The translations under genes were made by a program, and so were the position numbers. DNA of 64,000 nucleotides from Pseudomonas fluorescens. GTDB taxonomy: Bacteria; Pseudomonadota; Gammaproteobacteria; Pseudomonadales; Pseudomonadaceae. Positions 1 through 64,000 of this stretch are shown piece after piece (position 1 is the stretch's first letter; every line of letters starts with the position of its first letter). The notes beneath the pieces are model-generated. The model saw only the letters and a list, made by a program, of their open reading frames with translations, made no database searches and was not told the DNA's origin. Location: the NCBI RefSeq assembly GCF_900215245.1, contig NZ_LT907842.1, forward strand, positions 5,022,001 through 5,086,000, given 5' to 3'.

Positions 1-116
1 GGAAACAGCAGCGACAACGCATTGAAGAAGTGCGTGATGAATGGGCCCTGTTCATGCCAGTCCTTGATGCGCCCGGCAGGCAAGGCAAAACGGATATCGC
101 GACGGATGGGTAGCAT
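1..116 (-). CDS. Metal-dependent hydrolase (PF10118-like), N-terminal fragment
   Basis: Only the first 38 codons are present; the gene runs off the left edge. The translation begins MLPIRRDIRFALPAGRIKDW and continues through HEQGPFITHFFNALSLLF, which I recognise as the start of the predicted metal-dependent hydrolase family PF10118 common in Pseudomonas. The family is only weakly characterised biochemically. It lies just downstream of the SDR gene on the same strand (15-bp gap), so it is probably the third gene of the BVMO/SDR operon. Too little is visible to check metal ligands. Confidence 0.6.
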   Translation of the reverse strand, partial: MLPIRRDIRFALPAGRIKDWHEQGPFITHFFNALSLLF

Positions 117-131
117 GGTGCGTGCTCCTGT

Positions 132-1022
132 TCAGAGACGGGGTTCGTCGTTGGGTTCAAACACCGGCGTGCGTGGTTTGGGCGCCATGCGCTTGCTGGC
201 GAACACCACCAGGGCTTGATAAGCCGCAGGCAGGCAGCGGGCGAGCAGGTCGAGGCAGTACGCGTCGCGGCCGATCAGTACGCGGCGTTTGTTCTTGCGC
301 ACACCTTGCAGAATGACCTTGGCGGCGTGGTCGGCATCGGTGATGAACAGCTTTTCAAAGTCGGCGCGGGCCTGTTGCTCGCTGTGGATCAGAAAGCCGG
401 TCATGTTCGCGTCGATGCGGCTGCTGCGGCAGATATCGGTGCGAATACCGCCGGGGTGCACGCAGGTGGCGGACACGCCGCAGCGTTGCAGGTCGAGTTC
501 CTGGCGCAGGGATTCGGTAAAGCCGCGCACGGCAAACTTGGTCGCGTTGTAGCCGCTCATGCCCGGTTGGGCAAACAGGCCGAATACGCTGGAGGTGTTG
601 ACCACATGCCCGTCGCCGCTGGCTTTCAGGTACGGCAGAAACGCCTTGGTGCCGTGCACCACGCCCCAGAAGTTGATACCGACGATCCATTCCAGGTCGG
701 CGTAGTCCACACCTTCGACGGTGCTCGACAGCGCCACGCCGGCATTGTTGAAGATCAGGTTGACCTGGCCGTGGTCGCTCACGCAGCGCGCGGCCCAGGC
801 TTCGATGGCCTGGCGGTCAGCCACATCCACGACCTGGGTGGTGACCTTCACCGGCGACAGTGTCGAGGTCTTGATCAGCGCCAAGGTTTGCTCCAGCCCT
901 TGGCTGTTTTTGTCCGCCAGGGCCAGGTGGCAACCTTCCCGTGCCAGCGCCAGGGCCAACGCGCGGCCCATGCCGGAAGCCGCGCCGGTGATAGCCGCCA
1001 CGCGGCCGTTGAATGACTTCAT
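132..1022 (-). CDS. Short-chain dehydrogenase/reductase
   Basis: This is a 296-residue classical SDR. The start MKSFNGRVAAITGAASGMG carries the Rossmann motif GAASGMG at about residues 13-19. NNAG sits near residue 90, and the active-site serine (SSVFG) and YxxxK (YNATK) follow. An NAD(P)-dependent alcohol/ketone oxidoreductase is expected. I start at the ATG that overlaps the end of the upstream monooxygenase by 4 bp (ATGA), which implies translational coupling; a longer in-frame extension upstream lies wholly inside the monooxygenase gene. From memory, an SDR/BVMO/esterase set near an alkane hydroxylase was described in P. fluorescens DSM 50106 (adhF1), and the arrangement here is alike. 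Confidence 0.88.
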   Translation of the reverse strand: MKSFNGRVAAITGAASGMGRALALALAREGCHLALADKNSQGLEQTLALIKTSTLSPVKVTTQVVDVADRQAIEAWAARCVSDHGQVNLIFNNAGVALSSTVEGVDYADLEWIVGINFWGVVHGTKAFLPYLKASGDGHVVNTSSVFGLFAQPGMSGYNATKFAVRGFTESLRQELDLQRCGVSATCVHPGGIRTDICRSSRIDANMTGFLIHSEQQARADFEKLFITDADHAAKVILQGVRKNKRRVLIGRDAYCLDLLARCLPAAYQALVVFASKRMAPKPRTPVFEPNDEPRL

Positions 1023-2557
1023 GACAGGCTTCCTTCGGCAGTGGCGTTTGGCGCTGTCATCACGTGGGGGATGGCGTGCGGCGGTGCCAGGGCAACCACA
1101 TAGTCCTTGAGCGCGAAATGCCGGGTGACTTGCTTGAAACGCCAGGTCGAGCCGGGCCACAACGTGGTGTTCTTGCCGGTGCGTGGGTCGAGGTACCAGC
1201 TTTGGCAACCGCCGGTATTCCAGATGGTGCGTTTGAGTTTGTCCTGCAGTTGCAGGTTGTAGGCGCGTTCCACCTCGGGCTTGACGTCGACCGTGGCGAT
1301 ACGCTGGCGCTGCATGTGCTGGAGCGCATCGAGGATGTAGGTGACCTGGGCCTCGATCATCAGAATCATCGAGTTGTGCCCAAGGCCGGTGTTGGGGCCG
1401 ACGATCAGAAACAGGTTCGGATAACCCGGCACCGTGGTGCCTTTGTACGCATGGGCGCCGTCGCGCCACGCGTCCATCAGGTCTATGCCGTCGCGGCCGA
1501 TGATGCAATCGCGGGGCAGGGGGTCGCTGGCCTGGAAACCGGTGCCGAAAATCAGGCAGTCGGCCGGGTGCTTGATGCCGTCGGCCGTGATAACCCCGTC
1601 GGCTTCGATACGCAGCACCGGGTCGGTCACCACCGCGACATTGCTGCGCGACAGCGCCGGGTAATAGTCATTGGAGATCAGCACACGCTTGCAGCCGATG
1701 GTGTAGTCCGGCGTCAGCGTTTTGCGCAGGGACGGGCGGGCCACTTGTTTATGCAGGTGGCGCACAGCGATTTTCTGCACCATCTTCATCAGTTTTGGGT
1801 GCAAGGCAAAGCCTACGACGCGGCCTTCGAGTGCCCAGTAAAACGCGCCGCGTACCAGGCGCTGCGTGAACGGCAAGTGCTTGAAGGCCCAGCGCTCGAT
1901 GCGCGAAATGTCGCGGTCGGGCTTGGGCATAATCCACGGCGGCGTGCGCTGGAACAGGTCGAGGTGCGCCACCTGCGGCGCGATCTGCGGCACGAACTGG
2001 ATGGCACTCGCGCCGGTGCCGATCACGGCGACGCGTTTGCCCTTTAATGAATAGTCGTGGTCCCACTGCTGGGAGTGGAAGCGCTTGCCCTTGAAGCTGT
2101 CCAGCCCCGGAATATCCGGCAGGGCCGGGCGCGACAAGCCGCCCATGCCCGACACCAGCACCCGCGCGCTGACCTGTCGGCCATTGTTGAAGCTCAGTTG
2201 CCAGCGTTGCTGCTGATCATCAAACACCGCGCGTTGCAGGCCCATGCCGAAGCGCAGGTAGGGCGCCAGCGCGAAACGCCGCGCGCACTGCTCAAGGTAC
2301 GCACGGATCTCCGCCTGCGGGGCGAATTGCCGCGTCCAGTCCGGGTTCGGCGCAAACGAAAACGAATACACATGGGACTGCACGTCGCAGGCGCAACCTG
2401 GGTAATGGTTGTCGCGCCATGTGCCACCGAGGGTTTCGGCCTGCTCGGCGATGAAGAAGTCGCTGAGCCCGGCTTCCTTGAGTTTGATCGCCATGCACAG
2501 GCCGGCGAAACCTGAACCGATGATGGCGATGTCGATTGAATCACTGTGGGCATTCAT
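1019..2557 (-). CDS. Flavin-containing Baeyer-Villiger-type monooxygenase
   Basis: This 512-residue protein has an N-terminal FAD dinucleotide motif (GSGFAG, residues 14-19) and a second Rossmann motif (GTGASA) for NADPH. Between them is the type I BVMO fingerprint FxGxxxHxxxWD, seen as FKGKRFHSQQWD. Such enzymes insert oxygen next to a carbonyl, turning ketones into esters or lactones. It is first in a minus-strand operon with the SDR and diverges from an alpha/beta-hydrolase, giving the set alcohol dehydrogenase, BVMO and esterase. I infer subterminal alkane or alkanone oxidation because alkB lies 1.6 kb away. The substrate cannot be read from sequence. Confidence 0.9.
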   Translation of the reverse strand: MNAHSDSIDIAIIGSGFAGLCMAIKLKEAGLSDFFIAEQAETLGGTWRDNHYPGCACDVQSHVYSFSFAPNPDWTRQFAPQAEIRAYLEQCARRFALAPYLRFGMGLQRAVFDDQQQRWQLSFNNGRQVSARVLVSGMGGLSRPALPDIPGLDSFKGKRFHSQQWDHDYSLKGKRVAVIGTGASAIQFVPQIAPQVAHLDLFQRTPPWIMPKPDRDISRIERWAFKHLPFTQRLVRGAFYWALEGRVVGFALHPKLMKMVQKIAVRHLHKQVARPSLRKTLTPDYTIGCKRVLISNDYYPALSRSNVAVVTDPVLRIEADGVITADGIKHPADCLIFGTGFQASDPLPRDCIIGRDGIDLMDAWRDGAHAYKGTTVPGYPNLFLIVGPNTGLGHNSMILMIEAQVTYILDALQHMQRQRIATVDVKPEVERAYNLQLQDKLKRTIWNTGGCQSWYLDPRTGKNTTLWPGSTWRFKQVTRHFALKDYVVALAPPHAIPHVMTAPNATAEGSLS

Positions 2558-2850
2558 AGGCAGGCCTCATAGAGGGAGCGCTGGGAGGGCATCGGGTGTG
2601 CTCCTGTGTTTTTGTTTTGTCTTTTAGATAGAACACCATTGCAAAGGAAAAATGAATTATTTATTCTAAAAAAGATTTTAAATAATCTACCTGAAAATAT
2701 CGCCTACGCTAGGACCTTGTTCCGCATGTGCGACTTATCCGACGGACGAGCGCTGCATGCATGAAGTTTAGGTCCAGGGTGTGGACGATGGCTGAGGCCT
2801 TGATCAATAACGGTCAGGTCGCCAGCGGCAGGGAAGCAGAGGACCGAGCT
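2558..2850. promoter_or_regulatory. Divergent promoter region, BVMO operon / hydrolase
   Basis: This 293-bp stretch between divergent genes holds an AT-rich core (about 2625-2705), in sharp contrast to the GC-rich genes on either side, with the near-palindrome GATT-TTAAAT-AATC around 2673. Promoters for both directions probably lie here. I cannot assign -35/-10 boxes with confidence. The region also contains alternative in-frame upstream starts for the hydrolase (GTG at 2728, ATG at 2788). Confidence 0.4.
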
Positions 2851-3849
2851 ATGGCTGTCGAATGGGTTGTCGCTGCGGGTGTGCTTGTGGCCGCAAGCGT
2901 TGTGTTATGGGGGTTCAGTGCCTGGATGACGCAGCGCATTGAAGCGGCCGTTCCGATCAACGGGCGCTTCGTGGAGGTCGATGGCGAGCGCTTTCATTAT
3001 GTAGAGGAAGGTCAGGGCCCACCGTTGGTGATGATTCACGGGCTGATGGGCAGCAGTCGCAACTTGACCTATGCCTTGTCCAGCCAGCTGCGTGACCGCT
3101 TTCGCGTGATCACGATTGATCGTCCGGGGTCGGGCTATTCCAGCCGCCATGCAGGTACGGCGGCGGATCTGCCGGCCCAGGCTCGGCAAATCGCGGCCTT
3201 TATCAAGACGCTCGACCTGGATAAACCGCTGGTGTTGGGGCACTCCCTCGGCGGGGCGATAGCCCTGGCGCTGGCGCTCGATCACCCTCAGGCGGTGTCC
3301 GGGTTGATCCTGGTGGCGCCGCTGACCCACCCGCAGCGCATGTTGCCGCTGGTGTTTGTGTCGCTGGCAGTGCGCCCGGCGTGGTTGCGGCGCTGGCTGT
3401 CGCACACGCTCACGGTGCCTGTCGGCCTGCTCACCCGAGGTTCGGTGGTGAAGGGCGTGTTCGCCCCCGATGCCGCGCCGCCCGACTTTGCCACACGCGG
3501 CGGTGGCTTGCTCGGTATGCGTCCTGACAACTTCTACGCCGCTTCCAGTGAGATCAACCTCGTCAATGATGACCTGCCCGACATGGTCAGGCGCTACCCG
3601 CAATTGACCCTGCCGATCGGGTTGATGTACGGCGCGCGCGACAACGTGCTCGACTTCCAAAAGCATGGCCAGGGCCTGGCAAGCAAGGTGCCGGGCCTGA
3701 AATTGCAGGTGCTGGAGGGCCGTGGCCATATGCTGCCGATCACCGCCACAGAGCGCGTGGCAGCGCTGGTGGATCAGGTCGCCAAGCGGGTCACGCCGGC
3801 CGCGAGTGCGACGGTGCTGCGTCCGGCCTTTGCCTTGGCGAGCAAATAA
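2851..3849 (+). CDS. Membrane-anchored alpha/beta-hydrolase (esterase-like)
   Basis: This is a 332-residue alpha/beta-hydrolase. An N-terminal hydrophobic segment (residues about 4-23) would anchor it in the inner membrane. The oxyanion strand reads MIHGLMG, the nucleophile elbow is GHSLGG (Ser132), and the acid and His follow as YGARD and GRGHML. I chose the ATG at 2851 because an AGAGGA ribosome-binding site precedes it and the membrane segment starts at once; starts at 2728 and 2788 are also open. Divergent from the BVMO operon, it would logically hydrolyse the ester made by the BVMO (compare estF1 of P. fluorescens). The substrate is inferred. Confidence 0.8.
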   Translation: MAVEWVVAAGVLVAASVVLWGFSAWMTQRIEAAVPINGRFVEVDGERFHYVEEGQGPPLVMIHGLMGSSRNLTYALSSQLRDRFRVITIDRPGSGYSSRHAGTAADLPAQARQIAAFIKTLDLDKPLVLGHSLGGAIALALALDHPQAVSGLILVAPLTHPQRMLPLVFVSLAVRPAWLRRWLSHTLTVPVGLLTRGSVVKGVFAPDAAPPDFATRGGGLLGMRPDNFYAASSEINLVNDDLPDMVRRYPQLTLPIGLMYGARDNVLDFQKHGQGLASKVPGLKLQVLEGRGHMLPITATERVAALVDQVAKRVTPAASATVLRPAFALASK

Positions 3850-4166
3850 ATGTGCAACCCGACTCGCGGTTCGATGGCGTCGAAGCTTGCCCTAGACACC
3901 TGGCCAAACGGCTGAAAAAGAGACTGCCCGGTCACGTGAGAATGGTTCCAAGAAACTAGTTGACGACCTAACGATTCCGCGCTATTTATTTAAAAAATTA
4001 TTTCAATGTCTAATTTGAAACAGTTTTTGAAATGCCTAAGAGCGAATAAAATAATGAAAAAAACGCCTTTTATCGCATCGCTGAATTCTCGCCGCCATCA
4101 GTGCTGCGTGCCCCTGATGAATGCCGCGAATCTTTGCCTGCCGCGCCGCTGCGTGCGGAGGCTGCC
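3850..4166. promoter_or_regulatory. alkB upstream region, AT-rich
   Basis: This 317-bp non-coding stretch between the hydrolase and alkB has an AT-rich section from about 3980 to 4065 containing an inverted repeat (listed separately) and runs of A and T. It is the likely alkane-responsive promoter. No regulator gene (AlkR/AlkS-like), rubredoxin or rubredoxin reductase is present nearby, so those must be encoded elsewhere. Confidence 0.45.
4001..4020. promoter_or_regulatory. Inverted repeat TTTCAA-N8-TTGAAA upstream of alkB
   Basis: The arms are TTTCAA and TTGAAA with an 8-bp spacer ending in AAT. A matching element with the same spacing lies upstream of fadE at 8408-8427. A shared operator for the alkane/fatty-acid genes is my inference; no known binding consensus is claimed. 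Confidence 0.4.
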
Positions 4167-5447
4167 ATGAATCAGACCCTCGCAACCGCACACGTCTGGA
4201 CCGACGCCAAACGCCATTTGTGGTGGCTCGGCATCCTGCCCCTGGCAACCCCGTTGCTGTCCGGCGCCCTGGCAATCACCACCGGCGTGCAGCAACTGTG
4301 GTGGGTCGGCGTAGTGGTGATCTTCGGCTTGATCCCGTTGATCGACGGCCTGCTGGGTGAAGACGTCAGCAACCCGCCCGAGTCCGCGGTCAGCAACCTC
4401 GAATCCCAACGCTACTACCGCTGGATCGTCTACACCGGCGTGCTGTTTGTTATCGCTTCGGTGGTGATCACCGGCTGGTTGGCCGCCGGTGGTATCGAAT
4501 GGATCATCAACGGCGGCTTGCTGCATGCCACCGCGACCCTTGACCCTGCAGGCGGCTTGGCAAGAACCGCAGCATTCATTACTGCGCGCACTGAGCTGCA
4601 CGGTGAGGTCAGCGCGTTGACTTATTTGGGTATGGCAATGTCCACGGGGGCCGCCACTGGCATCGCGATCAACACCGCGCATGAGCTGGGGCACAAACCC
4701 AAACCGCTGGAAGTGTTCCTGGCCAAGGTCACCCTCGCGCCGACGTTCTACGGGCACTTCTACACCGAACATAACCGTGGTCATCATGTACGCGTTGCCA
4801 CACCGGAAGACCCGGCCAGCTCACGCCTGGGTGAAAGTTTCTGGGCGTTCCTGCCGCGTTCGGTGTGGTTCAGCGCCGTGTCGGCGTGGAACCTGGAGCG
4901 CGAGCGGCTGCGCAAACTCGGCCTGCCGGCCTGGCACTGGAAGAACGCCGTGCTCAGTGCCTGGATGTACAGCGTGGTGTTGTGGGGGGTGATGATTGTC
5001 TGGTTGGGCGCGGCGGTGATTCCGTTCCTGATCATTCAGGGTGTCTACGGGTTCTCGTTGCTGGAAGTGGTCAACTACGTCGAGCACTACGGGCTTAAAC
5101 GCCAGAAGTTGCCCAACGGTCGTTATGAACGGTGTTCGCCTCGGCACTCGTGGAACAGCAACCGGATTGTCACCAATATCTTTCTGTTCCAACTTCAGCG
5201 GCATTCCGACCACCATGCCAACCCCACGCGTAGTTACCAGTCGTTGCGCCACTTTGATGAATCACCGCAATTGCCTTATGGGTACGCGAGCATGATTGTC
5301 TGGGCCTACGTGCCGTACTTGTGGCGGCGGCGCATGGACCATCGAGTACTTAATCATTATGCCGGGGATATTACCCTGACCAATCTTCAACCTTCGCAAC
5401 GGTTGAAGTACCTGGAGAAGTACAGTAACAGTGCCACGCCATTCTAA
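4167..5447 (+). CDS. alkB: Alkane 1-monooxygenase
   Basis: This is a 426-residue integral-membrane non-haem di-iron hydroxylase that converts alkanes to 1-alkanols using electrons from rubredoxin. All the diagnostic motifs are present: HELGHK (172-177), EHNRGHH (201-207), NYVEHYG (303-309) and LQRHSDHH (343-350). Several hydrophobic helices flank them. I start at ATG 4167 (GGAG seven bases upstream) rather than an open GTG at 4101. Compared with the P. putida GPo1 AlkB sequence as I recall it (401 residues), there are roughly 30 extra residues between the second transmembrane pair and HELGHK, about residues 108-148. Downstream genes encode Pra-like activators, a FadL porin and beta-oxidation enzymes. 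Confidence 0.95.
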   Translation: MNQTLATAHVWTDAKRHLWWLGILPLATPLLSGALAITTGVQQLWWVGVVVIFGLIPLIDGLLGEDVSNPPESAVSNLESQRYYRWIVYTGVLFVIASVVITGWLAAGGIEWIINGGLLHATATLDPAGGLARTAAFITARTELHGEVSALTYLGMAMSTGAATGIAINTAHELGHKPKPLEVFLAKVTLAPTFYGHFYTEHNRGHHVRVATPEDPASSRLGESFWAFLPRSVWFSAVSAWNLERERLRKLGLPAWHWKNAVLSAWMYSVVLWGVMIVWLGAAVIPFLIIQGVYGFSLLEVVNYVEHYGLKRQKLPNGRYERCSPRHSWNSNRIVTNIFLFQLQRHSDHHANPTRSYQSLRHFDESPQLPYGYASMIVWAYVPYLWRRRMDHRVLNHYAGDITLTNLQPSQRLKYLEKYSNSATPF

Positions 5448-5475
5448 GCTGACGTAATACAGGCTTTGTGTAACT

Positions 5476-5500
5476 CGCGATCTGTGTATCGCGCGGGTTT
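5476..5500 (+). terminator. Weak hairpin downstream of alkB
   Basis: A 6-bp stem CGCGAT/ATCGCG with a 6-nt loop is followed by CGGGTTTT. It may be a weak terminator or attenuator between alkB and the next gene. The stem is short and the T-tract poor. Confidence 0.3.
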
Positions 5501-5581
5501 TCATCGCCCAGGTTTTACCGATTGAGTGGTCAGTAAGTTGTTTGACCCGACAACAATAATTTCAAGGGAAGGACGTACATT

Positions 5582-6076
5582 ATGCAAAGCCCTGCCACGT
5601 TCACCGCGCATGTCGTATTGGCCGCCCTGGGCCTGATTGTTTACCAGCAGGCCCAGGCGGCGCGGATCGAGCCCGCCGGCAGCGCCTTTACGGCGCAAGG
5701 CCCGATCAGCTTTTCCAAAGGCGCGCTGATCAGTGCCGACTGCACCATCAAGGTCGCCGGCAAAGTTGCCGCCGATGGCGCATCGGTGAATGTCGATAAA
5801 GTTGAATTCGAGGGCGGCCTCAAGTGCAGCCGTGTCGAGGCAATCAACTTGCCGTGGGTATTAGTTGCCAAAGATACCAAGCGCGGTTCCATGTCGAAGA
5901 TCAGTGTGGATGTGCACGCGTTTGGCCTGGGTGGCAAGTGTGGTCCGTCCACGGCCGACGGGACGTGGGATAACGCCACTGGCAAGTTGGAAGCCGCCAA
6001 TGTACCGATTGGCGAAGACTGCACGATCAAAACGGTGTCGATCAAGATGCCGCCGACTTTCAAAGTCGTCGAATAA
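5582..6076 (+). CDS. Pra-like alkane oxidation activator (first of two)
   Basis: This 164-residue exported protein has an N-terminal signal peptide ending AQA before ARIEP. The mature part has four cysteines (DCTIKV, LKCSR, KCGPST, EDCTIK). It resembles the Pseudomonas 'protein activator of alkane oxidation' family (PraA/PraB), small secreted proteins reported to stimulate growth on alkanes, probably by aiding substrate dispersal. It lies 134 bp after alkB with a GGAAGGA ribosome-binding site. The C-terminal pattern CGPST...W..ATG.L.AAN....DC is shared with the next gene, so the two are tandem paralogues. I cannot say which is PraA and which PraB. Confidence 0.7.
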   Translation: MQSPATFTAHVVLAALGLIVYQQAQAARIEPAGSAFTAQGPISFSKGALISADCTIKVAGKVAADGASVNVDKVEFEGGLKCSRVEAINLPWVLVAKDTKRGSMSKISVDVHAFGLGGKCGPSTADGTWDNATGKLEAANVPIGEDCTIKTVSIKMPPTFKVVE

Positions 6077-6210
6077 ACCCATCCGAAGGGTGTAGCGGTA
6101 ATTGAATTGAAATTTGGCTGGAAAGGGACGTTCTGCAGTTTCACCGTGACTTCTCGTTCATGGCCATTACCCCTGGCGAAATGACTCGCCATAACATGTG
6201 AGGAAAAACA

Positions 6211-6714
6211 ATGAAAAGCTTGAAAACTCTCGTGTCGTTGACTGCTCTGGCTGTTTGCATGGGCGCTGCTTCGATGGCCACTGCGGCTTCGATCAGCCCG
6301 GAAGGTCCTTTCACCACCACCGCAGGCTCCATCGTCGTGCAGTCACCGTCTTCATTCGGGGGCTCTGTGACATGCGGCATTACCTTCAGCGGTAATGTCA
6401 GTGGCGGTGTGGCCACCATCAACAATGCGGCCCTGACCGGTGGCGGCCTGTGCGCGTTGCCAACCCTCAAAAGCATCCCGTCGCCAGGCTGGAAGCTGAC
6501 CGCATTGTCGGGCGCAGTAGGCCAAGTGGAGAACGTGGGTTACACCATCAAAAAAACCATCGTACTTCCTGGCACCGACTGCGGGCCGTCCACCATCAGC
6601 GTGGCCTGGAACCCTGCGACTCACACGTTGACCGCGGCTAACCAGGCGCTGAGCGGCGGCTGCAACATTGTCTCGCTGACCACCACTGCCGCCGGCCTGA
6701 CCGTTAACCCATAA
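6211..6714 (+). CDS. Pra-like alkane oxidation activator (second of two)
   Basis: This 167-residue protein has a clear signal peptide (MKSLKTLVSLTALAVCMGAA..., cleavage after ATA). The mature region is rich in Gly, Ser, Thr and Ala with cysteines at VTCGI, GLCAL, DCGPST and GGCNI. The last third matches the preceding protein (CGPST...W..ATH.L.AAN.....C). It belongs to the PraA/PraB group, secreted and lacking enzymatic motifs. An AGGAAAA ribosome-binding site precedes the ATG. The context between alkB and fadL supports a role in alkane access to the outer membrane. Confidence 0.72.
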   Translation: MKSLKTLVSLTALAVCMGAASMATAASISPEGPFTTTAGSIVVQSPSSFGGSVTCGITFSGNVSGGVATINNAALTGGGLCALPTLKSIPSPGWKLTALSGAVGQVENVGYTIKKTIVLPGTDCGPSTISVAWNPATHTLTAANQALSGGCNIVSLTTTAAGLTVNP

Positions 6715-6758
6715 CGGGCGCGCAGTGCAGAACGAAGGGTTGATCACCCGTTGAAAAA

Positions 6759-6800
6759 CCGGTGCCTCGCAAGAGGTGCCGGCTGACGTGGTAAGCCGGC
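6759..6800 (+). other. Overlapping hairpins between the pra-like gene and fadL
   Basis: The first stem (6759-6782) has 10-bp arms closed by a GCAA tetraloop, with two G-T wobbles. Its 3' arm overlaps the 5' arm of a second stem GCCGGC/GCCGGC (6778-6800). The two are mutually exclusive. They may be an mRNA-processing or attenuation site; no T-tract follows. Confidence 0.35.
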
Positions 6801-6834
6801 AATGCCGGGAGCGCATAATAATAAGGAGTGCCGC

Positions 6835-8286
6835 ATGATCACTAAGAAACAACAGGCTCACACACTGCTGGGGCTGGCATTACTGGGGGGGCTGATGATG
6901 ACAGCGCCCGTGCAGGCGGGTGGTTTCTCCACGCCGACGTACGGTGCCCCTGGATGGGGTCGGGCGTTCGGCGGCGGTTCTCTGTTCAAGAACGACCCTA
7001 GCTCTGCTTACAACAACCCGGCGGCCATGGCATTTGTCGACCAGGCCGTGGTTCAACAGACCGTCGACTATGCGCGTGTGAAGATTAAATACAGCGGCCA
7101 GGCTTACGATTACGCCGGTAACCCAGCATCCAATACCGCCGTGATGCCCGATGGCAGCTTTGACCCGAGTACGGCAGTCGTCAACAACAATGACGGTGGC
7201 CAGGGCGGCTTCACTGCCTGGTTGCCGACCGGTTTTCTGGTTATCCCGATGGGTGACCGTTTTGCATTCGGCCTCAGTCAGGTTGTGCCACAAGGGATGC
7301 GTACCACCTGGAATGAAAACTCCAAGTTTCGCGACTTCGCCGTGGACACCAAAATCGAAACCGTCGGCCTGACGGGTTCCTTATCGTTCAAGGTGCGTGA
7401 CGACTTCTCCATCGGTGGTGGCATGATCGTCCAGCGTAGCCAAGGCTTTGTCAGCCAGAACATCGATCTGTTCTCGGCGGCGTCGGTCTCTCCCGGGTTG
7501 GGCAATGGGGCGTTTCCGTCGGGCGTCGGCAGCGCACTGATGCGCGTCAAGGTCGATAACGTTTCCGTTGGCTGGTTTACCGGCGTTGTCTGGAAGCCGA
7601 CTGAGCAGGACTCGTTGGGCCTTAACTACCACGCCAAAATCAAAAACAAGATGACCGGTAAATACAACATCCGGGCGGATGTGTTGAACAACGGCTTGAT
7701 GACCGACGACACCGTCTTCGGTACCGGCAAGACGCTGGTCGAAACGGCGTACCCTGGCCTGAAGTTGTACCCCAACGGCGCCAATGCCAGCACGCAGCTG
7801 GATATTCCGGCGACTGCCGCAATCGACTGGGTGCACCAGTTCAACGACCGTTGGACCTTGGGTGTCAGCGCGATGTGGACGCAATGGTCATCCTTCAAGG
7901 ACCTGACACTCAAGTCCGAAGGCTCGACGATCGTTGCCATTCCCTACAACTATCGGGATGCCTGGATGTACTCCGTGGGGGGAGATTTCAGAGCTACGGA
8001 CGAGCTGACCCTGCGCGCCGGTGTGGCGTATGACCAAACCCCGACGCGCAACTCGACCCGCGATCCGCGTATCCCTGACGGCGACCGTTACTTTGCATCG
8101 CTGGGTGCCGGTTACGATATCAAGGCCATTCCAGGCTTGTCGCTGGACGCCGCGTATTCGCACCAGTTTGTTCAGAAGGTCAACATCAGAACCCAGAACG
8201 TTGATCGTCTTGGCGGCGGTCGTCTCGACGGTACGGCTGAGTCTTCAGGCGACATTGTCAGCCTGTCAGCCACCTACAAGTTCTAA
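6835..8286 (+). CDS. FadL-family outer membrane hydrocarbon/fatty acid transporter
   Basis: This 483-residue outer-membrane beta-barrel has a signal peptide (MITKKQQAH... ending VQA) followed by GGFSTPTYGAPGWGRAF. The conserved FadL-type N-terminal hatch pattern N.P.AMAFVD (NNPAAMAF) is seen at about residues 61-68, and the protein ends in an aromatic residue (SATYKF). FadL proteins pass long-chain fatty acids and hydrophobic compounds across the outer membrane. An AAGGAG site supports the ATG at 6835. Its place between the Pra-like genes and fadE suggests it imports alkanes or the derived fatty acids. The family is sure, the substrate inferred. Confidence 0.88.
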   Translation: MITKKQQAHTLLGLALLGGLMMTAPVQAGGFSTPTYGAPGWGRAFGGGSLFKNDPSSAYNNPAAMAFVDQAVVQQTVDYARVKIKYSGQAYDYAGNPASNTAVMPDGSFDPSTAVVNNNDGGQGGFTAWLPTGFLVIPMGDRFAFGLSQVVPQGMRTTWNENSKFRDFAVDTKIETVGLTGSLSFKVRDDFSIGGGMIVQRSQGFVSQNIDLFSAASVSPGLGNGAFPSGVGSALMRVKVDNVSVGWFTGVVWKPTEQDSLGLNYHAKIKNKMTGKYNIRADVLNNGLMTDDTVFGTGKTLVETAYPGLKLYPNGANASTQLDIPATAAIDWVHQFNDRWTLGVSAMWTQWSSFKDLTLKSEGSTIVAIPYNYRDAWMYSVGGDFRATDELTLRAGVAYDQTPTRNSTRDPRIPDGDRYFASLGAGYDIKAIPGLSLDAAYSHQFVQKVNIRTQNVDRLGGGRLDGTAESSGDIVSLSATYKF

Positions 8287-8300
8287 ACCCACCACGGATC

Positions 8301-8325
8301 GAGCACCCGGCGCATCCTGGTGCTC
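8301..8325 (+). terminator. Hairpin after fadL-type gene
   Basis: The 7-bp stem GAGCACC/GGTGCTC encloses an 11-nt loop, 15 bases after the stop codon. There is no clear U-tract, so termination would be partial or Rho-dependent. Confidence 0.35.
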
Positions 8326-8407
8326 GCAGCTGAAACTGTCCGGATTGCTGCTCCAGCCGGCTGACGCGTTCAGCCCTTTGTTGTTGCGCAAACGCATTAA
8401 ATAAAAA

Positions 8408-8427
8408 TTTCAAAACAAAATTTGAAT
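8408..8427. promoter_or_regulatory. Inverted repeat TTTCAA-N8-TTGAAT upstream of fadE
   Basis: It has the same arms and the same 8-bp spacing as the element upstream of alkB (4001-4020), and both spacers end AAT. It lies in an AT-rich patch about 95 bp before the fadE start, a plausible operator position. The regulator is unknown. Confidence 0.4.
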
Positions 8428-8521
8428 TTGTCTTTTCAAGTTTGTAGTGTGGCCTTACGCCGCAGTTCATTTTGAGCTGCCTGCGCATTGCCCGTGCCCT
8501 GAATCAAGTAGAGGTATCCCC

Positions 8522-11050
8522 ATGATTATCTGGTTATTGGTGGGTCTCGCCGCAGCGATTGCCCTGGCGTATCGACAGGCCGCCGCAGCCCTTTGGTTGG
8601 GCGCTGGCCTGATCTGGCTGGCGGTTGGTTACCTGTGCAATGCGGTGGCGGGCCTGGGTCTCAGCGTCGCGGCGGTGTTGGTGGTCTTGCCGGCCTTGCT
8701 GCTGACGCTCAAACCACTGCGTCGCGCGCTGTTGACCAGCAAGGCCCTGGGCCTGTTTCGTACGATCATGCCGGCGATGTCCGACACCGAGCGCGCCGCC
8801 ATCGAATCCGGCACCGTGTGGTGGGACGCAGAGCTGTTCAGCGGCAAGCCCAACTGGGATCGCCTGCTCAACGCTGCTCCGGCAAGCCTCAGCGCCGAAG
8901 AGCAGGCCTTCCTCGACAATGAAGTCGAGACGCTGTGCGACATGTCCAACGACTGGGAGACCACCCAGGTCTGGCAAGACATGTCTCCCGAAGGTTGGCA
9001 GTACACCAAGGACGCCGGGTTCCTCGGCATGATCATTCCCAAGCAGTACGGCGGCAAAGGTTTCTCCCACTATGCGCATTCGCAAGTGGTGATGAAGTTG
9101 TCGACCCGCTGCTCGGCAGCGGCGATTTCGGTGATGGTGCCCAACTCCCTGGGCCCGGCAGAATTGCTCCTGCATTACGGCACCGATGCCCAGCGTAATT
9201 ACTACTTGCCGCGCTTGGCGCGGGGTGAAGACATCCCGTGCTTTGCGCTGACCAGCCCCTATGCAGGCTCCGACGCCGGGGCGATTCCGGACCTGGGCAT
9301 CGTCTGCAAAGGTATGCACGAGGGTGAGGAAGTGCTCGGCTTCAAGGTGACCTGGGACAAGCGCTACATCACCCTGGGCCCGATCGCCACGGTGCTGGGC
9401 CTGGCGTTTCGTGCCGAAGACCCGCAGGGTTTACTCGGCAAGGCGGGGTCGCTGGGCATTACCTGTGCGCTGATCCCGACGTCTCATCCGGGGGTGAACA
9501 GTGGCCGCCGTCATTGGCCGCTGAATGCGGTATTCCAGAACGGCCCGACCACCGGCAAGGATGTGTTCATTCCCCTGGAGTGGGTGATCGGCGGTCGTGA
9601 GCAAGTCGGTAACGGCTGGCGCATGCTGATGGAATGCCTGGCCGCCGGGCGGGCGATTTCCTTGCCTTCGGCCAACGTCGGCCTGGGCAAAGTGGCGGTT
9701 CGCGGCACCACCGCGTATGCCGCGATGCGCAAACAGTTCGGCCTGCCCATCGGCAAGTTCGAAGGCGTGCAGGCGCCATTGGCGCGCATGGCCGGGCATT
9801 TGTATGCCTGCGATGCGGTGCGCAAGGTGTCGGTGGCTTCCCTGGATGCCGGTGAAAAGCCCTCGGTGATTTCCGCCATTGCCAAATACCACGTCACTGA
9901 GCGTGCGCGAATCATCGTCAACGACGGCATGGACATCGTGGCGGGCAAAGGCATCTGCATGGGGCCCAATAACTTTCTGGCCCGCGCCTACCAGCAAAGC
10001 CCGATTGCCATCACGGTAGAAGGCGCGAACATCATGACCCGCTGCCTGATTATCTTTGGCCAGGGGCTGATTCGCTGCCATCCCTATGTGTTCCGCGAGA
10101 TGGAAGCGGCGCGCAACCCGGATCGGCGCAAGGCGCTGGAAGCCTTCGACAGCGCGATGTTCGGCCATTTGAGTTTTGTGCTGGCCAATACCGTCCGTGC
10201 GGCGGTGCATGCGCTGACGGGCGGACGCCTGATGTCCGCACCGGCCAAGACCGATCCGGCGTTGGCATCCTACTACCGCCAGGCCAATCGGCTCTCGGTG
10301 GTGCTGGCGTTGATCTCGGATATTTCCATGGGCGTACTGGGCGGAGCCCTCAAGCGCAAGGAAAGCATCACCGGGCGCCTGGGGGATATTCTGTCCCAGC
10401 TCTACATTCTTTCCTGCGTGCTTAAGCGGTTTGAAGATGATGGTCGGCCCCAGGCGGACCTGCCGCTGGTGCACTGGTCGGCCCAGGATGCGTTATTGCG
10501 CGCCCATGAAGCCCTGGCCGAAGTGCTCGATAACTACCCGTCGAAAGCCGCTGCGCGAATCGTGCGTGGCTTGAGTTTCCCGTTCGGAATTCCCCTGCGT
10601 AAACCGGCGGACCGCCTGTTGGCCCAAGTGGCTGAGGTGGTGCAAACCCCCGGCGAAACCCGCGATCGCTTACTGGCCAATTCCTACATTCCGCGTCCGG
10701 AGATCGACAAGCTGGCTTATGGCGAATTGGGCTTCCGGCTGTTGCCGCAGGTGGAACTGATCGACGCTCGGCTCAAGCCCGCAATCAAGCAAGGCGTGAT
10801 CGAAGCCATGCCGATTTCCGCCACAGCCTTTACCGGTTGGCGCGTCAAGGCGCGGGCGCTGGACCTGATCAGCGACGACGAAGACAGCCTGCTGGGGCGC
10901 TATGTGGACTATGCCGACCACGGGATTCAGGTCGACGACTTCCCGCAGGATTTCGGTTTGCTGGAAGCCTTGCAGCAGCGTCAGCAGGCGTTGGCCAAAC
11001 CGACGGCGAAGCGCCGCAGCAGCCAAAGCGAAAACGCCTCGGTCAACTAG
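8522..11050 (+). CDS. fadE: FadE-type acyl-CoA dehydrogenase
   Basis: This 842-residue enzyme is of the long FadE class: two or three N-terminal hydrophobic segments (residues about 1-70), an acyl-CoA dehydrogenase core (with FALTSPYAGSDAG, the FAD/substrate-binding signature), and the extended C-terminal DUF1974 region typical of E. coli FadE (814 residues). It catalyses the first, FAD-linked step of beta-oxidation, acyl-CoA to trans-2-enoyl-CoA, probably at the membrane. ATG 8522 follows TAGAGG. It opens a plus-strand series with FabG-, MaoC-, thiolase- and FadD-type genes. Pseudomonas usually has several fadE paralogues, so the symbol denotes class rather than a unique orthologue. Confidence 0.9.
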   Translation: MIIWLLVGLAAAIALAYRQAAAALWLGAGLIWLAVGYLCNAVAGLGLSVAAVLVVLPALLLTLKPLRRALLTSKALGLFRTIMPAMSDTERAAIESGTVWWDAELFSGKPNWDRLLNAAPASLSAEEQAFLDNEVETLCDMSNDWETTQVWQDMSPEGWQYTKDAGFLGMIIPKQYGGKGFSHYAHSQVVMKLSTRCSAAAISVMVPNSLGPAELLLHYGTDAQRNYYLPRLARGEDIPCFALTSPYAGSDAGAIPDLGIVCKGMHEGEEVLGFKVTWDKRYITLGPIATVLGLAFRAEDPQGLLGKAGSLGITCALIPTSHPGVNSGRRHWPLNAVFQNGPTTGKDVFIPLEWVIGGREQVGNGWRMLMECLAAGRAISLPSANVGLGKVAVRGTTAYAAMRKQFGLPIGKFEGVQAPLARMAGHLYACDAVRKVSVASLDAGEKPSVISAIAKYHVTERARIIVNDGMDIVAGKGICMGPNNFLARAYQQSPIAITVEGANIMTRCLIIFGQGLIRCHPYVFREMEAARNPDRRKALEAFDSAMFGHLSFVLANTVRAAVHALTGGRLMSAPAKTDPALASYYRQANRLSVVLALISDISMGVLGGALKRKESITGRLGDILSQLYILSCVLKRFEDDGRPQADLPLVHWSAQDALLRAHEALAEVLDNYPSKAAARIVRGLSFPFGIPLRKPADRLLAQVAEVVQTPGETRDRLLANSYIPRPEIDKLAYGELGFRLLPQVELIDARLKPAIKQGVIEAMPISATAFTGWRVKARALDLISDDEDSLLGRYVDYADHGIQVDDFPQDFGLLEALQQRQQALAKPTAKRRSSQSENASVN

Positions 11051-11066
11051 GGAAAACGCGGTCAGT

Positions 11067-11137
11067 GTGGGAGCGGGCTTGCCCGCGATAGCGGTCTGCC
11101 TGACACACCGCCATCGCAGGCAAGCCAGCTCCCACAT
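11067..11137. repeat. REP pair (inverted REP sequences)
   Basis: GTGGGAGCGGGCTTGCCCGC and its inverted partner ending GCAAGCCAGCTCCCAC enclose a short spacer between fadE and the FabG-like gene. This is the usual Pseudomonas REP/REPIN arrangement and would form a long hairpin in the mRNA. Confidence 0.85.
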
Positions 11138-11183
11138 TTGATCGGGTTTACACGGCAACGCAGCGTTGTAAGTGGATCTATCT

Positions 11184-12527
11184 ATGAGTGACAGCTACCT
11201 ATCCTTCGTCAATTCCGCCTGGGGCCGCCGCCTGGCTCAGGCCATCGGCCTGCCGCAACCCTTGCCGTTGCAACGTCACCGCAGTGGCCAGCACGGCCTG
11301 GTCAACCCGGTGATTGTCGCCGGGGCAGGGCGGCTTTGCGCACGGGTGCAAGCGATTTTCGCCGCCACCGACACGGTCGCCGCCACGCCGGCGACGCCCA
11401 AGGCGCCGTCCACCGTCAAGGTCCAGGGCGCGGTGTTCGACGCCACTGGCGTGCTCGATTTGCAGCAGCTCGACGCGCTCTACGTGTTTTTCCATGCCAA
11501 TGCCAAACGCCTTGGCCACCACGGTCGCGTGGTGGTGCTTGGCACTGCGCCGGAACATTGCCAGGACTTGCCCCAGGCCGTCGCCCAACGTGCCCTTGAA
11601 GGTCTGGTGCGTTCGTTGGCCAAGGAACTGCGCCGGGCGATCACCGTGCAATTGATCTATGTGGCGCCGGGTGCCGAAGAGGCCCTGGACAGCAGCCTGC
11701 GGTTCTTCCTGTCGCGCCGTTCGGCGTATGTGTCGGGGCAGGTGGTGCGCGTGGAAACTCCGGTGGACGGTGACGTTGCCGTCAACTGGGACAAGCCCTT
11801 CGCGGGTCGGCGAGCCCTGGTCACCGGCGCTTCGCGTGGCATTGGCTTGGCGATCGCCCAGGTGCTGGCCCGCGACGGCGCCCATGTGGTCTGTGTGGAC
11901 GTGCCCCAGGCCCAGGACGCGCTGCTGCAAGCCGCCAGCAGTGTGCACGGCTCCGCCTTGCCGCTGGACATCACCGCAGCGGATACGGCCGCGCTGTTGC
12001 AGGCGCATGTCAACCAATACGGTGCCTTTGACGTGGTGGTGCATAACGCCGGCATCACCCGCGACAAGACCATCGCCAAGATGACCGAAGCTGCCTGGCG
12101 CAGTGTGCTGGCGGTCAACCTCGAAGCACCGTTGCAATTGAGCACAGCATTGCTCAGTGGCCAGGGGCTGAACCGCGGTGGGCGGATTGTGTGCGTCTCG
12201 TCGATTTCCGGCATCGCCGGCAACTTGGGGCAAAGCAACTACGCCACCTCCAAGGCCGGCGTGATTGGCCTGGTGCAGCGCCTCGCTCCGTTGGCGGCGG
12301 CGCAGCAGGTCACGGTGAACGCGGTCGCGCCCGGGTTTATCGAAACTCAGATGACCGCAAACATCCCGCTGATGATTCGCGAGGCGGGACGGCGCATGAA
12401 CTCGCTGTCCCAGGGCGGACAGCCCATCGACGTGGCCGAGACCATCGCCTGGTTGGCGCACCCTGCATCCGGCGGGGTTAACGGCCAAGTCGTACGCGTG
12501 TGCGGCCAAAGCCTGCTGGGAGCCTGA
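11184..12527 (+). CDS. Long FabG-type 3-oxoacyl reductase (FabG4-like)
   Basis: This 447-residue protein is about 200 residues longer than ordinary FabG. The N-terminal half is a degenerate Rossmann/flavodoxin-like domain. The C-terminal half is a complete SDR with GASRGIG, NAGITRD, the active-site Ser (VSSISG) and YATSK. This layout matches high-molecular-weight FabG4 of mycobacteria, which interconverts 3-oxoacyl- and (R)-3-hydroxyacyl-CoA. Beside a MaoC (R)-hydratase it would serve an (R)-specific branch of beta-oxidation or its reverse. The ATG at 11184 has only a weak ribosome-binding site; a GTG at 11172 is also open. Confidence 0.85.
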   Translation: MSDSYLSFVNSAWGRRLAQAIGLPQPLPLQRHRSGQHGLVNPVIVAGAGRLCARVQAIFAATDTVAATPATPKAPSTVKVQGAVFDATGVLDLQQLDALYVFFHANAKRLGHHGRVVVLGTAPEHCQDLPQAVAQRALEGLVRSLAKELRRAITVQLIYVAPGAEEALDSSLRFFLSRRSAYVSGQVVRVETPVDGDVAVNWDKPFAGRRALVTGASRGIGLAIAQVLARDGAHVVCVDVPQAQDALLQAASSVHGSALPLDITAADTAALLQAHVNQYGAFDVVVHNAGITRDKTIAKMTEAAWRSVLAVNLEAPLQLSTALLSGQGLNRGGRIVCVSSISGIAGNLGQSNYATSKAGVIGLVQRLAPLAAAQQVTVNAVAPGFIETQMTANIPLMIREAGRRMNSLSQGGQPIDVAETIAWLAHPASGGVNGQVVRVCGQSLLGA

Positions 12528-12530
12528 GCC

Positions 12531-13433
12531 ATGGACTACGTGACGCAGATTATCGACCCGCCGCCGTCGCGCACTCAGTTGTTGCTGGACGGCGTGCGCG
12601 CGCTGCGCAAACCCAAGCTCGACGGTGCGCCCGCGTTGCCCACGGCGCTTCTGGTGCGCTCGGCGGCGCAGCTGTCGCCCAGCGGCATTGCCGCGTATGG
12701 CCGCGCGTGTGGTTTCCGGCGCGAGCAGGGCGTGCCGCTGTCCTATCCCCACGTGCTGGCGTTCCCGTTGCACCTGATGCTGCTGACTCGGCCCAGCTTC
12801 CCGTACCCGGCCAGCGGCATGGTGCATCTGGCCAATCGCATTCGTCAGCACCAGCGCTTGCAGGAAGGCCAGGCCCTGCGCCTTGAGGTGTTTTGCGAGC
12901 GCTGGGTGGCGCATCCCAAGGGCCAGGCGCTGAGCATTGCCACCCGCGCCTATGGCGCGGGCACGCTGGTGTGGGAGAGCGACAGCCTGTACTTGCGCCG
13001 CGCCGTGAAAACCCCGGTGGGCGAGCCGTGGGACGACGTGCTGGCATTGCAGGAAGAGGGCCTGTTACGCACCCAGCGCTGGGTGTTGCCCGCCGACCTG
13101 GGCCGGCGATTTGCCAACGTCTCGGGCGACTTCAACCCGATTCATACCTCGCTGATCGGCGCAAAGGTCTTTGGCTTTCGCCGCGCCATTGCCCACGGCA
13201 TGTGGACCCTCGGCCGCGCGTTGGCCGCGCAGCAACCACCGGGCGGCCTGGATCAGGCCCACGCCCATTGCGACTTCAAGCTGCCAATCTTCCTGCCCGG
13301 CCAGGTCGCCCTGTGGAACCGGCCTGTCACCGGCCCACGGCGTGAGTTCGAAGTGCGCAATGTCGCGGGCGATAAACCCCATATGCGTGGGCTTTTTATT
13401 TGGCAGCCCACTTGTGAAGAGCGCCCCCAATGA
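12531..13433 (+). CDS. MaoC-family enoyl-CoA hydratase
   Basis: This 300-residue protein has a double hot-dog layout. The hydratase-2 motif occurs near residue 200 as VSGDFNPIHTS, with the catalytic Asp and His, followed by FGFRRAIAHGMW. MaoC/hydratase-2 enzymes add water to trans-2-enoyl-CoA to give the (R)-3-hydroxyacyl-CoA. It starts 3 bp after the FabG-like gene and overlaps the thiolase by 4 bp, so the three are one operon. The first half is poorly conserved and lacks the motif, as in other two-domain hydratases such as HtdX. Confidence 0.85.
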   Translation: MDYVTQIIDPPPSRTQLLLDGVRALRKPKLDGAPALPTALLVRSAAQLSPSGIAAYGRACGFRREQGVPLSYPHVLAFPLHLMLLTRPSFPYPASGMVHLANRIRQHQRLQEGQALRLEVFCERWVAHPKGQALSIATRAYGAGTLVWESDSLYLRRAVKTPVGEPWDDVLALQEEGLLRTQRWVLPADLGRRFANVSGDFNPIHTSLIGAKVFGFRRAIAHGMWTLGRALAAQQPPGGLDQAHAHCDFKLPIFLPGQVALWNRPVTGPRREFEVRNVAGDKPHMRGLFIWQPTCEERPQ

Positions 13434-14728
13434 ATGACTACAGCTTTAACCCGGCCCCGACCCGCCGCGTGGCGATCATCGGCGGCAACCGTATTCCCTT
13501 TGCCCGCTCCAACACCGTGTATGCCCACGACAGCAATCAGGTTTTACTGGTCGCCGCCTTGCAAGGCCTGGTGGACCGCTACAACCTGCACGGCCAGCGC
13601 CTGGGCGAGTTTGCTGCGGGCGCGGTGATCAAGCATTCGCGGGATTTCAACCTGGCGCGTGAATCGTTGCTCTCCACCACGCTGTCACCCGCAACACCTG
13701 CCTACGACGTGCAGCAAGCCTGCGGCACCGGCCTGGAAGCCGCCTTGCTGGTGGCGAATAAAATCGCCCTGGGCCAGATCGAAGTGGGCATTGCCGGTGG
13801 CTCCGACACCACGTCCGATGCGCCCATCGGCCTTAACGAAGCGTTGCGTCATAGCGTGCTCGCGGCCAACCGGGCCAAGGGCATGGGCGCCAAGGTGAAG
13901 GCATTATTGAAGGTGCGTCCGTCGATGTTTTTCAAGCCGTTGCTGCCGCGCAATGGCGAGCCGCGCACTGGCCTGTCCATGGGCGAACACTGTGAAGAAA
14001 TGGCCAAGCGCTGGCAGATCAAACGGCTGGCCCAGGATGAGTTGACCCTGACCAGTCACCAGCGCCTGGCGGCAGCCTACCAACGCGGCTTTTTCGACGA
14101 CCTGATCAGCCCTCATCGCGGCCTGGCCCGTGACAACAACCTGCGCGCCGATACCAGCCTGGAAAAACTCGCGGGCCTGGCGCCTGCCTACGACCGCCAG
14201 AATGGCACCCTCACGGCGGGCAACTCCACGCCGTTGACCGATGGCGCGTCAGTGGTGCTGTTGGCCAGTGAAGCCTGGGCGGCACAACGGGGCTTACCGG
14301 TGTTGGCCTACCTGCGCACCGGCGAGACGGCAGCGGTGAACTTTGTCGACGGCACCGAAGGCCTGTTGATGGCGCCGGCCTATGCGGTGCCACGTATGCT
14401 CAAGCGCGAAGGCCTGAGCGTTGCCGACATTGATTTTTTCGAGATTCACGAAGCCTTTGCCGCCCAGGTATTGTGCACCCTCAAGGCCTGGGAGGACGCC
14501 GATTATTGCCGCGAGCGGCTCGGCCTGGATGCACCGCTGGGCAGCATTGAGCGCAGCAAGATGAACGTTAACGGCGGCTCCCTCGGCTGTGGTCACCCGT
14601 TTGCCGCAACCGGTGGCCGACAACTGGCGGCACTGGCCAAGACCATTCACGAAAACGGCGGCGGACGCGGCTTGATTTCGATCTGCGCGGCGGGTGGGCT
14701 GGGCATCACCGCCATCGTCGAAAAGTAG
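13430..14728 (+). CDS. Thiolase (acetyl-CoA C-acyltransferase, FadI/FadA2-like)
   Basis: This 432-residue thiolase has the nucleophilic cysteine in QQACGTG (Cys98), His in EIHEAFA, the GHPFAATGGR motif, and the second cysteine in CAAGGLG. It cleaves 3-oxoacyl-CoA to acetyl-CoA and a shortened acyl-CoA. Its length and the RVAIIGGNRIPFARS start place it with FadI/FadA2-like enzymes rather than the shorter FadA. Its start overlaps the MaoC stop (ATGA), a sign of coupled translation. Confidence 0.92.
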   Translation: MNDYSFNPAPTRRVAIIGGNRIPFARSNTVYAHDSNQVLLVAALQGLVDRYNLHGQRLGEFAAGAVIKHSRDFNLARESLLSTTLSPATPAYDVQQACGTGLEAALLVANKIALGQIEVGIAGGSDTTSDAPIGLNEALRHSVLAANRAKGMGAKVKALLKVRPSMFFKPLLPRNGEPRTGLSMGEHCEEMAKRWQIKRLAQDELTLTSHQRLAAAYQRGFFDDLISPHRGLARDNNLRADTSLEKLAGLAPAYDRQNGTLTAGNSTPLTDGASVVLLASEAWAAQRGLPVLAYLRTGETAAVNFVDGTEGLLMAPAYAVPRMLKREGLSVADIDFFEIHEAFAAQVLCTLKAWEDADYCRERLGLDAPLGSIERSKMNVNGGSLGCGHPFAATGGRQLAALAKTIHENGGGRGLISICAAGGLGITAIVEK

Positions 14729-14759
14729 CGCTATCAATAACAACAACAAGGAGACTGCC

Positions 14760-16463
14760 ATGAACGCTGTAAGCCTGGAACGCACTGAACGGATCTGGTT
14801 GAACGCTTACCTGCCCGGCGTCCCGGCGGACATTGAGGCCGGTATCGACGCCTACCCGTCGTTGCGCGAAGTGTTCCTGGAACACCTGGAGAAATTTCGC
14901 GAGCGGGTTGCCTACGTCAGCATCGGCACCGAAATGACCTATGCCGACTGGCAAGTGCAAGGCTTCGCGTTTGCCGCGTGGCTGCAGGGCCAGGGTGTCA
15001 AAAAGGGCGACCGTGTGGCGCTGATGATGCCCAACTGCTTGCAGTACCCGATTTGCCTGCTGGGCACGATCCTGGCCGGTGCGGTGGTGGTGAACGTTAA
15101 CCCGCTGTACACCGCCCATGAACTCAAGCATCTGCTCAAGGACAGCGGCGCTGAAACCGTGGTGATCTTCGAAAACTTCGCGCGTACCCTGGAAAAAGTC
15201 GTGGCGGGCAGCAACGTCAAGCGCGTGGTGGTGGCGGCCATCGGCGATTTGCTGGGCACCTTCAAGGGCGCGGCGATGAACTTCATCCTGCGCCATGTGC
15301 AAAAGCAGGTGCCGGCGTTTAATTTGCCCGGCGCGGTACGCTTCAACCAGGTGCTGAAACAGGGGCGGGCGCAGCATCACTTGCCGGTCGCCATGGGCCT
15401 CGATGAGCTGGCCTTTTTGCAATACACCGGCGGCACCACGGGCGACGCCAAGGGCGTGATGCTCAGCCACCGCAACATCATCGCCAACCTGCTGCAAGCC
15501 AAGGCGTGGGTCGGTGATCAGTTGGATCAGCACACACAGGAAACCAACGTCACCTTGCTGCCGCTGTACCACATCTTTTCGCTCACGGTGAACTGCCTGA
15601 TGTTCATGTGCCTGGGGGGGCGTAACATCTTGATCGCCAACCCTCGGGACGTGAAGCGGGTGCAGATGATTCTGCGCAAGGAGCGCTTCAATGGGATTGC
15701 CGGGGTCAACACGCTGTTTAACGGCTTGCTGGAGAACGAGGCATTCTGCGCGCGGGACTTCTCGGATTTGCGCATGGTGATTGCGGGCGGCATGGCCACG
15801 CACACGGCGGTGGCCAAGCGTTGGAAGGAAGTCACCGGGGTGCCGATTGTCGAGGGTTACGGGCTGACCGAATGCTCGCCAGTGGTGAGCATCAGCCCCA
15901 TCGACATTTCACGCATGCGCGAGATGGAATTTACCGGCAGCATCGGCGTGCCGTTGCCGTCGACCTGGGTGCGCTTTATTCGTGAGGATGGCGAGCTGGC
16001 CGACATCGGTGAACAAGGCGAACTGCAAGTGCGCGGCCCGCAGGTGATGCAGGGCTACTGGAAACGCCCGAAGGAAACCGCCGAGGTGCTGGATGCCGAG
16101 GGGTGGTTGGCGACCGGTGATATCGGCGTGATGGACGAGCGCGGCTATATCCGTCTGGTTGACCGCAAAAAAGACCTGATCCTGGTCTCGGGTTTCAACG
16201 TGTACCCCAATGAAATCGAAGACGTGGTGGCGTTGCACCCAGGTGTCGGCGAGGTGGCGGCAGTCGGTGTCGAAGACGCTGTGACCGGGGAGAAGGTCAA
16301 GATCATTGTGGTGCGCAAAGACCCGAACCTGACTCAGGAACAGCTTCTCGCCCATTGCCGGGAATACCTGACGGGGTACAAGGTGCCGCGGTATGTGGAG
16401 TTTCGCAGCAACGAGTTGCCCAAGACGACGGTTGGCAAAGTACTGCGCCGGGCGTTGCGCTGA
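14760..16463 (+). CDS. fadD: Long-chain fatty acid-CoA ligase
   Basis: This 567-residue member of the ANL superfamily has the P-loop-like AMP motif YTGGTTGDAKGVM near residue 222, the adenylate motif EGYGLTECSP, and a C-terminal linker with GDIGVMDERGYIRLVDRKKD. It activates free fatty acids to acyl-CoA with ATP, feeding FadE. AAGGAG lies seven bases before the ATG, 31 bp after the thiolase. Very similar fadD1/fadD2 pairs exist elsewhere in Pseudomonas, so this may be an additional copy dedicated to alkane-derived acids. Confidence 0.92.
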   Translation: MNAVSLERTERIWLNAYLPGVPADIEAGIDAYPSLREVFLEHLEKFRERVAYVSIGTEMTYADWQVQGFAFAAWLQGQGVKKGDRVALMMPNCLQYPICLLGTILAGAVVVNVNPLYTAHELKHLLKDSGAETVVIFENFARTLEKVVAGSNVKRVVVAAIGDLLGTFKGAAMNFILRHVQKQVPAFNLPGAVRFNQVLKQGRAQHHLPVAMGLDELAFLQYTGGTTGDAKGVMLSHRNIIANLLQAKAWVGDQLDQHTQETNVTLLPLYHIFSLTVNCLMFMCLGGRNILIANPRDVKRVQMILRKERFNGIAGVNTLFNGLLENEAFCARDFSDLRMVIAGGMATHTAVAKRWKEVTGVPIVEGYGLTECSPVVSISPIDISRMREMEFTGSIGVPLPSTWVRFIREDGELADIGEQGELQVRGPQVMQGYWKRPKETAEVLDAEGWLATGDIGVMDERGYIRLVDRKKDLILVSGFNVYPNEIEDVVALHPGVGEVAAVGVEDAVTGEKVKIIVVRKDPNLTQEQLLAHCREYLTGYKVPRYVEFRSNELPKTTVGKVLRRALR

Positions 16464-16497
16464 TTTTAAAGCGTTGATGATCTCAATGTGTGAGCGG

Positions 16498-16820
16498 GCT
16501 TGCCTGCGATGACCATAGGTATCTACGCAACTCTTTGTGTTGCTTTAAGCCTGTGAGGGGTTAGGGAGATTGAGTACATATCCGTTGCTGCGGTAACGGC
16601 GGCTATGGGTTCCGCTCTTACAGCGGGTCACTTTTTTACAAACGCCTAAAAAAGTAACCAAAAAACGCTTTGCCCCACCACTCGGTGCCTCGCCTGGGCT
16701 CGGCATGCCCGCACTCCGGCTTGAATCCGTGGGCCGCCGCAATGGGCCATCCCTGGCCCAGTGCGGCTAACCCGGCGTCCTGCCGGGTTACCCACGGATT
16801 CAAGCCTGCGTTCGGCCATC
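16498..16820. repeat. Dispersed structured intergenic element, copy 1
   Basis: This non-coding module of about 320 bp is repeated nearly identically at 48301-48623 (offset 31,803 bp) and again, inverted and diverged, at about 49265-49480. It contains a series of stems: CCGTT/AACGG (16582-16599), CCGCT/AGCGG (16612-16626), a 13-bp stem with one mismatch (16626-16659) and a three-way junction (16718-16806). No transposase or plausible protein is encoded; the short open frames are by-products of the repeats. It is probably a non-autonomous mobile or structured RNA/DNA element. Confidence 0.75.
16718..16806. other. Three-way-junction (cloverleaf-like) structure, copy 1
   Basis: A 16-bp perfect outer stem (16718-16733 with 16791-16806, starting GGCTTGAATCC) encloses two inner hairpins. 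One is TGGGCCA/TGGCCCA (16743-16760) and the other TAACCCGGC/GCCGGGTTA (16768-16790). Outer stem and inner hairpin 2 abut exactly. The same structure recurs at 48521-48609. Confidence 0.75.
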
Positions 16821-18410
16821 GTGGTTAACGGGGCCTGTCAGATCAAGATCAACAGCAGATCAAAAGCAGAGCACGGCGGCCTGAAAGCCGACCTGAGTGG
16901 TTGAAGCAAAAGCAGGGCAACAGCACTTTTACCGGATGAAATGAGATCCAAATGTGGGAGCGGGCTTGCTCGCGAATGCGGCGTGCCAGTCAGCTCATTT
17001 GTAACTGACCCACCGCGTTCGCGAGCAAGCCCGCTCCCACAATGTTGACCGAGTTCAGCTGCCAGCACCGTAGTGCACTGCTTTTCTGTGGGAGCTGGCT
17101 TGCCTGCGATGCAGGCACCTCGGTACATCAGGCATACCCAATTGATGCCATCGCAGCGGTTCGGCGCTCCGACAAGCCAGCTCCCACATTGACCGAGTAC
17201 AGCTTGAAGAGTCGCATACCCTCTGCCTGATGTACTGAGTTCAAAACGTGGTTAACGGGGCCTGTCATATCAAGATCTACAGCAGATCAAAAGCAGGGCA
17301 CGGCGGCCTGGTAGCCGACCTGAGTGGTTGAAGCAAAAGCAGAGCAACAGCACAGCAACAGCACTTTTACCGGATGAAATGAGATCCAAATGTGGGAGCG
17401 GGCTTGCTCGCGAATGCGGCGTGCCAGTCAGCTCATTTGTAACTGACCCACCTCGTTCGCGAGCAAGCCCGCTCCCACAATGTTGATCGAGTTCAGCTAC
17501 CAGCACCGTAGTGCACTGCTTTTCTGTGGGAGCTGGCTTGCCTGCGATGCAGGCACCTCGGTACATCAGGCATACCCAATTGATGCCATCGCAGCGGTTC
17601 GGCGGTCCGACAAGCCAGCTCCCACATTGACCGAGTACAGCTTGAAGAGTCGCATACCCTCTGCCTGATGTACTGAGTTCAAAACGTGGTTAACGGGGCC
17701 TGTCATATCAAGATCAACAGCAGATCAAAAGCAGGGCACGGCGGCCTGGTAGCCGACCTGAGTGGTTGAAGCAAAAGCAGAGCAACAGCACAGCAACAGC
17801 ACTTTTACCGGATGAAATGAGATCCAAATGTGGGAGCGGGCTTGCTCGCGAATGCGGCGTGCCAGTCAGCTCATTTGTAACTGACCCACCGCGTTCGCGA
17901 GCAAGCCCGCTCCCACAATGTTGATCGAGTTCAGCTACCAGCACCGTAGTGCACTGCTTTTCTGTGGGAGCTGGCTTGCCTGCGATGCAGGCACCTCGGT
18001 ACATCAGGCATACCCAATTGATGCCATCGCAGCGGTTCGGCGGTCCGACAAGCCAGCTCCCACATTGACCGAGTACAGCTTGAAGAGTCGCATACCCTCT
18101 GCCTGATGTACTGAGTTCAAAACGTGGTTAACGGGGCCTGTCATATCAAGATCAACAGCAGATCAAAAGCAGGGCACGGCGGCCTGGTAGCCGACCTGAG
18201 TGGTTGAAGCAAAAGCAGAGCAACAGCACAGCAACAGCACTTTTACCGGATGAAATGAGATCCAAATGTGGGAGCGAGTTTAGCTGCCAGCACCGCAGTG
18301 CTCTGCTTTTCTGTGGGAGCTGGCTTGCCTGCGATGCAGACACCTCGGTCCACTAAGTACACCGAGTTGATGCTATCGCAGCGGTTCGGCGGTCCGACAA
18401 GTCCGCTCCC
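16821..18410. repeat. Tandem array of four ~438-bp units containing REP pairs
   Basis: Units begin at GTGGTTAACGGGGCC at 16821, 17248, 17686 and 18124. Unit lengths are 427, 438 and 438 bp, plus a shortened fourth of about 287 bp. Each full unit carries two REP-type hairpins: GTGGGAGCGGGCTTGCTCGCG...CGCGAGCAAGCCCGCTCCCAC, then GTGGGAGCTGGCTTGCC...AAGCCAGCTCCCAC. The first unit lacks 11 bp of a short repeat; the fourth has lost the first hairpin, with the join inside GTGGGAGCG. A single similar unit sits at 48624-49056. I see no credible coding sequence in the array. Confidence 0.88.
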
Positions 18411-18437
18411 ACATTGAACCTGTTCAGCGCTCGGGAT

Positions 18438-19415
18438 TCAGGGTTTCCAGGCTGCCGGATTCACCAGGTTTTTCGGCCGTTCCCCCGACAATGCCGCGAG
18501 CAGATTATCCACCGCACAACGGGCCATCGCTTCCCGCGTTTCGTGGGTCGCCGAACCGATATGCGGCGTGGCCACCACGTTATTCAAGCGCAACAACGGC
18601 GAGTCGTGATTCAGCGGCTCACGCTCAAACACATCCAGGCCCGCCGCGCGAATCGTACGTTGCTGCAGGGCCTCGACCAGCGCGGCTTCATCGACGACTT
18701 TGCCCCGAGAAATATTGATAAAGATCGTCTCGGGGCCCATCAGCGCAAATTCTTCAGCACCAATCAGTTTTTCGGTTTCAGCCGTGAGCGGCAGCGTCAG
18801 GCAGACAAAGTCAGCCTCCTTGAGCAACGCCGCGAGGCTGCGGTATTGCGCGCCGAAGCGCGCTTCTACCAACGGCTTGGGCGAGTGGCTGTGGTAGATC
18901 ACCGGCATGCCGAAACCGAAATGCCCGCGTTGGGCCAGGGCTTCACCGATGCGGCCCATGCCGATAATGCCCAGGGTCTTGCCATGCACGTCGCTGCCGA
19001 AATGCGAGGGGCCGATGTTTTTGTTCCACTGGCCGGCACGCACCATGTCGGCGAGTTCGACCACGCGACGGGCAGTGGCCAGGATCAACGCAAAGCCGGT
19101 GTCCGCGGTGGTTTCGGTGAGTACGTCCGGGGTGTTGCTGAGCAGGATGCCGCGTTGGGTCAGGTAGTCGATGTCGTAGTTGTCGACACCGACCGAGACG
19201 CTGGCCACTGCTTCCAGGTGGGGCGCCAGAGCGAGCAGCTCGGCGTCCAGGCGCAGGCTCGCACCCAGCAGCCCGTGGGCGCTGGGCAGGGCGTCACGCA
19301 GCCTGGCCAGGCCGGGCTCGTCCAGCGCGTCGATCAGGGTGACATCGGCGTGCTCGTGCAGGCGGGCCATCAATGGCGCCGAGAGTTTTTTGTATAAAAC
19401 GACAGACTTCTTCAT
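18438..19415 (-). CDS. kguD: 2-hydroxyacid dehydrogenase, 2-ketogluconate 6-phosphate reductase
   Basis: This 325-residue D-2-hydroxyacid dehydrogenase has the NAD(P) motif GIIGMGRIGEALA, catalytic Arg in NISRGKVVDE, Glu in FEREPL, and His in PHIGSATHETR. In the kgu operon this enzyme reduces 2-keto-6-phosphogluconate to 6-phosphogluconate in the cytoplasm, completing the 2-ketogluconate loop of glucose catabolism. Its start overlaps the kguT stop (ATGA). Sequence alone would also fit glyoxylate/hydroxypyruvate reductase (GhrB-like); the operon decides for KguD. Confidence 0.9.
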   Translation of the reverse strand: MKKSVVLYKKLSAPLMARLHEHADVTLIDALDEPGLARLRDALPSAHGLLGASLRLDAELLALAPHLEAVASVSVGVDNYDIDYLTQRGILLSNTPDVLTETTADTGFALILATARRVVELADMVRAGQWNKNIGPSHFGSDVHGKTLGIIGMGRIGEALAQRGHFGFGMPVIYHSHSPKPLVEARFGAQYRSLAALLKEADFVCLTLPLTAETEKLIGAEEFALMGPETIFINISRGKVVDEAALVEALQQRTIRAAGLDVFEREPLNHDSPLLRLNNVVATPHIGSATHETREAMARCAVDNLLAALSGERPKNLVNPAAWKP

Positions 19416-20710
19416 TGGGTTTTTACCTTCAATTCAAACGTAGGCGACGGCGCGCGCTCACGGTCGCTGGCGCCGGGCTTGAGGAAAATCGTCAGCACCA
19501 CGGCGAACATCAATGCGCCGCTCATCAGCAGGTAGGAGGCGCCGGGCGAACCGGTGCTGCTATTGAGATAACCCACCAGGTACGAACCACCGAACGAGCC
19601 GAGCGCGCCCATGCTGTTGATCAGCGCCATGGCGCCACCGGAAACGTTGGCCGGCAGGATCTCCGGGACGATGGCGAAGAAAGGGCCATAAGGCGCGTAC
19701 ATGCAGGCGCCGGCGATCACCAGCAGGGTGTAGGACCACCAGAAGTGCTCGGCGCCCAGGACGTAGGACGCGTAGAAAGCGATGGACGCGATCAGCAACG
19801 GCGGCCACACAAAACGTTTACGTTTTTGCAGCTTGTCCGAGCCCCAGGACACTGCGAGCATACCGATGACGGCTGCCAGGTAAGGCAGGGCGGACAGCCA
19901 GCCCGCTTCGACCATGTCCATCTGCAAACCGGCTTTGAGGATCGACGGCAGCCACAGCACAAAGCCGTACACGCCGATGCTCCAGCAGAAAAACTGTAAC
20001 GCCAGGATGATGACCTTGGGCGAGCGAAAGGCTTCGGCGTAGTTTTTCACGGCCTTGATGCCGACTTGCTCGGCCGCCAGGGCGGTTTCCAAGTCCTGCT
20101 TCTGCGCGTCACTCAGCCACTGCGCATCCTTGGGCCGCTCATCTGCCAGGCGCCACCAGATAAACGCCCAGATCACGGCTGGCAGGCCTTCAATGATAAA
20201 CATCCAGCGCCAACTGAAATGCTGCACCAGATAACCTGACACCACCGACATCCACAGCATGGTCACCGGGTTGCCGAGGATCAGGAACGTGTTGGCCCGC
20301 GAGCGTTCGGCACGGGTAAACCAGTGGCACAGGTAAACCAGCATCGCCGGCATCACCGCGGCTTCCACCACCCCTAGCATGAAGCGAATGGCGATCAACA
20401 TATAGGCGTTGGACACCACCCCGGTCAGGGTGGCCAGGCCGCCCCACAGGATCAGGCTGACGAAAATCAGTTTTTTAACACTGCGTTTCTGCGCGTAGAT
20501 GGCCCCCGGCACCTGGAAGAAAAAGTAACCGAGAAAGAACAGCGCCCCCAGCAGCGACGACATGCCGGGGGTGATCATCAAGTCTTCGGCCATCCCGGAG
20601 GCGGCGGCGAAGCCGTAGTTGGCGCGGTCCAGGTACGCCAGGCTGTAGGTGATAAAGACGATGGGCATGATGTACCACCAGCGGCGGGTGGCGAGTTTCA
20701 AGGTATCCAT
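19412..20710 (-). CDS. kguT: 2-ketogluconate transporter (MFS)
   Basis: This 432-residue major-facilitator protein of the anion:cation symporter family has about 12 transmembrane helices, beginning RWWYIMPIVFITYSLAYLDRANYGFA, the classic start of the GudP/ExuT/KguT group. The cytoplasmic A-like loop reads YAQKRSVKK. It imports 2-ketogluconate from the periplasm, where glucose and gluconate are oxidised. It lies third in kguE-kguK-kguT-kguD, 45 bp after kguK. Confidence 0.92.
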   Translation of the reverse strand: MDTLKLATRRWWYIMPIVFITYSLAYLDRANYGFAAASGMAEDLMITPGMSSLLGALFFLGYFFFQVPGAIYAQKRSVKKLIFVSLILWGGLATLTGVVSNAYMLIAIRFMLGVVEAAVMPAMLVYLCHWFTRAERSRANTFLILGNPVTMLWMSVVSGYLVQHFSWRWMFIIEGLPAVIWAFIWWRLADERPKDAQWLSDAQKQDLETALAAEQVGIKAVKNYAEAFRSPKVIILALQFFCWSIGVYGFVLWLPSILKAGLQMDMVEAGWLSALPYLAAVIGMLAVSWGSDKLQKRKRFVWPPLLIASIAFYASYVLGAEHFWWSYTLLVIAGACMYAPYGPFFAIVPEILPANVSGGAMALINSMGALGSFGGSYLVGYLNSSTGSPGASYLLMSGALMFAVVLTIFLKPGASDRERAPSPTFELKVKTQ

Positions 20711-20755
20711 GGGGTTGCTCCTGAGCTTGTTGTAGTTGTGGCAACAGGGTGTGGG

Positions 20756-21697
20756 TCATGCAACGGATCGAGTGGGTAACGCCGAACGGGTGGGCAGGCC
20801 TTCCATATCGCCGCGGCTTTGTACGGCGCGGCTGCCGATCCAGTTGCCGCGCTGTACGGCCTCGGGGAAGCTGAGGTTGTCGAGCAAGGCGCTGATCATG
20901 CCGACGGCAAAACCATCCCCGGCGCCGACGGTGTCGACGACTGTTTCCACCGGCACGGCGGCGACAAAGCCCTGGTCCATGTGGGTGCGGAAGTAAGCGC
21001 CATCCGGCCCAAGCTTGATGGCCACGGCTTCGGCGCCCTGGTCGAGGTAGAAGGCGGCGATGTCGGCTGGGTCGTCGAAACCCGTGAGCAAGCGGCCTTC
21101 GCTCAAGCCCGGCAAGACCCAGTCAGCCAGGCGTGCAAGGGCGTTTATCTGGCGAATCATCTGCGGCTGGTTGGCCCACAAGGACGGGCGCAGGTTCGGG
21201 TCGAATGACACGCTGCGCCCGGCTTTGCGCATCTGCGTCATCAGCGCCACGGACAGCTCGCCGGTGGCCTCGGACAAGGCCGGCGGAATACCGGTGGCAT
21301 GCAGGTGCCGCGCTTGCAGGAGTGCGGGGCGAATGTCGGCAATCGACAAGTGACTGGCGGCCGAGCCTTTGCGGAAATATTCCACTTGCGGGTCTGCGCC
21401 AGTCTCTTCGCGGGACTTGAACTGAAAACCGGTGGGGTGCAGCGGGTCGACCGTCACATGCTGACAATCCAGGCCTTCCTTTTTCAGTGTGTCGATGACA
21501 AACCGCCCGAGGGAATCAGCCCCGACCCGGCTCAGCCAGGCAACATTGAAACCCAGGCGCGACAAACCGATAGCGACGTTGCTGTCGGCCCCGGCAATGC
21601 GTTTGTGGAACTGGGCCACCTCGGCCAGGTCGCCGGTCTGTTCGGCGACGAACATCGCCATGGTTTCACCGAACGACAGGATATCGATCTCAGACAT
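20756..21697 (-). CDS. kguK: 2-ketogluconate kinase (PfkB family)
   Basis: This 313-residue ribokinase-type sugar kinase begins [16 protein letters not shown]. It has the N-terminal GGxxxN-like region ([15 protein letters not shown]) and the C-terminal PfkB signature [14 protein letters not shown] with the catalytic Asp. It phosphorylates 2-ketogluconate at O6. I chose the ATG at 21697; its first codons overlap the kguE stop by 8 bp. An upstream in-frame start at 21724 would extend further into kguE and seems less likely. Confidence 0.92.
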
Positions 21698-22472
21698 GGG
21701 CATTCTCCGCACGGGGCTGGCCAAGGAGGGCGAGGGCGGCGACGTGTTGCGCGGTGACGTCGGTCAGGTCTTCGCCTTGCAACGGGTATTCCACGGCCCG
21801 GGTAATACCTTGAGTCATATGCTTGAGCAGTTGTTCCCACATGTGCAGGTCGCAGGCGCTGGGTGGCAAGGCCACCAGCTTGCCGTCCTGGCGCCGCGCC
21901 ACGGCCTTGCAGTGCAGGTAGTCCACGTGCCGGCCCAACAGGCGGGCGGCGGTGACAGCGGATTGGTCCTGCCACTGCCAGTTGCCGATGTCGAACGTCA
22001 TTTTGACCGGCAGACCCAGGCGTTCAACCTCGGTGAAGAAGCGCTGCATCGGTTCGATACGGCCGCCGTGCAGCGTCTGGTCGTTTTCCACCAGTAACTG
22101 GACCGGGTGACGGTTGAGCAGCGCGTGCAGACTTTGCAGGTCGTTGGTGTCGGTGAAGTAGCCGAGGGAGACTTTCAGCCAGCGTGCGCCGAATGCTTGC
22201 GCGCGGTCCAGGGTGGCGGCGAGTTCGGCATTCGGCTGGGCGCGCCCGGCGACCCAGAGCTCCAGCGGTGATGAAAACACCGATTCCAGGCCGTGCTCAG
22301 CGGCGGCTTGGGCGAGGACGGCGGGTTGTTCGGTGGTCAGCAGTTCTTCACGCCATTCGATGCGCTGGGCGCCGGCAGCATTGAGCAACGTGACAAAACT
22401 CAATTGGCCCTGCTGGCGAACCAGGTCGGCGCCGTAGCTGGAAAGGCTGATGGAGACGGGGTATTTATGCAT
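21690..22472 (-). CDS. kguE: KguE, sugar phosphate isomerase/epimerase-like protein
   Basis: This 260-residue AP-endonuclease-2/xylose-isomerase-like TIM barrel has metal-ligand candidates at [26 protein letters not shown] and AVEYPL. KguE is the first gene of the Pseudomonas kgu operon; its exact reaction is not established, though a sugar epimerase/isomerase role is usually proposed. A PtxS palindrome lies 14 bp upstream of the start codon, so the whole kguEKTD operon should be induced by 2-ketogluconate. Confidence 0.88.
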
Positions 22473-22485
22473 TGTTGTTTACCTC

Positions 22486-22499
22486 TGAAACCGGTTTCA
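22486..22499. promoter_or_regulatory. PtxS operator upstream of kguE
   Basis: The perfect palindrome TGAAACCGGTTTCA matches the PtxS site established in Pseudomonas. It is placed between the kguE start and the ptxS gene, where a bound repressor would block kguEKTD transcription until 2-ketogluconate releases it. Confidence 0.92.
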
Positions 22500-22519
22500 T
22501 TTTTATTCACAAAACACGC

Positions 22520-22607
22520 GTGGGAACGGGGTTGCCGGCGATGGCGCTGAATCAGTCGATTACTGCGTCGGCTGGGCAGCCGCGATCGCAGGCAAGCCGG
22601 CTTCCAC
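22520..22607. repeat. REP pair overlapping the 3' end of ptxS
   Basis: Inverted REP-like arms (GTGGGAACGGGGTTGCC and GGCAAGCCGGCTTCCAC) span the ptxS stop codon. The last 16 or so PtxS codons are inside this repeat. Confidence 0.75.
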
Positions 22608-23618
22608 AGGGGATTGAGTTGAGCCGCGAATGATCAGTTCCGGCAAAAGGTCCAGTGTGCGGGTCGGCGCGTCATCGCCGCGCAAGCGTTTGAGCAGGCA
22701 GTCGAAGGCGCTGGCGCCCATCGCTTCGGTCGGTTGGGCGAGGGCAGTGATGCCGTTGCCTACCAGCGGGTACCAGTCCAGGTCATCCAGGGCGATCAGG
22801 CCGACCTCATCAAACAGGTTGCAGCCCAACGACTTGAGCGCGCGGGTACAGGCCAGGGCGGCGATACCGTTGGCGCAGAACAAGGCTTTGGGGCCGGGTT
22901 TGGCAAGAAAGGCCTGCAGACGATTTTCCAGCTCGGCATCGAGTTCCAGCACCGCGCCGGTCAACCCCGGGCGACTGGCAATCTCGGCCTTGAAGCTGGT
23001 CTGGCGTTCCAGTCGGGAGCTGGTGCCATCGGCGGCTTCGCTCACCAGCAACACATCGCGATAATCCTGCTGCTGGAGATGCTCCACGGCCATACGTACC
23101 GCCGCGAAGTTATCCAAACCCACCATGTCGCTGTGCAGCGGCTCGACCTTGCGGTCGACCAGCACCAGCGGCATTTCCCGTTGCAACTCCAGCAACTGGT
23201 CGAGGTGATGGCCAAGGGTGTTCACGATCAACCCTTCGATGTTGTACGAACGCAACGCAGCCAGATGCTGGCGCTCCTGCTCGTCATCGCGGTCGGTGTT
23301 GCACACCACCAGGCTGTAGCCGTGCTGGCGGCAGGCGGTTTCGACGCCGTGCATCACGGCAATGGAATAGGGGTTGCGGATATCGGCCACCAGCATGCCG
23401 ATCAGGCGCGTGCGCCCACGTTTCAAACCGCGCGCCATCTGGTTGGGGCGGTAGCCGAGCTCACTGATCGCCTGTTCGATGCGCAAGGCAATGGCGTCGG
23501 ACAGTAAGGCACGGTCATCACCGATAAAGCGCGACACGCTGGCTTTGGACACCCCGGCGCGTTCGGCGACGTCGAGCATGGTCACGCGGCTGCGCTGGGC
23601 GGCGGAAAAAGAAGTCAC
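22560..23618 (-). CDS. ptxS: LacI-family repressor PtxS
   Basis: This 352-residue LacI-type regulator has a helix-turn-helix at about residues 13-35 (VTMLDVAERAGVSKASVSRF), hinge helix NQMARGLKRGRT, then a periplasmic-binding-like sugar domain. PtxS represses kgu genes and its own gene; 2-ketogluconate is the known inducer. The best start is GTG at 23618 with an AAAGG site. A second PtxS palindrome sits upstream of its own promoter, implying autorepression. The C-terminus (VEAGLPAIAAAQPTQ) is encoded by a REP sequence, so this strain's protein may be lengthened by that insertion. Confidence 0.93.
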   Translation of the reverse strand: MTSFSAAQRSRVTMLDVAERAGVSKASVSRFIGDDRALLSDAIALRIEQAISELGYRPNQMARGLKRGRTRLIGMLVADIRNPYSIAVMHGVETACRQHGYSLVVCNTDRDDEQERQHLAALRSYNIEGLIVNTLGHHLDQLLELQREMPLVLVDRKVEPLHSDMVGLDNFAAVRMAVEHLQQQDYRDVLLVSEAADGTSSRLERQTSFKAEIASRPGLTGAVLELDAELENRLQAFLAKPGPKALFCANGIAALACTRALKSLGCNLFDEVGLIALDDLDWYPLVGNGITALAQPTEAMGASAFDCLLKRLRGDDAPTRTLDLLPELIIRGSTQSPVEAGLPAIAAAQPTQ

Positions 23619-23654
23619 GGTGGCAGGCCTTTCTTATTGGAGGTGGTGATGCTG

Positions 23655-23668
23655 TGAAACCGGTTTCA
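23655..23668. promoter_or_regulatory. PtxS operator upstream of ptxS
   Basis: A second exact TGAAACCGGTTTCA lies 37 bp upstream of the ptxS start, consistent with the known autoregulation of ptxS. Confidence 0.92.
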
Positions 23669-23853
23669 GGAGACCTCAACAATGAAAGCCCGTCAAGTGT
23701 ATTTCGCTTTAAGCACGTCCGCTCAGTGTGGCCAAACCCGACGAACGGAGGTGTTACCTGTGAAATCTGACAGTATCGGCTCACCGCAATTGGGTATTGA
23801 ATCCTGCTTAACGCAATGCGTAATAGTTAATCGCCGAGTTAGCGGAGAACACC

Positions 23854-25851
23854 ATGGAAAAAACGTTAGTGGATAATAACGGCAATAATGCCGAAGGTTT
23901 AACCAGCACCGTGCCCGTCGGTATATCCGCTACGCCGACATTGGCTCCGCTTAAGGTTGTTGGTGTTCTGCCCGATGGGCTGGTTCCCCTGGAGTTATCA
24001 TTCAAAGACATTCCGGTGGTTATTGATACACCGTGGATGTTTCTGGCTGGGGAAAACGAAACTGACTGGCTATATATTGTTTGGCATGTGCGTGGTAGTC
24101 AGCCTGTCGATATCGGACCCATAGCGTTGTCCGGGCCTCTGACGGAGGCTAGCTTTCCTTATGATAAAGCCAGTATTCCTAAGGATTATTTTCAGAACAA
24201 CGCCGTGGTGGATATATTTTATCGCGTTCACCCGCTTGAGTTGGATAACCCGTCATTCGAATACTCACCTGTGTCCACAATCATTATTGATCGAGCCGCT
24301 CCAGGGGCAGGCCAGGATTTGGCGGCTGCAACATTTGTTAATAACCCCATTACCGAGTTTGATCTTAGTAATAATCAGACGTTGGATATTATCATCCCCG
24401 GCGATTACCTTGATCGAAAAACAGGTGATACGGTGCTCGGCTATTTAAACGACACTGAAGCAACGGTGTCACGTCCGCCCAATCATCGGCAGTCTTTTGT
24501 GGCTGTCAGCGGGCCAATGACTATACAGATGCCGGTGGCGGAAATTCGTAAGTTCTCCGCTTTTTCGGAGCTTCATTTCATTTACCGCTTACAAGACAAA
24601 GTCGGCAATCTATCGAGTTACTCATTTTCCGCCAAGACCCAGCTGCGTCTGAATGCGCTGCCTGCCAATCTGTCACCGCCTGAAGTGCCGGCGTATGAGT
24701 CCGATCTGTTGATTAATCGAGAGGACGCCCGCGGTATTGTTTCGGTGAGAGTGCGTCAGTATGACAACCTGTTGCCGGGTGATCAGTGTGTTGTCGAGTG
24801 GGATGGCATCAGGCTCCCTGCGACAACGGTCAACCGGTTGCCCCATTCGGTCGTCGTGGATTGGAGCGTACTGATCGCCAAGGGCGCGAACCTGCGGCGA
24901 ATTATTAATTTGCCGGTGCGTTACTTCATTCTTCGTGCGGGAGATACCGTCGGCCCGGGCGTACGCTCGCCGCTGAAGCTCGTCACCGTGGACATGACGA
25001 TCGCGGGCCAGGAAAACCCTCAGGCGCCCGCACTGCTGAACCGTCAATTAGCCCTGGTCAACATCCAAGGCGCGGTCTCCGCGACCCCCAATCGTTTGGA
25101 CAGCCGCGATGCCAACAAGCCGGTGAGAGCTTCCTTTGCCTTGTTCGACAACCCCTTAGTGGGCGAGCGTGCCTTACTTTACTGGCCGGGGCAGGCGGCG
25201 CCGGTTGCGACTTATCTTGTCAAAGCAGGTGATGTCGGAGGGCAAGTGGTCGACTTCGACAACCTGATTCCCTGGTCGGTGGTCCAGGCCGGTGGCAGTA
25301 ATGCGACGACCCTTGTGAACTATCAGACGGACAATGGGGTAAACCAGCAGTTGTCCCCTGATCAAACTGTTTTTGTCAGTCTTGCACCGCCCATCAACTA
25401 TCCACGGCCGAGTTTTCCTCAGTCGTTACAACACCCTAATCGGATTCTTAATTGCAATACCAAACCACCGATTTGGCAGGTTGTTGAAGTGTTGATTGAT
25501 CCGAGCCCACAGGTACTGCAGCCGAACGATGTCATCGTATTGTCATTGCAGGGTTTCAGGAATTATCCCGACCGTAACCCAATTCCGTCCACTGCCGACA
25601 CGTTTGAATTCAAGTGGGGCACCGGCCCTGATGGCAAGCCAAATACAGTCTATCGCTTCCAGATAACGGCGGCAGAGTATGAAACGTTGATCAGGCCGTT
25701 GAGTGATTTCGCCGGCGGTTCGGCACGTTACAGCGTATTCCAAAATAAGATTCTGATCGGCACGTCAGCGATAGCCTATGTGCAAATTGATCGGAAGTTT
25801 AGTACGGGTAATTACTGTGGACCGAACGGCATAGGGCCAGGTGAAAAATAA
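23854..25851 (+). CDS. Large protein with five Ig-like units (first of a tandem pair)
   Basis: This 665-residue protein matches no family I recognise by name. The sequence repeats about every 110-130 residues. Each unit starts with a hydrophobic/DNP stretch and ends in a beta-strand like STIIIDR, YSFSAKTQL, LKLVTVD or QTVFVSL, giving about five Ig-like beta-sandwich units. Local signatures are VDWSVLIAKGAN (about 335) and LIPWSVVQAGGSN (about 471). No signal peptide, membrane segment or catalytic motif is visible. GCGGAG precedes the ATG. Codon use is more AT-rich than in neighbouring genes. The next gene has the same architecture. A surface or secreted role is only suggested by the nearby autotransporter. 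Confidence 0.7.
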   Translation: MEKTLVDNNGNNAEGLTSTVPVGISATPTLAPLKVVGVLPDGLVPLELSFKDIPVVIDTPWMFLAGENETDWLYIVWHVRGSQPVDIGPIALSGPLTEASFPYDKASIPKDYFQNNAVVDIFYRVHPLELDNPSFEYSPVSTIIIDRAAPGAGQDLAAATFVNNPITEFDLSNNQTLDIIIPGDYLDRKTGDTVLGYLNDTEATVSRPPNHRQSFVAVSGPMTIQMPVAEIRKFSAFSELHFIYRLQDKVGNLSSYSFSAKTQLRLNALPANLSPPEVPAYESDLLINREDARGIVSVRVRQYDNLLPGDQCVVEWDGIRLPATTVNRLPHSVVVDWSVLIAKGANLRRIINLPVRYFILRAGDTVGPGVRSPLKLVTVDMTIAGQENPQAPALLNRQLALVNIQGAVSATPNRLDSRDANKPVRASFALFDNPLVGERALLYWPGQAAPVATYLVKAGDVGGQVVDFDNLIPWSVVQAGGSNATTLVNYQTDNGVNQQLSPDQTVFVSLAPPINYPRPSFPQSLQHPNRILNCNTKPPIWQVVEVLIDPSPQVLQPNDVIVLSLQGFRNYPDRNPIPSTADTFEFKWGTGPDGKPNTVYRFQITAAEYETLIRPLSDFAGGSARYSVFQNKILIGTSAIAYVQIDRKFSTGNYCGPNGIGPGEK

Positions 25852-25872
25852 TCAGGTTGTTTTAGTCGCCGG

Positions 25873-25903
25873 CGCGTTAATGAAATCGTAAGTGATTAAC
25901 GCG
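25873..25903 (+). terminator. Hairpin between the two Ig-like genes
   Basis: 9-bp perfect arms CGCGTTAAT/ATTAACGCG, a 13-nt loop, and a T-run 11-17 bases after the stem. It may reduce read-through from the first Ig-like gene into the second. Confidence 0.5.
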
Positions 25904-25959
25904 TTGTCGATGTGTTTTTTACCAGTTTGTGCATATCAAGCAATTAAGGAGACTATGAA

Positions 25960-27963
25960 ATGGTTGATAAAATATCAGCGAGAGATGCTGCGGCTATTCT
26001 CGCCATTAATCCCACTCTGCCTGCACCGATATTGGTAGAGAAACTGGATGACACGGGCCTTGTTGCAACAGCGACGGCAGATACTGGAATTACCCTTATG
26101 TGTTACACGGGTCAGTTTTCAGCGCCTGAGTATTGGATTGAAGTCCAATCCAGAGACCTCAATCGACCGGATGCCGATTGGGGAGTCATGAAGAAAAAAG
26201 CTCAATTGAATGTGGCTGAAGATATTCTTACTCCTATTGTTATCACAGCCCCTAGTGGCGGTTTTTTGCACCGTCATGAAGAAATGCGGTACGTCATTTA
26301 TGAGGACTTGGGGGGCGTCGCAGGGGACCCTTCTGAATTTTCGGATCCGGCACCCTTTATTGTTGATAGGTATGGTCCCTATCGGTCTGTCAATGATGGC
26401 AATAGCAAACCCCCGCTGAAAGTAGTCCTGCCGTCTACGCTGCCATCGCCGCTTACCAGTACCTACATTGCCAATAATCCAACCATCCCTGGCAATGTAC
26501 TGCCCAATAACTTTACCGAGGCGGTCGGCCAGTTTGCGGACGGTGATATGGTTCAGTTGTTCCTTGGGCCAGACATGTTTAACAAGGATGACAAATATAA
26601 GGTAGGGTCCCCGTTCCCAATGTTGGGCGCTGCCAACACTCCGTTTTCATTTCCGACATCAGCGTTCACCGCTGACGCTACCCAGTACTTGTACTACATC
26701 CTCACAGACAAATCCGGTAACCAGAGTTTGCCCTCCAGTGCTGAACTTCTGAAGGTGTCGGTTTTGGATCCACCGGGCCAAGGACAAATTTTTATCCCGT
26801 TGGCGCCGAGCCCAGAATCGGGAACTACCGATGATTTACTGGACAACGCTGACTATCAAGCAGTGATTGAGGCGCGGGTAAGAGCTTTCACGAACCACCA
26901 ACCCACATTGGATCAAATTGAGATTAAATGGGGCTCGCAGCCTTATAGCCTTCTGACGCCGGCTACGGCATTCGATGTGGTGTTCAAGGGCGCCGCCCTC
27001 AACGCATTGATTCGTGCTGAATATGGCGCTCAGGTAGGGCCGCAACCGGTCACTGTGCTCTACCGAGTCGTTCGTGGCAGCGAAATATTCCCCTCGACCC
27101 CGAAAGTGATCAATGTCGATTTAAGTGTTCCAGGGCCGGTCAATCCCGGAGAGCCAGGAACACCTAATATAAATCTGACCCCAGCGCGCTTTTTTGGTCG
27201 AGGCACCCCGCCGAGCGGGCAGGACACACTAAAAGACGTTGACGCCAATCTGCCCGTCAATGTAGAGGTCGATATTTGGACCACGGGTGCGCCTCCTCAA
27301 GCGGGCTATATGATTAATCTTGTGAGGCCTGATGGCACCATCATCCAGCCTCCACAACCTATCGGTACGTTGCTCCCGGGTGAAACGCTCAAGTTTACAA
27401 TTCCATGGAGCGCTATTGAACCTGGCGGTAATGTCAAACAGCTCTTTCATTACATCGTTACAGGGCCGGGCACAACCAACCCGAATATATCACCCGCCAC
27501 CCCGGTTGATGTTATAGGCGCGATTACTCAGGCCCTGCCTGCCCCTGTATTCCAGCGACTCACTTCCGGTGAGGTGAGATGCACTTCATTGGTAGACATT
27601 CCAGGGACAACGCCGCCTGACCATTACCTTGAGCTCTTTGTGGCGGGGGACACACGGATGGTGGTTGGGCGAAAACTGACTCTGAACGCCAAGGTATTCA
27701 GGCCCCGGACCGGTACACCGTTAGTAACACAGCCCTTTAGTACTGACGTTGATATAACGGACGCTATCCGCCTGAGTGGTTACACGTTCAGGCTACCGTA
27801 TCGCGCTCTACTTATTTATCTGCGCATAGGCACGTTGGAAGTCACCGTCACCACGACTTTTGCCGACGGGGTGGTAGGGCGTGGTTTTGCGTCGGTCGGT
27901 GGGCGTTCAGTCGTCGTCAATGCGTATTGTGATAAGGAAATAGTAACCCCTACCACGCCTTGA
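25960..27963 (+). CDS. Large protein with five Ig-like units (second of a tandem pair)
   Basis: This 667-residue protein is nearly the same size as its neighbour and also falls into about five Ig-like units, with unit ends at APFIVDR, SAELLKVSVLD, PKVINVDLSV, TPVDVIGAI and RSVVVNAY. The motif FTIPWSAIEPGGN parallels IPWSVVQAGGSN in the other protein, showing common origin despite low overall identity. No signal peptide or enzymatic motif is seen. An AAGGAG sits 10 bases before the ATG; another ATG closer to it (25955) is out of frame. It could be an adhesin-like or structural surface component; function unknown. Confidence 0.7.
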   Translation: MVDKISARDAAAILAINPTLPAPILVEKLDDTGLVATATADTGITLMCYTGQFSAPEYWIEVQSRDLNRPDADWGVMKKKAQLNVAEDILTPIVITAPSGGFLHRHEEMRYVIYEDLGGVAGDPSEFSDPAPFIVDRYGPYRSVNDGNSKPPLKVVLPSTLPSPLTSTYIANNPTIPGNVLPNNFTEAVGQFADGDMVQLFLGPDMFNKDDKYKVGSPFPMLGAANTPFSFPTSAFTADATQYLYYILTDKSGNQSLPSSAELLKVSVLDPPGQGQIFIPLAPSPESGTTDDLLDNADYQAVIEARVRAFTNHQPTLDQIEIKWGSQPYSLLTPATAFDVVFKGAALNALIRAEYGAQVGPQPVTVLYRVVRGSEIFPSTPKVINVDLSVPGPVNPGEPGTPNINLTPARFFGRGTPPSGQDTLKDVDANLPVNVEVDIWTTGAPPQAGYMINLVRPDGTIIQPPQPIGTLLPGETLKFTIPWSAIEPGGNVKQLFHYIVTGPGTTNPNISPATPVDVIGAITQALPAPVFQRLTSGEVRCTSLVDIPGTTPPDHYLELFVAGDTRMVVGRKLTLNAKVFRPRTGTPLVTQPFSTDVDITDAIRLSGYTFRLPYRALLIYLRIGTLEVTVTTTFADGVVGRGFASVGGRSVVVNAYCDKEIVTPTTP

Positions 27964-27981
27964 TAAAAAGCGCTATCCGCA

Positions 27982-28013
27982 GCGCCTCCCCCTTTTCAGG
28001 AAGGGGGCGGCGC
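27982..28013 (+). terminator. Strong hairpin after the second Ig-like gene
   Basis: GCGCC..CCCCCTT pairs with AAGGGGG..GGCGC (12 pairs, one mismatch), followed by a T-rich stretch. It probably terminates the Ig-like transcript. Confidence 0.7.
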
Positions 28014-28116
28014 AATCATTATTTTGTTTAATTGATTACAGCGTTATGGGTGTTTTTTGTGTTTAAACAGGGATAAGTCCTACAGAGTTTGGATAGGCGG
28101 CTCCGTACTCTGTGTG

Positions 28117-28130
28117 CCTCACAGGTGAGG
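28117..28130. promoter_or_regulatory. Palindrome upstream of the autotransporter
   Basis: CCTCAC-AG-GTGAGG, with flanking TGTG/CACA extending the dyad apart from one bulge, lies 60-75 bp before the autotransporter start. It may be an operator. Short and unmatched to any consensus I know. Confidence 0.3.
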
Positions 28131-28190
28131 TCACATTCTTCGGAAGCAAGCCGAACCGTTTTCCAACACGCTATCAGAGAGTGATTGCCC

Positions 28191-30446
28191 ATGTCGGCAC
28201 TGAATACGTTCGAACTCAAACCATTGAGTGCGATGATGAAAGTTCCAACCCTTACCTTCTGCCTGTATGTTGCGGTTCAGGGGCAAGCGCAGGCTGTTCA
28301 GTTAATTGGTCAACAACAAACCATTGACGCCACTTCAGCCGTAACCAGCTGGCAACTGTCCAGTCAGTCTACCTTGAATATGAACCGTGCATCGGCTACA
28401 ACCATTGACCTTTCGAACTCCACTTTGAATGTTAATACAGGCAGTTCGGTCAATGATATCCGCGCTGTTTCAGGCTCCACGGTAAATATCGAATCAGCCC
28501 GTGTTTCTTCCAGTAACGCCACGGGCGGTGCGGTGCGCCTGGAAAACAGTAAGGCGACTGTCAGTAACAGCACGATCACCAACACTCAGGGCGTAGGTTT
28601 GCAAGCCCTTGGCATTGTGGGCGTGAGTGGTGGCTCTTCCGCCGAGATTACTTCAAGTAATATCAGTGGCCTGTTGGGCGGCGCGCAAGCCACCAGCGGC
28701 AGCCAATTGCACTTCAAAAATAATACAGTGGTGCAAGGTACCGGGGCGAATTCCATCGGTCTGAGCCTGCAGGGCGGTGCGGCGACGGCCAGCCAAAGTA
28801 CAATCAGCGGTGGCGCCAATGGCGTGGTGTTTACCCGGGGGCGCGGCGATACCACTGAGGGCAAGCTGGTATTGGACCAATCCAGTGTAGAAGGCGTCAG
28901 CGGCTCAGCCATTTTGGTGCGGGGCGCGGCCGGTAGAACGCCGACAGTCACCATCGATGTACTGAATAATTCCCAGTTGAGGGGTGGCGACGGTAAGCTG
29001 TTGAGCGTCACGGGCGGCGGCTCGGCGACGATGAATGTGGATAACAGCCGCTTGACCGGTAACGTCGTTGCGGACGCCGGCAGCACTGTCAATCTGAGCC
29101 TGCAGAACAACGCCGAGTTGACTGGCCAGTTGCAGAATGTCTCCAGTTTGAGTGTAGGCAACACGTCCAACTGGAACATGACCGGTGACAGCCAGGTGGG
29201 TGCGCTGAAAATGGCCGGTGGTACGGTGACCATGGGCGCGACGAATGAGTTTTACCAGCTGAACCTTCAAACGCTTTCGGGTAACGGCACCTTTGTCATG
29301 GGCACCGATTTCGACCAAGGCAAAACCGACTTTATCAATGTGACCGGCGAAGCCACAGGCAACCACAGCCTGGCACTCGCAGCCAGCGGCAGCGAACTGG
29401 TCAAAACCCAGGTTGTGCACACCGGCGGCGGTGACGCGGCGTTCTCCCTGGAGGGCGGCCCGGTCGACATGGGTGCCTATGCCTATAACCTGAAACAGGA
29501 AGGCAATGACTGGTTTCTGGACACGCAAACCCGTGTGATCAGTCGCAGTGCACGCGTGGTGACGGCATTGTTCAACACCCCGGTGACCATCATGACCGCC
29601 GAAGAGGGCTCATTGCGCCAACGTATGGGTGAGTTGCGCTACTCCCCGCACAGCACCGGCCTCTGGATCCGTGGTTTTGGCAGTAAATATGATGTGTCCC
29701 AGAGTTCGGGCACCGGCTACTCGCAGAACCTGAAAGGTTTCTCCATCGGTGCTGACACGCCGCTGGGCGACAGCCAATGGAAGGTGGGTGTATTTGGCGG
29801 CCACAGTAACTCTGACGTAAACCCGGCGCGCGGCGCTGCCGGTACCGTCAAGAGCTACTTCCTGGGTACCTATGCCACCTGGATGGACGAAGAAAGCGGT
29901 TTCTATTTTGATGCCGTGGCCAAAGCCAACCGGTTCCAGAACCAGGCCAAGGCAACCCTCAGTGACAACACGTCTACCAAGGGTGGCTACAACAACGTAG
30001 GCGGTGGTGTATCGGCTGAACTCGGCCGTCATATCAAGCTTGGTGAGAGTTCCTTTATTGAACCTTACGGCCGACTGTCGACCATTGTGGTCCAAGGTGG
30101 TACGTACAGCCTGAAAAACGGTTTGCAAGTGGACGGTGAGCGCACCCGCTCAAGGACTGCCGAGGCCGGCGCGACCGTGGGTCATGAGTTCCAACTCGAT
30201 GATGGCACGCTGATCAAGCCTTACCTGCGTGCGGCAATGGTCCACGAGTTTGCCAACAACAATAAGGTCACGGTCAACAACCAGACCTTCAACAATGATT
30301 TGTCGGGCTCGCGCACCAAGTACGGTGCCGGTGTGGCGGTGTCGTTTACCCAGGACCTGCAGGCGCATGTCGACCTGGAGACCAGCACCAGTGACAAAAT
30401 CAAGCAAAAAGCCGCTGTTAACGTTGGCGTACGCTATGCCTTCTAA
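28191..30446 (+). CDS. Autotransporter with pertactin-like passenger
   Basis: This 751-residue type Va autotransporter has an extended signal sequence ending GQAQA, then a Ser/Thr/Asn/Gly-rich parallel beta-helix passenger (residues about 35-440) with recurring S.V...SS.I and NNS.L turns. A pertactin-like autochaperone stretch follows (GNGTFVMGTDFDQGKTDFINV). A 260-residue beta-barrel starts near TGLWIRGFGSKYDV and ends in VRYAF with the terminal Phe needed for outer-membrane assembly. No protease or lipase triad is seen, so an adhesin is more likely than an enzyme. ATG 28191 follows a GAGAG site; a TTG two codons earlier is also open. A strong terminator follows. Confidence 0.9.
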   Translation: MSALNTFELKPLSAMMKVPTLTFCLYVAVQGQAQAVQLIGQQQTIDATSAVTSWQLSSQSTLNMNRASATTIDLSNSTLNVNTGSSVNDIRAVSGSTVNIESARVSSSNATGGAVRLENSKATVSNSTITNTQGVGLQALGIVGVSGGSSAEITSSNISGLLGGAQATSGSQLHFKNNTVVQGTGANSIGLSLQGGAATASQSTISGGANGVVFTRGRGDTTEGKLVLDQSSVEGVSGSAILVRGAAGRTPTVTIDVLNNSQLRGGDGKLLSVTGGGSATMNVDNSRLTGNVVADAGSTVNLSLQNNAELTGQLQNVSSLSVGNTSNWNMTGDSQVGALKMAGGTVTMGATNEFYQLNLQTLSGNGTFVMGTDFDQGKTDFINVTGEATGNHSLALAASGSELVKTQVVHTGGGDAAFSLEGGPVDMGAYAYNLKQEGNDWFLDTQTRVISRSARVVTALFNTPVTIMTAEEGSLRQRMGELRYSPHSTGLWIRGFGSKYDVSQSSGTGYSQNLKGFSIGADTPLGDSQWKVGVFGGHSNSDVNPARGAAGTVKSYFLGTYATWMDEESGFYFDAVAKANRFQNQAKATLSDNTSTKGGYNNVGGGVSAELGRHIKLGESSFIEPYGRLSTIVVQGGTYSLKNGLQVDGERTRSRTAEAGATVGHEFQLDDGTLIKPYLRAAMVHEFANNNKVTVNNQTFNNDLSGSRTKYGAGVAVSFTQDLQAHVDLETSTSDKIKQKAAVNVGVRYAF

Positions 30447-30467
30447 ATAGAAAGAGAAACGCTGATA

Positions 30468-30504
30468 AAAAAGCCCTGATTGCAAGATCAGGGCTTTTTT
30501 TTTT
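30468..30504 (+). terminator. Rho-independent terminator of the autotransporter gene
   Basis: The perfect 10-bp stem AAGCCCTGAT/ATCAGGGCTT has a 6-nt loop and continues directly into ten T residues. On the minus strand it also has an A/T-rich flank, so it may serve the converging small gene as well. Confidence 0.95.
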
Positions 30505-30521
30505 CTGCGGAGCCGGCTGGT

Positions 30522-30926
30522 TCAAACGGTTACTTCAAACTTAACGTCCAGTTTAAGTTCTGGATCTTGAGTGACGGCATACACGGAGCCAATGACGGCG
30601 AAAGGGTGATCACTGATTTTGTTCAGAGTCAAGCTGCCTTCGACATAGGGATATGCTCGGGGGTTTTCGCTTCGTTTGAGTTGAACCCACACCTGGTCAG
30701 TTCTGGAGCCCGTCAACTGCCGTACCTCGTCAGGGGTGATTGCTTTAGAGAATCTGATATAGAGTTCCTCGGAACCATCCCCGTCGTCTCGATGCGTCGT
30801 GGTAAATGCGATGGAATTATCTGTTTGCTCGACTTGAGCGGTCGTAGTTTCAAATGGGTGTTCGCCAATGGTACCTATGAACTGCGCCTTCTGGGCATTC
30901 GTCGATAAGCTGTTTGTTACTGACAT
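30522..30926 (-). CDS. Small hypothetical protein
   Basis: This 134-residue protein is of unknown family. It is polar, with the pattern IAFTTTHRDDGDGSEELYIRFSK and VWVQLKRSENPRAYPYVEGSLTLNK, consistent with a small all-beta fold. There is no signal peptide or membrane segment. The ATG at 30926 has an excellent GGAGAGG site, which is why I prefer it to the ATG six codons upstream. It converges on the autotransporter. Two 18-bp inverted repeats lie upstream (31019-31036 and 31153-31170), so it may be tightly regulated. Confidence 0.7.
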   Translation of the reverse strand: MSVTNSLSTNAQKAQFIGTIGEHPFETTTAQVEQTDNSIAFTTTHRDDGDGSEELYIRFSKAITPDEVRQLTGSRTDQVWVQLKRSENPRAYPYVEGSLTLNKISDHPFAVIGSVYAVTQDPELKLDVKFEVTV

Positions 30927-31018
30927 AATCGCCTCTCCGTTCATGATGATTATACGAAAGCCAGAAGCGCCATTGCTTCTGTCTACTCCTATAAAGCCGC
31001 AAAAAGAAGAGTTAGGTA

Positions 31019-31036
31019 ACTGTCAGAAGTCACAGT
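31019..31036. promoter_or_regulatory. Inverted repeat ACTGT-N8-ACAGT, proximal
   Basis: An 18-bp element with arms ACTGT and ACAGT about 93 bp upstream of the small gene at 30522-30926. A like element of the same total length lies 134 bp farther upstream. Confidence 0.4.
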
Positions 31037-31152
31037 TTACAAAAGTTTATTTGACTGCTAGTTGTGGCCCTGATGAAAAGGGCATCTGCGCACAATCGCA
31101 CACTCTAGTTTGAATGACTGACGCTATTAAAGGGCTTTTTCGGGAGGTGTCT

Positions 31153-31170
31153 ACTGTCGAAGTTGACAGT
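31153..31170. promoter_or_regulatory. Inverted repeat ACTGTC-N6-GACAGT, distal
   Basis: An 18-bp dyad with perfect 6-bp arms in the 292-bp intergenic region between the small gene and the DUF1345 gene. It shares arms with the element at 31019-31036. Confidence 0.4.
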
Positions 31171-31218
31171 CTAAAAAATATTTTTTAATAGCCTTTTTAA
31201 AGCATCGGTGTTCAGGGC

Positions 31219-31860
31219 TCAGCTAAACAGGCCTGCTGCAATATTGATCGAGAAGCCCAGAATCGCCGTATTGAACAGAAAACCGATCAAAGACTGTCCC
31301 AGCACCACCTTGCGCATACCCCGTGTGGCCACGCCTACATCCGCCGTCTGCACCGCCACGCCAATGGTGAACGAGAAGTACAGGAAGTCCCAATAGTTGG
31401 GGTTGCGCAAACCTTCGGCAAAGCGCAGCGCCGGCTCGTCACCTTCCCACGTGTAAAAGAGGCGCGCGTAATGCACGCTGAAAATCACCCCGGTCAGCAA
31501 CCATGAACCAATCACCGTCATCCCGGTAAACCCGTAATGCAGCAGGCGCGCGGTGCTGTCCAGGTCTTTGCTGCCCACCAGGTTCAGCGTGATGGTCGCC
31601 AGGCTGGCAATCGCCGCGATGCACACCATAAACAGCACCAACCCTGCGTTTTCATCCTCGATCTCGGCGAAGCGTTTGACGTCGTCGGCCCGCGAGCGGC
31701 TGGTCAGCCACAGCATCAGTATCAGGTAGGTCCAGACGCCGGCATTCCAGCCAATGAGGATTTTGCTGATGATCGTGTCAGCGGGTGCCAGGATGCCCAC
31801 GGCAAGGCCCAGGACGGCGGCGGCGGAGAGGCGAGGGTGGGTGCGGGCGAGGAAGGCCAT
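31219..31860 (-). CDS. DUF1345 inner membrane protein
   Basis: This 213-residue protein has about five transmembrane helices. The C-terminal part ([42 protein letters not shown]) contains the conserved motif of DUF1345. That region resembles the pore segment of two-TM ion channels ([13 protein letters not shown]), but I know of no proven function. It follows the RND permease gene by 52 bp on the same strand and may be co-transcribed; a functional link is not evident. Confidence 0.85.
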
Positions 31861-31912
31861 AGGTGCTCACAACAGGGGAGGTTGTGAGCACCATAGCGCA
31901 TTTTCAAACCGG

Positions 31913-34900
31913 TTATGAACGCTTGCGCACCAGCTTCATCACCACCACAAAGAACACCGGTACAAACACCACCGCCAGGGTTGCGGTGATCATCCCGCCT
32001 ATCACGCCCGTGCCGATCGCCTGCTGGCTGGCCGAGCTGGCACCGGTGGCAATGGCCAGTGGCACCACGCCGAGGATAAACGCGAGTGATGTCATGATGA
32101 TCGGCCGTAAACGCAGGCGCGCAGCTTTCAAGGTGGCGTCGATCAGGTCTTCGCCCTGCTCATACAAGTCCTTGGCGAACTCGATGATCAGGATCGCGTT
32201 CTTCGCCGACAAGCCGATGATGGTGATCAGGCCCACTTTGAAGAACACATCGTTAGGCATGCCGCGCAAGGTCACCGCCAATACGGCGCCGAGCACACCC
32301 AGCGGCACCACCAACAAGACCGAGGTTGGAATCGACCAGCTTTCATACAGTGCGGCCAGGCACAGGAACACGATCAACAGCGACAGGCCCAGCAGCAAGG
32401 GCGCCTGGGAACCGGACAAGCGTTCCTGCAACGACAAACCGGTCCATTCCTGACCCAGGCCCGCCGGCAGTTGGCTGACCAGGCGCTGAATTTCTTCCAT
32501 CGCCTCACCGGTGCTGTGCCCCGGTGCTGCTTCACCGCTGATGGCAATGGCCGGGTAGCCGTTGTAACGCGTCAACTGCGCAGGGCCCTGGGTCCACTTG
32601 GCTTCGACGAACGCTGACAACGGCACCATCTTGCCGTCCTTGTTGCGCACGTTGATCTTCATCAAGTCCGCCACCTGGCTGCGCTGGTCGCCTTCGGCCT
32701 GCACCACCACCCGCTGCATGCGGCCCTGGTTGGGGAAGTCGTTGACATAGGCCGAGCCGATGGCCGAAGACAGCACATTACCCACGTCCGCGAAGGAGAC
32801 CCCAAGGGCGTTAGCCTGCTTGCGGTCCACTTGCAACTGCACTTGTGGTGCTTCAGCCAGGGCGCTTTCGCGCACGTTGGCCAGGATCGGGCTTTTCGCA
32901 GCGGCCGCCAGCAACTCGGTACGTGCTTGCATCAACGCCGCATGGCCGACACCGCCACGGTCCTGCAAGCGGAACTCGAAACCGCTGGAGGTGCCGAGGC
33001 CGTCCACGGGCGGTGGCAGAATTGCATAGGCAATCGCATCTTTAAGCTCGCCGAAAGCGGCGTTGGCACGGTCGGCAATCGCCGAGGCCGAATCAACACC
33101 GCTGCGTTCCGACCAGTCCTTGAGCGTGGTAAACGCCAGCGCTGCGTTCTGCCCGGAGCCGGAGAAACTGAAGCCCATGATCATGGTGGTATCGCCCACC
33201 CCGGGTTCCTCGGCGTTATGTGCCTCGATCTGCTCGGCCACCTGCACGGTGCGGTTCTTGCTCGCACCCGGCGGCAACTGGATATCGGTAATGGTGTAAC
33301 CCTGGTCCTCCACCGGCAGGAACGAGGAGGGCAGGCGGCTTAACATCACCCCCAGGCCCACCAGCAACACCAGATAGATCAGCAGGTACCGGCCGCTGCG
33401 CTTGAGGGCATAGGCCACCCAACCTTCGTAGCGGTCGGTGAGCTGTTCAAAGCGCCGGTTGAAGCCGCCGAAGAACCCCCCTTTGGCATGGTGCTCGCCC
33501 TTGGCAATCGGCTTGAGCAGGGTTGCGCACAACGCGGGGGTCAAGGTCAGGGCGAGGAACGCCGAGAACAGGATCGACGTCGCCATCGACAGCGAGAACT
33601 GCTGGTAGATCACCCCGACCGAACCCGGCATGAACGCCATCGGCAGAAACACCGCGACCAACACCAGGGTGATACCGACGATGGCCCCGGTAATCTGGCC
33701 CATGGCCTTGCGCGTGGCCTCTTTGGGCGACAAACCCTCGGTGACCATAATGCGCTCGACGTTCTCCACCACCACAATCGCATCGTCCACCAGGATACCG
33801 ATCGCCAGCACCATGCCGAACATGGTCAGCACGTTGATCGAGAAACCCAGCAGCAACATGGTGGCGAAGGTGCCCATCAGTGCTATGGGCACCACCAGCG
33901 TCGGGATCAAGGTGTAGCGCACGTTCTGCAGGAACAGATACATCACCGCAAACACCAGCGCCATGGCCTCCAGCAAGGTGTAGACCACTTTGGTAATCGA
34001 GACCTTGACGAAGGGCGAGGTGTCGTACGGGATCTTGTACTCCACGTTGGCCGGGAAGTAGCGCGACAGTTCGTCCATCTTCGCCCGCACCAGGGTTGCG
34101 GTGTTCAGCGCGTTGGCGCCCGGCGACAGTTGCACACTGACGGCGGTGGATGGCTTGCCGTTCAGACGCGTAGAGAACTGGTATTCCTGGCTGCCGATTT
34201 CCACCCGCGCCACATCGCCGATACGCACGGTGGAGCCGTCGGGATTGGCTTTGAGCACGATGTCGGCGAATTCTGCCGGCGTCGACAGTTGGCCCTTGAC
34301 CAGGATGGCGGCGGTGATTTCCTGGGTCTTGGTCCCCGGCAAATCACCGATGCTGCCCGCCGAGACCTGGGCGTTCTGCGCGCTGATTGCAGCGTTCACG
34401 TCGGCCGGGGTGAGGTTGAAGCCGATCAGCTTCTGCGGATCGATCCAGATCCGCATGGCGCGCTCGGCGCCATACAGCTGGGCCTTGCCGACACCGTCCA
34501 GGCGCTTGAGCTCGTTCATGACGTTGCGTGCCAGGTAATCGCTGAGCGCAACGTCATCGAGCTTGCCGTCGTTGGACGTCAGGGTGACCAGCAGCAGGAA
34601 GCCGGCAGACACCTTTTCCACCTGCAAGCCTTGCTGGGTCACCGCTTGCGGCAAGCGCGGCTCCACCGCTTTAAGGCGGTTTTGCACATCCACCTGGGCC
34701 ATTTCCGGGTTCGTGCCCGGCTGGAAGGTGGCGGTGATCGTGGCCGAGCCCAGGCTGCTCTGGGATTCGAAATACAGCAGGTGATCGGCGCCGTTGAGCT
34801 CCTGCTCAATCAGGCTGACCACGCTTTCATCCAGGGTCTGGGCCGAAGCGCCCGGGTACACCGCGTAGATTTCCACCTTTGGCGGCGCCACGTTGGGGTA

Positions 34901-35002
34901 CTGCGCCACCGGCAATTGCGGGATGGCCAGCGCGCCGGCCAGCAGGATAAACAAGGCGACCACCCAGGCGAAAATCGGGCGGTCAATAAAGAACTGCGGC
35001 AT
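31913..35002 (-). CDS. RND efflux transporter, inner membrane permease (HAE1 type)
   Basis: This 1029-residue AcrB/MexB-type proton-driven multidrug exporter starts MPQFFIDRPIFAWVVALFILLAG, the family hallmark. Helix 4 holds the paired aspartates (GILVDDAIVVVENVERIM) of the proton relay, helix 10 the lysine (IGLSAKNAILIIEFAK). Two large periplasmic loops follow helices 1 and 7. The length is normal. It lies 6 bp after the adaptor gene. No outer membrane channel gene follows, so a shared OprM-like protein must be used, as for AcrAB-TolC or MexXY. It is divergent from a two-component system. Confidence 0.93.
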   Translation of the reverse strand: MPQFFIDRPIFAWVVALFILLAGALAIPQLPVAQYPNVAPPKVEIYAVYPGASAQTLDESVVSLIEQELNGADHLLYFESQSSLGSATITATFQPGTNPEMAQVDVQNRLKAVEPRLPQAVTQQGLQVEKVSAGFLLLVTLTSNDGKLDDVALSDYLARNVMNELKRLDGVGKAQLYGAERAMRIWIDPQKLIGFNLTPADVNAAISAQNAQVSAGSIGDLPGTKTQEITAAILVKGQLSTPAEFADIVLKANPDGSTVRIGDVARVEIGSQEYQFSTRLNGKPSTAVSVQLSPGANALNTATLVRAKMDELSRYFPANVEYKIPYDTSPFVKVSITKVVYTLLEAMALVFAVMYLFLQNVRYTLIPTLVVPIALMGTFATMLLLGFSINVLTMFGMVLAIGILVDDAIVVVENVERIMVTEGLSPKEATRKAMGQITGAIVGITLVLVAVFLPMAFMPGSVGVIYQQFSLSMATSILFSAFLALTLTPALCATLLKPIAKGEHHAKGGFFGGFNRRFEQLTDRYEGWVAYALKRSGRYLLIYLVLLVGLGVMLSRLPSSFLPVEDQGYTITDIQLPPGASKNRTVQVAEQIEAHNAEEPGVGDTTMIMGFSFSGSGQNAALAFTTLKDWSERSGVDSASAIADRANAAFGELKDAIAYAILPPPVDGLGTSSGFEFRLQDRGGVGHAALMQARTELLAAAAKSPILANVRESALAEAPQVQLQVDRKQANALGVSFADVGNVLSSAIGSAYVNDFPNQGRMQRVVVQAEGDQRSQVADLMKINVRNKDGKMVPLSAFVEAKWTQGPAQLTRYNGYPAIAISGEAAPGHSTGEAMEEIQRLVSQLPAGLGQEWTGLSLQERLSGSQAPLLLGLSLLIVFLCLAALYESWSIPTSVLLVVPLGVLGAVLAVTLRGMPNDVFFKVGLITIIGLSAKNAILIIEFAKDLYEQGEDLIDATLKAARLRLRPIIMTSLAFILGVVPLAIATGASSASQQAIGTGVIGGMITATLAVVFVPVFFVVVMKLVRKRS

Positions 35003-35008
35003 GGCGGG

Positions 35009-36163
35009 TTATTCCTTTACGAGCTGGCCAGGGGCCGGGCTGTCGTCCACTTCGACTTTTTCACCGGGGCGCGCGTGTTGCAGGCCTTCGACGATGATGC
35101 GGTCACCGGGCTTGAGGCCGCTGCTGACGATCCAGCGATCCTCGATGACCGCGCCCAGCTCCACCGGCTGTTGGCTGACGGTCTGCTCGGCGTCCAACAG
35201 CAACACCATCGGGATGCCGGCGCTGTCGCGCGTAATGGCGCGTTGCGGCACGCTGATGCCTTGCCTATCAACCGCTTGTTCCAGGCGCACACGCACAAAA
35301 CTGCCGGGCAGCAGGTCGAGGTCCGGGTTGGGGAACTCGCTGCGCAGGATGATCTGCCCGGTGCCCGGGTCAACGCTGATCTCGGCAAACAGCAATTTGC
35401 CCGGCAGCGGGTACAGGCTGCCGTCATCCTCGATCAGCGTGGCCTTGGCCTGGTCCTGGCCGACCTGCTTCAGGCTACCGGCACGGAAGGCGCGGCGCAG
35501 GTCATTCAGCTCGCGGGTCGACTGGGTCAAGTCGGCGTGAATCGGGTCCAGTTGCTGGATGATCGCCAGTGGCGTGGCTTCGTTCTGGCCCACCAATGCA
35601 CCCTCGGTCACCAGCGCGCGGCCGATGCGGCCGGAGATCGGCGCAGTGACGGTGGCGTAGCCCAGGTTCAGCTTGGCACGCTCGACGGCGGCTTTGTTGG
35701 CGGCGACCTCGGCGTTGGTCTGGCGCACGGCGGCGCGGGCGTTGTCGTAGTCCTGGCCGCTGATGGCATTGCCTTCTACCAACTGGCTGTAGCGCTGTTC
35801 TTGCAAACGCGCCTGGAACGCATTGGCCTGGGCCTTTTCCAGGTTGGCCTGAGCGCTGTCCAGGTCGGCCTTGAACGGGGCCGGGTCAATGCGAAACAGC
35901 ACATCGCCCTGTTTTACGTCGTGGCCTTCCTTGAACACGCGCTGCATGACCACCCCAGCGACCCGGGCACGCACTTCGGCAATGCGCGGTGCAGCGATAC
36001 GCCCGCTGAGTTCGTTGGTAATGGAGAGGGGTTTGGCCTGCAGGGTTTCGACGCGGACTTTGGCCAGGGGCATTTCCGGCGCTTCGTCGGCCGACTTGCC
36101 ACAAGCACTCAGTGCCAGCGTCAAGGCCAGCAGGCAAAACGGCGCAAACAGATTCTTCGACAT
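35009..36163 (-). CDS. RND efflux periplasmic adaptor lipoprotein
   Basis: This 384-residue membrane-fusion protein has a lipoprotein signal (LTLALSAC, lipobox with Cys about 20). It has a split biotinyl-lipoyl domain (PRIAEVRARVAGVVMQRVFKEGHDVKQGDVLFRID and later YATVTAPISGRIGRA), an alpha-helical hairpin between them (residues about 90-160) and a beta-barrel. It bridges the inner-membrane pump to the outer-membrane duct. I favour ATG 36163 with GGGA eight bases upstream; ATG 36169 is too close to that site. The divergent promoter carries direct repeats that probably bind the neighbouring response regulator. Confidence 0.9.
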   Translation of the reverse strand: MSKNLFAPFCLLALTLALSACGKSADEAPEMPLAKVRVETLQAKPLSITNELSGRIAAPRIAEVRARVAGVVMQRVFKEGHDVKQGDVLFRIDPAPFKADLDSAQANLEKAQANAFQARLQEQRYSQLVEGNAISGQDYDNARAAVRQTNAEVAANKAAVERAKLNLGYATVTAPISGRIGRALVTEGALVGQNEATPLAIIQQLDPIHADLTQSTRELNDLRRAFRAGSLKQVGQDQAKATLIEDDGSLYPLPGKLLFAEISVDPGTGQIILRSEFPNPDLDLLPGSFVRVRLEQAVDRQGISVPQRAITRDSAGIPMVLLLDAEQTVSQQPVELGAVIEDRWIVSSGLKPGDRIIVEGLQHARPGEKVEVDDSPAPGQLVKE

Positions 36164-36216
36164 GCTCATATCCCAATATTGACTGGCGCATCCTAAAGAC
36201 ACCTGCGCCGCGGTGC

Positions 36217-36251
36217 TGTGAAGCTCTGTAGCCCGTCTGTGAAGAAATGTA
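36217..36251. promoter_or_regulatory. Two direct repeats TGTGAAG-N3-TGTA (response-regulator sites)
   Basis: The repeats at 36217-36230 and 36238-36251 are 21 bp apart, two DNA turns. The second, read on the minus strand (TACATTTCTTCACA), fits the E. coli RstA box TACATNTNGTTACA at 10 of 12 fixed positions. They lie in the 171-bp gap between the efflux genes and the RstA-like regulator, so they could control both. Confidence 0.55.
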
Positions 36252-36334
36252 AGGTGCGGCGCGCTGAACGCCGGGGGCGTATATCCTTGCACAATCCTGC
36301 AGCACACCAACAAACCGTATTATTTGGAAGCACC

Positions 36335-37036
36335 ATGCCCAACATCCTTCTGGTGGAAGACGACGCCGCGCTCTCCGAGCTGATTGCCAGCTATCTGGAA
36401 CGCAATGGCTACCACGTCAGCGTACTCAGCCGTGGCGATCACGTGCGTGAGCGCGCGCGCCTCAACCCGCCGGACCTGGTGATTCTCGACCTGATGCTGC
36501 CAGGCCTTGACGGCCTGCAGGTGTGCCGCTTGCTGCGCGCCGACTCGGCGGGTTTGCCGATCCTGATGCTCACCGCGCGCGACGACAGCCACGATCAGGT
36601 GCTGGGCCTGGAAATGGGCGCCGACGACTATGTCACCAAGCCCTGCGAGCCGCGCGTACTGTTGGCGCGAGTGCGCACCTTGTTGCGCCGCAGCAGCCTG
36701 TCCGACCCCCAGGTTGCCAACGACCAGATCATCATGGGCAACCTGTGTATCGACCTGTCCGAACGCACGGTGACCTGGCGCGAGCAGGCGGTGGAGCTGT
36801 CCAGCGGTGAATACAACCTGCTGGTGGTGTTGGCCCGGCATGCCGGCGAGGTGCTCAGCCGCGACCAGATTTTGCAACGCCTGCGCGGTATCGAATTCAA
36901 CGGCACCGACCGCTCTGTGGACGTGGCCATTTCCAAGTTGCGCCGCAAGTTCGACGACCATGCCGGCGAAGCGCGCAAAATCAAGACCGTGTGGGGCAAG
37001 GGTTACTTGTTCAGCCGTTCCGAGTGGGAATGCTGA
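36335..37036 (+). CDS. RstA-like response regulator (OmpR family)
   Basis: This is a 233-residue regulator. The receiver domain has the acidic pair (VEDD, residues 8-10), phospho-acceptor Asp52 (ILDLMLPG), Thr80 and Lys102 (VTKPCEP). The OmpR-type winged helix follows, with SSGEYNLLVVLARHAGEVLSRDQI and recognition helix DRSVDVAISKLRRKFDD. The ATG at 36335 has GGAAG upstream; the long in-frame extension before it crosses the promoter repeats and is unlikely. It is 3 bp upstream of its sensor kinase and divergent from the RND efflux genes. Confidence 0.9.
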   Translation: MPNILLVEDDAALSELIASYLERNGYHVSVLSRGDHVRERARLNPPDLVILDLMLPGLDGLQVCRLLRADSAGLPILMLTARDDSHDQVLGLEMGADDYVTKPCEPRVLLARVRTLLRRSSLSDPQVANDQIIMGNLCIDLSERTVTWREQAVELSSGEYNLLVVLARHAGEVLSRDQILQRLRGIEFNGTDRSVDVAISKLRRKFDDHAGEARKIKTVWGKGYLFSRSEWEC

Positions 37037-37039
37037 TCG

Positions 37040-38341
37040 ATGGTTCGTGCACTGCTACGCCTCTACCTGATTACTATCGTCACCTACAGCGCGGCGATCT
37101 ACCTGATTCCCAAACTGGTCATCAAGGTGTTCGAACATCGCTACATGAACTACAACGTCGAGCAGAGTCGCGGCCAGCAAAAGCTGATCGTCGAACAATA
37201 TCTGCGCGTGCCGGTGGAACACTGGTCAGAGGTTACCGCGCAATTGGGCCGTGACTTTGCGCCGCTGAAGGTGCAACTGCTGCTGCGTCAGGACGCGAGC
37301 TACACCCCTGAAGAAGAACACCTGCTGGAGCAAGGCCAACCGGTGATCCGCCTGGGCGAGTGGGGCTGGATGGAGCAAATCAGTTCACCGGTGAACGATC
37401 AGTTTGTGGTCAAGCTGACCATCCCGCCTGACCCGCTGGACATGAACCTGCTGTACTGGTCGATGAACGTATTGATCGGTGCTGCGCTGCTGGCGTGCCT
37501 GCTGTTCTGGTTGCGCCCGCATTGGCGCGACCTGGAGCGCCTGAAGACCACCGCCGTCCAACTGGGCAGGGGCAATCTGACCGAGCGTACGCACATTCCG
37601 GCCAGCTCCAACATCGGCAGCCTGGCCTCGGTATTCGACACCATGGCCGACGATATCGAGAGCCTGCTCAACCAGCAGCGCGACCTGCTCAATGCCGTCT
37701 CTCACGAACTGCGTACGCCGCTGACCCGCCTGGATTTCGGCCTGGCCCTGGCCCTCTCGGAAGACTTGCCTCAGGCCAGCCGCGAGCGTCTGCAAAGCCT
37801 TGTGGCGCACATCCGTGAGCTGGACGAACTGGTGCTGGAATTGCTCTCCTACAGCCGCCTGCAAAATCCGGCCCAGTTGCCGGAGCGGGTCGACGTGGTG
37901 ATCGACGAGTTTATCGACAGCGTGCTGGGCAGCGTCGATGACGAGTTGGAAAACCCCGAGATCGTTATCGATGTAGCGCTCGATTGTGCCGAAGAGCGCG
38001 TCAGCCTCGACCCACGCCTCACCGCCCGCGCCCTGCAGAACCTGCTGCGCAACGCCACGCGGTATTGCGACAAGCGCATCCAGGTGGGCGTCAAGGTGTG
38101 TGCCAATGGCTGTGAAATCTGGGTGGATGACGACGGCATCGGCATTCCCGTGGACCAGCGCGAGCGCATTTTCGAGCCGTTCTACCGCCTGGACCGCAGC
38201 CGTGACCGCGCCACGGGTGGCTTCGGCCTGGGCCTGGCGATCAGCCGGCGTGCGCTGGAAGCCCAGGGCGGCACGTTGACCGCGCTGGCATCGCCGCTGG
38301 GCGGTGCGCGGTTTCGCGTGTGGTTGCCCAGCGTCAGCTGA
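37040..38341 (+). CDS. RstB-like sensor histidine kinase
   Basis: This 433-residue kinase has one transmembrane helix at 6-28 and a second at about 140-157 bracketing a ~110-residue periplasmic sensor. A HAMP domain follows, then the H-box AVSHELRTPLTRLD (His222), N-box LLRNATRYCD, and G boxes DDDGIGIP and GGFGLGLAI. Sequence style (LYWSMNVLIGAALLACLLFWLRPHWRDLERL) is that of RstB. Its stop abuts the converging anti-sigma gene (no gap). With the adjacent regulator it probably responds to an envelope or ion signal and tunes the divergent efflux pump. Confidence 0.88.
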   Translation: MVRALLRLYLITIVTYSAAIYLIPKLVIKVFEHRYMNYNVEQSRGQQKLIVEQYLRVPVEHWSEVTAQLGRDFAPLKVQLLLRQDASYTPEEEHLLEQGQPVIRLGEWGWMEQISSPVNDQFVVKLTIPPDPLDMNLLYWSMNVLIGAALLACLLFWLRPHWRDLERLKTTAVQLGRGNLTERTHIPASSNIGSLASVFDTMADDIESLLNQQRDLLNAVSHELRTPLTRLDFGLALALSEDLPQASRERLQSLVAHIRELDELVLELLSYSRLQNPAQLPERVDVVIDEFIDSVLGSVDDELENPEIVIDVALDCAEERVSLDPRLTARALQNLLRNATRYCDKRIQVGVKVCANGCEIWVDDDGIGIPVDQRERIFEPFYRLDRSRDRATGGFGLGLAISRRALEAQGGTLTALASPLGGARFRVWLPSVS

Positions 38342-39016
38342 TCAGAGCACCTTGACGGCGCGGCCGATGGCCTGGATCGGCCCGGTCGGCTTGCCGGTCG
38401 GCGAGCCACGCGGGTCTTCCAGGGTCAGCTCGAACAGCTGGTTTGGCGTCAGCGGGGGCAGTTTGTCCAAGGGCACTGACAGGGTTTGCCCCGGTTTGAC
38501 CAGGCCCAGCGACACGGGGCCTTGCCAGCCATCACCCTTGGTCCAGAATTGCAGGGCCTTGTCGGCCGGTACTTCCATCACGCCCAACGGAATCAACTGG
38601 ATCTGCTGAGTATTGCTGGCCTGGATGACCCAACCCGGTGCCTGGCTTTGCGGCGCCACCAGCACTACCACGAAGGTCGGGTCGGCGCCGGGCGGGCGCG
38701 TCAGCAGCAGCGCGGCCAGTACCAGTGTGGTGACCAACCCTGCGCCGGCCAAGCCGCGCCAGAGTGCAAGCAGGTTCCACCAAGGCTCGCGGCTATCGGC
38801 GCGCCCGACCGTGCGTTCGATGCGCCGCCATAACTGTGCGGAGGGCGGCACCGGTTCGGCCAATGCCGTCAGCGGCAGCAGGCGCTGTTCCCAGGCGTCC
38901 ACCGCTGCGCGCAATGGGGCGTCGTGTTGCAGGCGTCGTTCAACCTCAGCGCGCTGTTCAGCGGGCAGGGTGCCCAGTACGTATTCGCTGGCCAGTTCAT
39001 CCAGTGGGTTACTCAT
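38342..39016 (-). CDS. Anti-sigma factor, RskA-like
   Basis: This 224-residue single-pass membrane anti-sigma factor has an N-terminal cytoplasmic zinc-less anti-sigma region (NPLDELASEYVLGTL...), one transmembrane helix at about 88-108 (GLAGAGLVTTLVLAALLLT), and a periplasmic RskA C-terminal domain with QFWT, GPVSLGLV and FELTLEDPRGSPTGKPTGP. ATG 39016 overlaps the sigma gene stop (ATGA), so the pair is translationally coupled. It would hold the sigma factor at the membrane until proteolysis. Confidence 0.9.
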   Translation of the reverse strand: MSNPLDELASEYVLGTLPAEQRAEVERRLQHDAPLRAAVDAWEQRLLPLTALAEPVPPSAQLWRRIERTVGRADSREPWWNLLALWRGLAGAGLVTTLVLAALLLTRPPGADPTFVVVLVAPQSQAPGWVIQASNTQQIQLIPLGVMEVPADKALQFWTKGDGWQGPVSLGLVKPGQTLSVPLDKLPPLTPNQLFELTLEDPRGSPTGKPTGPIQAIGRAVKVL

Positions 39017-39543
39017 GCCATGCACTCCCGCAGCGCGGCGAGGCTACGTTTGATCCAGGCTTTGACGGTCCCCAGCGGGGTGTCCAGTTTCTGCGCGATT
39101 TCACTGTGGGAATAGCCGTCGACATAAGCGTGGAGGATGCAACGGCGACGGGCCGGGTCGAGCTGTTCCAGGCAGTGCTGAATCTGCCCGGTACGGGTGC
39201 TGAATTCAAAGCTGTCGTCGGCGGCCGCGACGGTGTCATGTTCCGCGCTCAACGCCACTTCACGGTGAGGGTTGCGCACGGCATTCAAGGCCAGGTGCCG
39301 GGTCACGCTGAACACCCAGCCACGCGCCGAACCACGGGTGGGGTCGAAGCTGGCAGCGCCGCGCCAGATCTTGATAAATGCGTCGTGCACGATGTCCTCG
39401 GCCAGGGCCTTATCGCGGGCAATGCGCAAAGCTATGCCGAGCAGACGGCTGCTGTCTTGCTCATACAACCGACGCAGGGCGCGTTGATCGCCACGCGCGC
39501 AGGCCAGTAGGCAAGCTTCGTAGTCAAAAGTGGCTTCAGGCAA
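39013..39543 (-). CDS. ECF-type RNA polymerase sigma factor (SigK-like)
   Basis: This protein of about 176 residues has region 2 (RLYEQDSSRLLGIALRIARDKALAEDIVHDAFIKIW) and region 4 (GYSHSEIAQKLDTPLGTVKAWIKRSLAALREC). The partner anti-sigma is RskA-like, which places it with SigK-type ECF factors. The start is uncertain: TTG 39543 gives the expected length, while an open frame continues to 39609 through a hairpin. No -35/-10 autoregulatory promoter could be identified. Confidence 0.85.
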   Translation of the reverse strand: MPEATFDYEACLLACARGDQRALRRLYEQDSSRLLGIALRIARDKALAEDIVHDAFIKIWRGAASFDPTRGSARGWVFSVTRHLALNAVRNPHREVALSAEHDTVAAADDSFEFSTRTGQIQHCLEQLDPARRRCILHAYVDGYSHSEIAQKLDTPLGTVKAWIKRSLAALRECMA

Positions 39544-39577
39544 GGACCGGGGTTTCCGCCGCAGGAACAGGATCAAT

Positions 39578-39599
39578 GCCCCGACCCTAAGGTCGGGGC
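39578..39599 (-). terminator. Hairpin between DUF3455 gene and sigma gene
   Basis: A 9-bp perfect stem GCCCCGACC/GGTCGGGGC with a 4-nt loop. It lies 29 bp after the DUF3455 stop on the minus strand and just before the sigma factor. No T-tract follows, so termination may be weak; it could instead sit in the sigma mRNA leader. Confidence 0.5.
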
Positions 39600-39627
39600 G
39601 CCAGCGCATTAGCCTAGCTGAATAGGC

Positions 39628-40149
39628 TCAGTTTGCGGCCCAGAATATGTAGTCGGCCTGGTATTTCACCACTTCCTGCTTGCCCTTGTTGGCGGTGGTG
39701 CACGCGGTACTCGGCGCCACGCCGCCTTTAAGGGCGACCCGCTGGATGTAACTCACCCCCGTCATCGCGCCTTTGCCCTCGGCCGGGTTGGCCTTGACCA
39801 ACTGATAGGGCAGGTTGCCCGCACCCGACGGCGCCACTGCCAATTGGGTGCCGGTCACCTTCGAACCGTCCTGGGCTTGCCAGGTGGCTGGCGGCCCGAA
39901 GTAGGTGCCTACTGGCTTGCCGCTGCGGTCATTCAGCACCGCCTTGGGGCCGACGAAGGTCCATTCGGTCTGGCCCGCGGCGTTGGCTTTGTCGCGGCAT
40001 TCGTAGGTGATTTCGCCGACACCGGTGGTTTCCAGTGCCACCTTGTGGCCATCCGGCACCTTGATGCTGTCGGGCAAACCGGCCTGGGCAAAGACAGTCG
40101 GGGCGGCGACGAGCAAACCGGTCAGGCAGAGCAATGCTTTAGCGTTCAT
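39628..40149 (-). CDS. DUF3455 secreted protein
   Basis: This 173-residue protein has a signal peptide (MNAKALLCLTGLLVAAPTVFAQA). The mature part reads LPDSIKVPDGHKVALETTGVGEITYECR and GTYFGPPATWQAQDGSKVTG, the conserved core of DUF3455. Two cysteines (YECR, STACTT) may pair. GGAGAAG supports ATG 40149. The family is often found beside RskA/ECF pairs; here it lies immediately upstream of the sigma gene on the same strand, so it may belong to that regulon. Function unknown. Confidence 0.85.
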   Translation of the reverse strand: MNAKALLCLTGLLVAAPTVFAQAGLPDSIKVPDGHKVALETTGVGEITYECRDKANAAGQTEWTFVGPKAVLNDRSGKPVGTYFGPPATWQAQDGSKVTGTQLAVAPSGAGNLPYQLVKANPAEGKGAMTGVSYIQRVALKGGVAPSTACTTANKGKQEVVKYQADYIFWAAN

Positions 40150-40286
40150 CGGGACTTCTCCATTGAGTAGAACAGCAGGGTTGCTGTGGGTACTACCCAT
40201 GGCCTGCCCGATTGGATGCAGCGGTTAGAAAATAAATCGCGAAGGGCGCACACTGTGCTCCCGCAATACCCGAGGAGAGATTGGCA

Positions 40287-41066
40287 ATGACTGGGATTCA
40301 CGCGTCTGCGCAGCAAGGGTTTTCCACCCAGGCCGTCACTTACGCCCAAGGTCGACCGGACTATCCACGGCAACTCACTGGCTGGCTGAGCGACACACTC
40401 GGTATCACCGCGCAGTCGACGGTCATCGACCTGGGCGCCGGCACCGGCAAGTTCACGCGTGTCCTCAACACCCTGGCGCCCACGCTGATTGCCGTGGAAC
40501 CGGTGCCGGCAATGGGCGCGCAGTTGAGCAAGCTGCTGCCGGATGTGCACCTGGTCAATGGCACTGCCGAGGCCATTCCACTGGAAAGCGCCGTGGCGGA
40601 TGCGGTGGTGTGCGCACAAGCCTTCCATTGGTTTTCCAGCGAGGCGGCCCTGGCGGAAATCCATCGGGTACTCAAACCGGATGGGCGCCTGGGGCTGGTG
40701 TGGAATGTGCGCGACGAGTCGGTGGATTGGGTCGCCGCCATTACTCAAATCATCACGCCTTATGAAGGCGACACGCCGCGCTTTCATACCGGCCGTTGGC
40801 GCGAAGCCTTCACTGGCGAGTATTTTTGCGCAGCGCAGATGACCTGTTTTGCCTATCAGCATGTCGGCAGCCCACAGGAGGTGATCATGGACCGCTTCCT
40901 GTCGGTGAGCTTTATCGCGGCGCTCCCTGACGCACAAAAGGCTACGGTCACGGCGCAATTGCGCCGGCTGATCGACACCCACCCGGCGTTGCGCGGGCGT
41001 GACACTGTTGCCTTCCCGTATCAGACCCAGGCCTACGTCTACCATCGACTGACAGAAAAAGCATAA
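40287..41066 (+). CDS. Class I SAM-dependent methyltransferase
   Basis: This 259-residue methyltransferase of the UbiE/Methyltransf_11 type has motif I VIDLGAGTGKFTR, motif II acidic residue in IAVEPVPAMG, the post-I segment NGTAEAIPLE and AQAFHWFSSEAALAEIHRVLKPDGRLGLVWN. The GFSTQAVTYAQGRPDYP start is common to a wide group of uncharacterised small-molecule methyltransferases. AGGAGA lies before ATG 40287. The substrate is unknown; nothing in the surroundings points to one. Confidence 0.85.
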   Translation: MTGIHASAQQGFSTQAVTYAQGRPDYPRQLTGWLSDTLGITAQSTVIDLGAGTGKFTRVLNTLAPTLIAVEPVPAMGAQLSKLLPDVHLVNGTAEAIPLESAVADAVVCAQAFHWFSSEAALAEIHRVLKPDGRLGLVWNVRDESVDWVAAITQIITPYEGDTPRFHTGRWREAFTGEYFCAAQMTCFAYQHVGSPQEVIMDRFLSVSFIAALPDAQKATVTAQLRRLIDTHPALRGRDTVAFPYQTQAYVYHRLTEKA

Positions 41067-41148
41067 AGTCAGATCATATTGATATAAGTGGTTATAAGAA
41101 AAATCGCTATCCTGCGGCCAGTAATTTATAAGGCCGCGGGTAGCTGGA

Positions 41149-41934
41149 ATGGATGTGGGTAATATTGGTTTTGTAATCGCTGGCCTGATCGTTGGTTTTA
41201 TCGTCGGCATGACAGGTGTCGGCGGGGGCTCTTTGATGACGCCGATCCTGTTGTGGTTCGGCATTAACCCGGCCACCGCCGTGGGCACCGACCTGTTGTA
41301 CGCCGCTATCACCAAGTCCGGTGGTGTGCTGGTACACAGCAAGAACAAGAACATCGACTGGACCATCACCGGCTGGCTGACCCTGGGCAGTGTGCCCGCG
41401 GTGCTGCTGACTTTGTGGTTCCTCGCCAGCCTGCACACCGACCCCAGCGCGATGAACGCGGTGATCAAGCAAGCCCTTGGCGTGGTGCTGCTGCTGACCG
41501 CGCTGGCGATCCTGTTCAAGAAAAGCCTGTTGGCCTTCGCCCAGCGTCATGCCGGCGATGATTACCACATGAGCCCGCGTAACTTGAACGTGCTGACGGT
41601 GGTCACCGGGGCAATCCTCGGCACCATGGTTGCCTTGACCTCCATCGGCGCCGGCGCCCTGGGCACCGTCGCGTTGTTTATCCTGTACCCGTTCCTGGCG
41701 ACGCGACGTTTAGTCGGCACCGAGATCGCCCATGCTGTGCCACTGACCCTGGTGGCGGGCCTGGGCCATGCCAGTATGGGCAATATGGACTGGCACCTGC
41801 TGGGCTTTTTGCTGATGGGCTCGCTGCCGGGGATTTACCTGGGCAGCCACATGACCGGCAAAGTCCCGGACGGCGTATTGCGCCCCTGCCTGGCGATCAT
41901 GTTGATGACCATCGGCTACAAGCTGGCGTTTTAG
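41149..41934 (+). CDS. TauE/SafE-family sulfite/organosulfonate exporter
   Basis: This 261-residue membrane protein has about eight helices in two repeats. Each repeat opens with a glycine-rich motif (FIVGMTGVGGGSLMTPIL and GTMVALTSIGAGALGTV), the signature of TauE/SafE. Such proteins export sulfite or sulfoacetate released in sulfonate or sulfone breakdown. A hairpin GCGGCC/GGCCGC (41114-41137) lies 11 bases upstream of the ATG. It is close to SfnB- and SfnG-like genes, which release sulfite from dimethylsulfone-derived methanesulfonate, so export of excess sulfite is a reasonable role. Confidence 0.88.
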   Translation: MDVGNIGFVIAGLIVGFIVGMTGVGGGSLMTPILLWFGINPATAVGTDLLYAAITKSGGVLVHSKNKNIDWTITGWLTLGSVPAVLLTLWFLASLHTDPSAMNAVIKQALGVVLLLTALAILFKKSLLAFAQRHAGDDYHMSPRNLNVLTVVTGAILGTMVALTSIGAGALGTVALFILYPFLATRRLVGTEIAHAVPLTLVAGLGHASMGNMDWHLLGFLLMGSLPGIYLGSHMTGKVPDGVLRPCLAIMLMTIGYKLAF

Positions 41935-41974
41935 GGCGTAGGCCATTCGGCCTGCTCCCAGCAGTTTTTGCGCG

Positions 41975-43213
41975 TCAGGCCTTGGCCGGGCCGTTGCCGA
42001 TCTGCCAGACAAACGGTGGTTCGGTGCCGTTGATCACCCAGTCACCCACGATGCGCGCCTTGTAGATCAACGGGTTGTGGGATGACACGGTGCGCGCATT
42101 GCGCCAATGACGGTCGAGGGCTTTGCCCTGGCGCACATCCGAGGCCCCGAGTGCGTTGAACAATTCACTGGTGGCACGCTGGATCAGCGTTGACACCACC
42201 ACTTGCGCCGTCGCCGATTCAATTTCGGCAGCCACATTCGCTGCCCGCTCTGCGGCGTCATCCCCGGCAAATCGCGCCAGGTACGCCTGTTGCGCCGGCA
42301 CTGCTGCTTTCAGCGTGCAGGCTTCAGCGGCGTACACGCGGGCGGCCACCTCACCGACGACCTGTTGAATCTGCGCATCCTGGCTGACGTGGGCGGCATT
42401 GCCATGGCTGTAAATGCGTTTGCGATTGCGCACCTGATGCGCCACGTCGTTGAGCGCGGCGCGGCCAATGCCGGCCAGGGTCGCCAGCAGCACTAACTGG
42501 TAGAACGCCGTCTGGTATTTGAAACGGGTGGCAAAATCGATGAGGTTTTCTGCGTCGACGACGGCGTCGGTAAAGCGTGTGGTGCCACTGCCAGTCGTGC
42601 GCTGGCCGAAGCCGTCCCAGTCATCGCTTTGCACCACGCCGGGTTGGCGCGTGCGGGTGGCGGCAATCACGTCGCCACCGGTGTCGCTGCGCTGGGCATA
42701 TACGTCAATCCAGTCGGAGAAAATGCTGCCGGTGCTGTAGAACTTTTCGCCGTTGAGTTTCCATGTGTCACCGTCGGGGCTGACCTGGGTGACGACGTCG
42801 CCGATCGCGACATTACCAATTTCCGTCCAGGCGCAGCCGACGATATCGCCATCGACAAAACGCTTGAACCACAGGTCGCGGCCCGCGCTCGGTGGCGCAT
42901 TCAGGCGATCTTCGGCAAACGCGAAGTGGCCGCGCAGGGCCTGGGGCACGTTGGAGTCAGCGGCGGCCAGTTCAATCAGCAGTTCGAACAACTGCGGCAG
43001 GGACGCCCCCCCACCGCCGTATTCCAGCGGCACCCGCACCGCGCCAAAGCCGGCTTCCTTGAGCCATTGAATCGGCTCATGGGGCAGGGTGCGGCTGTGC
43101 TCACGCGCCACTGCGCCGTCGGCGATACGCTGGAAGATCGGCCGAAAACGTGCGGCCAGGGAGGGGTAGTCGACGCCGGTGGACAGCGGGTTGATGACGT
43201 GTTGCTCGGTCAT
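41975..43213 (-). CDS. SfnB-like acyl-CoA dehydrogenase-type flavoprotein (DszC-related monooxygenase)
   Basis: This 412-residue protein has the acyl-CoA dehydrogenase fold but belongs to the reduced-flavin monooxygenase side (SfnB/DszC): WTEIGNVAIGD in place of the usual E-x-GSD loop, LNGEKFYSTGS, and DDWDGFGQRTTGSGTT. No dehydrogenase Glu base is evident. SfnB of P. putida belongs to the sulfur-starvation set. I start at ATG 43213; an open extension to 43432 runs through the promoter region. A sigma-54-type promoter lies 41-56 bp upstream. It is divergent from sfnG. Confidence 0.82.
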   Translation of the reverse strand: MTEQHVINPLSTGVDYPSLAARFRPIFQRIADGAVAREHSRTLPHEPIQWLKEAGFGAVRVPLEYGGGGASLPQLFELLIELAAADSNVPQALRGHFAFAEDRLNAPPSAGRDLWFKRFVDGDIVGCAWTEIGNVAIGDVVTQVSPDGDTWKLNGEKFYSTGSIFSDWIDVYAQRSDTGGDVIAATRTRQPGVVQSDDWDGFGQRTTGSGTTRFTDAVVDAENLIDFATRFKYQTAFYQLVLLATLAGIGRAALNDVAHQVRNRKRIYSHGNAAHVSQDAQIQQVVGEVAARVYAAEACTLKAAVPAQQAYLARFAGDDAAERAANVAAEIESATAQVVVSTLIQRATSELFNALGASDVRQGKALDRHWRNARTVSSHNPLIYKARIVGDWVINGTEPPFVWQIGNGPAKA

Positions 43214-43253
43214 GGGGTACGGCTCCTGGGCAGTGATCAAGTGGTTCGGTGAT

Positions 43254-43269
43254 TGCACAGTCCGTGCCG
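43254..43269 (-). promoter_or_regulatory. Sigma-54-type promoter for the SfnB-like gene
   Basis: On the minus strand CGGCACG-N4-GTGCA has the invariant GG-N10-GC spacing of -24/-12 promoters and differs from TGGCACG-N4-TTGCA at two positions. The implied start site is about 30 bases before the ATG. Confidence 0.6.
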
Positions 43270-43307
43270 GGCTCTTCAGCCCGTGTTTTGGGGCAAAGGG
43301 CGCTTTC

Positions 43308-43329
43308 CACTGTTGCTCCAGCAACAGTG
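43308..43329. promoter_or_regulatory. 22-bp palindrome between sfnB-like gene and sfnG
   Basis: Perfect 10-bp arms CACTGTTGCT and AGCAACAGTG flank a central CC. It lies 98 bp upstream of the sfnG -24 box and 39 bp from the opposite one, the right kind of place for an enhancer-binding activator such as SfnR. Identity of the protein is inferred. Confidence 0.6.
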
Positions 43330-43426
43330 TTTCGACAAACCGGCGCGATCCCTGACAGCAACTGCCCAGCGAGCCGGCGCTGGGTTTCTTACCGCAATGC
43401 CCATGGCCAGGGCGTTTGCCATGGCC

Positions 43427-43442
43427 TGGCACGCTTGCTGCT
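43427..43442 (+). promoter_or_regulatory. Sigma-54-type promoter for sfnG
   Basis: TGGCAC-N5-CTGCT has the exact GG-N10-GC spacing and one mismatch to TGGCAC-N5-TTGCW. It is 40 bases upstream of the sfnG start. In P. putida the sfnFG operon is known to depend on sigma-54 and SfnR. Confidence 0.68.
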
Positions 43443-43481
43443 CAACCCTTGGGTACATCCCTTTGTGCGAGGTACCGCTAG

Positions 43482-44567
43482 ATGAGTCAGCAAGCCGTGA
43501 AATTTGCCTACTGGGTGCCCAACGTCAGCGGTGGGTTAGTGGTGAGCAAGATCGAACAACGCACCCATTGGGGCATCGACTACAACCGCAAACTGGCGCA
43601 GTTGGCCGAAGCGGCAGGCTTTGAATACGGCCTGACGCAAATTCGCTTCACCGCCGGCTACGGCGCCGAGAACCAGCATGAGTCCGTAGCGTTCAGCCAT
43701 GCGCTGCTGGCGGCCACCACCACGCTCAAGGTCATCGCCGCGATCTTGCCCGGCCCGTGGCAGCCGGCACTGGCAGCCAAGCAACTGGCGACTATCGACC
43801 AGCTCACCAACGGCCGTATCGCGGTGAATATCGTCAGCGGCTGGTTCAAGGGCGAATTCCAGGCTATCGGTGAGCCGTGGCTGGAGCACGATGAGCGCTA
43901 TCGCCGTTCCGAGGAATTTATCCGCGCGCTGAAAGGCATCTGGAGCCAGGACGATTTCACCTTCAAGGGCGATTTCTACCGCTTCAACAACTACACCCTC
44001 AAACCCAAGCCATTGGGCCAGCCCGAAGTCTTCCAGGGCGGCAGCTCGCGGGCCGCGCGGGACATGGCCGCGCGCGTGTCGGACTGGTACTTCACCAACG
44101 GCAACACGCCGGAAGGCATCAAGGCCCAGGTGGACGACATTCGCACCAAGGCCGCGGCGAATAATCATGCGGTCAAAGTCGGTGTGAACGCCTTTGTGAT
44201 CGCCCGCGACACCGAGGAAGAAGCCCGCGCGGTGCTCGCAGAAATCATCGACAAGGCCGACCCCGAAGCGGTGAATGCGTTTGGTGATGCCGCCAAGCAG
44301 GCCGGCAAGGCCTCGCCGGAAGGTGAGGGCAACTGGGCCAAGTCCAGCTTCGAAGACCTGGTGCAATACAACGACGGCTTCAAGACCAACCTGATCGGCA
44401 CCCCGCAGCAAATTGCCGAGCGCATCGTCGCGCTCAAGGCCGTGGGCGTGGACCTGGTGCTGGCCGGCTTCCTGCATTTCCAGGAGGAAGTCGAGTACTT
44501 CGGCAAACGCGTGTTGCCGCTGGTACGCGCGCTGGAAGCCAAGGCCGGGATCAAGCAAGTGGCTTGA
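43482..44567 (+). CDS. sfnG: Dimethylsulfone monooxygenase
   Basis: This 361-residue two-component, FMNH2-dependent monooxygenase of the bacterial luciferase-like family begins VKFAYWVPNVSGGLVVSKIEQRT, the distinctive SfnG start. NIVSGWFKGEF and EVFQGGSSRAARDMAARVSDWYF match the flavin/substrate core. It oxidises dimethylsulfone to methanesulfinate so that the sulfur can be used. Its reductase (SfnF/MsuE) is not in the window, so reduced flavin must come from elsewhere. GAGG precedes the ATG. Its last 17 bp overlap the converging GNAT/C39 gene. Confidence 0.92.
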   Translation: MSQQAVKFAYWVPNVSGGLVVSKIEQRTHWGIDYNRKLAQLAEAAGFEYGLTQIRFTAGYGAENQHESVAFSHALLAATTTLKVIAAILPGPWQPALAAKQLATIDQLTNGRIAVNIVSGWFKGEFQAIGEPWLEHDERYRRSEEFIRALKGIWSQDDFTFKGDFYRFNNYTLKPKPLGQPEVFQGGSSRAARDMAARVSDWYFTNGNTPEGIKAQVDDIRTKAAANNHAVKVGVNAFVIARDTEEEARAVLAEIIDKADPEAVNAFGDAAKQAGKASPEGEGNWAKSSFEDLVQYNDGFKTNLIGTPQQIAERIVALKAVGVDLVLAGFLHFQEEVEYFGKRVLPLVRALEAKAGIKQVA

Positions 44568-45651
44568 AGAGCACCACCGCCGCACGCAATTTGTTATTGC
44601 CGAAGCGGCACATTCGTTCGAACTCCCCATGGCTGACCGGCAGGTGCTGGCAGTCCAGGGGCTGGCGATGCTGGCTGTGGTCTACGTCCGGGTCGTGCAG
44701 GTAAACGAAATCTGCGTCGCAATCGGTGACCATCACCCAATGGGGCGATTTGGAGCGGGTGAGGCGGTAGCTGCTGATCAACACCAGTGGCTGTCCGCCG
44801 TCCTGCAATACCTGAGGTAAATCCAGCGCGCCACCGAGCACCTGCTCGACATCACTGCCTGCCAGTTCTTCCTCAAACGCCTCGTGGACCAGGCGCATGA
44901 CGTCCTTTTTATGCTGGTCGCGCACGCCGTCGAGAAACAGCGGCCCGCGTACATTCACCTGCATACGCACCTTGAACCCGCGGCGCCAGGCCGCCAGTGC
45001 CAAACCTTGCGGGCTGCAGCCGCCATGGCCTGCGGTCATGAACACGGTGGTCGCTTCGCGCCAGATTTGCAGCTCTTCACGGCGCTGTGCCTGGCGATTG
45101 GGCACCAGCGCGCCCATGGCCATCAACAGGCAGGCGGCGCCGCAGGTGAAGTCGGTGGTCTGCTGGTAGTACGGCACGCTCTGCGGACGTGCGACCTGAT
45201 GCTGCAGAATGCGTTTTTCCAGGCGAATGGCCGCCGTGTGGTCTTCGTAATAGTCGTTGATCAGGGCAAAGCGCCGGTAGCCATTGCGTTCATACAGGGC
45301 GAGGGCGCCGGGGTTGTCGGTGCGCACTTCCAGGCGCAGGTAAGCGCAATCATGCGCCACGGCGCAGGCTTCAATGCGTGTCAGCAACTGCTTGCCCAGG
45401 CCCGTGCCCCGTGCGTGCTCGGCGATCGCGATGGAGTAGAGCCGCGCCAGCGAGGTGCCGCGATGGAACAGCACCAGCGCATAACCGAGCAATTGCTGGT
45501 CATTTTCCGCGACCAGCAACTGGCCATGGGCGCGGCTGACCATCCACTGGAAACTGCGCGGTGACAGCCGGTCAGTGGTGAAACAATGCTGTTCCAGTGC
45601 CACCAATTCGGGCACATCAGCGGGGGTTGCAACGCGAAAGGAAAGAGCCAT
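44551..45651 (-). CDS. GNAT acetyltransferase / C39-like cysteine peptidase fusion
   Basis: This 366-residue two-domain protein has residues 1-150 as a GNAT acetyltransferase (acetyl-CoA loop RGTGLGKQLL at 81-90, LEVRTDNPGALALYERNGY). Residues 158-366 are a C39-like papain-fold peptidase with Cys170 (DFTCGAACLLMA), His304 (SPHWVMVTD) and Asp320 (LHDPD) as the likely triad. It diverges from a RimK-like ligase; such GNAT, papain-like peptidase and ATP-grasp groupings have been predicted to build or modify peptides. No ABC exporter or precursor peptide is adjacent, unlike bacteriocin C39 systems. Confidence 0.88.
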   Translation of the reverse strand: MALSFRVATPADVPELVALEQHCFTTDRLSPRSFQWMVSRAHGQLLVAENDQQLLGYALVLFHRGTSLARLYSIAIAEHARGTGLGKQLLTRIEACAVAHDCAYLRLEVRTDNPGALALYERNGYRRFALINDYYEDHTAAIRLEKRILQHQVARPQSVPYYQQTTDFTCGAACLLMAMGALVPNRQAQRREELQIWREATTVFMTAGHGGCSPQGLALAAWRRGFKVRMQVNVRGPLFLDGVRDQHKKDVMRLVHEAFEEELAGSDVEQVLGGALDLPQVLQDGGQPLVLISSYRLTRSKSPHWVMVTDCDADFVYLHDPDVDHSQHRQPLDCQHLPVSHGEFERMCRFGNNKLRAAVVLFKPLA

Positions 45652-45745
45652 ATGACCGCCGTAAAAGTTGCGTAACGAAACGGGACTTCTCTAAAAGATC
45701 GTGCTTAATAGAAAAGGTCGAGTTCTCTAAAGCGGATCAAATATT

Positions 45746-47332
45746 ATGTCGGCGGTACACAGTCATTGGCGTGAAGTATCCGAGCAAACCGTCGCGGCGA
45801 CAATAACTTCCAACGGTTATTTTTCCGCACCTCTTAAAGGTTCCAGTCAAGTCGTGATTATTGTCGAGCGCAAGGAAGATTGGGCCTCCTACTTCCCCAG
45901 CGAAGACATCGTCACGGCCCAAGAATACCTCGAACAAACCCGCGAGAGCGAAACGGGCAAGCGCGTGCAGGTCATCAACCTGTGTCGCAGCTACAAGTAC
46001 CTGGGGCACGGTTATTACTGCTCGTTGCTGGCCGAAGCACGAGGGCACAAGGTGATTCCCTCGGTGCGTACCATCAGCGAACTGACCAAAAAGTCGCTGT
46101 ATGGCTTGTCTCTGGATGACTTGGATAAAACGCTAGATAAAGCCTTGAATCATCACCTCTACAGCAATACCGAAGGCTTTACCCTGACACTGTACTTTGG
46201 CCGAACCAATATAGAACCGCTGCAGGAGTTGGCCCGTCAGTTGTTTGAAACGTTTCCATGTCCGATCTTGTTAGTTGAGTTTCGCAAGAATAACGGCTGG
46301 CATATCGAGGGGGTGAAATCCGGCGTCTTGCACAAGTTACGCGACGACCAGGAAGACCAGTTCGCCCACGCCCTCGACAACTTCAGTCGCAAGATCTGGC
46401 GCCAGCCGCGCTCACGTCGATTGGCCCGCTATGACCTGGCCATCCTGCATGATCCTCAGGAACAATTGCCGCCGTCGAACGCCAGGGCGCTGGAGAATTT
46501 CGTGCGGGTCGGCAAGGGCCTGGGCATTGATGTGGAGCTGATCGAGCGCAAGGACTATTCGCGCCTCGCCGAATACGACGCCTTGCTGATCCGTGAGACC
46601 ACCAGCGTCGACAACCACACTTACCGTTTTGCCAAGAAAGCCGAAAGCGAAGGCTTGGTGGTGATGGATGACCCGGCGTCAATCCTGCGCTGTACCAACA
46701 AGGTCTACCTCACCGACCTGCTCAACAGCCATCAACTGGGCATGCCCGCCACCGAAATTCTCTACAAGGAGCGACCGGAAGATTTCGAGCGGGTCGGCGA
46801 ACGCCTCGGCTTCCCGCTGGTGTTGAAGATTCCCGACGGTTGCTTCTCGCGGGGCGTGATCAAGGTTGAAAGCCAGGCCGCCTTGCTCAAGGCCACCGCC
46901 GAGTTGTTTGAACATTCGGTGTTGTTACTGGCCCAGGAGTTTTTCTACACCGAGTACGACTGGCGCATTGGCGTCCTTAACCGCAAGCCGATCTTTGCCT
47001 GCCAATACTTCATGTCCAAGGGCCATTGGCAAATCTACAACCACAAGGCCATCGGCCAGGACATCAACGGCGAATGCCGTACCCTGGCGGTCCACGAAGC
47101 GCCCAAGGCGGTGGTGGAACTGGCCGTCAAGACCGCCAACCTGATCGGCGATGGCCTCTACGGCGTCGACCTCAAGCAATCCGGTGACAAGGTGGTGGTG
47201 ATCGAGGTCAACGACAACCCCAATATGGATGCCGGTATCGAAGATGCCTACTTGCAAGACGACCTGTATGCGCTGGTGCTGGAAGAGTTTGTAAGGCGCC
47301 TGGAGTTGAAACGCCAGGGCCAGGTGTGGTGA
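45746..47332 (+). CDS. RimK-like ATP-grasp ligase with N-terminal RLAN-type domain
   Basis: This 528-residue protein is far longer than ribosomal S6 modification enzyme RimK (about 300). The N-terminal ~220 residues form the domain found in the RLAN group (VIIVERKEDWASYFP, VINLCRSYKYLGHGYYCSLLAEARGHKVIPSV). The C-terminal ATP-grasp region has LVLKIPDGCFSRGVIKV, QEFFYTEYDWRIGVLN and the Mg-binding EVNDNPNMDAGIED. ATP-grasp ligases join an amino acid to a carboxylate. Acceptor and donor are unknown. It is 6 bp upstream of the CorA-like gene and divergent from the GNAT/C39 gene, forming a conserved-looking cassette. Confidence 0.87.
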   Translation: MSAVHSHWREVSEQTVAATITSNGYFSAPLKGSSQVVIIVERKEDWASYFPSEDIVTAQEYLEQTRESETGKRVQVINLCRSYKYLGHGYYCSLLAEARGHKVIPSVRTISELTKKSLYGLSLDDLDKTLDKALNHHLYSNTEGFTLTLYFGRTNIEPLQELARQLFETFPCPILLVEFRKNNGWHIEGVKSGVLHKLRDDQEDQFAHALDNFSRKIWRQPRSRRLARYDLAILHDPQEQLPPSNARALENFVRVGKGLGIDVELIERKDYSRLAEYDALLIRETTSVDNHTYRFAKKAESEGLVVMDDPASILRCTNKVYLTDLLNSHQLGMPATEILYKERPEDFERVGERLGFPLVLKIPDGCFSRGVIKVESQAALLKATAELFEHSVLLLAQEFFYTEYDWRIGVLNRKPIFACQYFMSKGHWQIYNHKAIGQDINGECRTLAVHEAPKAVVELAVKTANLIGDGLYGVDLKQSGDKVVVIEVNDNPNMDAGIEDAYLQDDLYALVLEEFVRRLELKRQGQVW

Positions 47333-47338
47333 CACGCC

Positions 47339-48277
47339 ATGATTCAGCGTTTTGAACTGACCGACGGCAAGCTGCGCAAAGGCGACAGGGACGACGCGCC
47401 GATCATGCTGTTCAACAACCCGGATGTTGCCGAACGCGAATGGCTGCGCGACCACCACAAACTCGACGAACACGCCCTGGCCTCGGCGCTCGACCCGGAT
47501 GAAGTCTCGCGTATTGAATTTCACCCCGACTACCTGTTCCTGATCTGGAAACGCCCGGAGAAATACGCCGGCGGTGGCAACCTCATGTTTGAAGTGGCGT
47601 CCTGCGGCCTGTTGTTTTCGCCGGGCCGCCTGCTGGTGATTGCCACCGATGAAACCCCGCTGTCCGGGCTTGGCGCTCGCCGCCCGCTGCACACGCCGCT
47701 GGACGTGCTGCTCGATCTGTTGCTCAACAACATCCATCACTACCTGGGCCACCTCAAGGTGATCAAGTTGGTGGCGCGTGAGTTGCAACAACAGTTCAAC
47801 GCGTCGATGAGCAACCATCACCTGATGCAAATGTTCAACCTCAGCGAGAGCCTGATCTATTACATCAACGCGCTGCACAGCAACGGCGCGGTGCTGTCGC
47901 GGTTGCGCAACCACGGGGAAAAGGAACATTTCAGCGCCGAGGTCCTGGGGCTGATCGATGACCTGATCATTGAGAACCACCAGTGCTACAAGCAGGCGGA
48001 GATCTACTCCAATGTGTTTTCCGGGTTAATCGACGCGCGTGGCAACCTGATGAACAACAGCATGAACAACCTGCTGCGCAAGCTGACGTTGATCAACGTG
48101 GTGTTCCTGCCGCTCAACCTGATTGCCAGCGTGGGCGGTATGTCGGAGTTCAGCATGATGACAGCGGGTACGCCCTGGTGGGTGTCGTACCCGCTGCTGA
48201 TGGTGGCGATGGGCGTTGGGGCGGGGTTGATGGTGGTGGGGCTCAAACGCATCGCCGGTGGCGCAAATGTGGTGTGA
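47339..48277 (+). CDS. CorA-family cation transporter, GMN variant
   Basis: This 312-residue protein has a large cytoplasmic helical funnel (residues 1-245) and two C-terminal transmembrane helices (LTLINVVFLPLNLIASVGGM and VSYPLLMVAMGVGAGLMVVGL), the CorA/ZntB plan. The strictly conserved GMN at the mouth of the pore is replaced by GMS (VGGMSEF). CorA transports Mg2+ and ZntB Zn2+; a changed GMN could alter ion choice or activity. It follows the RimK-like gene by 6 bp, suggesting it supplies or senses a divalent ion for the ATP-grasp step, or was merely co-opted. Confidence 0.82.
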   Translation: MIQRFELTDGKLRKGDRDDAPIMLFNNPDVAEREWLRDHHKLDEHALASALDPDEVSRIEFHPDYLFLIWKRPEKYAGGGNLMFEVASCGLLFSPGRLLVIATDETPLSGLGARRPLHTPLDVLLDLLLNNIHHYLGHLKVIKLVARELQQQFNASMSNHHLMQMFNLSESLIYYINALHSNGAVLSRLRNHGEKEHFSAEVLGLIDDLIIENHQCYKQAEIYSNVFSGLIDARGNLMNNSMNNLLRKLTLINVVFLPLNLIASVGGMSEFSMMTAGTPWWVSYPLLMVAMGVGAGLMVVGLKRIAGGANVV

Positions 48278-48300
48278 GCACTGAACACGTGTGGGCGCTG

Positions 48301-48623
48301 GCTTGCCTGCGATGGCCATAGGTATCTACGCAACCCTTTGTGTTGCTTTAAGCCTGTGAGGGGTTAGGGAGATTGAGTACATATCCGTTGCTGCGGTAAC
48401 GGCGGCTTAGGGTTCCGCTCTTACAGCGGGTCACTTTTTTACAAACGCCTAAAAAAGTAACCAAAAAACGCTTTGCCCCACCACTCGGTGCCTCGCCTGG
48501 GCTCGGCATGCCCGCACTCCGGCTTGAATCCGTGGGCCGCCGCAATGGGCCATCCCTGGCCCAGTGCGGCTAACCCGGCGTCCTGCCGGGTTACCCACGG
48601 ATTCAAGCCTGCGTTCGGCCATC
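48301..48623. repeat. Dispersed structured intergenic element, copy 2
   Basis: Nearly identical to 16498-16820 in the same orientation, with only scattered base changes (for example GGCTTAGGG against GGCTATGGG). All stems are kept, including the three-way junction at 48521-48609. It starts inside a half REP right after the CorA-like gene. Confidence 0.85.
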
Positions 48624-49056
48624 GTGGTTAACGGGGCCTGTCAGATCAAGATCAAGATCAAAAGCAGAGCACGGCGGCCTGACAGCCGACCTGAGTGGTT
48701 GAAGCAAAAGCAGGGCAAACGCACAGCAACACCACGTTTACCGGATGAAATGAGATCCAAATGTGGGAGCGGGCTTGCTCGCGAATGCGGCGTGCCAGTC
48801 AGCTCATTTGTAACTGACCCACCGCGTTCGCGAGCAAGCCCGCTCCCACAATGTTGATCGAGTTCAGCTGCCAGCACCGTAGTGCACTGCTTTTCTGTGG
48901 GAGCTGGCTTGCCTGCGATGCAGGCACCTCGGTACATCAGGCATACCCAATTGATGCCATCGCAGCGGTTCGGCGGTCCGACAAGCCAGCTCCCACATTG
49001 ACCGTGTACAGCCTGAAGAGCAGCACACCCTCTGCCTGATGCACCGAGATCAAAAT
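48624..49056. repeat. Single copy of the ~438-bp tandem-array unit
   Basis: It is the same unit as the array at 16821-18410, including both REP hairpins (CTTGCTCGCG type, then GCTGGCTTGCC type). It is present once here, so the expansion at 16.8 kb is locus-specific. No coding sequence is seen. Confidence 0.85.
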
Positions 49057-49158
49057 GTGGGAGCGGCGGTGCGACGATTCGACTTGCTCGCGAAGGCGGC
49101 GGGTCAGTCACCAGATGCATCAACTGACACACCTACATCGGGAGTAAGCGCCTCCCAC
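49057..49158. repeat. Interrupted REP hairpin
   Basis: GTGGGAGCGG is followed by an extra ~17 bp (CGGTGCGACGATTCGAC) before TTGCTCGCG resumes; the distal arm ends CGCCTCCCAC. It looks like a REP with a small insertion. Confidence 0.6.
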
Positions 49159-49264
49159 AGTTATCCGAGTTCAGTTGCCAATATCAGCTCGGCTGTAAGG
49201 CCGCCTCAGCTTTGCTTTTGATCTAACCACTCAGGTTGGCTGCCAGGCCGCCGTGCTCTTGTTT

Positions 49265-49480
49265 TTGATCTTGATCTTAGGCGCCCCGTTAACCACACGG
49301 TCCAAAGCCTGCGTGAGGTGCCGAGTGGTGGGGCAAGAGCCCTTTGGTTACTTTGGGGCTTTTCCAAAGTGACCCGCCGTAAGGGCGGTACCCATTGCGG
49401 CCGTGACCCAAACAACGGATATGTACGCAGCGTGCCCCCCGACAACCACAGCACTCAACCCGTAAAAAAAGATGTGTAGA
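49265..49480. repeat. Dispersed structured element, inverted diverged copy 3
   Basis: The reverse complement aligns with copies 1 and 2 from the CGTTAACCAC end to CATATCCGTTG and TAGGTATCTAC. The three-way junction segment is absent. Stems at 49346-49374 and 49374-49388 are kept although their bases differ, with paired changes on both arms. Confidence 0.65.
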
Positions 49481-49570
49481 TACCTATGCTGCGATGGCAT
49501 CACCGCAGAGCACCTGAAACACCGCGCCGCGTGTATCGCAGGCAAGCGAGCTCTCACACGTGTGTGTCAT

Positions 49571-50326
49571 TCAGGCGGCTGGTTGCAAGGTCAGTATCTC
49601 GAATCCCGCTGCTGTCACCGCGACCGTGTGTTCCCACTGCGCTGAGAGACTGTTGTCCTTGGTCACCACCGTCCAGCCGTCTTTGAGGCTGCGCACTTTG
49701 GCGCTGCCCTGGTTGAGCATGGGCTCAATGGTAAAGACCATGCCTTCGCGCAGTTCGAGCCCGGTGCCAGGGCGGCCGAAGTGCAGGATCTGCGGTTCTT
49801 CGTGCATCTCACGGCCGATACCATGGCCGCAATATTCGCGCACCACGCTGTAGCCGTTGGCCTGCGCATGGCTCTGGATCGCATGGCCGATATCACCCAG
49901 GCGCGCGCCGGGGCGAACCTCACGGATGCCGGCCCACATCGCCTCGAAGGTCTTTTCCACCAACCGCTGCGCTTTGGGCGCCACGTTGCCGATCATGTAC
50001 ATCTTGCTGGAGTCAGCGATAAAGCCGCCTTTTTCCAGGGTGATGTCGATGTTGATGATATCGCCGTCCTTGAGGATTTCCTTGGCGCTGGGCATGCCAT
50101 GGCACACCACCTCATTGATCGAGGTGTTGATGCAAAAGGGGTAGTCGTATTGCCCAAGGCTCGCCGGGCGGGCTTGCAAGTCGTTACGGATGAAGGCTTC
50201 GACGGCGCTGTCCAGCTCCAACGTGGAGCGTCCGGCGGCGACAAAACCGTCGAGCATCGTGAACACCTGGGCCAACAGGCGCCCGGATTCGCGCATGACG
50301 GCCAGTTGAGCGGGAGTCTTGATCAT
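49571..50326 (-). CDS. map: Type I methionine aminopeptidase
   Basis: This 251-residue enzyme removes the initiator methionine from new proteins. Metal ligands are visible in NIDITLEKGG (two Asp), CGHGIGREMHEEP (His), FTIEPML (Glu) and SAQWEHTVAV (Glu), with the family HGMPS His upstream. It is a full-length, ordinary catalytic domain. Its start codon overlaps the stop of the ParD-like gene by one base, so translation is coupled. Pseudomonas has another map next to rpsB; this would be a secondary copy under separate control. Confidence 0.92.
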   Translation of the reverse strand: MIKTPAQLAVMRESGRLLAQVFTMLDGFVAAGRSTLELDSAVEAFIRNDLQARPASLGQYDYPFCINTSINEVVCHGMPSAKEILKDGDIINIDITLEKGGFIADSSKMYMIGNVAPKAQRLVEKTFEAMWAGIREVRPGARLGDIGHAIQSHAQANGYSVVREYCGHGIGREMHEEPQILHFGRPGTGLELREGMVFTIEPMLNQGSAKVRSLKDGWTVVTKDNSLSAQWEHTVAVTAAGFEILTLQPAA

Positions 50327-50526
50327 CAGCCGCGCCCCCGGATCAAGTCGGGTTTGTCCAGCAACAGCTTATTGATCAGCTCGTTGTAGGGCAGCTGCGG
50401 GTTGAGTTCGGCGAGCAGGCCAATCTTGATCCAGAACTCGGCCTGGGCGTTGATCGAGCGGTCCATGGCGGCGCTGGCCAGGCGGAGCTGTTCGTGCAGT
50501 TGGTCGGTGATCTTGACGATGCCCAT
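50326..50526 (-). CDS. ParD-like antitoxin-family protein
   Basis: This 66-residue protein MGIVKITDQLHEQL...SINAQAEFWIKIGLLAEL has the short N-terminal strand and two helices of a ribbon-helix-helix fold; it matches the ParD-like family as I know it. There is no ParE-type toxin gene: the partner position is taken by map. A near-perfect 28-bp palindrome begins 22 bp upstream of the start, fitting autoregulation by an RHH dimer pair. It may be a small dedicated repressor of this map copy rather than an antitoxin. Confidence 0.8.
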   Translation of the reverse strand: MGIVKITDQLHEQLRLASAAMDRSINAQAEFWIKIGLLAELNPQLPYNELINKLLLDKPDLIRGRG

Positions 50527-50547
50527 GAGGTTCACTGTGCTGTGTGG

Positions 50548-50575
50548 ATATACAAAGCGTATACGTTTCGTATAT
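50548..50575. promoter_or_regulatory. 28-bp palindromic operator upstream of parD-like/map
   Basis: Arms ATATAC.AA..CGTA and TACG..TT.GTATAT around a central GTATAC, with two mismatched base pairs. It spans the expected promoter of the minus-strand parD-like/map operon and is the likely binding site of the ParD-like protein. Position near the divergent leader means it might also affect the other direction. Confidence 0.6.
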
Positions 50576-50613
50576 CGCTCGTAAACCCCGGCGCGCTGAA
50601 AGGCGGTAGAGCA

Positions 50614-50642
50614 TTGACTTGCCGGGTGATCGCCGGTTAATT
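50614..50642 (+). promoter_or_regulatory. Possible sigma-70 promoter for the leader/ilvA transcript
   Basis: TTGACT, 17-bp spacer, TTAATT. The -35 is good, the -10 poor. The start site would fall almost at the leader ATG, making the leader near-leaderless unless a promoter farther upstream is used. Confidence 0.3.
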
Positions 50643-50649
50643 TCGTTGC

Positions 50650-50715
50650 ATGACTTTTCAAGCCTTCCGCAGCCAGCCAAGCATTATTACCGCCATTCCT
50701 CATTTGGCGGGATAG
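50650..50715 (+). CDS. Putative attenuator leader peptide (21 codons)
   Basis: An ATG-initiated 21-codon frame ends at TAG (50713-50715). Codons 12-16 read Ile-Ile-Thr-Ala-Ile (ATT ATT ACC GCC ATT), exactly over the 5' arm of the first of three competing RNA stems that precede a terminator and then the threonine dehydratase gene. This is the layout of branched-chain/threonine attenuation leaders. The ribosome-binding site is weak. Too short for ordinary gene finders. Confidence 0.6.
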   Translation: MTFQAFRSQPSIITAIPHLAG

Positions 50716-50760
50716 CGCACGGCTGCACCCAAACCCGCCCTAGAGGCGGGTTTTGTTTTT
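50690..50760 (+). terminator. Attenuator: competing stems and intrinsic terminator before ilvA
   Basis: Stem 1:2 pairs CCGCCA (50690-50695) with TGGCGG (50705-50710). Stem 2:3 can pair GGCGGG (50706-50711) with CCCGCC (50734-50739). Stem 3:4 is the terminator AACCCGCC/GGCGGGTT (50732-50752) with loop CTAGA and a TTGTTTTT tail. No plus-strand gene lies upstream to need termination, which supports a role in regulating the gene below. Confidence 0.7.
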
Positions 50761-50799
50761 CCGTCTCCAGCGCCCTATACAAAACGCCAGGAGACACCC

Positions 50800-51822
50800 A
50801 TGAGCACCTGCACAGCGACCCACACCGCCGACCCCGGACTGCTTGAGCACTACGTGAAAAAGATCCTTGCCGCCCCGGTCTACGACCTGGCGGTGCGTAC
50901 CCCGTTGCAAGTCGCCCCCGCACTGTCCGCGTTGCTCGGTAACCAGGTACTGCTCAAGCGCGAAGACCTGCAACCGACTTTTTCCTTCAAGATTCGTGGC
51001 GCCTACAACAAGCTCGTGCAACTGACGCCTGAGCAAAAAGCCCGCGGTGTAGTGACGGCATCGGCCGGTAACCATGCGCAAGGCGTGGCGCTGGCGGCGC
51101 GGGAGCTGGGGATCAAGGCCCGTATCGTCATGCCGTGCAGCACGCCGGAGTTGAAGGTGCTGGGCGTGCGCTCGCGGGGGGCCGAGGCGGTACTGCACGG
51201 GGAGAGCTTTCCGTTTGCCCTGGCGCATGCGCTGCAATTGGCCGAAACCTCGGGGTGCACGTTTGTCTCACCTTTTGACGACCCGGACGTGATCGCTGGC
51301 CAAGGCACTGTGGCCATGGAACTATTGCGCCAGCAACAGGGCCCGCTGGACGCGATTTTTGTGCCGGTGGGCGGCGGTGGCCTGATCGCCGGGATTGCCG
51401 CTTACGTCAAATACCTGCGACCCGAGGTGCGCATCGTCGGCGTCGAGCCCGAAGGCTCCAGCTGCCTGTTGGCGGCCCTGCGTGCGGGTGAGCGCGTGGT
51501 GCTGCCGAGTGTCGACGGGTTTGCCGATGGCACCGCCGTGGCGCAGATCGGCGCCTTCGGCTTTGAGATCTGTCGCGACTGGGTGGATGAGGTCATCACC
51601 GTCAGTAACGACGCGTTGTGCAGTGCCATCAAGCTGATCTACGACGACACGCGCTCCATCACCGAGCCTTCTGGCGCGCTGGCGGTAGCGGGCATTTGCT
51701 GCTATGTGGGGCAACACGGCATGCGCGGGCAGACCCTGGTGGCGGTGAATTCCGGGGCCAATATCAACTTTGATAGTTTGCGACATGTTGCTGAAAGAGT
51801 GGCGGCACAAGGTGCAAGTTAG
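50800..51822 (+). CDS. Threonine ammonia-lyase (dehydratase), short form without ACT domains
   Basis: This 340-residue PLP enzyme of fold type II converts threonine to 2-oxobutyrate, the first step to isoleucine. The PLP lysine is in SFKIRGAYN (Lys64); the phosphate-binding loop is VGGGGLIAG, and SAGNHAQGVA is the substrate loop. It stops after the catalytic domain: the C-terminal ACT-like regulatory domains of biosynthetic IlvA (about 500 residues) are missing, so feedback control by isoleucine is not expected at the protein level. CAGGAG precedes the ATG. A leader-peptide attenuator upstream may supply control instead. A serine-dehydratase activity is possible. Confidence 0.88.
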   Translation: MSTCTATHTADPGLLEHYVKKILAAPVYDLAVRTPLQVAPALSALLGNQVLLKREDLQPTFSFKIRGAYNKLVQLTPEQKARGVVTASAGNHAQGVALAARELGIKARIVMPCSTPELKVLGVRSRGAEAVLHGESFPFALAHALQLAETSGCTFVSPFDDPDVIAGQGTVAMELLRQQQGPLDAIFVPVGGGGLIAGIAAYVKYLRPEVRIVGVEPEGSSCLLAALRAGERVVLPSVDGFADGTAVAQIGAFGFEICRDWVDEVITVSNDALCSAIKLIYDDTRSITEPSGALAVAGICCYVGQHGMRGQTLVAVNSGANINFDSLRHVAERVAAQGAS

Positions 51823-52044
51823 TGCATAAACGTTTAATCGACGCTGTTCGACGATAATTTGCCCTGAGGCAACCGACTTATATAAACCGGCCCGCCACTT
51901 ATGAGGAAAAGTTACAACAAGACTCCGGTTTGCCGAGTAGGCTGGTGAATGTAAGCGCCTTCCAGGGTCGGTAAGGCGTGGCAGGCAAGCGTCTGCCGGA
52001 TACACAATAATTTGTTGGCAGTCTCATAAAAGGAGAGGTTGGCC

Positions 52045-52314
52045 ATGCTTTCGGAATTAGAACTTCGCAGCATTATTGAAGGAAGTTTCCTGCCCAAACG
52101 GTGTGAATGCACCAAAGCCGAAGATGCTTCGCTGACGATCAAGGTCTATGACGACCGCGACCGCGACCGCGTGGATTTGGAAGTCAAAGGCATCAACGCC
52201 GATAAACTCGACAGCAGTCGGGCCATTTGCAATCTCATCAGCGGGTTGCGCGAAGACCTCAAGCATACCCATACACCCGCTCTGCAAAGAGTCGGCGCGC
52301 GCGGCTATTACTAG
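52045..52314 (+). CDS. DUF1652 protein
   Basis: This 89-residue protein (LSELELRSIIEGSFLPKRCECT, then SLTIKVYD and VDLEVKGI) belongs to DUF1652, a small cytoplasmic family confined largely to Pseudomonas and of unknown role. AGGAGAGG sits just before the ATG; a TTG two codons earlier is open but less apt. Its TAG stop interlocks with the stop of the converging gene. Confidence 0.85.
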   Translation: MLSELELRSIIEGSFLPKRCECTKAEDASLTIKVYDDRDRDRVDLEVKGINADKLDSSRAICNLISGLREDLKHTHTPALQRVGARGYY

Positions 52315-52709
52315 CCTGTAGCCTGAGGTTGAATCACCGAAGACCTGTGGGCCTGGATAAACGCCAGGCCCAGTACGGTTTCTGTGGCCACCGCCAGCAG
52401 GATGCCAGGGCCTGCATTGCCACTGATCCATTCACTTAGCCCCAACCCTGCCAGTACCAGACAGCCGGTGGCAAACCCGCTCGTCAGGGCACGGCGTGTC
52501 GCGTCAGAGGGGGCATGGCGTGCGCCATAAAACATGATACCGATGGCCAGGAACAACGCAGCGTTGCGGCGTGCAACCAGGCCGGTAGCGCTGGAGTACT
52601 CAACGCTCCACAGCCACAGCAGCAGGCCCGGGTGTAACCCCCAGAGCAGGGCAAGGGTGAAGCACAACAGGGCGGTAAAGGTGGCGAGGGTGCGGAAACT
52701 CAACGGCAT
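52311..52709 (-). CDS. Small membrane protein, unknown
   Basis: This 132-residue protein has four predicted transmembrane helices (about 8-28, 44-62, 78-95, 102-122) and loops with the pattern SVEYSSATGLVARRNAALFLAIG and YGARHAPSDATRRALTSGF. The arrangement recalls small DUF4345-like four-helix proteins, but I do not assign it. AAGGA lies before the ATG. Confidence 0.75.
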   Translation of the reverse strand: MPLSFRTLATFTALLCFTLALLWGLHPGLLLWLWSVEYSSATGLVARRNAALFLAIGIMFYGARHAPSDATRRALTSGFATGCLVLAGLGLSEWISGNAGPGILLAVATETVLGLAFIQAHRSSVIQPQATG

Positions 52710-52787
52710 GGCGAATCCTTTCAGCCTGGTGACAAGCCCGCAAGATTACGCGTTTGTGCGCGGGCTTGTCGCGTGCCTTTCAACGGC

Positions 52788-53057
52788 TCAATTCTGAAAG
52801 TCGCAGGCTTCGGACATCTTCCGATAGCCCACATCTTCGACTTTTCCGGCTTTATCGACGAACTTGATATCGGCATTGATGACCTTGCACTCATTGGTGT
52901 CGGTTTCGTGCATGGCGATCACCTTGTCGATGTTCAAGGGCATGCCGTATTGATAGGGCACCGGCTTGCCGGCGGCTTGCTGGGTGTCAGCCTGGGCCAG
53001 GCCCGAGACCGCTGCCAGGGCCAGTGTGCTGGTAAAAACCAAGGTACGCAGTTTCAT
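52788..53057 (-). CDS. DUF2790 periplasmic protein
   Basis: This 89-residue protein has a signal peptide (MKLRTLVFTSTLALAAVSGLAQA). The mature part contains PYQYGMPLNIDKVIAMHETDTNECKVINADIKFVDKAGK, the DUF2790 core, with two cysteines that may form a disulfide. The family is widespread in Pseudomonas; some members respond to copper or stress, but no function is certain. GGAGAA precedes ATG 53057. Confidence 0.85.
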   Translation of the reverse strand: MKLRTLVFTSTLALAAVSGLAQADTQQAAGKPVPYQYGMPLNIDKVIAMHETDTNECKVINADIKFVDKAGKVEDVGYRKMSEACDFQN

Positions 53058-53216
53058 GAGGGTTCTCCGCAAGTCGTTCGCGGGCGCATCCACACGATGC
53101 ACCGGCGGCCGCACGTGCCCCGCAGGGCGGTGAGTGCGGTCACGTTCACGATCAACGTGCGGGATTAACCTTGGATTAATGTCGGCCTAACTGACAAAAC
53201 CTTCATGAACGTGTGT

Positions 53217-54155
53217 TCAGCCGAGCTGGTTGCGATACGGCAGGTCCGGCCCGGTCTTGCTGCAGGTCAGGGCGGCGGCACGGATCGCAAAACCCAGCAT
53301 GCTGTCGATCTGCGCACGGGTGAGCTGGTGCAGGCCTTCCACCGAATCCAGCTGCTGCTCGGTCAACCAGGCAATCAACGCCGCCTGGAAGGTATCCCCG
53401 GCGCCGACCGTATCGGCCATCACCACGTTGACCGCCGGTGCCGACCATGTGCCGTGCTGGCGGCTGAAGACGCTGGCGCCGTCGCCGCCACGGGTGAGGA
53501 ACACCAGTTGGCAGCGGTGTTGCAGCCAGCCGTGCAGCACGCTTTCCGGCGACTGATCGGGGTAAAGCAGGTGCAAGTCTTCATCGCTGACCTTGATCAG
53601 GTCGGCGTGCTTGACCAGCTCGGCCACGCGGTTACGCCAAAGCTGGATGTCCGGCTGCGGGTTCAGCCGTACGTTGGGGTCGAGGCTGATCAGGCGCTTG
53701 CCGCTTTCGCGCTTGACCAGGCTCAGCAATGTGTCGCCAATCGGCTGCACCACCAGCGAAAACGAGCCGATGTGCAGTCCGCGAATCTCGTCGCCCAGTG
53801 TCGGCAGGTGCGCGACCTCCAGCAGGCGGTCAGCACAGCCTTCGCCGCGAAAGCTGTATTGCGGCGAGCCATTGGCACCCACGGCGACCATTGCCAGCGT
53901 GGTCGGCGCCGCGAACTCCACCAGGAATTGCTCGCTCACGCCTTCGTCCCTCAGCACTTGCAGCAAGCGGCGCCCAAGGAAGTCGGTGGACAATCCGCCG
54001 AACAGCCCGGCCTCAATGCCCAGGCGACGCAACCCAACCGCGACGTTGAACGGCGACCCGCCGGCAATCGCTTTGTAATTGACCTTGGAGGCCTGCCCGC
54101 TGGCATCCTCTTCGCTGAAAAAATCGAACAGCGCTTCGCCACACACCAGATACAT
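53217..54155 (-). CDS. mtlZ: Fructokinase of the mannitol operon
   Basis: This 312-residue PfkB-family kinase starts MYLVCGEALFDFF and has GGSPFNVAVGLRRLG and the catalytic signature DTVGAGDTFQAALIAWL. As last gene of mtlEFGKDYZ it phosphorylates the fructose made from mannitol by MtlD. It is 12 bp after mtlY on the same strand. Confidence 0.92.
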   Translation of the reverse strand: MYLVCGEALFDFFSEEDASGQASKVNYKAIAGGSPFNVAVGLRRLGIEAGLFGGLSTDFLGRRLLQVLRDEGVSEQFLVEFAAPTTLAMVAVGANGSPQYSFRGEGCADRLLEVAHLPTLGDEIRGLHIGSFSLVVQPIGDTLLSLVKRESGKRLISLDPNVRLNPQPDIQLWRNRVAELVKHADLIKVSDEDLHLLYPDQSPESVLHGWLQHRCQLVFLTRGGDGASVFSRQHGTWSAPAVNVVMADTVGAGDTFQAALIAWLTEQQLDSVEGLHQLTRAQIDSMLGFAIRAAALTCSKTGPDLPYRNQLG

Positions 54156-54167
54156 AGTCGTTCGCTC

Positions 54168-55649
54168 TTAAAGGCTTGCCACGAGCTGTTGATAGCGCTC
54201 GTAGGCGTGTTGATAGGCGCTTACATGGTCGGCCGACGGCAGCGTACGGCTGGCCAGATCGACGCTCACGCATTTGTCGCACAGGCTGGCCAGGGGCTCG
54301 CCGGACTGGCTCCAGGCGGCCTGGATCGCCGCGCCCAGGGCCGCCGCTTCGCTCTGTTCGGTGCAGACCACTTCGGTGTTCATGATATCGGCAACCATCT
54401 GGCGCCACACCGGGCTTTTCGAGCCGCCGCCGATCAGGCGGATGCTCTGGCCTTGCAGGCCGGTCTGGCGCAACAGGTCCAGGCCATACCGCAGGCCGAA
54501 GGTGGTGCCCTCGACCACTGCGCGGCACAGGTTGGCGCGGGTCAGGTTGGTCATGGTCAGGCCGTGTACGCTGCCGGTGGCGTGGGGCAGGGCGGGCACC
54601 CGTTCGCCGTTGAGGAAGGGCAGCATGCTCACGCCATCGGCGCCGATCGGGGCCTGGGCGACCAATGCGTTGAACGCCGCCAGGTCGAGGTCGAACAGCT
54701 CGCGAATCACCCCGGTGGCGTTGGTCAGGTTCATGGTGCAGATCAACGGCAGCCAGCCGCCGCTGGAGGAGCAGAAGGTCGCCACCGATGCCTGCGGGCT
54801 GACATTCGGCTGGTCGGCAAACGCATACACGGTGCCGGATGAGCCCAGGCTCATGGTGATGACACCGGGGGCGATATTGCCGGTGCCGATGGCGCCCATC
54901 ATATTGTCGCCGCCACCACTGGAGACGCTGGCGTTCGGGTTGATGCCCAGGCGCTCGGCGACGGCGGGCAGGATCGTGCCAACCGGCTGATGCGCTTCGA
55001 TCAACGCCGGCAACGCCGCGTGCAGGCGGCCGCTCGGGTCGATGTGCTTGAGCAGTGCCACATCCCATTCACGGCTGCGCACGTTGAAGTAGCCGGTGCC
55101 TGACGCATCGCCGTATTCGGCGACGGCACGGCCGGTCAGCCAGTAGTTGAGGTAGTCGTGGGGCAGCAGGACATGGGCGATGCGGGCGAACACGTCCGGG
55201 TGGTGTTCGCGGGTCCAGAGCAGCTTCGACACCGTATAACCCGGTGCAATCGCCACGCCGAGGCGCTCCAGCGAGCCATGCTCGCCACCCAAATACGCCA
55301 GCAGGCGATCGTTTTCCGGCGCGCTTTCGGTATCGCACCAGAGTTTGGCCGGGCGCAACACCTGGCCTTGGCTATCCAGCAAAACCAGGCCGTGTTGCTG
55401 GCCGGAGACACCGATGCCGAGGATATCCTGGCCATCCACGCCCGCCTGTTGCAGGGCGCGGTGAGTGGCCTCGGTGAAGGCGTCCAGCCATTCCTTTGGG
55501 TGTTGTTCGCGCCGGCCATTGGCGCCGCTGATCAGCGTGTGCGCGGCAGCGCCCAGGCCCAGCACCTTGCCGCTGGAAGCGTCGAGGACGATGGCTTTGG
55601 TGCCTTGGGTGCCGCAGTCGATGCCGAGGTAGAGGTTTTGCTGGGTCAT
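54168..55649 (-). CDS. mtlY: Xylulokinase of the mannitol/arabitol operon
   Basis: This 493-residue FGGY kinase has the N-terminal phosphate loop DCGTQGTKAIVLD, GVSGQQHGLVLLD with the catalytic Asp region, and the C-terminal IRLIGGGSKSPVWRQMVADI. It phosphorylates xylulose formed from D-arabitol by MtlD. The length is standard. A REP pair separates it from mtlD (55694-55780). Confidence 0.92.
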   Translation of the reverse strand: MTQQNLYLGIDCGTQGTKAIVLDASSGKVLGLGAAAHTLISGANGRREQHPKEWLDAFTEATHRALQQAGVDGQDILGIGVSGQQHGLVLLDSQGQVLRPAKLWCDTESAPENDRLLAYLGGEHGSLERLGVAIAPGYTVSKLLWTREHHPDVFARIAHVLLPHDYLNYWLTGRAVAEYGDASGTGYFNVRSREWDVALLKHIDPSGRLHAALPALIEAHQPVGTILPAVAERLGINPNASVSSGGGDNMMGAIGTGNIAPGVITMSLGSSGTVYAFADQPNVSPQASVATFCSSSGGWLPLICTMNLTNATGVIRELFDLDLAAFNALVAQAPIGADGVSMLPFLNGERVPALPHATGSVHGLTMTNLTRANLCRAVVEGTTFGLRYGLDLLRQTGLQGQSIRLIGGGSKSPVWRQMVADIMNTEVVCTEQSEAAALGAAIQAAWSQSGEPLASLCDKCVSVDLASRTLPSADHVSAYQHAYERYQQLVASL

Positions 55650-55693
55650 GGTGGCGTGCTCAGCAGTGTTGTGGGATTGAAAGTGTGATCAAT

Positions 55694-55780
55694 GTGGCAG
55701 CGGGCTTGCTCGCGAATACGGTGTTTCAGTCAATTTATTCTTCATTGACTCACCGCTTTCGCGAGCAAGCCCGCTCCCAC
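55694..55780. repeat. REP pair between mtlD and mtlY
   Basis: Inverted arms (GTGGCAGCGGGCTTGCTCGCG / CGCGAGCAAGCCCGCTCCCAC, one mismatch) lie inside the mtl operon, where the hairpin could protect upstream mtlD mRNA from 3' exonucleases. Confidence 0.85.
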
Positions 55781-55797
55781 ATGTTGATCCGGTTTAG

Positions 55798-57279
55798 TCA
55801 GTTAATCTTGGCGAGCAGACCTTCCAAGGTCTTCGTCACGCCCTGATCTCGAAGGCGTTGATAACACCGCTCGAACGCTGCCACAAACTCCGCTGACTTG
55901 GGAATAGCCGTGCCAAAAATCTCCTCAACACCCAGTAAGCGTTGGCTGATCAGTGCCTCATCACTGACCAGGCCCTGGCAGAACTGCGCCCGCGGGTCCG
56001 GAATCGTGTAGGCCACGCCATTCTCATCGACACCTTTGAGGTACAACGCCCACGCGGCCACCACCAGTGCGGCACGCTCCGTCTCACGCCCATCCGCGAT
56101 CAAACGATTGATGGTCGGCACGGTGAACTTGGGAAACTTCGACGAGCCATCGGAACACACGCGCTCCAACTGGTCGGCAATCGCCTGGTTGGAAAAGCGC
56201 TCCACCAGGGTCTGCTTGTACTGGGTCAAATCAATGCCCGGCACCGGGGCCAGGTTGGGCGTGACGTCCAGGTCCATATAGGCGCGCATATAGGCGACGA
56301 ACAGCGGATCATTCATGGTCTCGTGAACAAACCGGTAACCCTTCAGAAAACCCAGGTAGGTCAGGGCCAGGTGGCTGCCATTGAGCAGGCCGATCTTCAT
56401 CTCTTCGTAGGGCGTGACGTCATCGGTGAACTGCACGCCGACCGTTTCCCAGGCCGGGCGACCGTTGACGAATTTGTCTTCGAGCACCCACTGCACAAAG
56501 GGTTCGCACACCACCGGCCAGGCATCGTCGATACCGTGTTCATCGTGCAACTGCAGACGGTGGGCGGTGCTGGTCATGGGCGTGATGCGGTCGACCATGG
56601 CATTCGGGAAACTGACGTTGGCCTTGATCCAGTCATGCAGCTCAGCGTTGTGCAGGGCAGCAAACGCCAGCAGCGCCTTGCGCGTGACCCCGCCATTGTG
56701 CGGCAGGTTATCGCAGGACATTACGGTGAAGGCCGCAGTGCCGGCCGCGCGGCGTTTGGTCAGCGCCGCGCAGATAAAGCCGAACACGGTTTTCGGTGAC
56801 TCAGGGTGCGCCAGGTCGTGCTGGATCTGCGGCAGGTGGGCCATGAATTCGCCGTTGCTGTCGTCGATGCAGTAGCCGCCCTCGGTGATGGTCAGCGAGA
56901 CGATGCGAATCTCGGGGCTGGCCAGCTTGTCGATCAGCGCTTGAGCGCCGTCTTCGGCCAGCAGCATGTCGCTGATGGCACCGATCACCCGCACTTCGGT
57001 GTCGTCGGTATCGCCCAACTCATACAAGGTGAACAGGTAATCCTGGCCGGCCAGGTCGTCGCGGGCCTTGCGGTCTTCGGCACGCAGGCCGACGCCGCAG
57101 ATGCTCCAGTCGAGGCCAGCGCCGGTATTCATCAAGGCGTCGGTGTAATACGCCTGGTGCGCACGGTGAAAACCACCGACGCCGATATGGGCGATACCCT
57201 GCGTAGTGCTGGCAATCGCGTAGGCCGGGATTTTCACGTGCGGCGCCAGTTGGGTGAGGTTCTGTTTATTCAGTTTCAT
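55798..57279 (-). CDS. mtlD: Mannitol 2-dehydrogenase (polyol dehydrogenase)
   Basis: This is a 493-residue member of the long-chain polyol dehydrogenase family. The nucleotide-binding motif is HIGVGGFHRAHQAYY. The catalytic region reads KIGLLNGSHLALTYLG with the essential Lys and Asn/His. The P. fluorescens enzyme of this length oxidises mannitol, arabitol and glucitol with NAD. I begin at ATG 57279; an open extension into mtlK is rejected. GAGA lies upstream, and the gap to mtlK is 16 bp. Confidence 0.94.
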   Translation of the reverse strand: MKLNKQNLTQLAPHVKIPAYAIASTTQGIAHIGVGGFHRAHQAYYTDALMNTGAGLDWSICGVGLRAEDRKARDDLAGQDYLFTLYELGDTDDTEVRVIGAISDMLLAEDGAQALIDKLASPEIRIVSLTITEGGYCIDDSNGEFMAHLPQIQHDLAHPESPKTVFGFICAALTKRRAAGTAAFTVMSCDNLPHNGGVTRKALLAFAALHNAELHDWIKANVSFPNAMVDRITPMTSTAHRLQLHDEHGIDDAWPVVCEPFVQWVLEDKFVNGRPAWETVGVQFTDDVTPYEEMKIGLLNGSHLALTYLGFLKGYRFVHETMNDPLFVAYMRAYMDLDVTPNLAPVPGIDLTQYKQTLVERFSNQAIADQLERVCSDGSSKFPKFTVPTINRLIADGRETERAALVVAAWALYLKGVDENGVAYTIPDPRAQFCQGLVSDEALISQRLLGVEEIFGTAIPKSAEFVAAFERCYQRLRDQGVTKTLEGLLAKIN

Positions 57280-57295
57280 CACATATCTCGCGAAA

Positions 57296-58399
57296 TCAGG
57301 CGGCAGCGCGCAGTGGTCGGGCCACGGCCACGCCGTCGGTGTCGAACAGATGGCAGTGCGCCGGGTCCAGGTGCAGGTGCAGCGTTTCACCATATTGGCT
57401 GGCCATGTCGCCGCGAATCCGCATGGTCAACGGCTCGCCGTTGGCGGTGATGACGTGGCAGAAGGTGTCGCTGCCCAGGCGTTCGCCGACGTCGGCGGTG
57501 ACAGTCAGCGTGGTTTGGCCGGGCGCCGCTATTTCCAGGTGTTCCGGGCGAATGCCCAGGGTCACCGCGCTGCCCACGCTCAAGCTGGCAGCGCTGAGCG
57601 GCAGGCTGATCCGGGTGCCGGCGTCCAGTTGTACCTCACAGCCCTGGCCCTCAACACGGGTGACCTTGCCCTTGAGGAAACCCATTTTCGGCGTGCCGAG
57701 AAACCCCGCCACAAACAGGTTGGCCGGCTGGTGGTACAGCTCCAGCGGCGAGCCGACTTGCTCGATACGGCCGCTGTTCAGCACAACGACTTTGTCCGCC
57801 AGGGTCATGGCTTCGACCTGGTCGTGGGTCACGTAAATCATGGTCGCCTGCAGTTCTTTATGCAGGCGCGCCAGTTCCAGGCGCATCTGCACGCGCAGGG
57901 CGGCGTCGAGGTTGGACAGCGGTTCGTCGAACAGAAAGATCTTTGGGTTACGCACGATCGCGCGGCCGATGGCCACCCGCTGACGCTGGCCGCCGGACAG
58001 CTGCTTGGGCTTGCGCTCCAGCAACGGGCCGAGTTCGAGAATGCGCGCCGCTTCGCTGACTTTGCTTTCCACCAGCTTCTTGTCCACGCCGGCCAGGTCG
58101 AGGGCAAACGACATGTTCTTGCGCACGCTCATATGCGGGTACAACGCATAGGTCTGAAACACCATCGCCAGGTCGCGCTTGGCCGGGGTGACTTCGGTGA
58201 TGTCGCGGCCATCGAGTTCAATGGTGCCTTCGGTGACTTCTTCAAGGCCCGCGATCAAACGCAGCAGGGTCGATTTACCGCAGCCGGACGGGCCGACGAA
58301 CACCACGAATTCCTTGTCGTTCACTTCCAGGTCAATGCCCTTGATGATGGAAAAGCCTTCGAAGCCTTTTTGCAGATTCTTGATTTTCAGGTTGGCCAT
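57296..58399 (-). CDS. mtlK: Polyol ABC transporter ATP-binding protein
   Basis: This 367-residue MalK-type ATPase has Walker A GPSGCGKST, signature LSGGQRQRVAIGRA, Walker B IFLFDEPLSNLD, H-loop VTHDQVEAM, and a C-terminal regulatory OB domain (IRPEHLEI). GGAGG before ATG 58399 decides the start over the ATG five codons upstream. It energises uptake by MtlEFG. Confidence 0.94.
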   Translation of the reverse strand: MANLKIKNLQKGFEGFSIIKGIDLEVNDKEFVVFVGPSGCGKSTLLRLIAGLEEVTEGTIELDGRDITEVTPAKRDLAMVFQTYALYPHMSVRKNMSFALDLAGVDKKLVESKVSEAARILELGPLLERKPKQLSGGQRQRVAIGRAIVRNPKIFLFDEPLSNLDAALRVQMRLELARLHKELQATMIYVTHDQVEAMTLADKVVVLNSGRIEQVGSPLELYHQPANLFVAGFLGTPKMGFLKGKVTRVEGQGCEVQLDAGTRISLPLSAASLSVGSAVTLGIRPEHLEIAAPGQTTLTVTADVGERLGSDTFCHVITANGEPLTMRIRGDMASQYGETLHLHLDPAHCHLFDTDGVAVARPLRAAA

Positions 58400-58445
58400 G
58401 GGATGGGCCTCCACGTCTAAATTCGTTTTTGTTAGAGAACAGCCG

Positions 58446-59276
58446 TTATTTCACGGCGCCGAAGGACAAACCGCGCACCAGCTGTTTTTGGCTGATCCAG
58501 CCAAAAATCAGGATCGGCGCACAGGCCAGGGTCGAGACGGCAGACAATTTGGCCCAGAACAAACCTTCGGGGCTGGAGTAGGAGGCGATCAGTGCGGTCA
58601 AGGGCGCGGCGCTGGACGAGGTCAGGTTCAACGACCAGAACGCCTCGTTCCAGCACAGGATCAGCGACAGCAACACCGTGGAGGCCAGGCCACCCTTGGC
58701 AATCGGCAGCAGCACGCGGACCATTTCCTGCCACAGCGTGGCGCCGTCCAGGCGGGCGGCTTCGAGGATGTCTTTGGGGATGTCCTTGAAGTAGGTGTAC
58801 ACCATCCACACCACAATCGGCAGGTTGATCAGGGTGTAGATGATGATCAGTGCAATGCGCGTATCCAGCAGGCCAAAGCTCTTGGCCAGCAGGTAGATCG
58901 GCATCAGCACGCCCACGGGTGGCAGCATTTTGGTCGACAGCATCCACAGCAACGTGCCCTTGGTGCGCTGGGTTTCGTAGAACGCCATGGAGTACGCGGC
59001 CGGCACCGAGATCAGCAGGCACAGGGCGGTGGCGCTGAATGAAATCACCACCGAGTTCCAGGCGTAGGCGAAGTAGTTGCTGCGCTCGTTGATGTGCAGG
59101 TAGTTCTCCAGCGTCGGCGTGAAGATGAACTGCGGCGGCGTGGCGAACGCGTCGATTTCGGTTTTGAAGCTGGTCAGTACCATCCAGAAGATCGGGAAGA
59201 AAATCAGGATCGCAATGGCCCAGGCCAGGGTGCCGAGCAACAGGCTTTGCAGGCGGCGGGATTGTTGAAGCGTCAT
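58446..59276 (-). CDS. mtlG: Polyol ABC transporter permease
   Basis: This 276-residue MalG-type permease has six helices, with the EAA loop DILEAARLDGATLWQEMVRVLLPIAKGG contacting MtlK. It sits 10 bp after mtlF and 46 bp before mtlK. Confidence 0.93.
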   Translation of the reverse strand: MTLQQSRRLQSLLLGTLAWAIAILIFFPIFWMVLTSFKTEIDAFATPPQFIFTPTLENYLHINERSNYFAYAWNSVVISFSATALCLLISVPAAYSMAFYETQRTKGTLLWMLSTKMLPPVGVLMPIYLLAKSFGLLDTRIALIIIYTLINLPIVVWMVYTYFKDIPKDILEAARLDGATLWQEMVRVLLPIAKGGLASTVLLSLILCWNEAFWSLNLTSSSAAPLTALIASYSSPEGLFWAKLSAVSTLACAPILIFGWISQKQLVRGLSFGAVK

Positions 59277-59286
59277 GGCGCGGCCC

Positions 59287-60213
59287 TCAAGGCTTGTCAG
59301 TCAGGTTTTTGCCGATCATCCGCACCAGGATGATCGCCGCGATATTGGCGATGACCACGGCAATCAAGCCGCCGGCCGAGGCCATGCCCACGTCGAACTG
59401 CACCAGCGCCTGGTTGTAGATCAGGTAGGCGAGGTTGGTCGAGGCGTAGCCCGGCCCACCGTTGGTGGTGGTGAAGATTTCGGCGAACACCGAGAGCAAA
59501 AAGATCGTCTCGATCATCACCACCACGGCAATCGGGCGGGCCAGGTGGGGCAGGGTCAGGTGCCAGAAGATCGCGATGGCGCCGGCACCGTCCAGGCGTG
59601 CGGCTTCCTTTTGTTCCTGGTCGAGGGACTGCATGGCGGTCATCAGCAGCAAGATGGCGAAGGGCAGCCATTGCCACGAGACAATGATGATGATCGACAG
59701 CAACGGGTAGTGCGCCAGCCAGTCCACGGGCTCGGCGCCGAACAACTTCCACACGGCGGCGAGCACGCCCGACACCGGGTGGAAAATCAGGTTCTTCCAG
59801 ATCAGCGCACCGACGGTAGGCATGATGAAGAACGGCGAAATCAACAACACCCGCACCACGCCGCGACCGAAGAATTCACTCGCCTCAAGCAACGCACTGA
59901 TCAGCACGCCGAACACCACACTGATCAGCAACACGCTGCCGACCAGCAACAGCGTGTTGGTGGCGCCGGGCAGGAAGCCCGAGTCGGTGATGAAGTAGGT
60001 GAAGTTCTCCAGCCCCACGAATTGGTTTTCGCCAGGGTAGAGCAGGTTGTAGCGGATCAGTGAAAAGTACAGGGTCATGCCCAGCGGCACGATCATCCAC
60101 AGCAGCAACAAGGCCACCGAGGGGCTGACGAGGAACCAGCCGGGGTTGGCCAGGCGGCTTTTGCGCGGCGTTTCCTGCGGGGCGGTTTGCACTTGGGCAG
60201 CGTTGGTATTCAT
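59287..60213 (-). CDS. mtlF: Polyol ABC transporter permease
   Basis: This 308-residue MalF-type permease has about six helices and an EAA loop EQKEAARLDGAGAIAIFWHLTLPHLARPI. ATG 60213 is chosen because the frame upstream passes through a REP hairpin. Paired with MtlG it forms the membrane channel. Confidence 0.93.
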   Translation of the reverse strand: MNTNAAQVQTAPQETPRKSRLANPGWFLVSPSVALLLLWMIVPLGMTLYFSLIRYNLLYPGENQFVGLENFTYFITDSGFLPGATNTLLLVGSVLLISVVFGVLISALLEASEFFGRGVVRVLLISPFFIMPTVGALIWKNLIFHPVSGVLAAVWKLFGAEPVDWLAHYPLLSIIIIVSWQWLPFAILLLMTAMQSLDQEQKEAARLDGAGAIAIFWHLTLPHLARPIAVVVMIETIFLLSVFAEIFTTTNGGPGYASTNLAYLIYNQALVQFDVGMASAGGLIAVVIANIAAIILVRMIGKNLTDKP

Positions 60214-60281
60214 AGGGTCAGAACCAGTCAGGTACATGCAGAACGAGAGTCGAAGCGCGGTCAACGTGGGCGCGGGCTTTT

Positions 60282-60382
60282 GTGGGAGCTGGCTTGCCTG
60301 CGATGGCATCCACTCGGCTTAACTGACAGACCGAGGTGTCTGCATCGCAGGCAAGCCAGCTCCCAGCTAAAGCAGCTCCCAC
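60282..60382. repeat. REP pair between mtlE and mtlF
   Basis: GTGGGAGCTGGCTTGCCTGC and the inverted GCAGGCAAGCCAGCTCCCA, with a further GCAGCTCCCAC half-site. It occupies the place of the well-known malE-malF REP of E. coli, where it raises expression of the binding protein relative to the permeases. Confidence 0.85.
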
Positions 60383-60420
60383 ATGAAACGGGTCCCCACA
60401 TTGACAGGGGCTAGCCTGCT

Positions 60421-64000: not shown

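Follow-up and report, generated by a model that had tools for sequence, protein, structure and literature searches.

Threonine dehydratase is the isoleucine-committing enzyme, and the stretch of Pseudomonas fluorescens DNA analyzed here (64,000 nucleotides; "the window") carries an ilvA-type gene for it behind a short reading frame and a terminator. How might this arrangement control ilvA, and to what would it respond? We put at roughly 0.83 the probability that the element is a leader-peptide transcription attenuator, isoleucine responsive and with a leader that is itself leaderless, a judgment that comes from sequence comparison.

An earlier note on this DNA had proposed classical leader-peptide attenuation. 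The 21-codon frame with Ile-Ile-Thr-Ala-Ile at codons 12 to 16 on which it built was confirmed by ORF reading, and conservation of the frame, codons, and alternative stems gives the proposal strong support at the sequence level. The stems 1:2, 2:3, and 3:4 can form as described, but four RNA segments are present rather than the three that were counted. The 3:4 stem with its T-tract, described as an intrinsic terminator, was called as such by a terminator scan.

We predict the following course of events. Transcription would begin on A50650 or a neighboring base, so that the leader's first codon would form the 5′ end of the RNA and translation would be leaderless. When Ile-tRNA (perhaps also Thr-tRNA) is scarce, a ribosome would stall at codons 12 to 14 or 16 and cover segment 1, 2:3 would form before segment 4 is made, and the polymerase would read into ilvA. 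A ribosome at the stop codon would cover segments 1 and 2, and 3:4 would form and release an RNA of ∼111 nt ("P9"); without translation, 3:4 would likewise terminate. A second layer may be added by a hairpin that hides the Shine-Dalgarno sequence of ilvA.

Table 1. Features before and at ilvA in the window
Feature	Position	Strand	Basis or remark
-35 box TTGACT	50614..50619	+	36 nt 5′ of leader ATG; comparison of distinct leaders
-10 region TTAATTT	50637..50643	+	Hexamer 50637-50642 or 50638-50643; T-rich position conserved upstream of ATG
Leader ORF MTFQAFRSQPSIITAIPHLAG, 21 codons	50650..50715	+	Predicted start is the transcript's first base
Control codons Ile-Ile-Thr-Ala-Ile (I12-I13-T14-A15-I16)	50683..50697	+	Conservation of ATT ATT and ACC, motif-picked set
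Segment 1 CCGCCA	50690..50695	+	Partner of segment 2
Segment 2 TGGCGGG	50705..50711	+	Partner of segment 1 or 3
Segment 3 CCCGCC	50734..50739	+	Partner of segment 2 or 4
Segment 4 GGCGGG	50745..50750	+	Partner of segment 3
Intrinsic terminator (3:4, 50731-50753) plus T-tract	50731..50760	+	Terminator scan, conservation
Rfam RF00624 P9 match, 3′ part of leader	50680..50754	+	Rfam covariance hit
Predicted hairpin GTCTCC (50763-50768)/GGAGAC (50790-50795), hiding ilvA Shine-Dalgarno	50763..50795	+	
ilvA-type threonine dehydratase, 340 aa	50800..51822	+	PALP domain only

The terminator scan found two terminator-like sites, against 0.8 expected from shuffles, and the leader region has a more stable predicted fold than its dinucleotide shuffles (z, −3.15; equaled by 1 of 200). 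Elsewhere at the locus, a near-perfect 30-bp palindrome (GATATACAAAGCGTATACGTTTCGTATATC, 50547 to 50576, 26 of 30 positions symmetric when counted by eye) lies just upstream of a divergent ParD-like gene (minus strand, start at 50529), after which comes a gene for a type I methionine aminopeptidase; the palindrome is likely an operator of this pair. A DUF1652 gene (52045 to 52314) lies 3′ of ilvA.

Conservation of the leader frame and its alternative stems

The enzyme's protein was searched for in 298 genomes of the genus, with matches in 295, and the same genomes were searched with RF00624, with 224 matching at an E value of ≤0.001 and 217 above the cut-off. A set of 323 loci (L001 to L323) was reduced by exclusions to 295, which gave 252 distinct leaders; copies of one genome may both occur in this set. 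In 23 loci the motif found no core: L140 to L149 (weak P9 matches, seven of which were subsequently assigned by eye to a second leader type), L150 to L154 (further dehydratase-like genes in the genome of the window), L305, L306, L308, and L309 (Met-Ile-Met-Thr), and L315 to L318 (outside the distance allowed by the motif). A further five were excluded for an altered terminator pattern (L175 and L208) or for lying at the locus edge (L190, L239, and L288); an in-frame start was absent only in L190 and L288, both at the edge. The first motif overlooked L028, which is nonetheless included among the 252. The four Met-Ile-Met-Thr leaders belong to one genus and retain the RNA segments; L304 and L307 of the same genus read Met-Ile-Ile-Thr.

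Leader and gene are consistently found together. All 30 of the best-scoring ilvA loci found by protein alone (L001 to L030) have the leader, 29 by script and L028, in which Ser replaces Thr, by eye; conversely, an ilvA match follows the leader in each of the best 30 P9 loci, in some cases truncated by a contig end. Adjacency was checked in the fetched loci: an ilvA match lies ≤1,000 nt from 243 of the 252 distinct leaders, and of the nine others, six loci end ≤276 bases from the core and L319 to L321 have none.

The frame itself is kept more often than chance would give. In 242 of the 245 distinct loci covered by this test, the first ATG past the promoter shares the frame of the Ile-Ile-Thr core (one-third expected), and the peptide is 20 to 22 residues long in 244/252. 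The Ile codons are ATT ATT in 250/252 and the Thr codon is ACC in 251/252, counts that are biased upward because the selecting motif favors Ile codons; the first-ATG test is the cleaner of the two because the leaders were motif picked. Ten of the 252 leaders have an indel 3′ of the Ile-Ile-Thr codons that gives a C terminus of WRAC or WRAS and leaves the upstream frame intact, and L130, the only one of these in the alignment, retains the RNA segments. The window element thus has a short ORF with conserved, in-frame codons (Ile-Ile-Thr) for the amino acid of the regulated pathway, and by sequence an intrinsic terminator precedes the structural gene.

Stem statistics were drawn from a 32-leader alignment that includes distant families, and folding was done on 41 representatives. 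Pairing 1:2 holds in 97.4% of alignment cells, with a compensatory change (G-C to A-U) in five sequences at one pair; this count was matched by 0 of 500 shuffles, but having one pair that changes in this way was not unusual against shuffles. The 2:3 stem is formed in 192/192 cells and tolerates a C-to-U change in segment 2 of six sequences as U-G, and 3:4 is formed in 97.3%; neither gives covariation beyond shuffles in this alignment, because both hardly vary. In distant families, 1:2 is rebuilt from different sequences, and GGYGGG and CCCGCC are unchanged. For P. aeruginosa, the predicted partner of segment 2 is not segment 1 but a CCCGCC-type stretch that comes earlier in the leader.

Folding predictions agree with the proposed switch, with one qualification. 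With segment 4 still to be transcribed and a ribosome stalled on the first of the Ile codons, the nascent RNA forms 2:3 with a probability of 0.84 to 1.00 in 41/41 representatives. The 3:4 stem has a probability of 0.95 to 1.00 in all 41 without a ribosome and 1.00 with one at the stop codon; the ribosome-free probability of 1:2 is <0.5 in three (L155, L176, and L322). At equilibrium, the terminator beats 2:3 in the stalled state in 36/41; antitermination would have to be kinetic, because the terminator is favored in these once segment 4 exists. Mutually exclusive antiterminator and terminator structures that overlap an ORF are therefore possible and conserved in sequence. The earlier note had looked to conservation of the Ile/Thr codons and stems for a check on its proposal, and both are conserved along with the terminator, as is the frame.

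A further control layer is probable downstream, where pairing models place the ilvA Shine-Dalgarno sequence, contained in GGAGAC, opposite GTCTCC. A recognizable ilvA Shine-Dalgarno sequence is present in 40/41 representatives, and in all 40 at least three of its five bases pair with upstream sequence (against mononucleotide shuffles, z has a mean of −2.5 and is positive in L319). Covariation, from 226 sequences (104 distinct), is modest: outer pairs are complementary in 151/208, with 5 of 1,000 shuffles as good. A relay in which segment 4, once antiterminated, frees the Shine-Dalgarno sequence (4:5) was unsupported, the mean predicted free Shine-Dalgarno fraction being 0.12 with the terminator and 0.14 with segment 3 occupied (40 representatives); folding of this relay thus revealed no opener of the hairpin.

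Promoter geometry and the predicted leaderless start

The -35 box begins 35 to 38 nt 5′ of the leader ATG in 244/252 distinct leaders and 42 to 43 nt in three, and it is not recognizable in five; position −1 is C in 248/252. A generic promoter scan called no promoter upstream of the window leader, and the window promoter therefore rests on this comparison. By standard sigma-70 spacing, which relates +1 to the -35 box, a box 35 to 38 nt upstream puts +1 on the A of the ATG or next to it; the leader transcript should begin there and be translated as a leaderless mRNA.

The absence of a Shine-Dalgarno sequence fits the same prediction. In the 204 of 252 leaders used for this test, Shine-Dalgarno energy is ≤−5 kcal/mol in 6%, against 96% of ilvA starts and 21% of random 20-mers. 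The earlier note had regarded the poor ribosome-binding site as the weak point of its proposal: the site is indeed poor, but the weakness vanishes if the leader is leaderless, which would explain it. Among ten leaders compared, eight have a -35 box with at least 5/6 matches at 35 to 38 nt, and L316 and L333 do not. There is a precedent in Sinorhizobium meliloti rnTrpL, whose 5′ end, according to passages of PMC7298713, is the ATG of trpL; for P. aeruginosa, a section of PMC3460626 reports 60 genes without any 5′ untranslated region.

Enzymes, other target genes, and identity with P9

The window enzyme has only a PALP domain, with no ACT domain found, and its best NCBIfam models are threonine ammonia-lyases. 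From this absence, which it also described, the earlier note argued that control had moved from protein to RNA; that argument is rejected, since leaders also precede enzymes of ACT length and the window's genome retains an ACT-bearing ilvA1 (504 aa, two Thr_dehydrat_C stretches). Behind the 252 leaders are 124 short enzymes (≤400 residues), 3 intermediate ones, and 81 long ones (≥440 residues, a measure of ACT length by residue count, with domains scanned in L335 only); 12 others are cut and 32 are partial or without an ilvA match. The seven short enzymes of the fluorescens-type rows group in a single clade (100/99), nested among long relatives that carry the leader, and the short enzymes of L304 and L307 lie on long branches elsewhere in the tree.

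The leader tracks the presence of two ilvA genes. A strong P9 match occurs in 201/201 sampled genomes of the genus with two ilvA matches and in 13/94 with one; of 82 genomes without a strong match, 81 have one ilvA match, one has none, and none has two (eight weak-P9 genomes are counted here, of which G229, at 45.6 bits, exceeds the Rfam cut-off). The only P9 match of the window's genome lies in the window, and ilvA1 has none; in one clade (L031, L050, L057, and L069), the gene behind the leader groups with ilvA1 of the window's genome.

Between terminator and ilvA, one ilvA clade (L031 to L037, L039 to L041, L048, L049, L052, L054, L057, L066, L069, and L126) has a second small frame with its own Shine-Dalgarno sequence, often beginning MII, ending in TTR or PTR, and often overlapping the ilvA start (ATGA). 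It occupies the place of the DUF4440 gene in other species and may be what is left of that gene or serve in coupling. In L085, L086, L090, L091, L096, L099, L106, and L127, the interval between terminator and ilvA holds REP-like inverted repeats (CTGCCGAAGG... and similar).

Other genes also follow such leaders. In a P. aeruginosa record (L335), the order is leader MTFATLLTRRSIITAIPAMAG, a gene for an SgcJ/EcaC protein (DUF4440/SnoaL), and an ACT-bearing ilvA. The DUF4440 gene (2619 to 3026 of L335) overlaps the ilvA start, and its product is a possible partner of threonine dehydratase. The order leader-DUF4440-ilvA was also seen by eye in other genera of the family (L164, L171, L177, L178, L311, and L322). 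In L315, L316, and L319, part of one genus group, the stretch contains no ilvA match; there, a leader of the MNAANRTFQQIITTIAPMVG type precedes genes for a DUF4440 protein, a P-loop kinase (AAA_33), and a methyltransferase (domains scanned in L316 only).

Weak P9 matches in the window's genus are largely (7 of 10 loci) a second leader type. Eleven loci of this type that were examined (five identical) read Ile-Ile-Thr-Thr (four), Ile-Ile-Pro-Thr (four), or otherwise (three); a downstream frame is present in nine, with DUF4440/SnoaL in four and AAA_33 in five. No -35 box with 5/6 matches was found in any of the 11 (five have 4/6 at 35 nt), and the leaderless start is therefore not extended to this type. 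A model (R3) built from 11 second-type and distant leaders matches 145/199 genomes of the genus, mostly at ilvA leaders (57 bits for the window's leader), and gives only one further weak candidate in the window's genome (23 bits; E value, 0.89).

The wider distribution is patchy. Large class-wide searches, with stricter filters, matched 4 of 274 (R1) and 5 of 369 (R2) genomes, the window's own counted in each; within one family, R2 matched 1/13. Outside the family, R2 finds the architecture in four genomes besides the window's own, with DUF4440-type genes behind the leader in three (L330, L331, and L333) and, in the fourth, the gene of a P-loop protein that reaches no AAA cut-off, together with a GNAT gene. 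A pattern scan of genomes gave at least one Bordetella locus with leader and ilvA. The P. aeruginosa leader had no match in phages and matched only its own source record among plasmids; the window leader matched three plasmid records, namely, that same record and two with short matches (38 to 39 query bases). L331 gave short matches in 47 plasmid records, none covering >19% of the query among the 25 listed, and in three of these records that were examined, no ilvA or DUF4440 gene was annotated there.

The 3′ part of the window leader is a full-length match to RF00624, "Pseudomonas sRNA P9" (87.8 bits; gathering threshold, 43), and the P. aeruginosa segment matches at 89.8 bits. P9 thus appears to be the 3′ portion of a leader-peptide attenuator. 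An apparent tandem P9 in G007 is an assembly artifact, a run of N separating the two copies. In the open-license PMC papers searched, no function for P9 was found, nor, by title or the start of the abstract, any report of an ilvA attenuator in Pseudomonas or of P9 as a leader; a term search of parts of PMC5542712, PMC3460626, PMC3247240, and PMC2965389 gave nothing on either. The new points here are that P9 matches this leader, that the leader is predicted to be leaderless, that a hairpin probably hides the ilvA Shine-Dalgarno sequence, and that the target genes extend beyond ilvA.

Three other explanations can be set against an Ile-specific attenuator. A general switch for slowed translation, answering to several amino acids or ribosome inhibitors and using the Ile codons as mere pause sites, would account for related leaders before DUF4440, P-loop kinase, and GNAT genes, which are not biosynthetic; that similar leaders precede genes without a known role in isoleucine supply is a point against Ile specificity. 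Yet no part of the leader varies less than the Ile codons (in a motif-picked set), and the usual target in the window's genus is threonine dehydratase, tracked in 201/201 two-ilvA genomes; we regard such a switch as unlikely. P9 might instead be an independent trans-acting small RNA that merely lies before ilvA, its reading frame incidental: Rfam types RF00624 as a gene, and the terminator would release an RNA of ∼111 nt. This is hard to reconcile with an in-frame ATG at the promoter in 242/245 loci, retention of all three stems, and same-strand placement before ilvA or DUF4440, and we consider it very improbable, although the released RNA could also act in trans. A fixed terminator that insulates ilvA without regulation would agree with the near-certain 3:4 stem of all ribosome-free representatives, but it would require neither segment 1, segment 2, conserved codons, nor the position of the stop, and we consider it very improbable as well.

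The attenuator reading gives a named Pseudomonas RNA a testable function, adds a candidate for leaderless attenuation in a genus that is well studied, and places a predicted small protein-coding frame across P9. It also suggests that nonbiosynthetic genes (DUF4440 and kinases) are tied to isoleucine supply; with DUF4440 between leader and ilvA in P. aeruginosa, the link to threonine dehydratase is directly testable. More tentatively, at somewhat less than even odds, P9 would be not a small RNA family but a family of Ile/Thr-codon attenuators, most of them leaderless, that became joined to several unrelated genes (ilvA, DUF4440/SgcJ-EcaC, P-loop kinases, and GNAT), in part through horizontal transfer; scattered genes would then answer together to isoleucine shortage or slowed translation.

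Comparison with known systems

The enterobacterial attenuators of ilvGMEDA, thrABC, trp, and his combine a peptide containing cognate codons, mutually exclusive 1:2, 2:3, and 3:4 stems, and a terminator. The window leader resembles them in its short peptide with codons for the regulated amino acid, its exclusive stems, and its intrinsic terminator. Unlike them, it has no Shine-Dalgarno sequence, lies at the predicted transcription start, and is followed by a probable Shine-Dalgarno hairpin. It reaches the threshold of none of the enterobacterial leader families of Rfam, with only RF00513 (Trp_leader) appearing at an E value of ≤5 (18.4 against 41 bits). RF00624 is the same sequence as 50680 to 50754 of the window, typed in Rfam as a gene and read here as the 3′ part of a cis-acting leader. 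The trpL/rnTrpL element of S. meliloti, described in passages of PMC7298713, is a tryptophan attenuator that acts on trpE(G) in a different class of bacteria; unlike the window leader, it has a known 5′ end and reported effects in trans.
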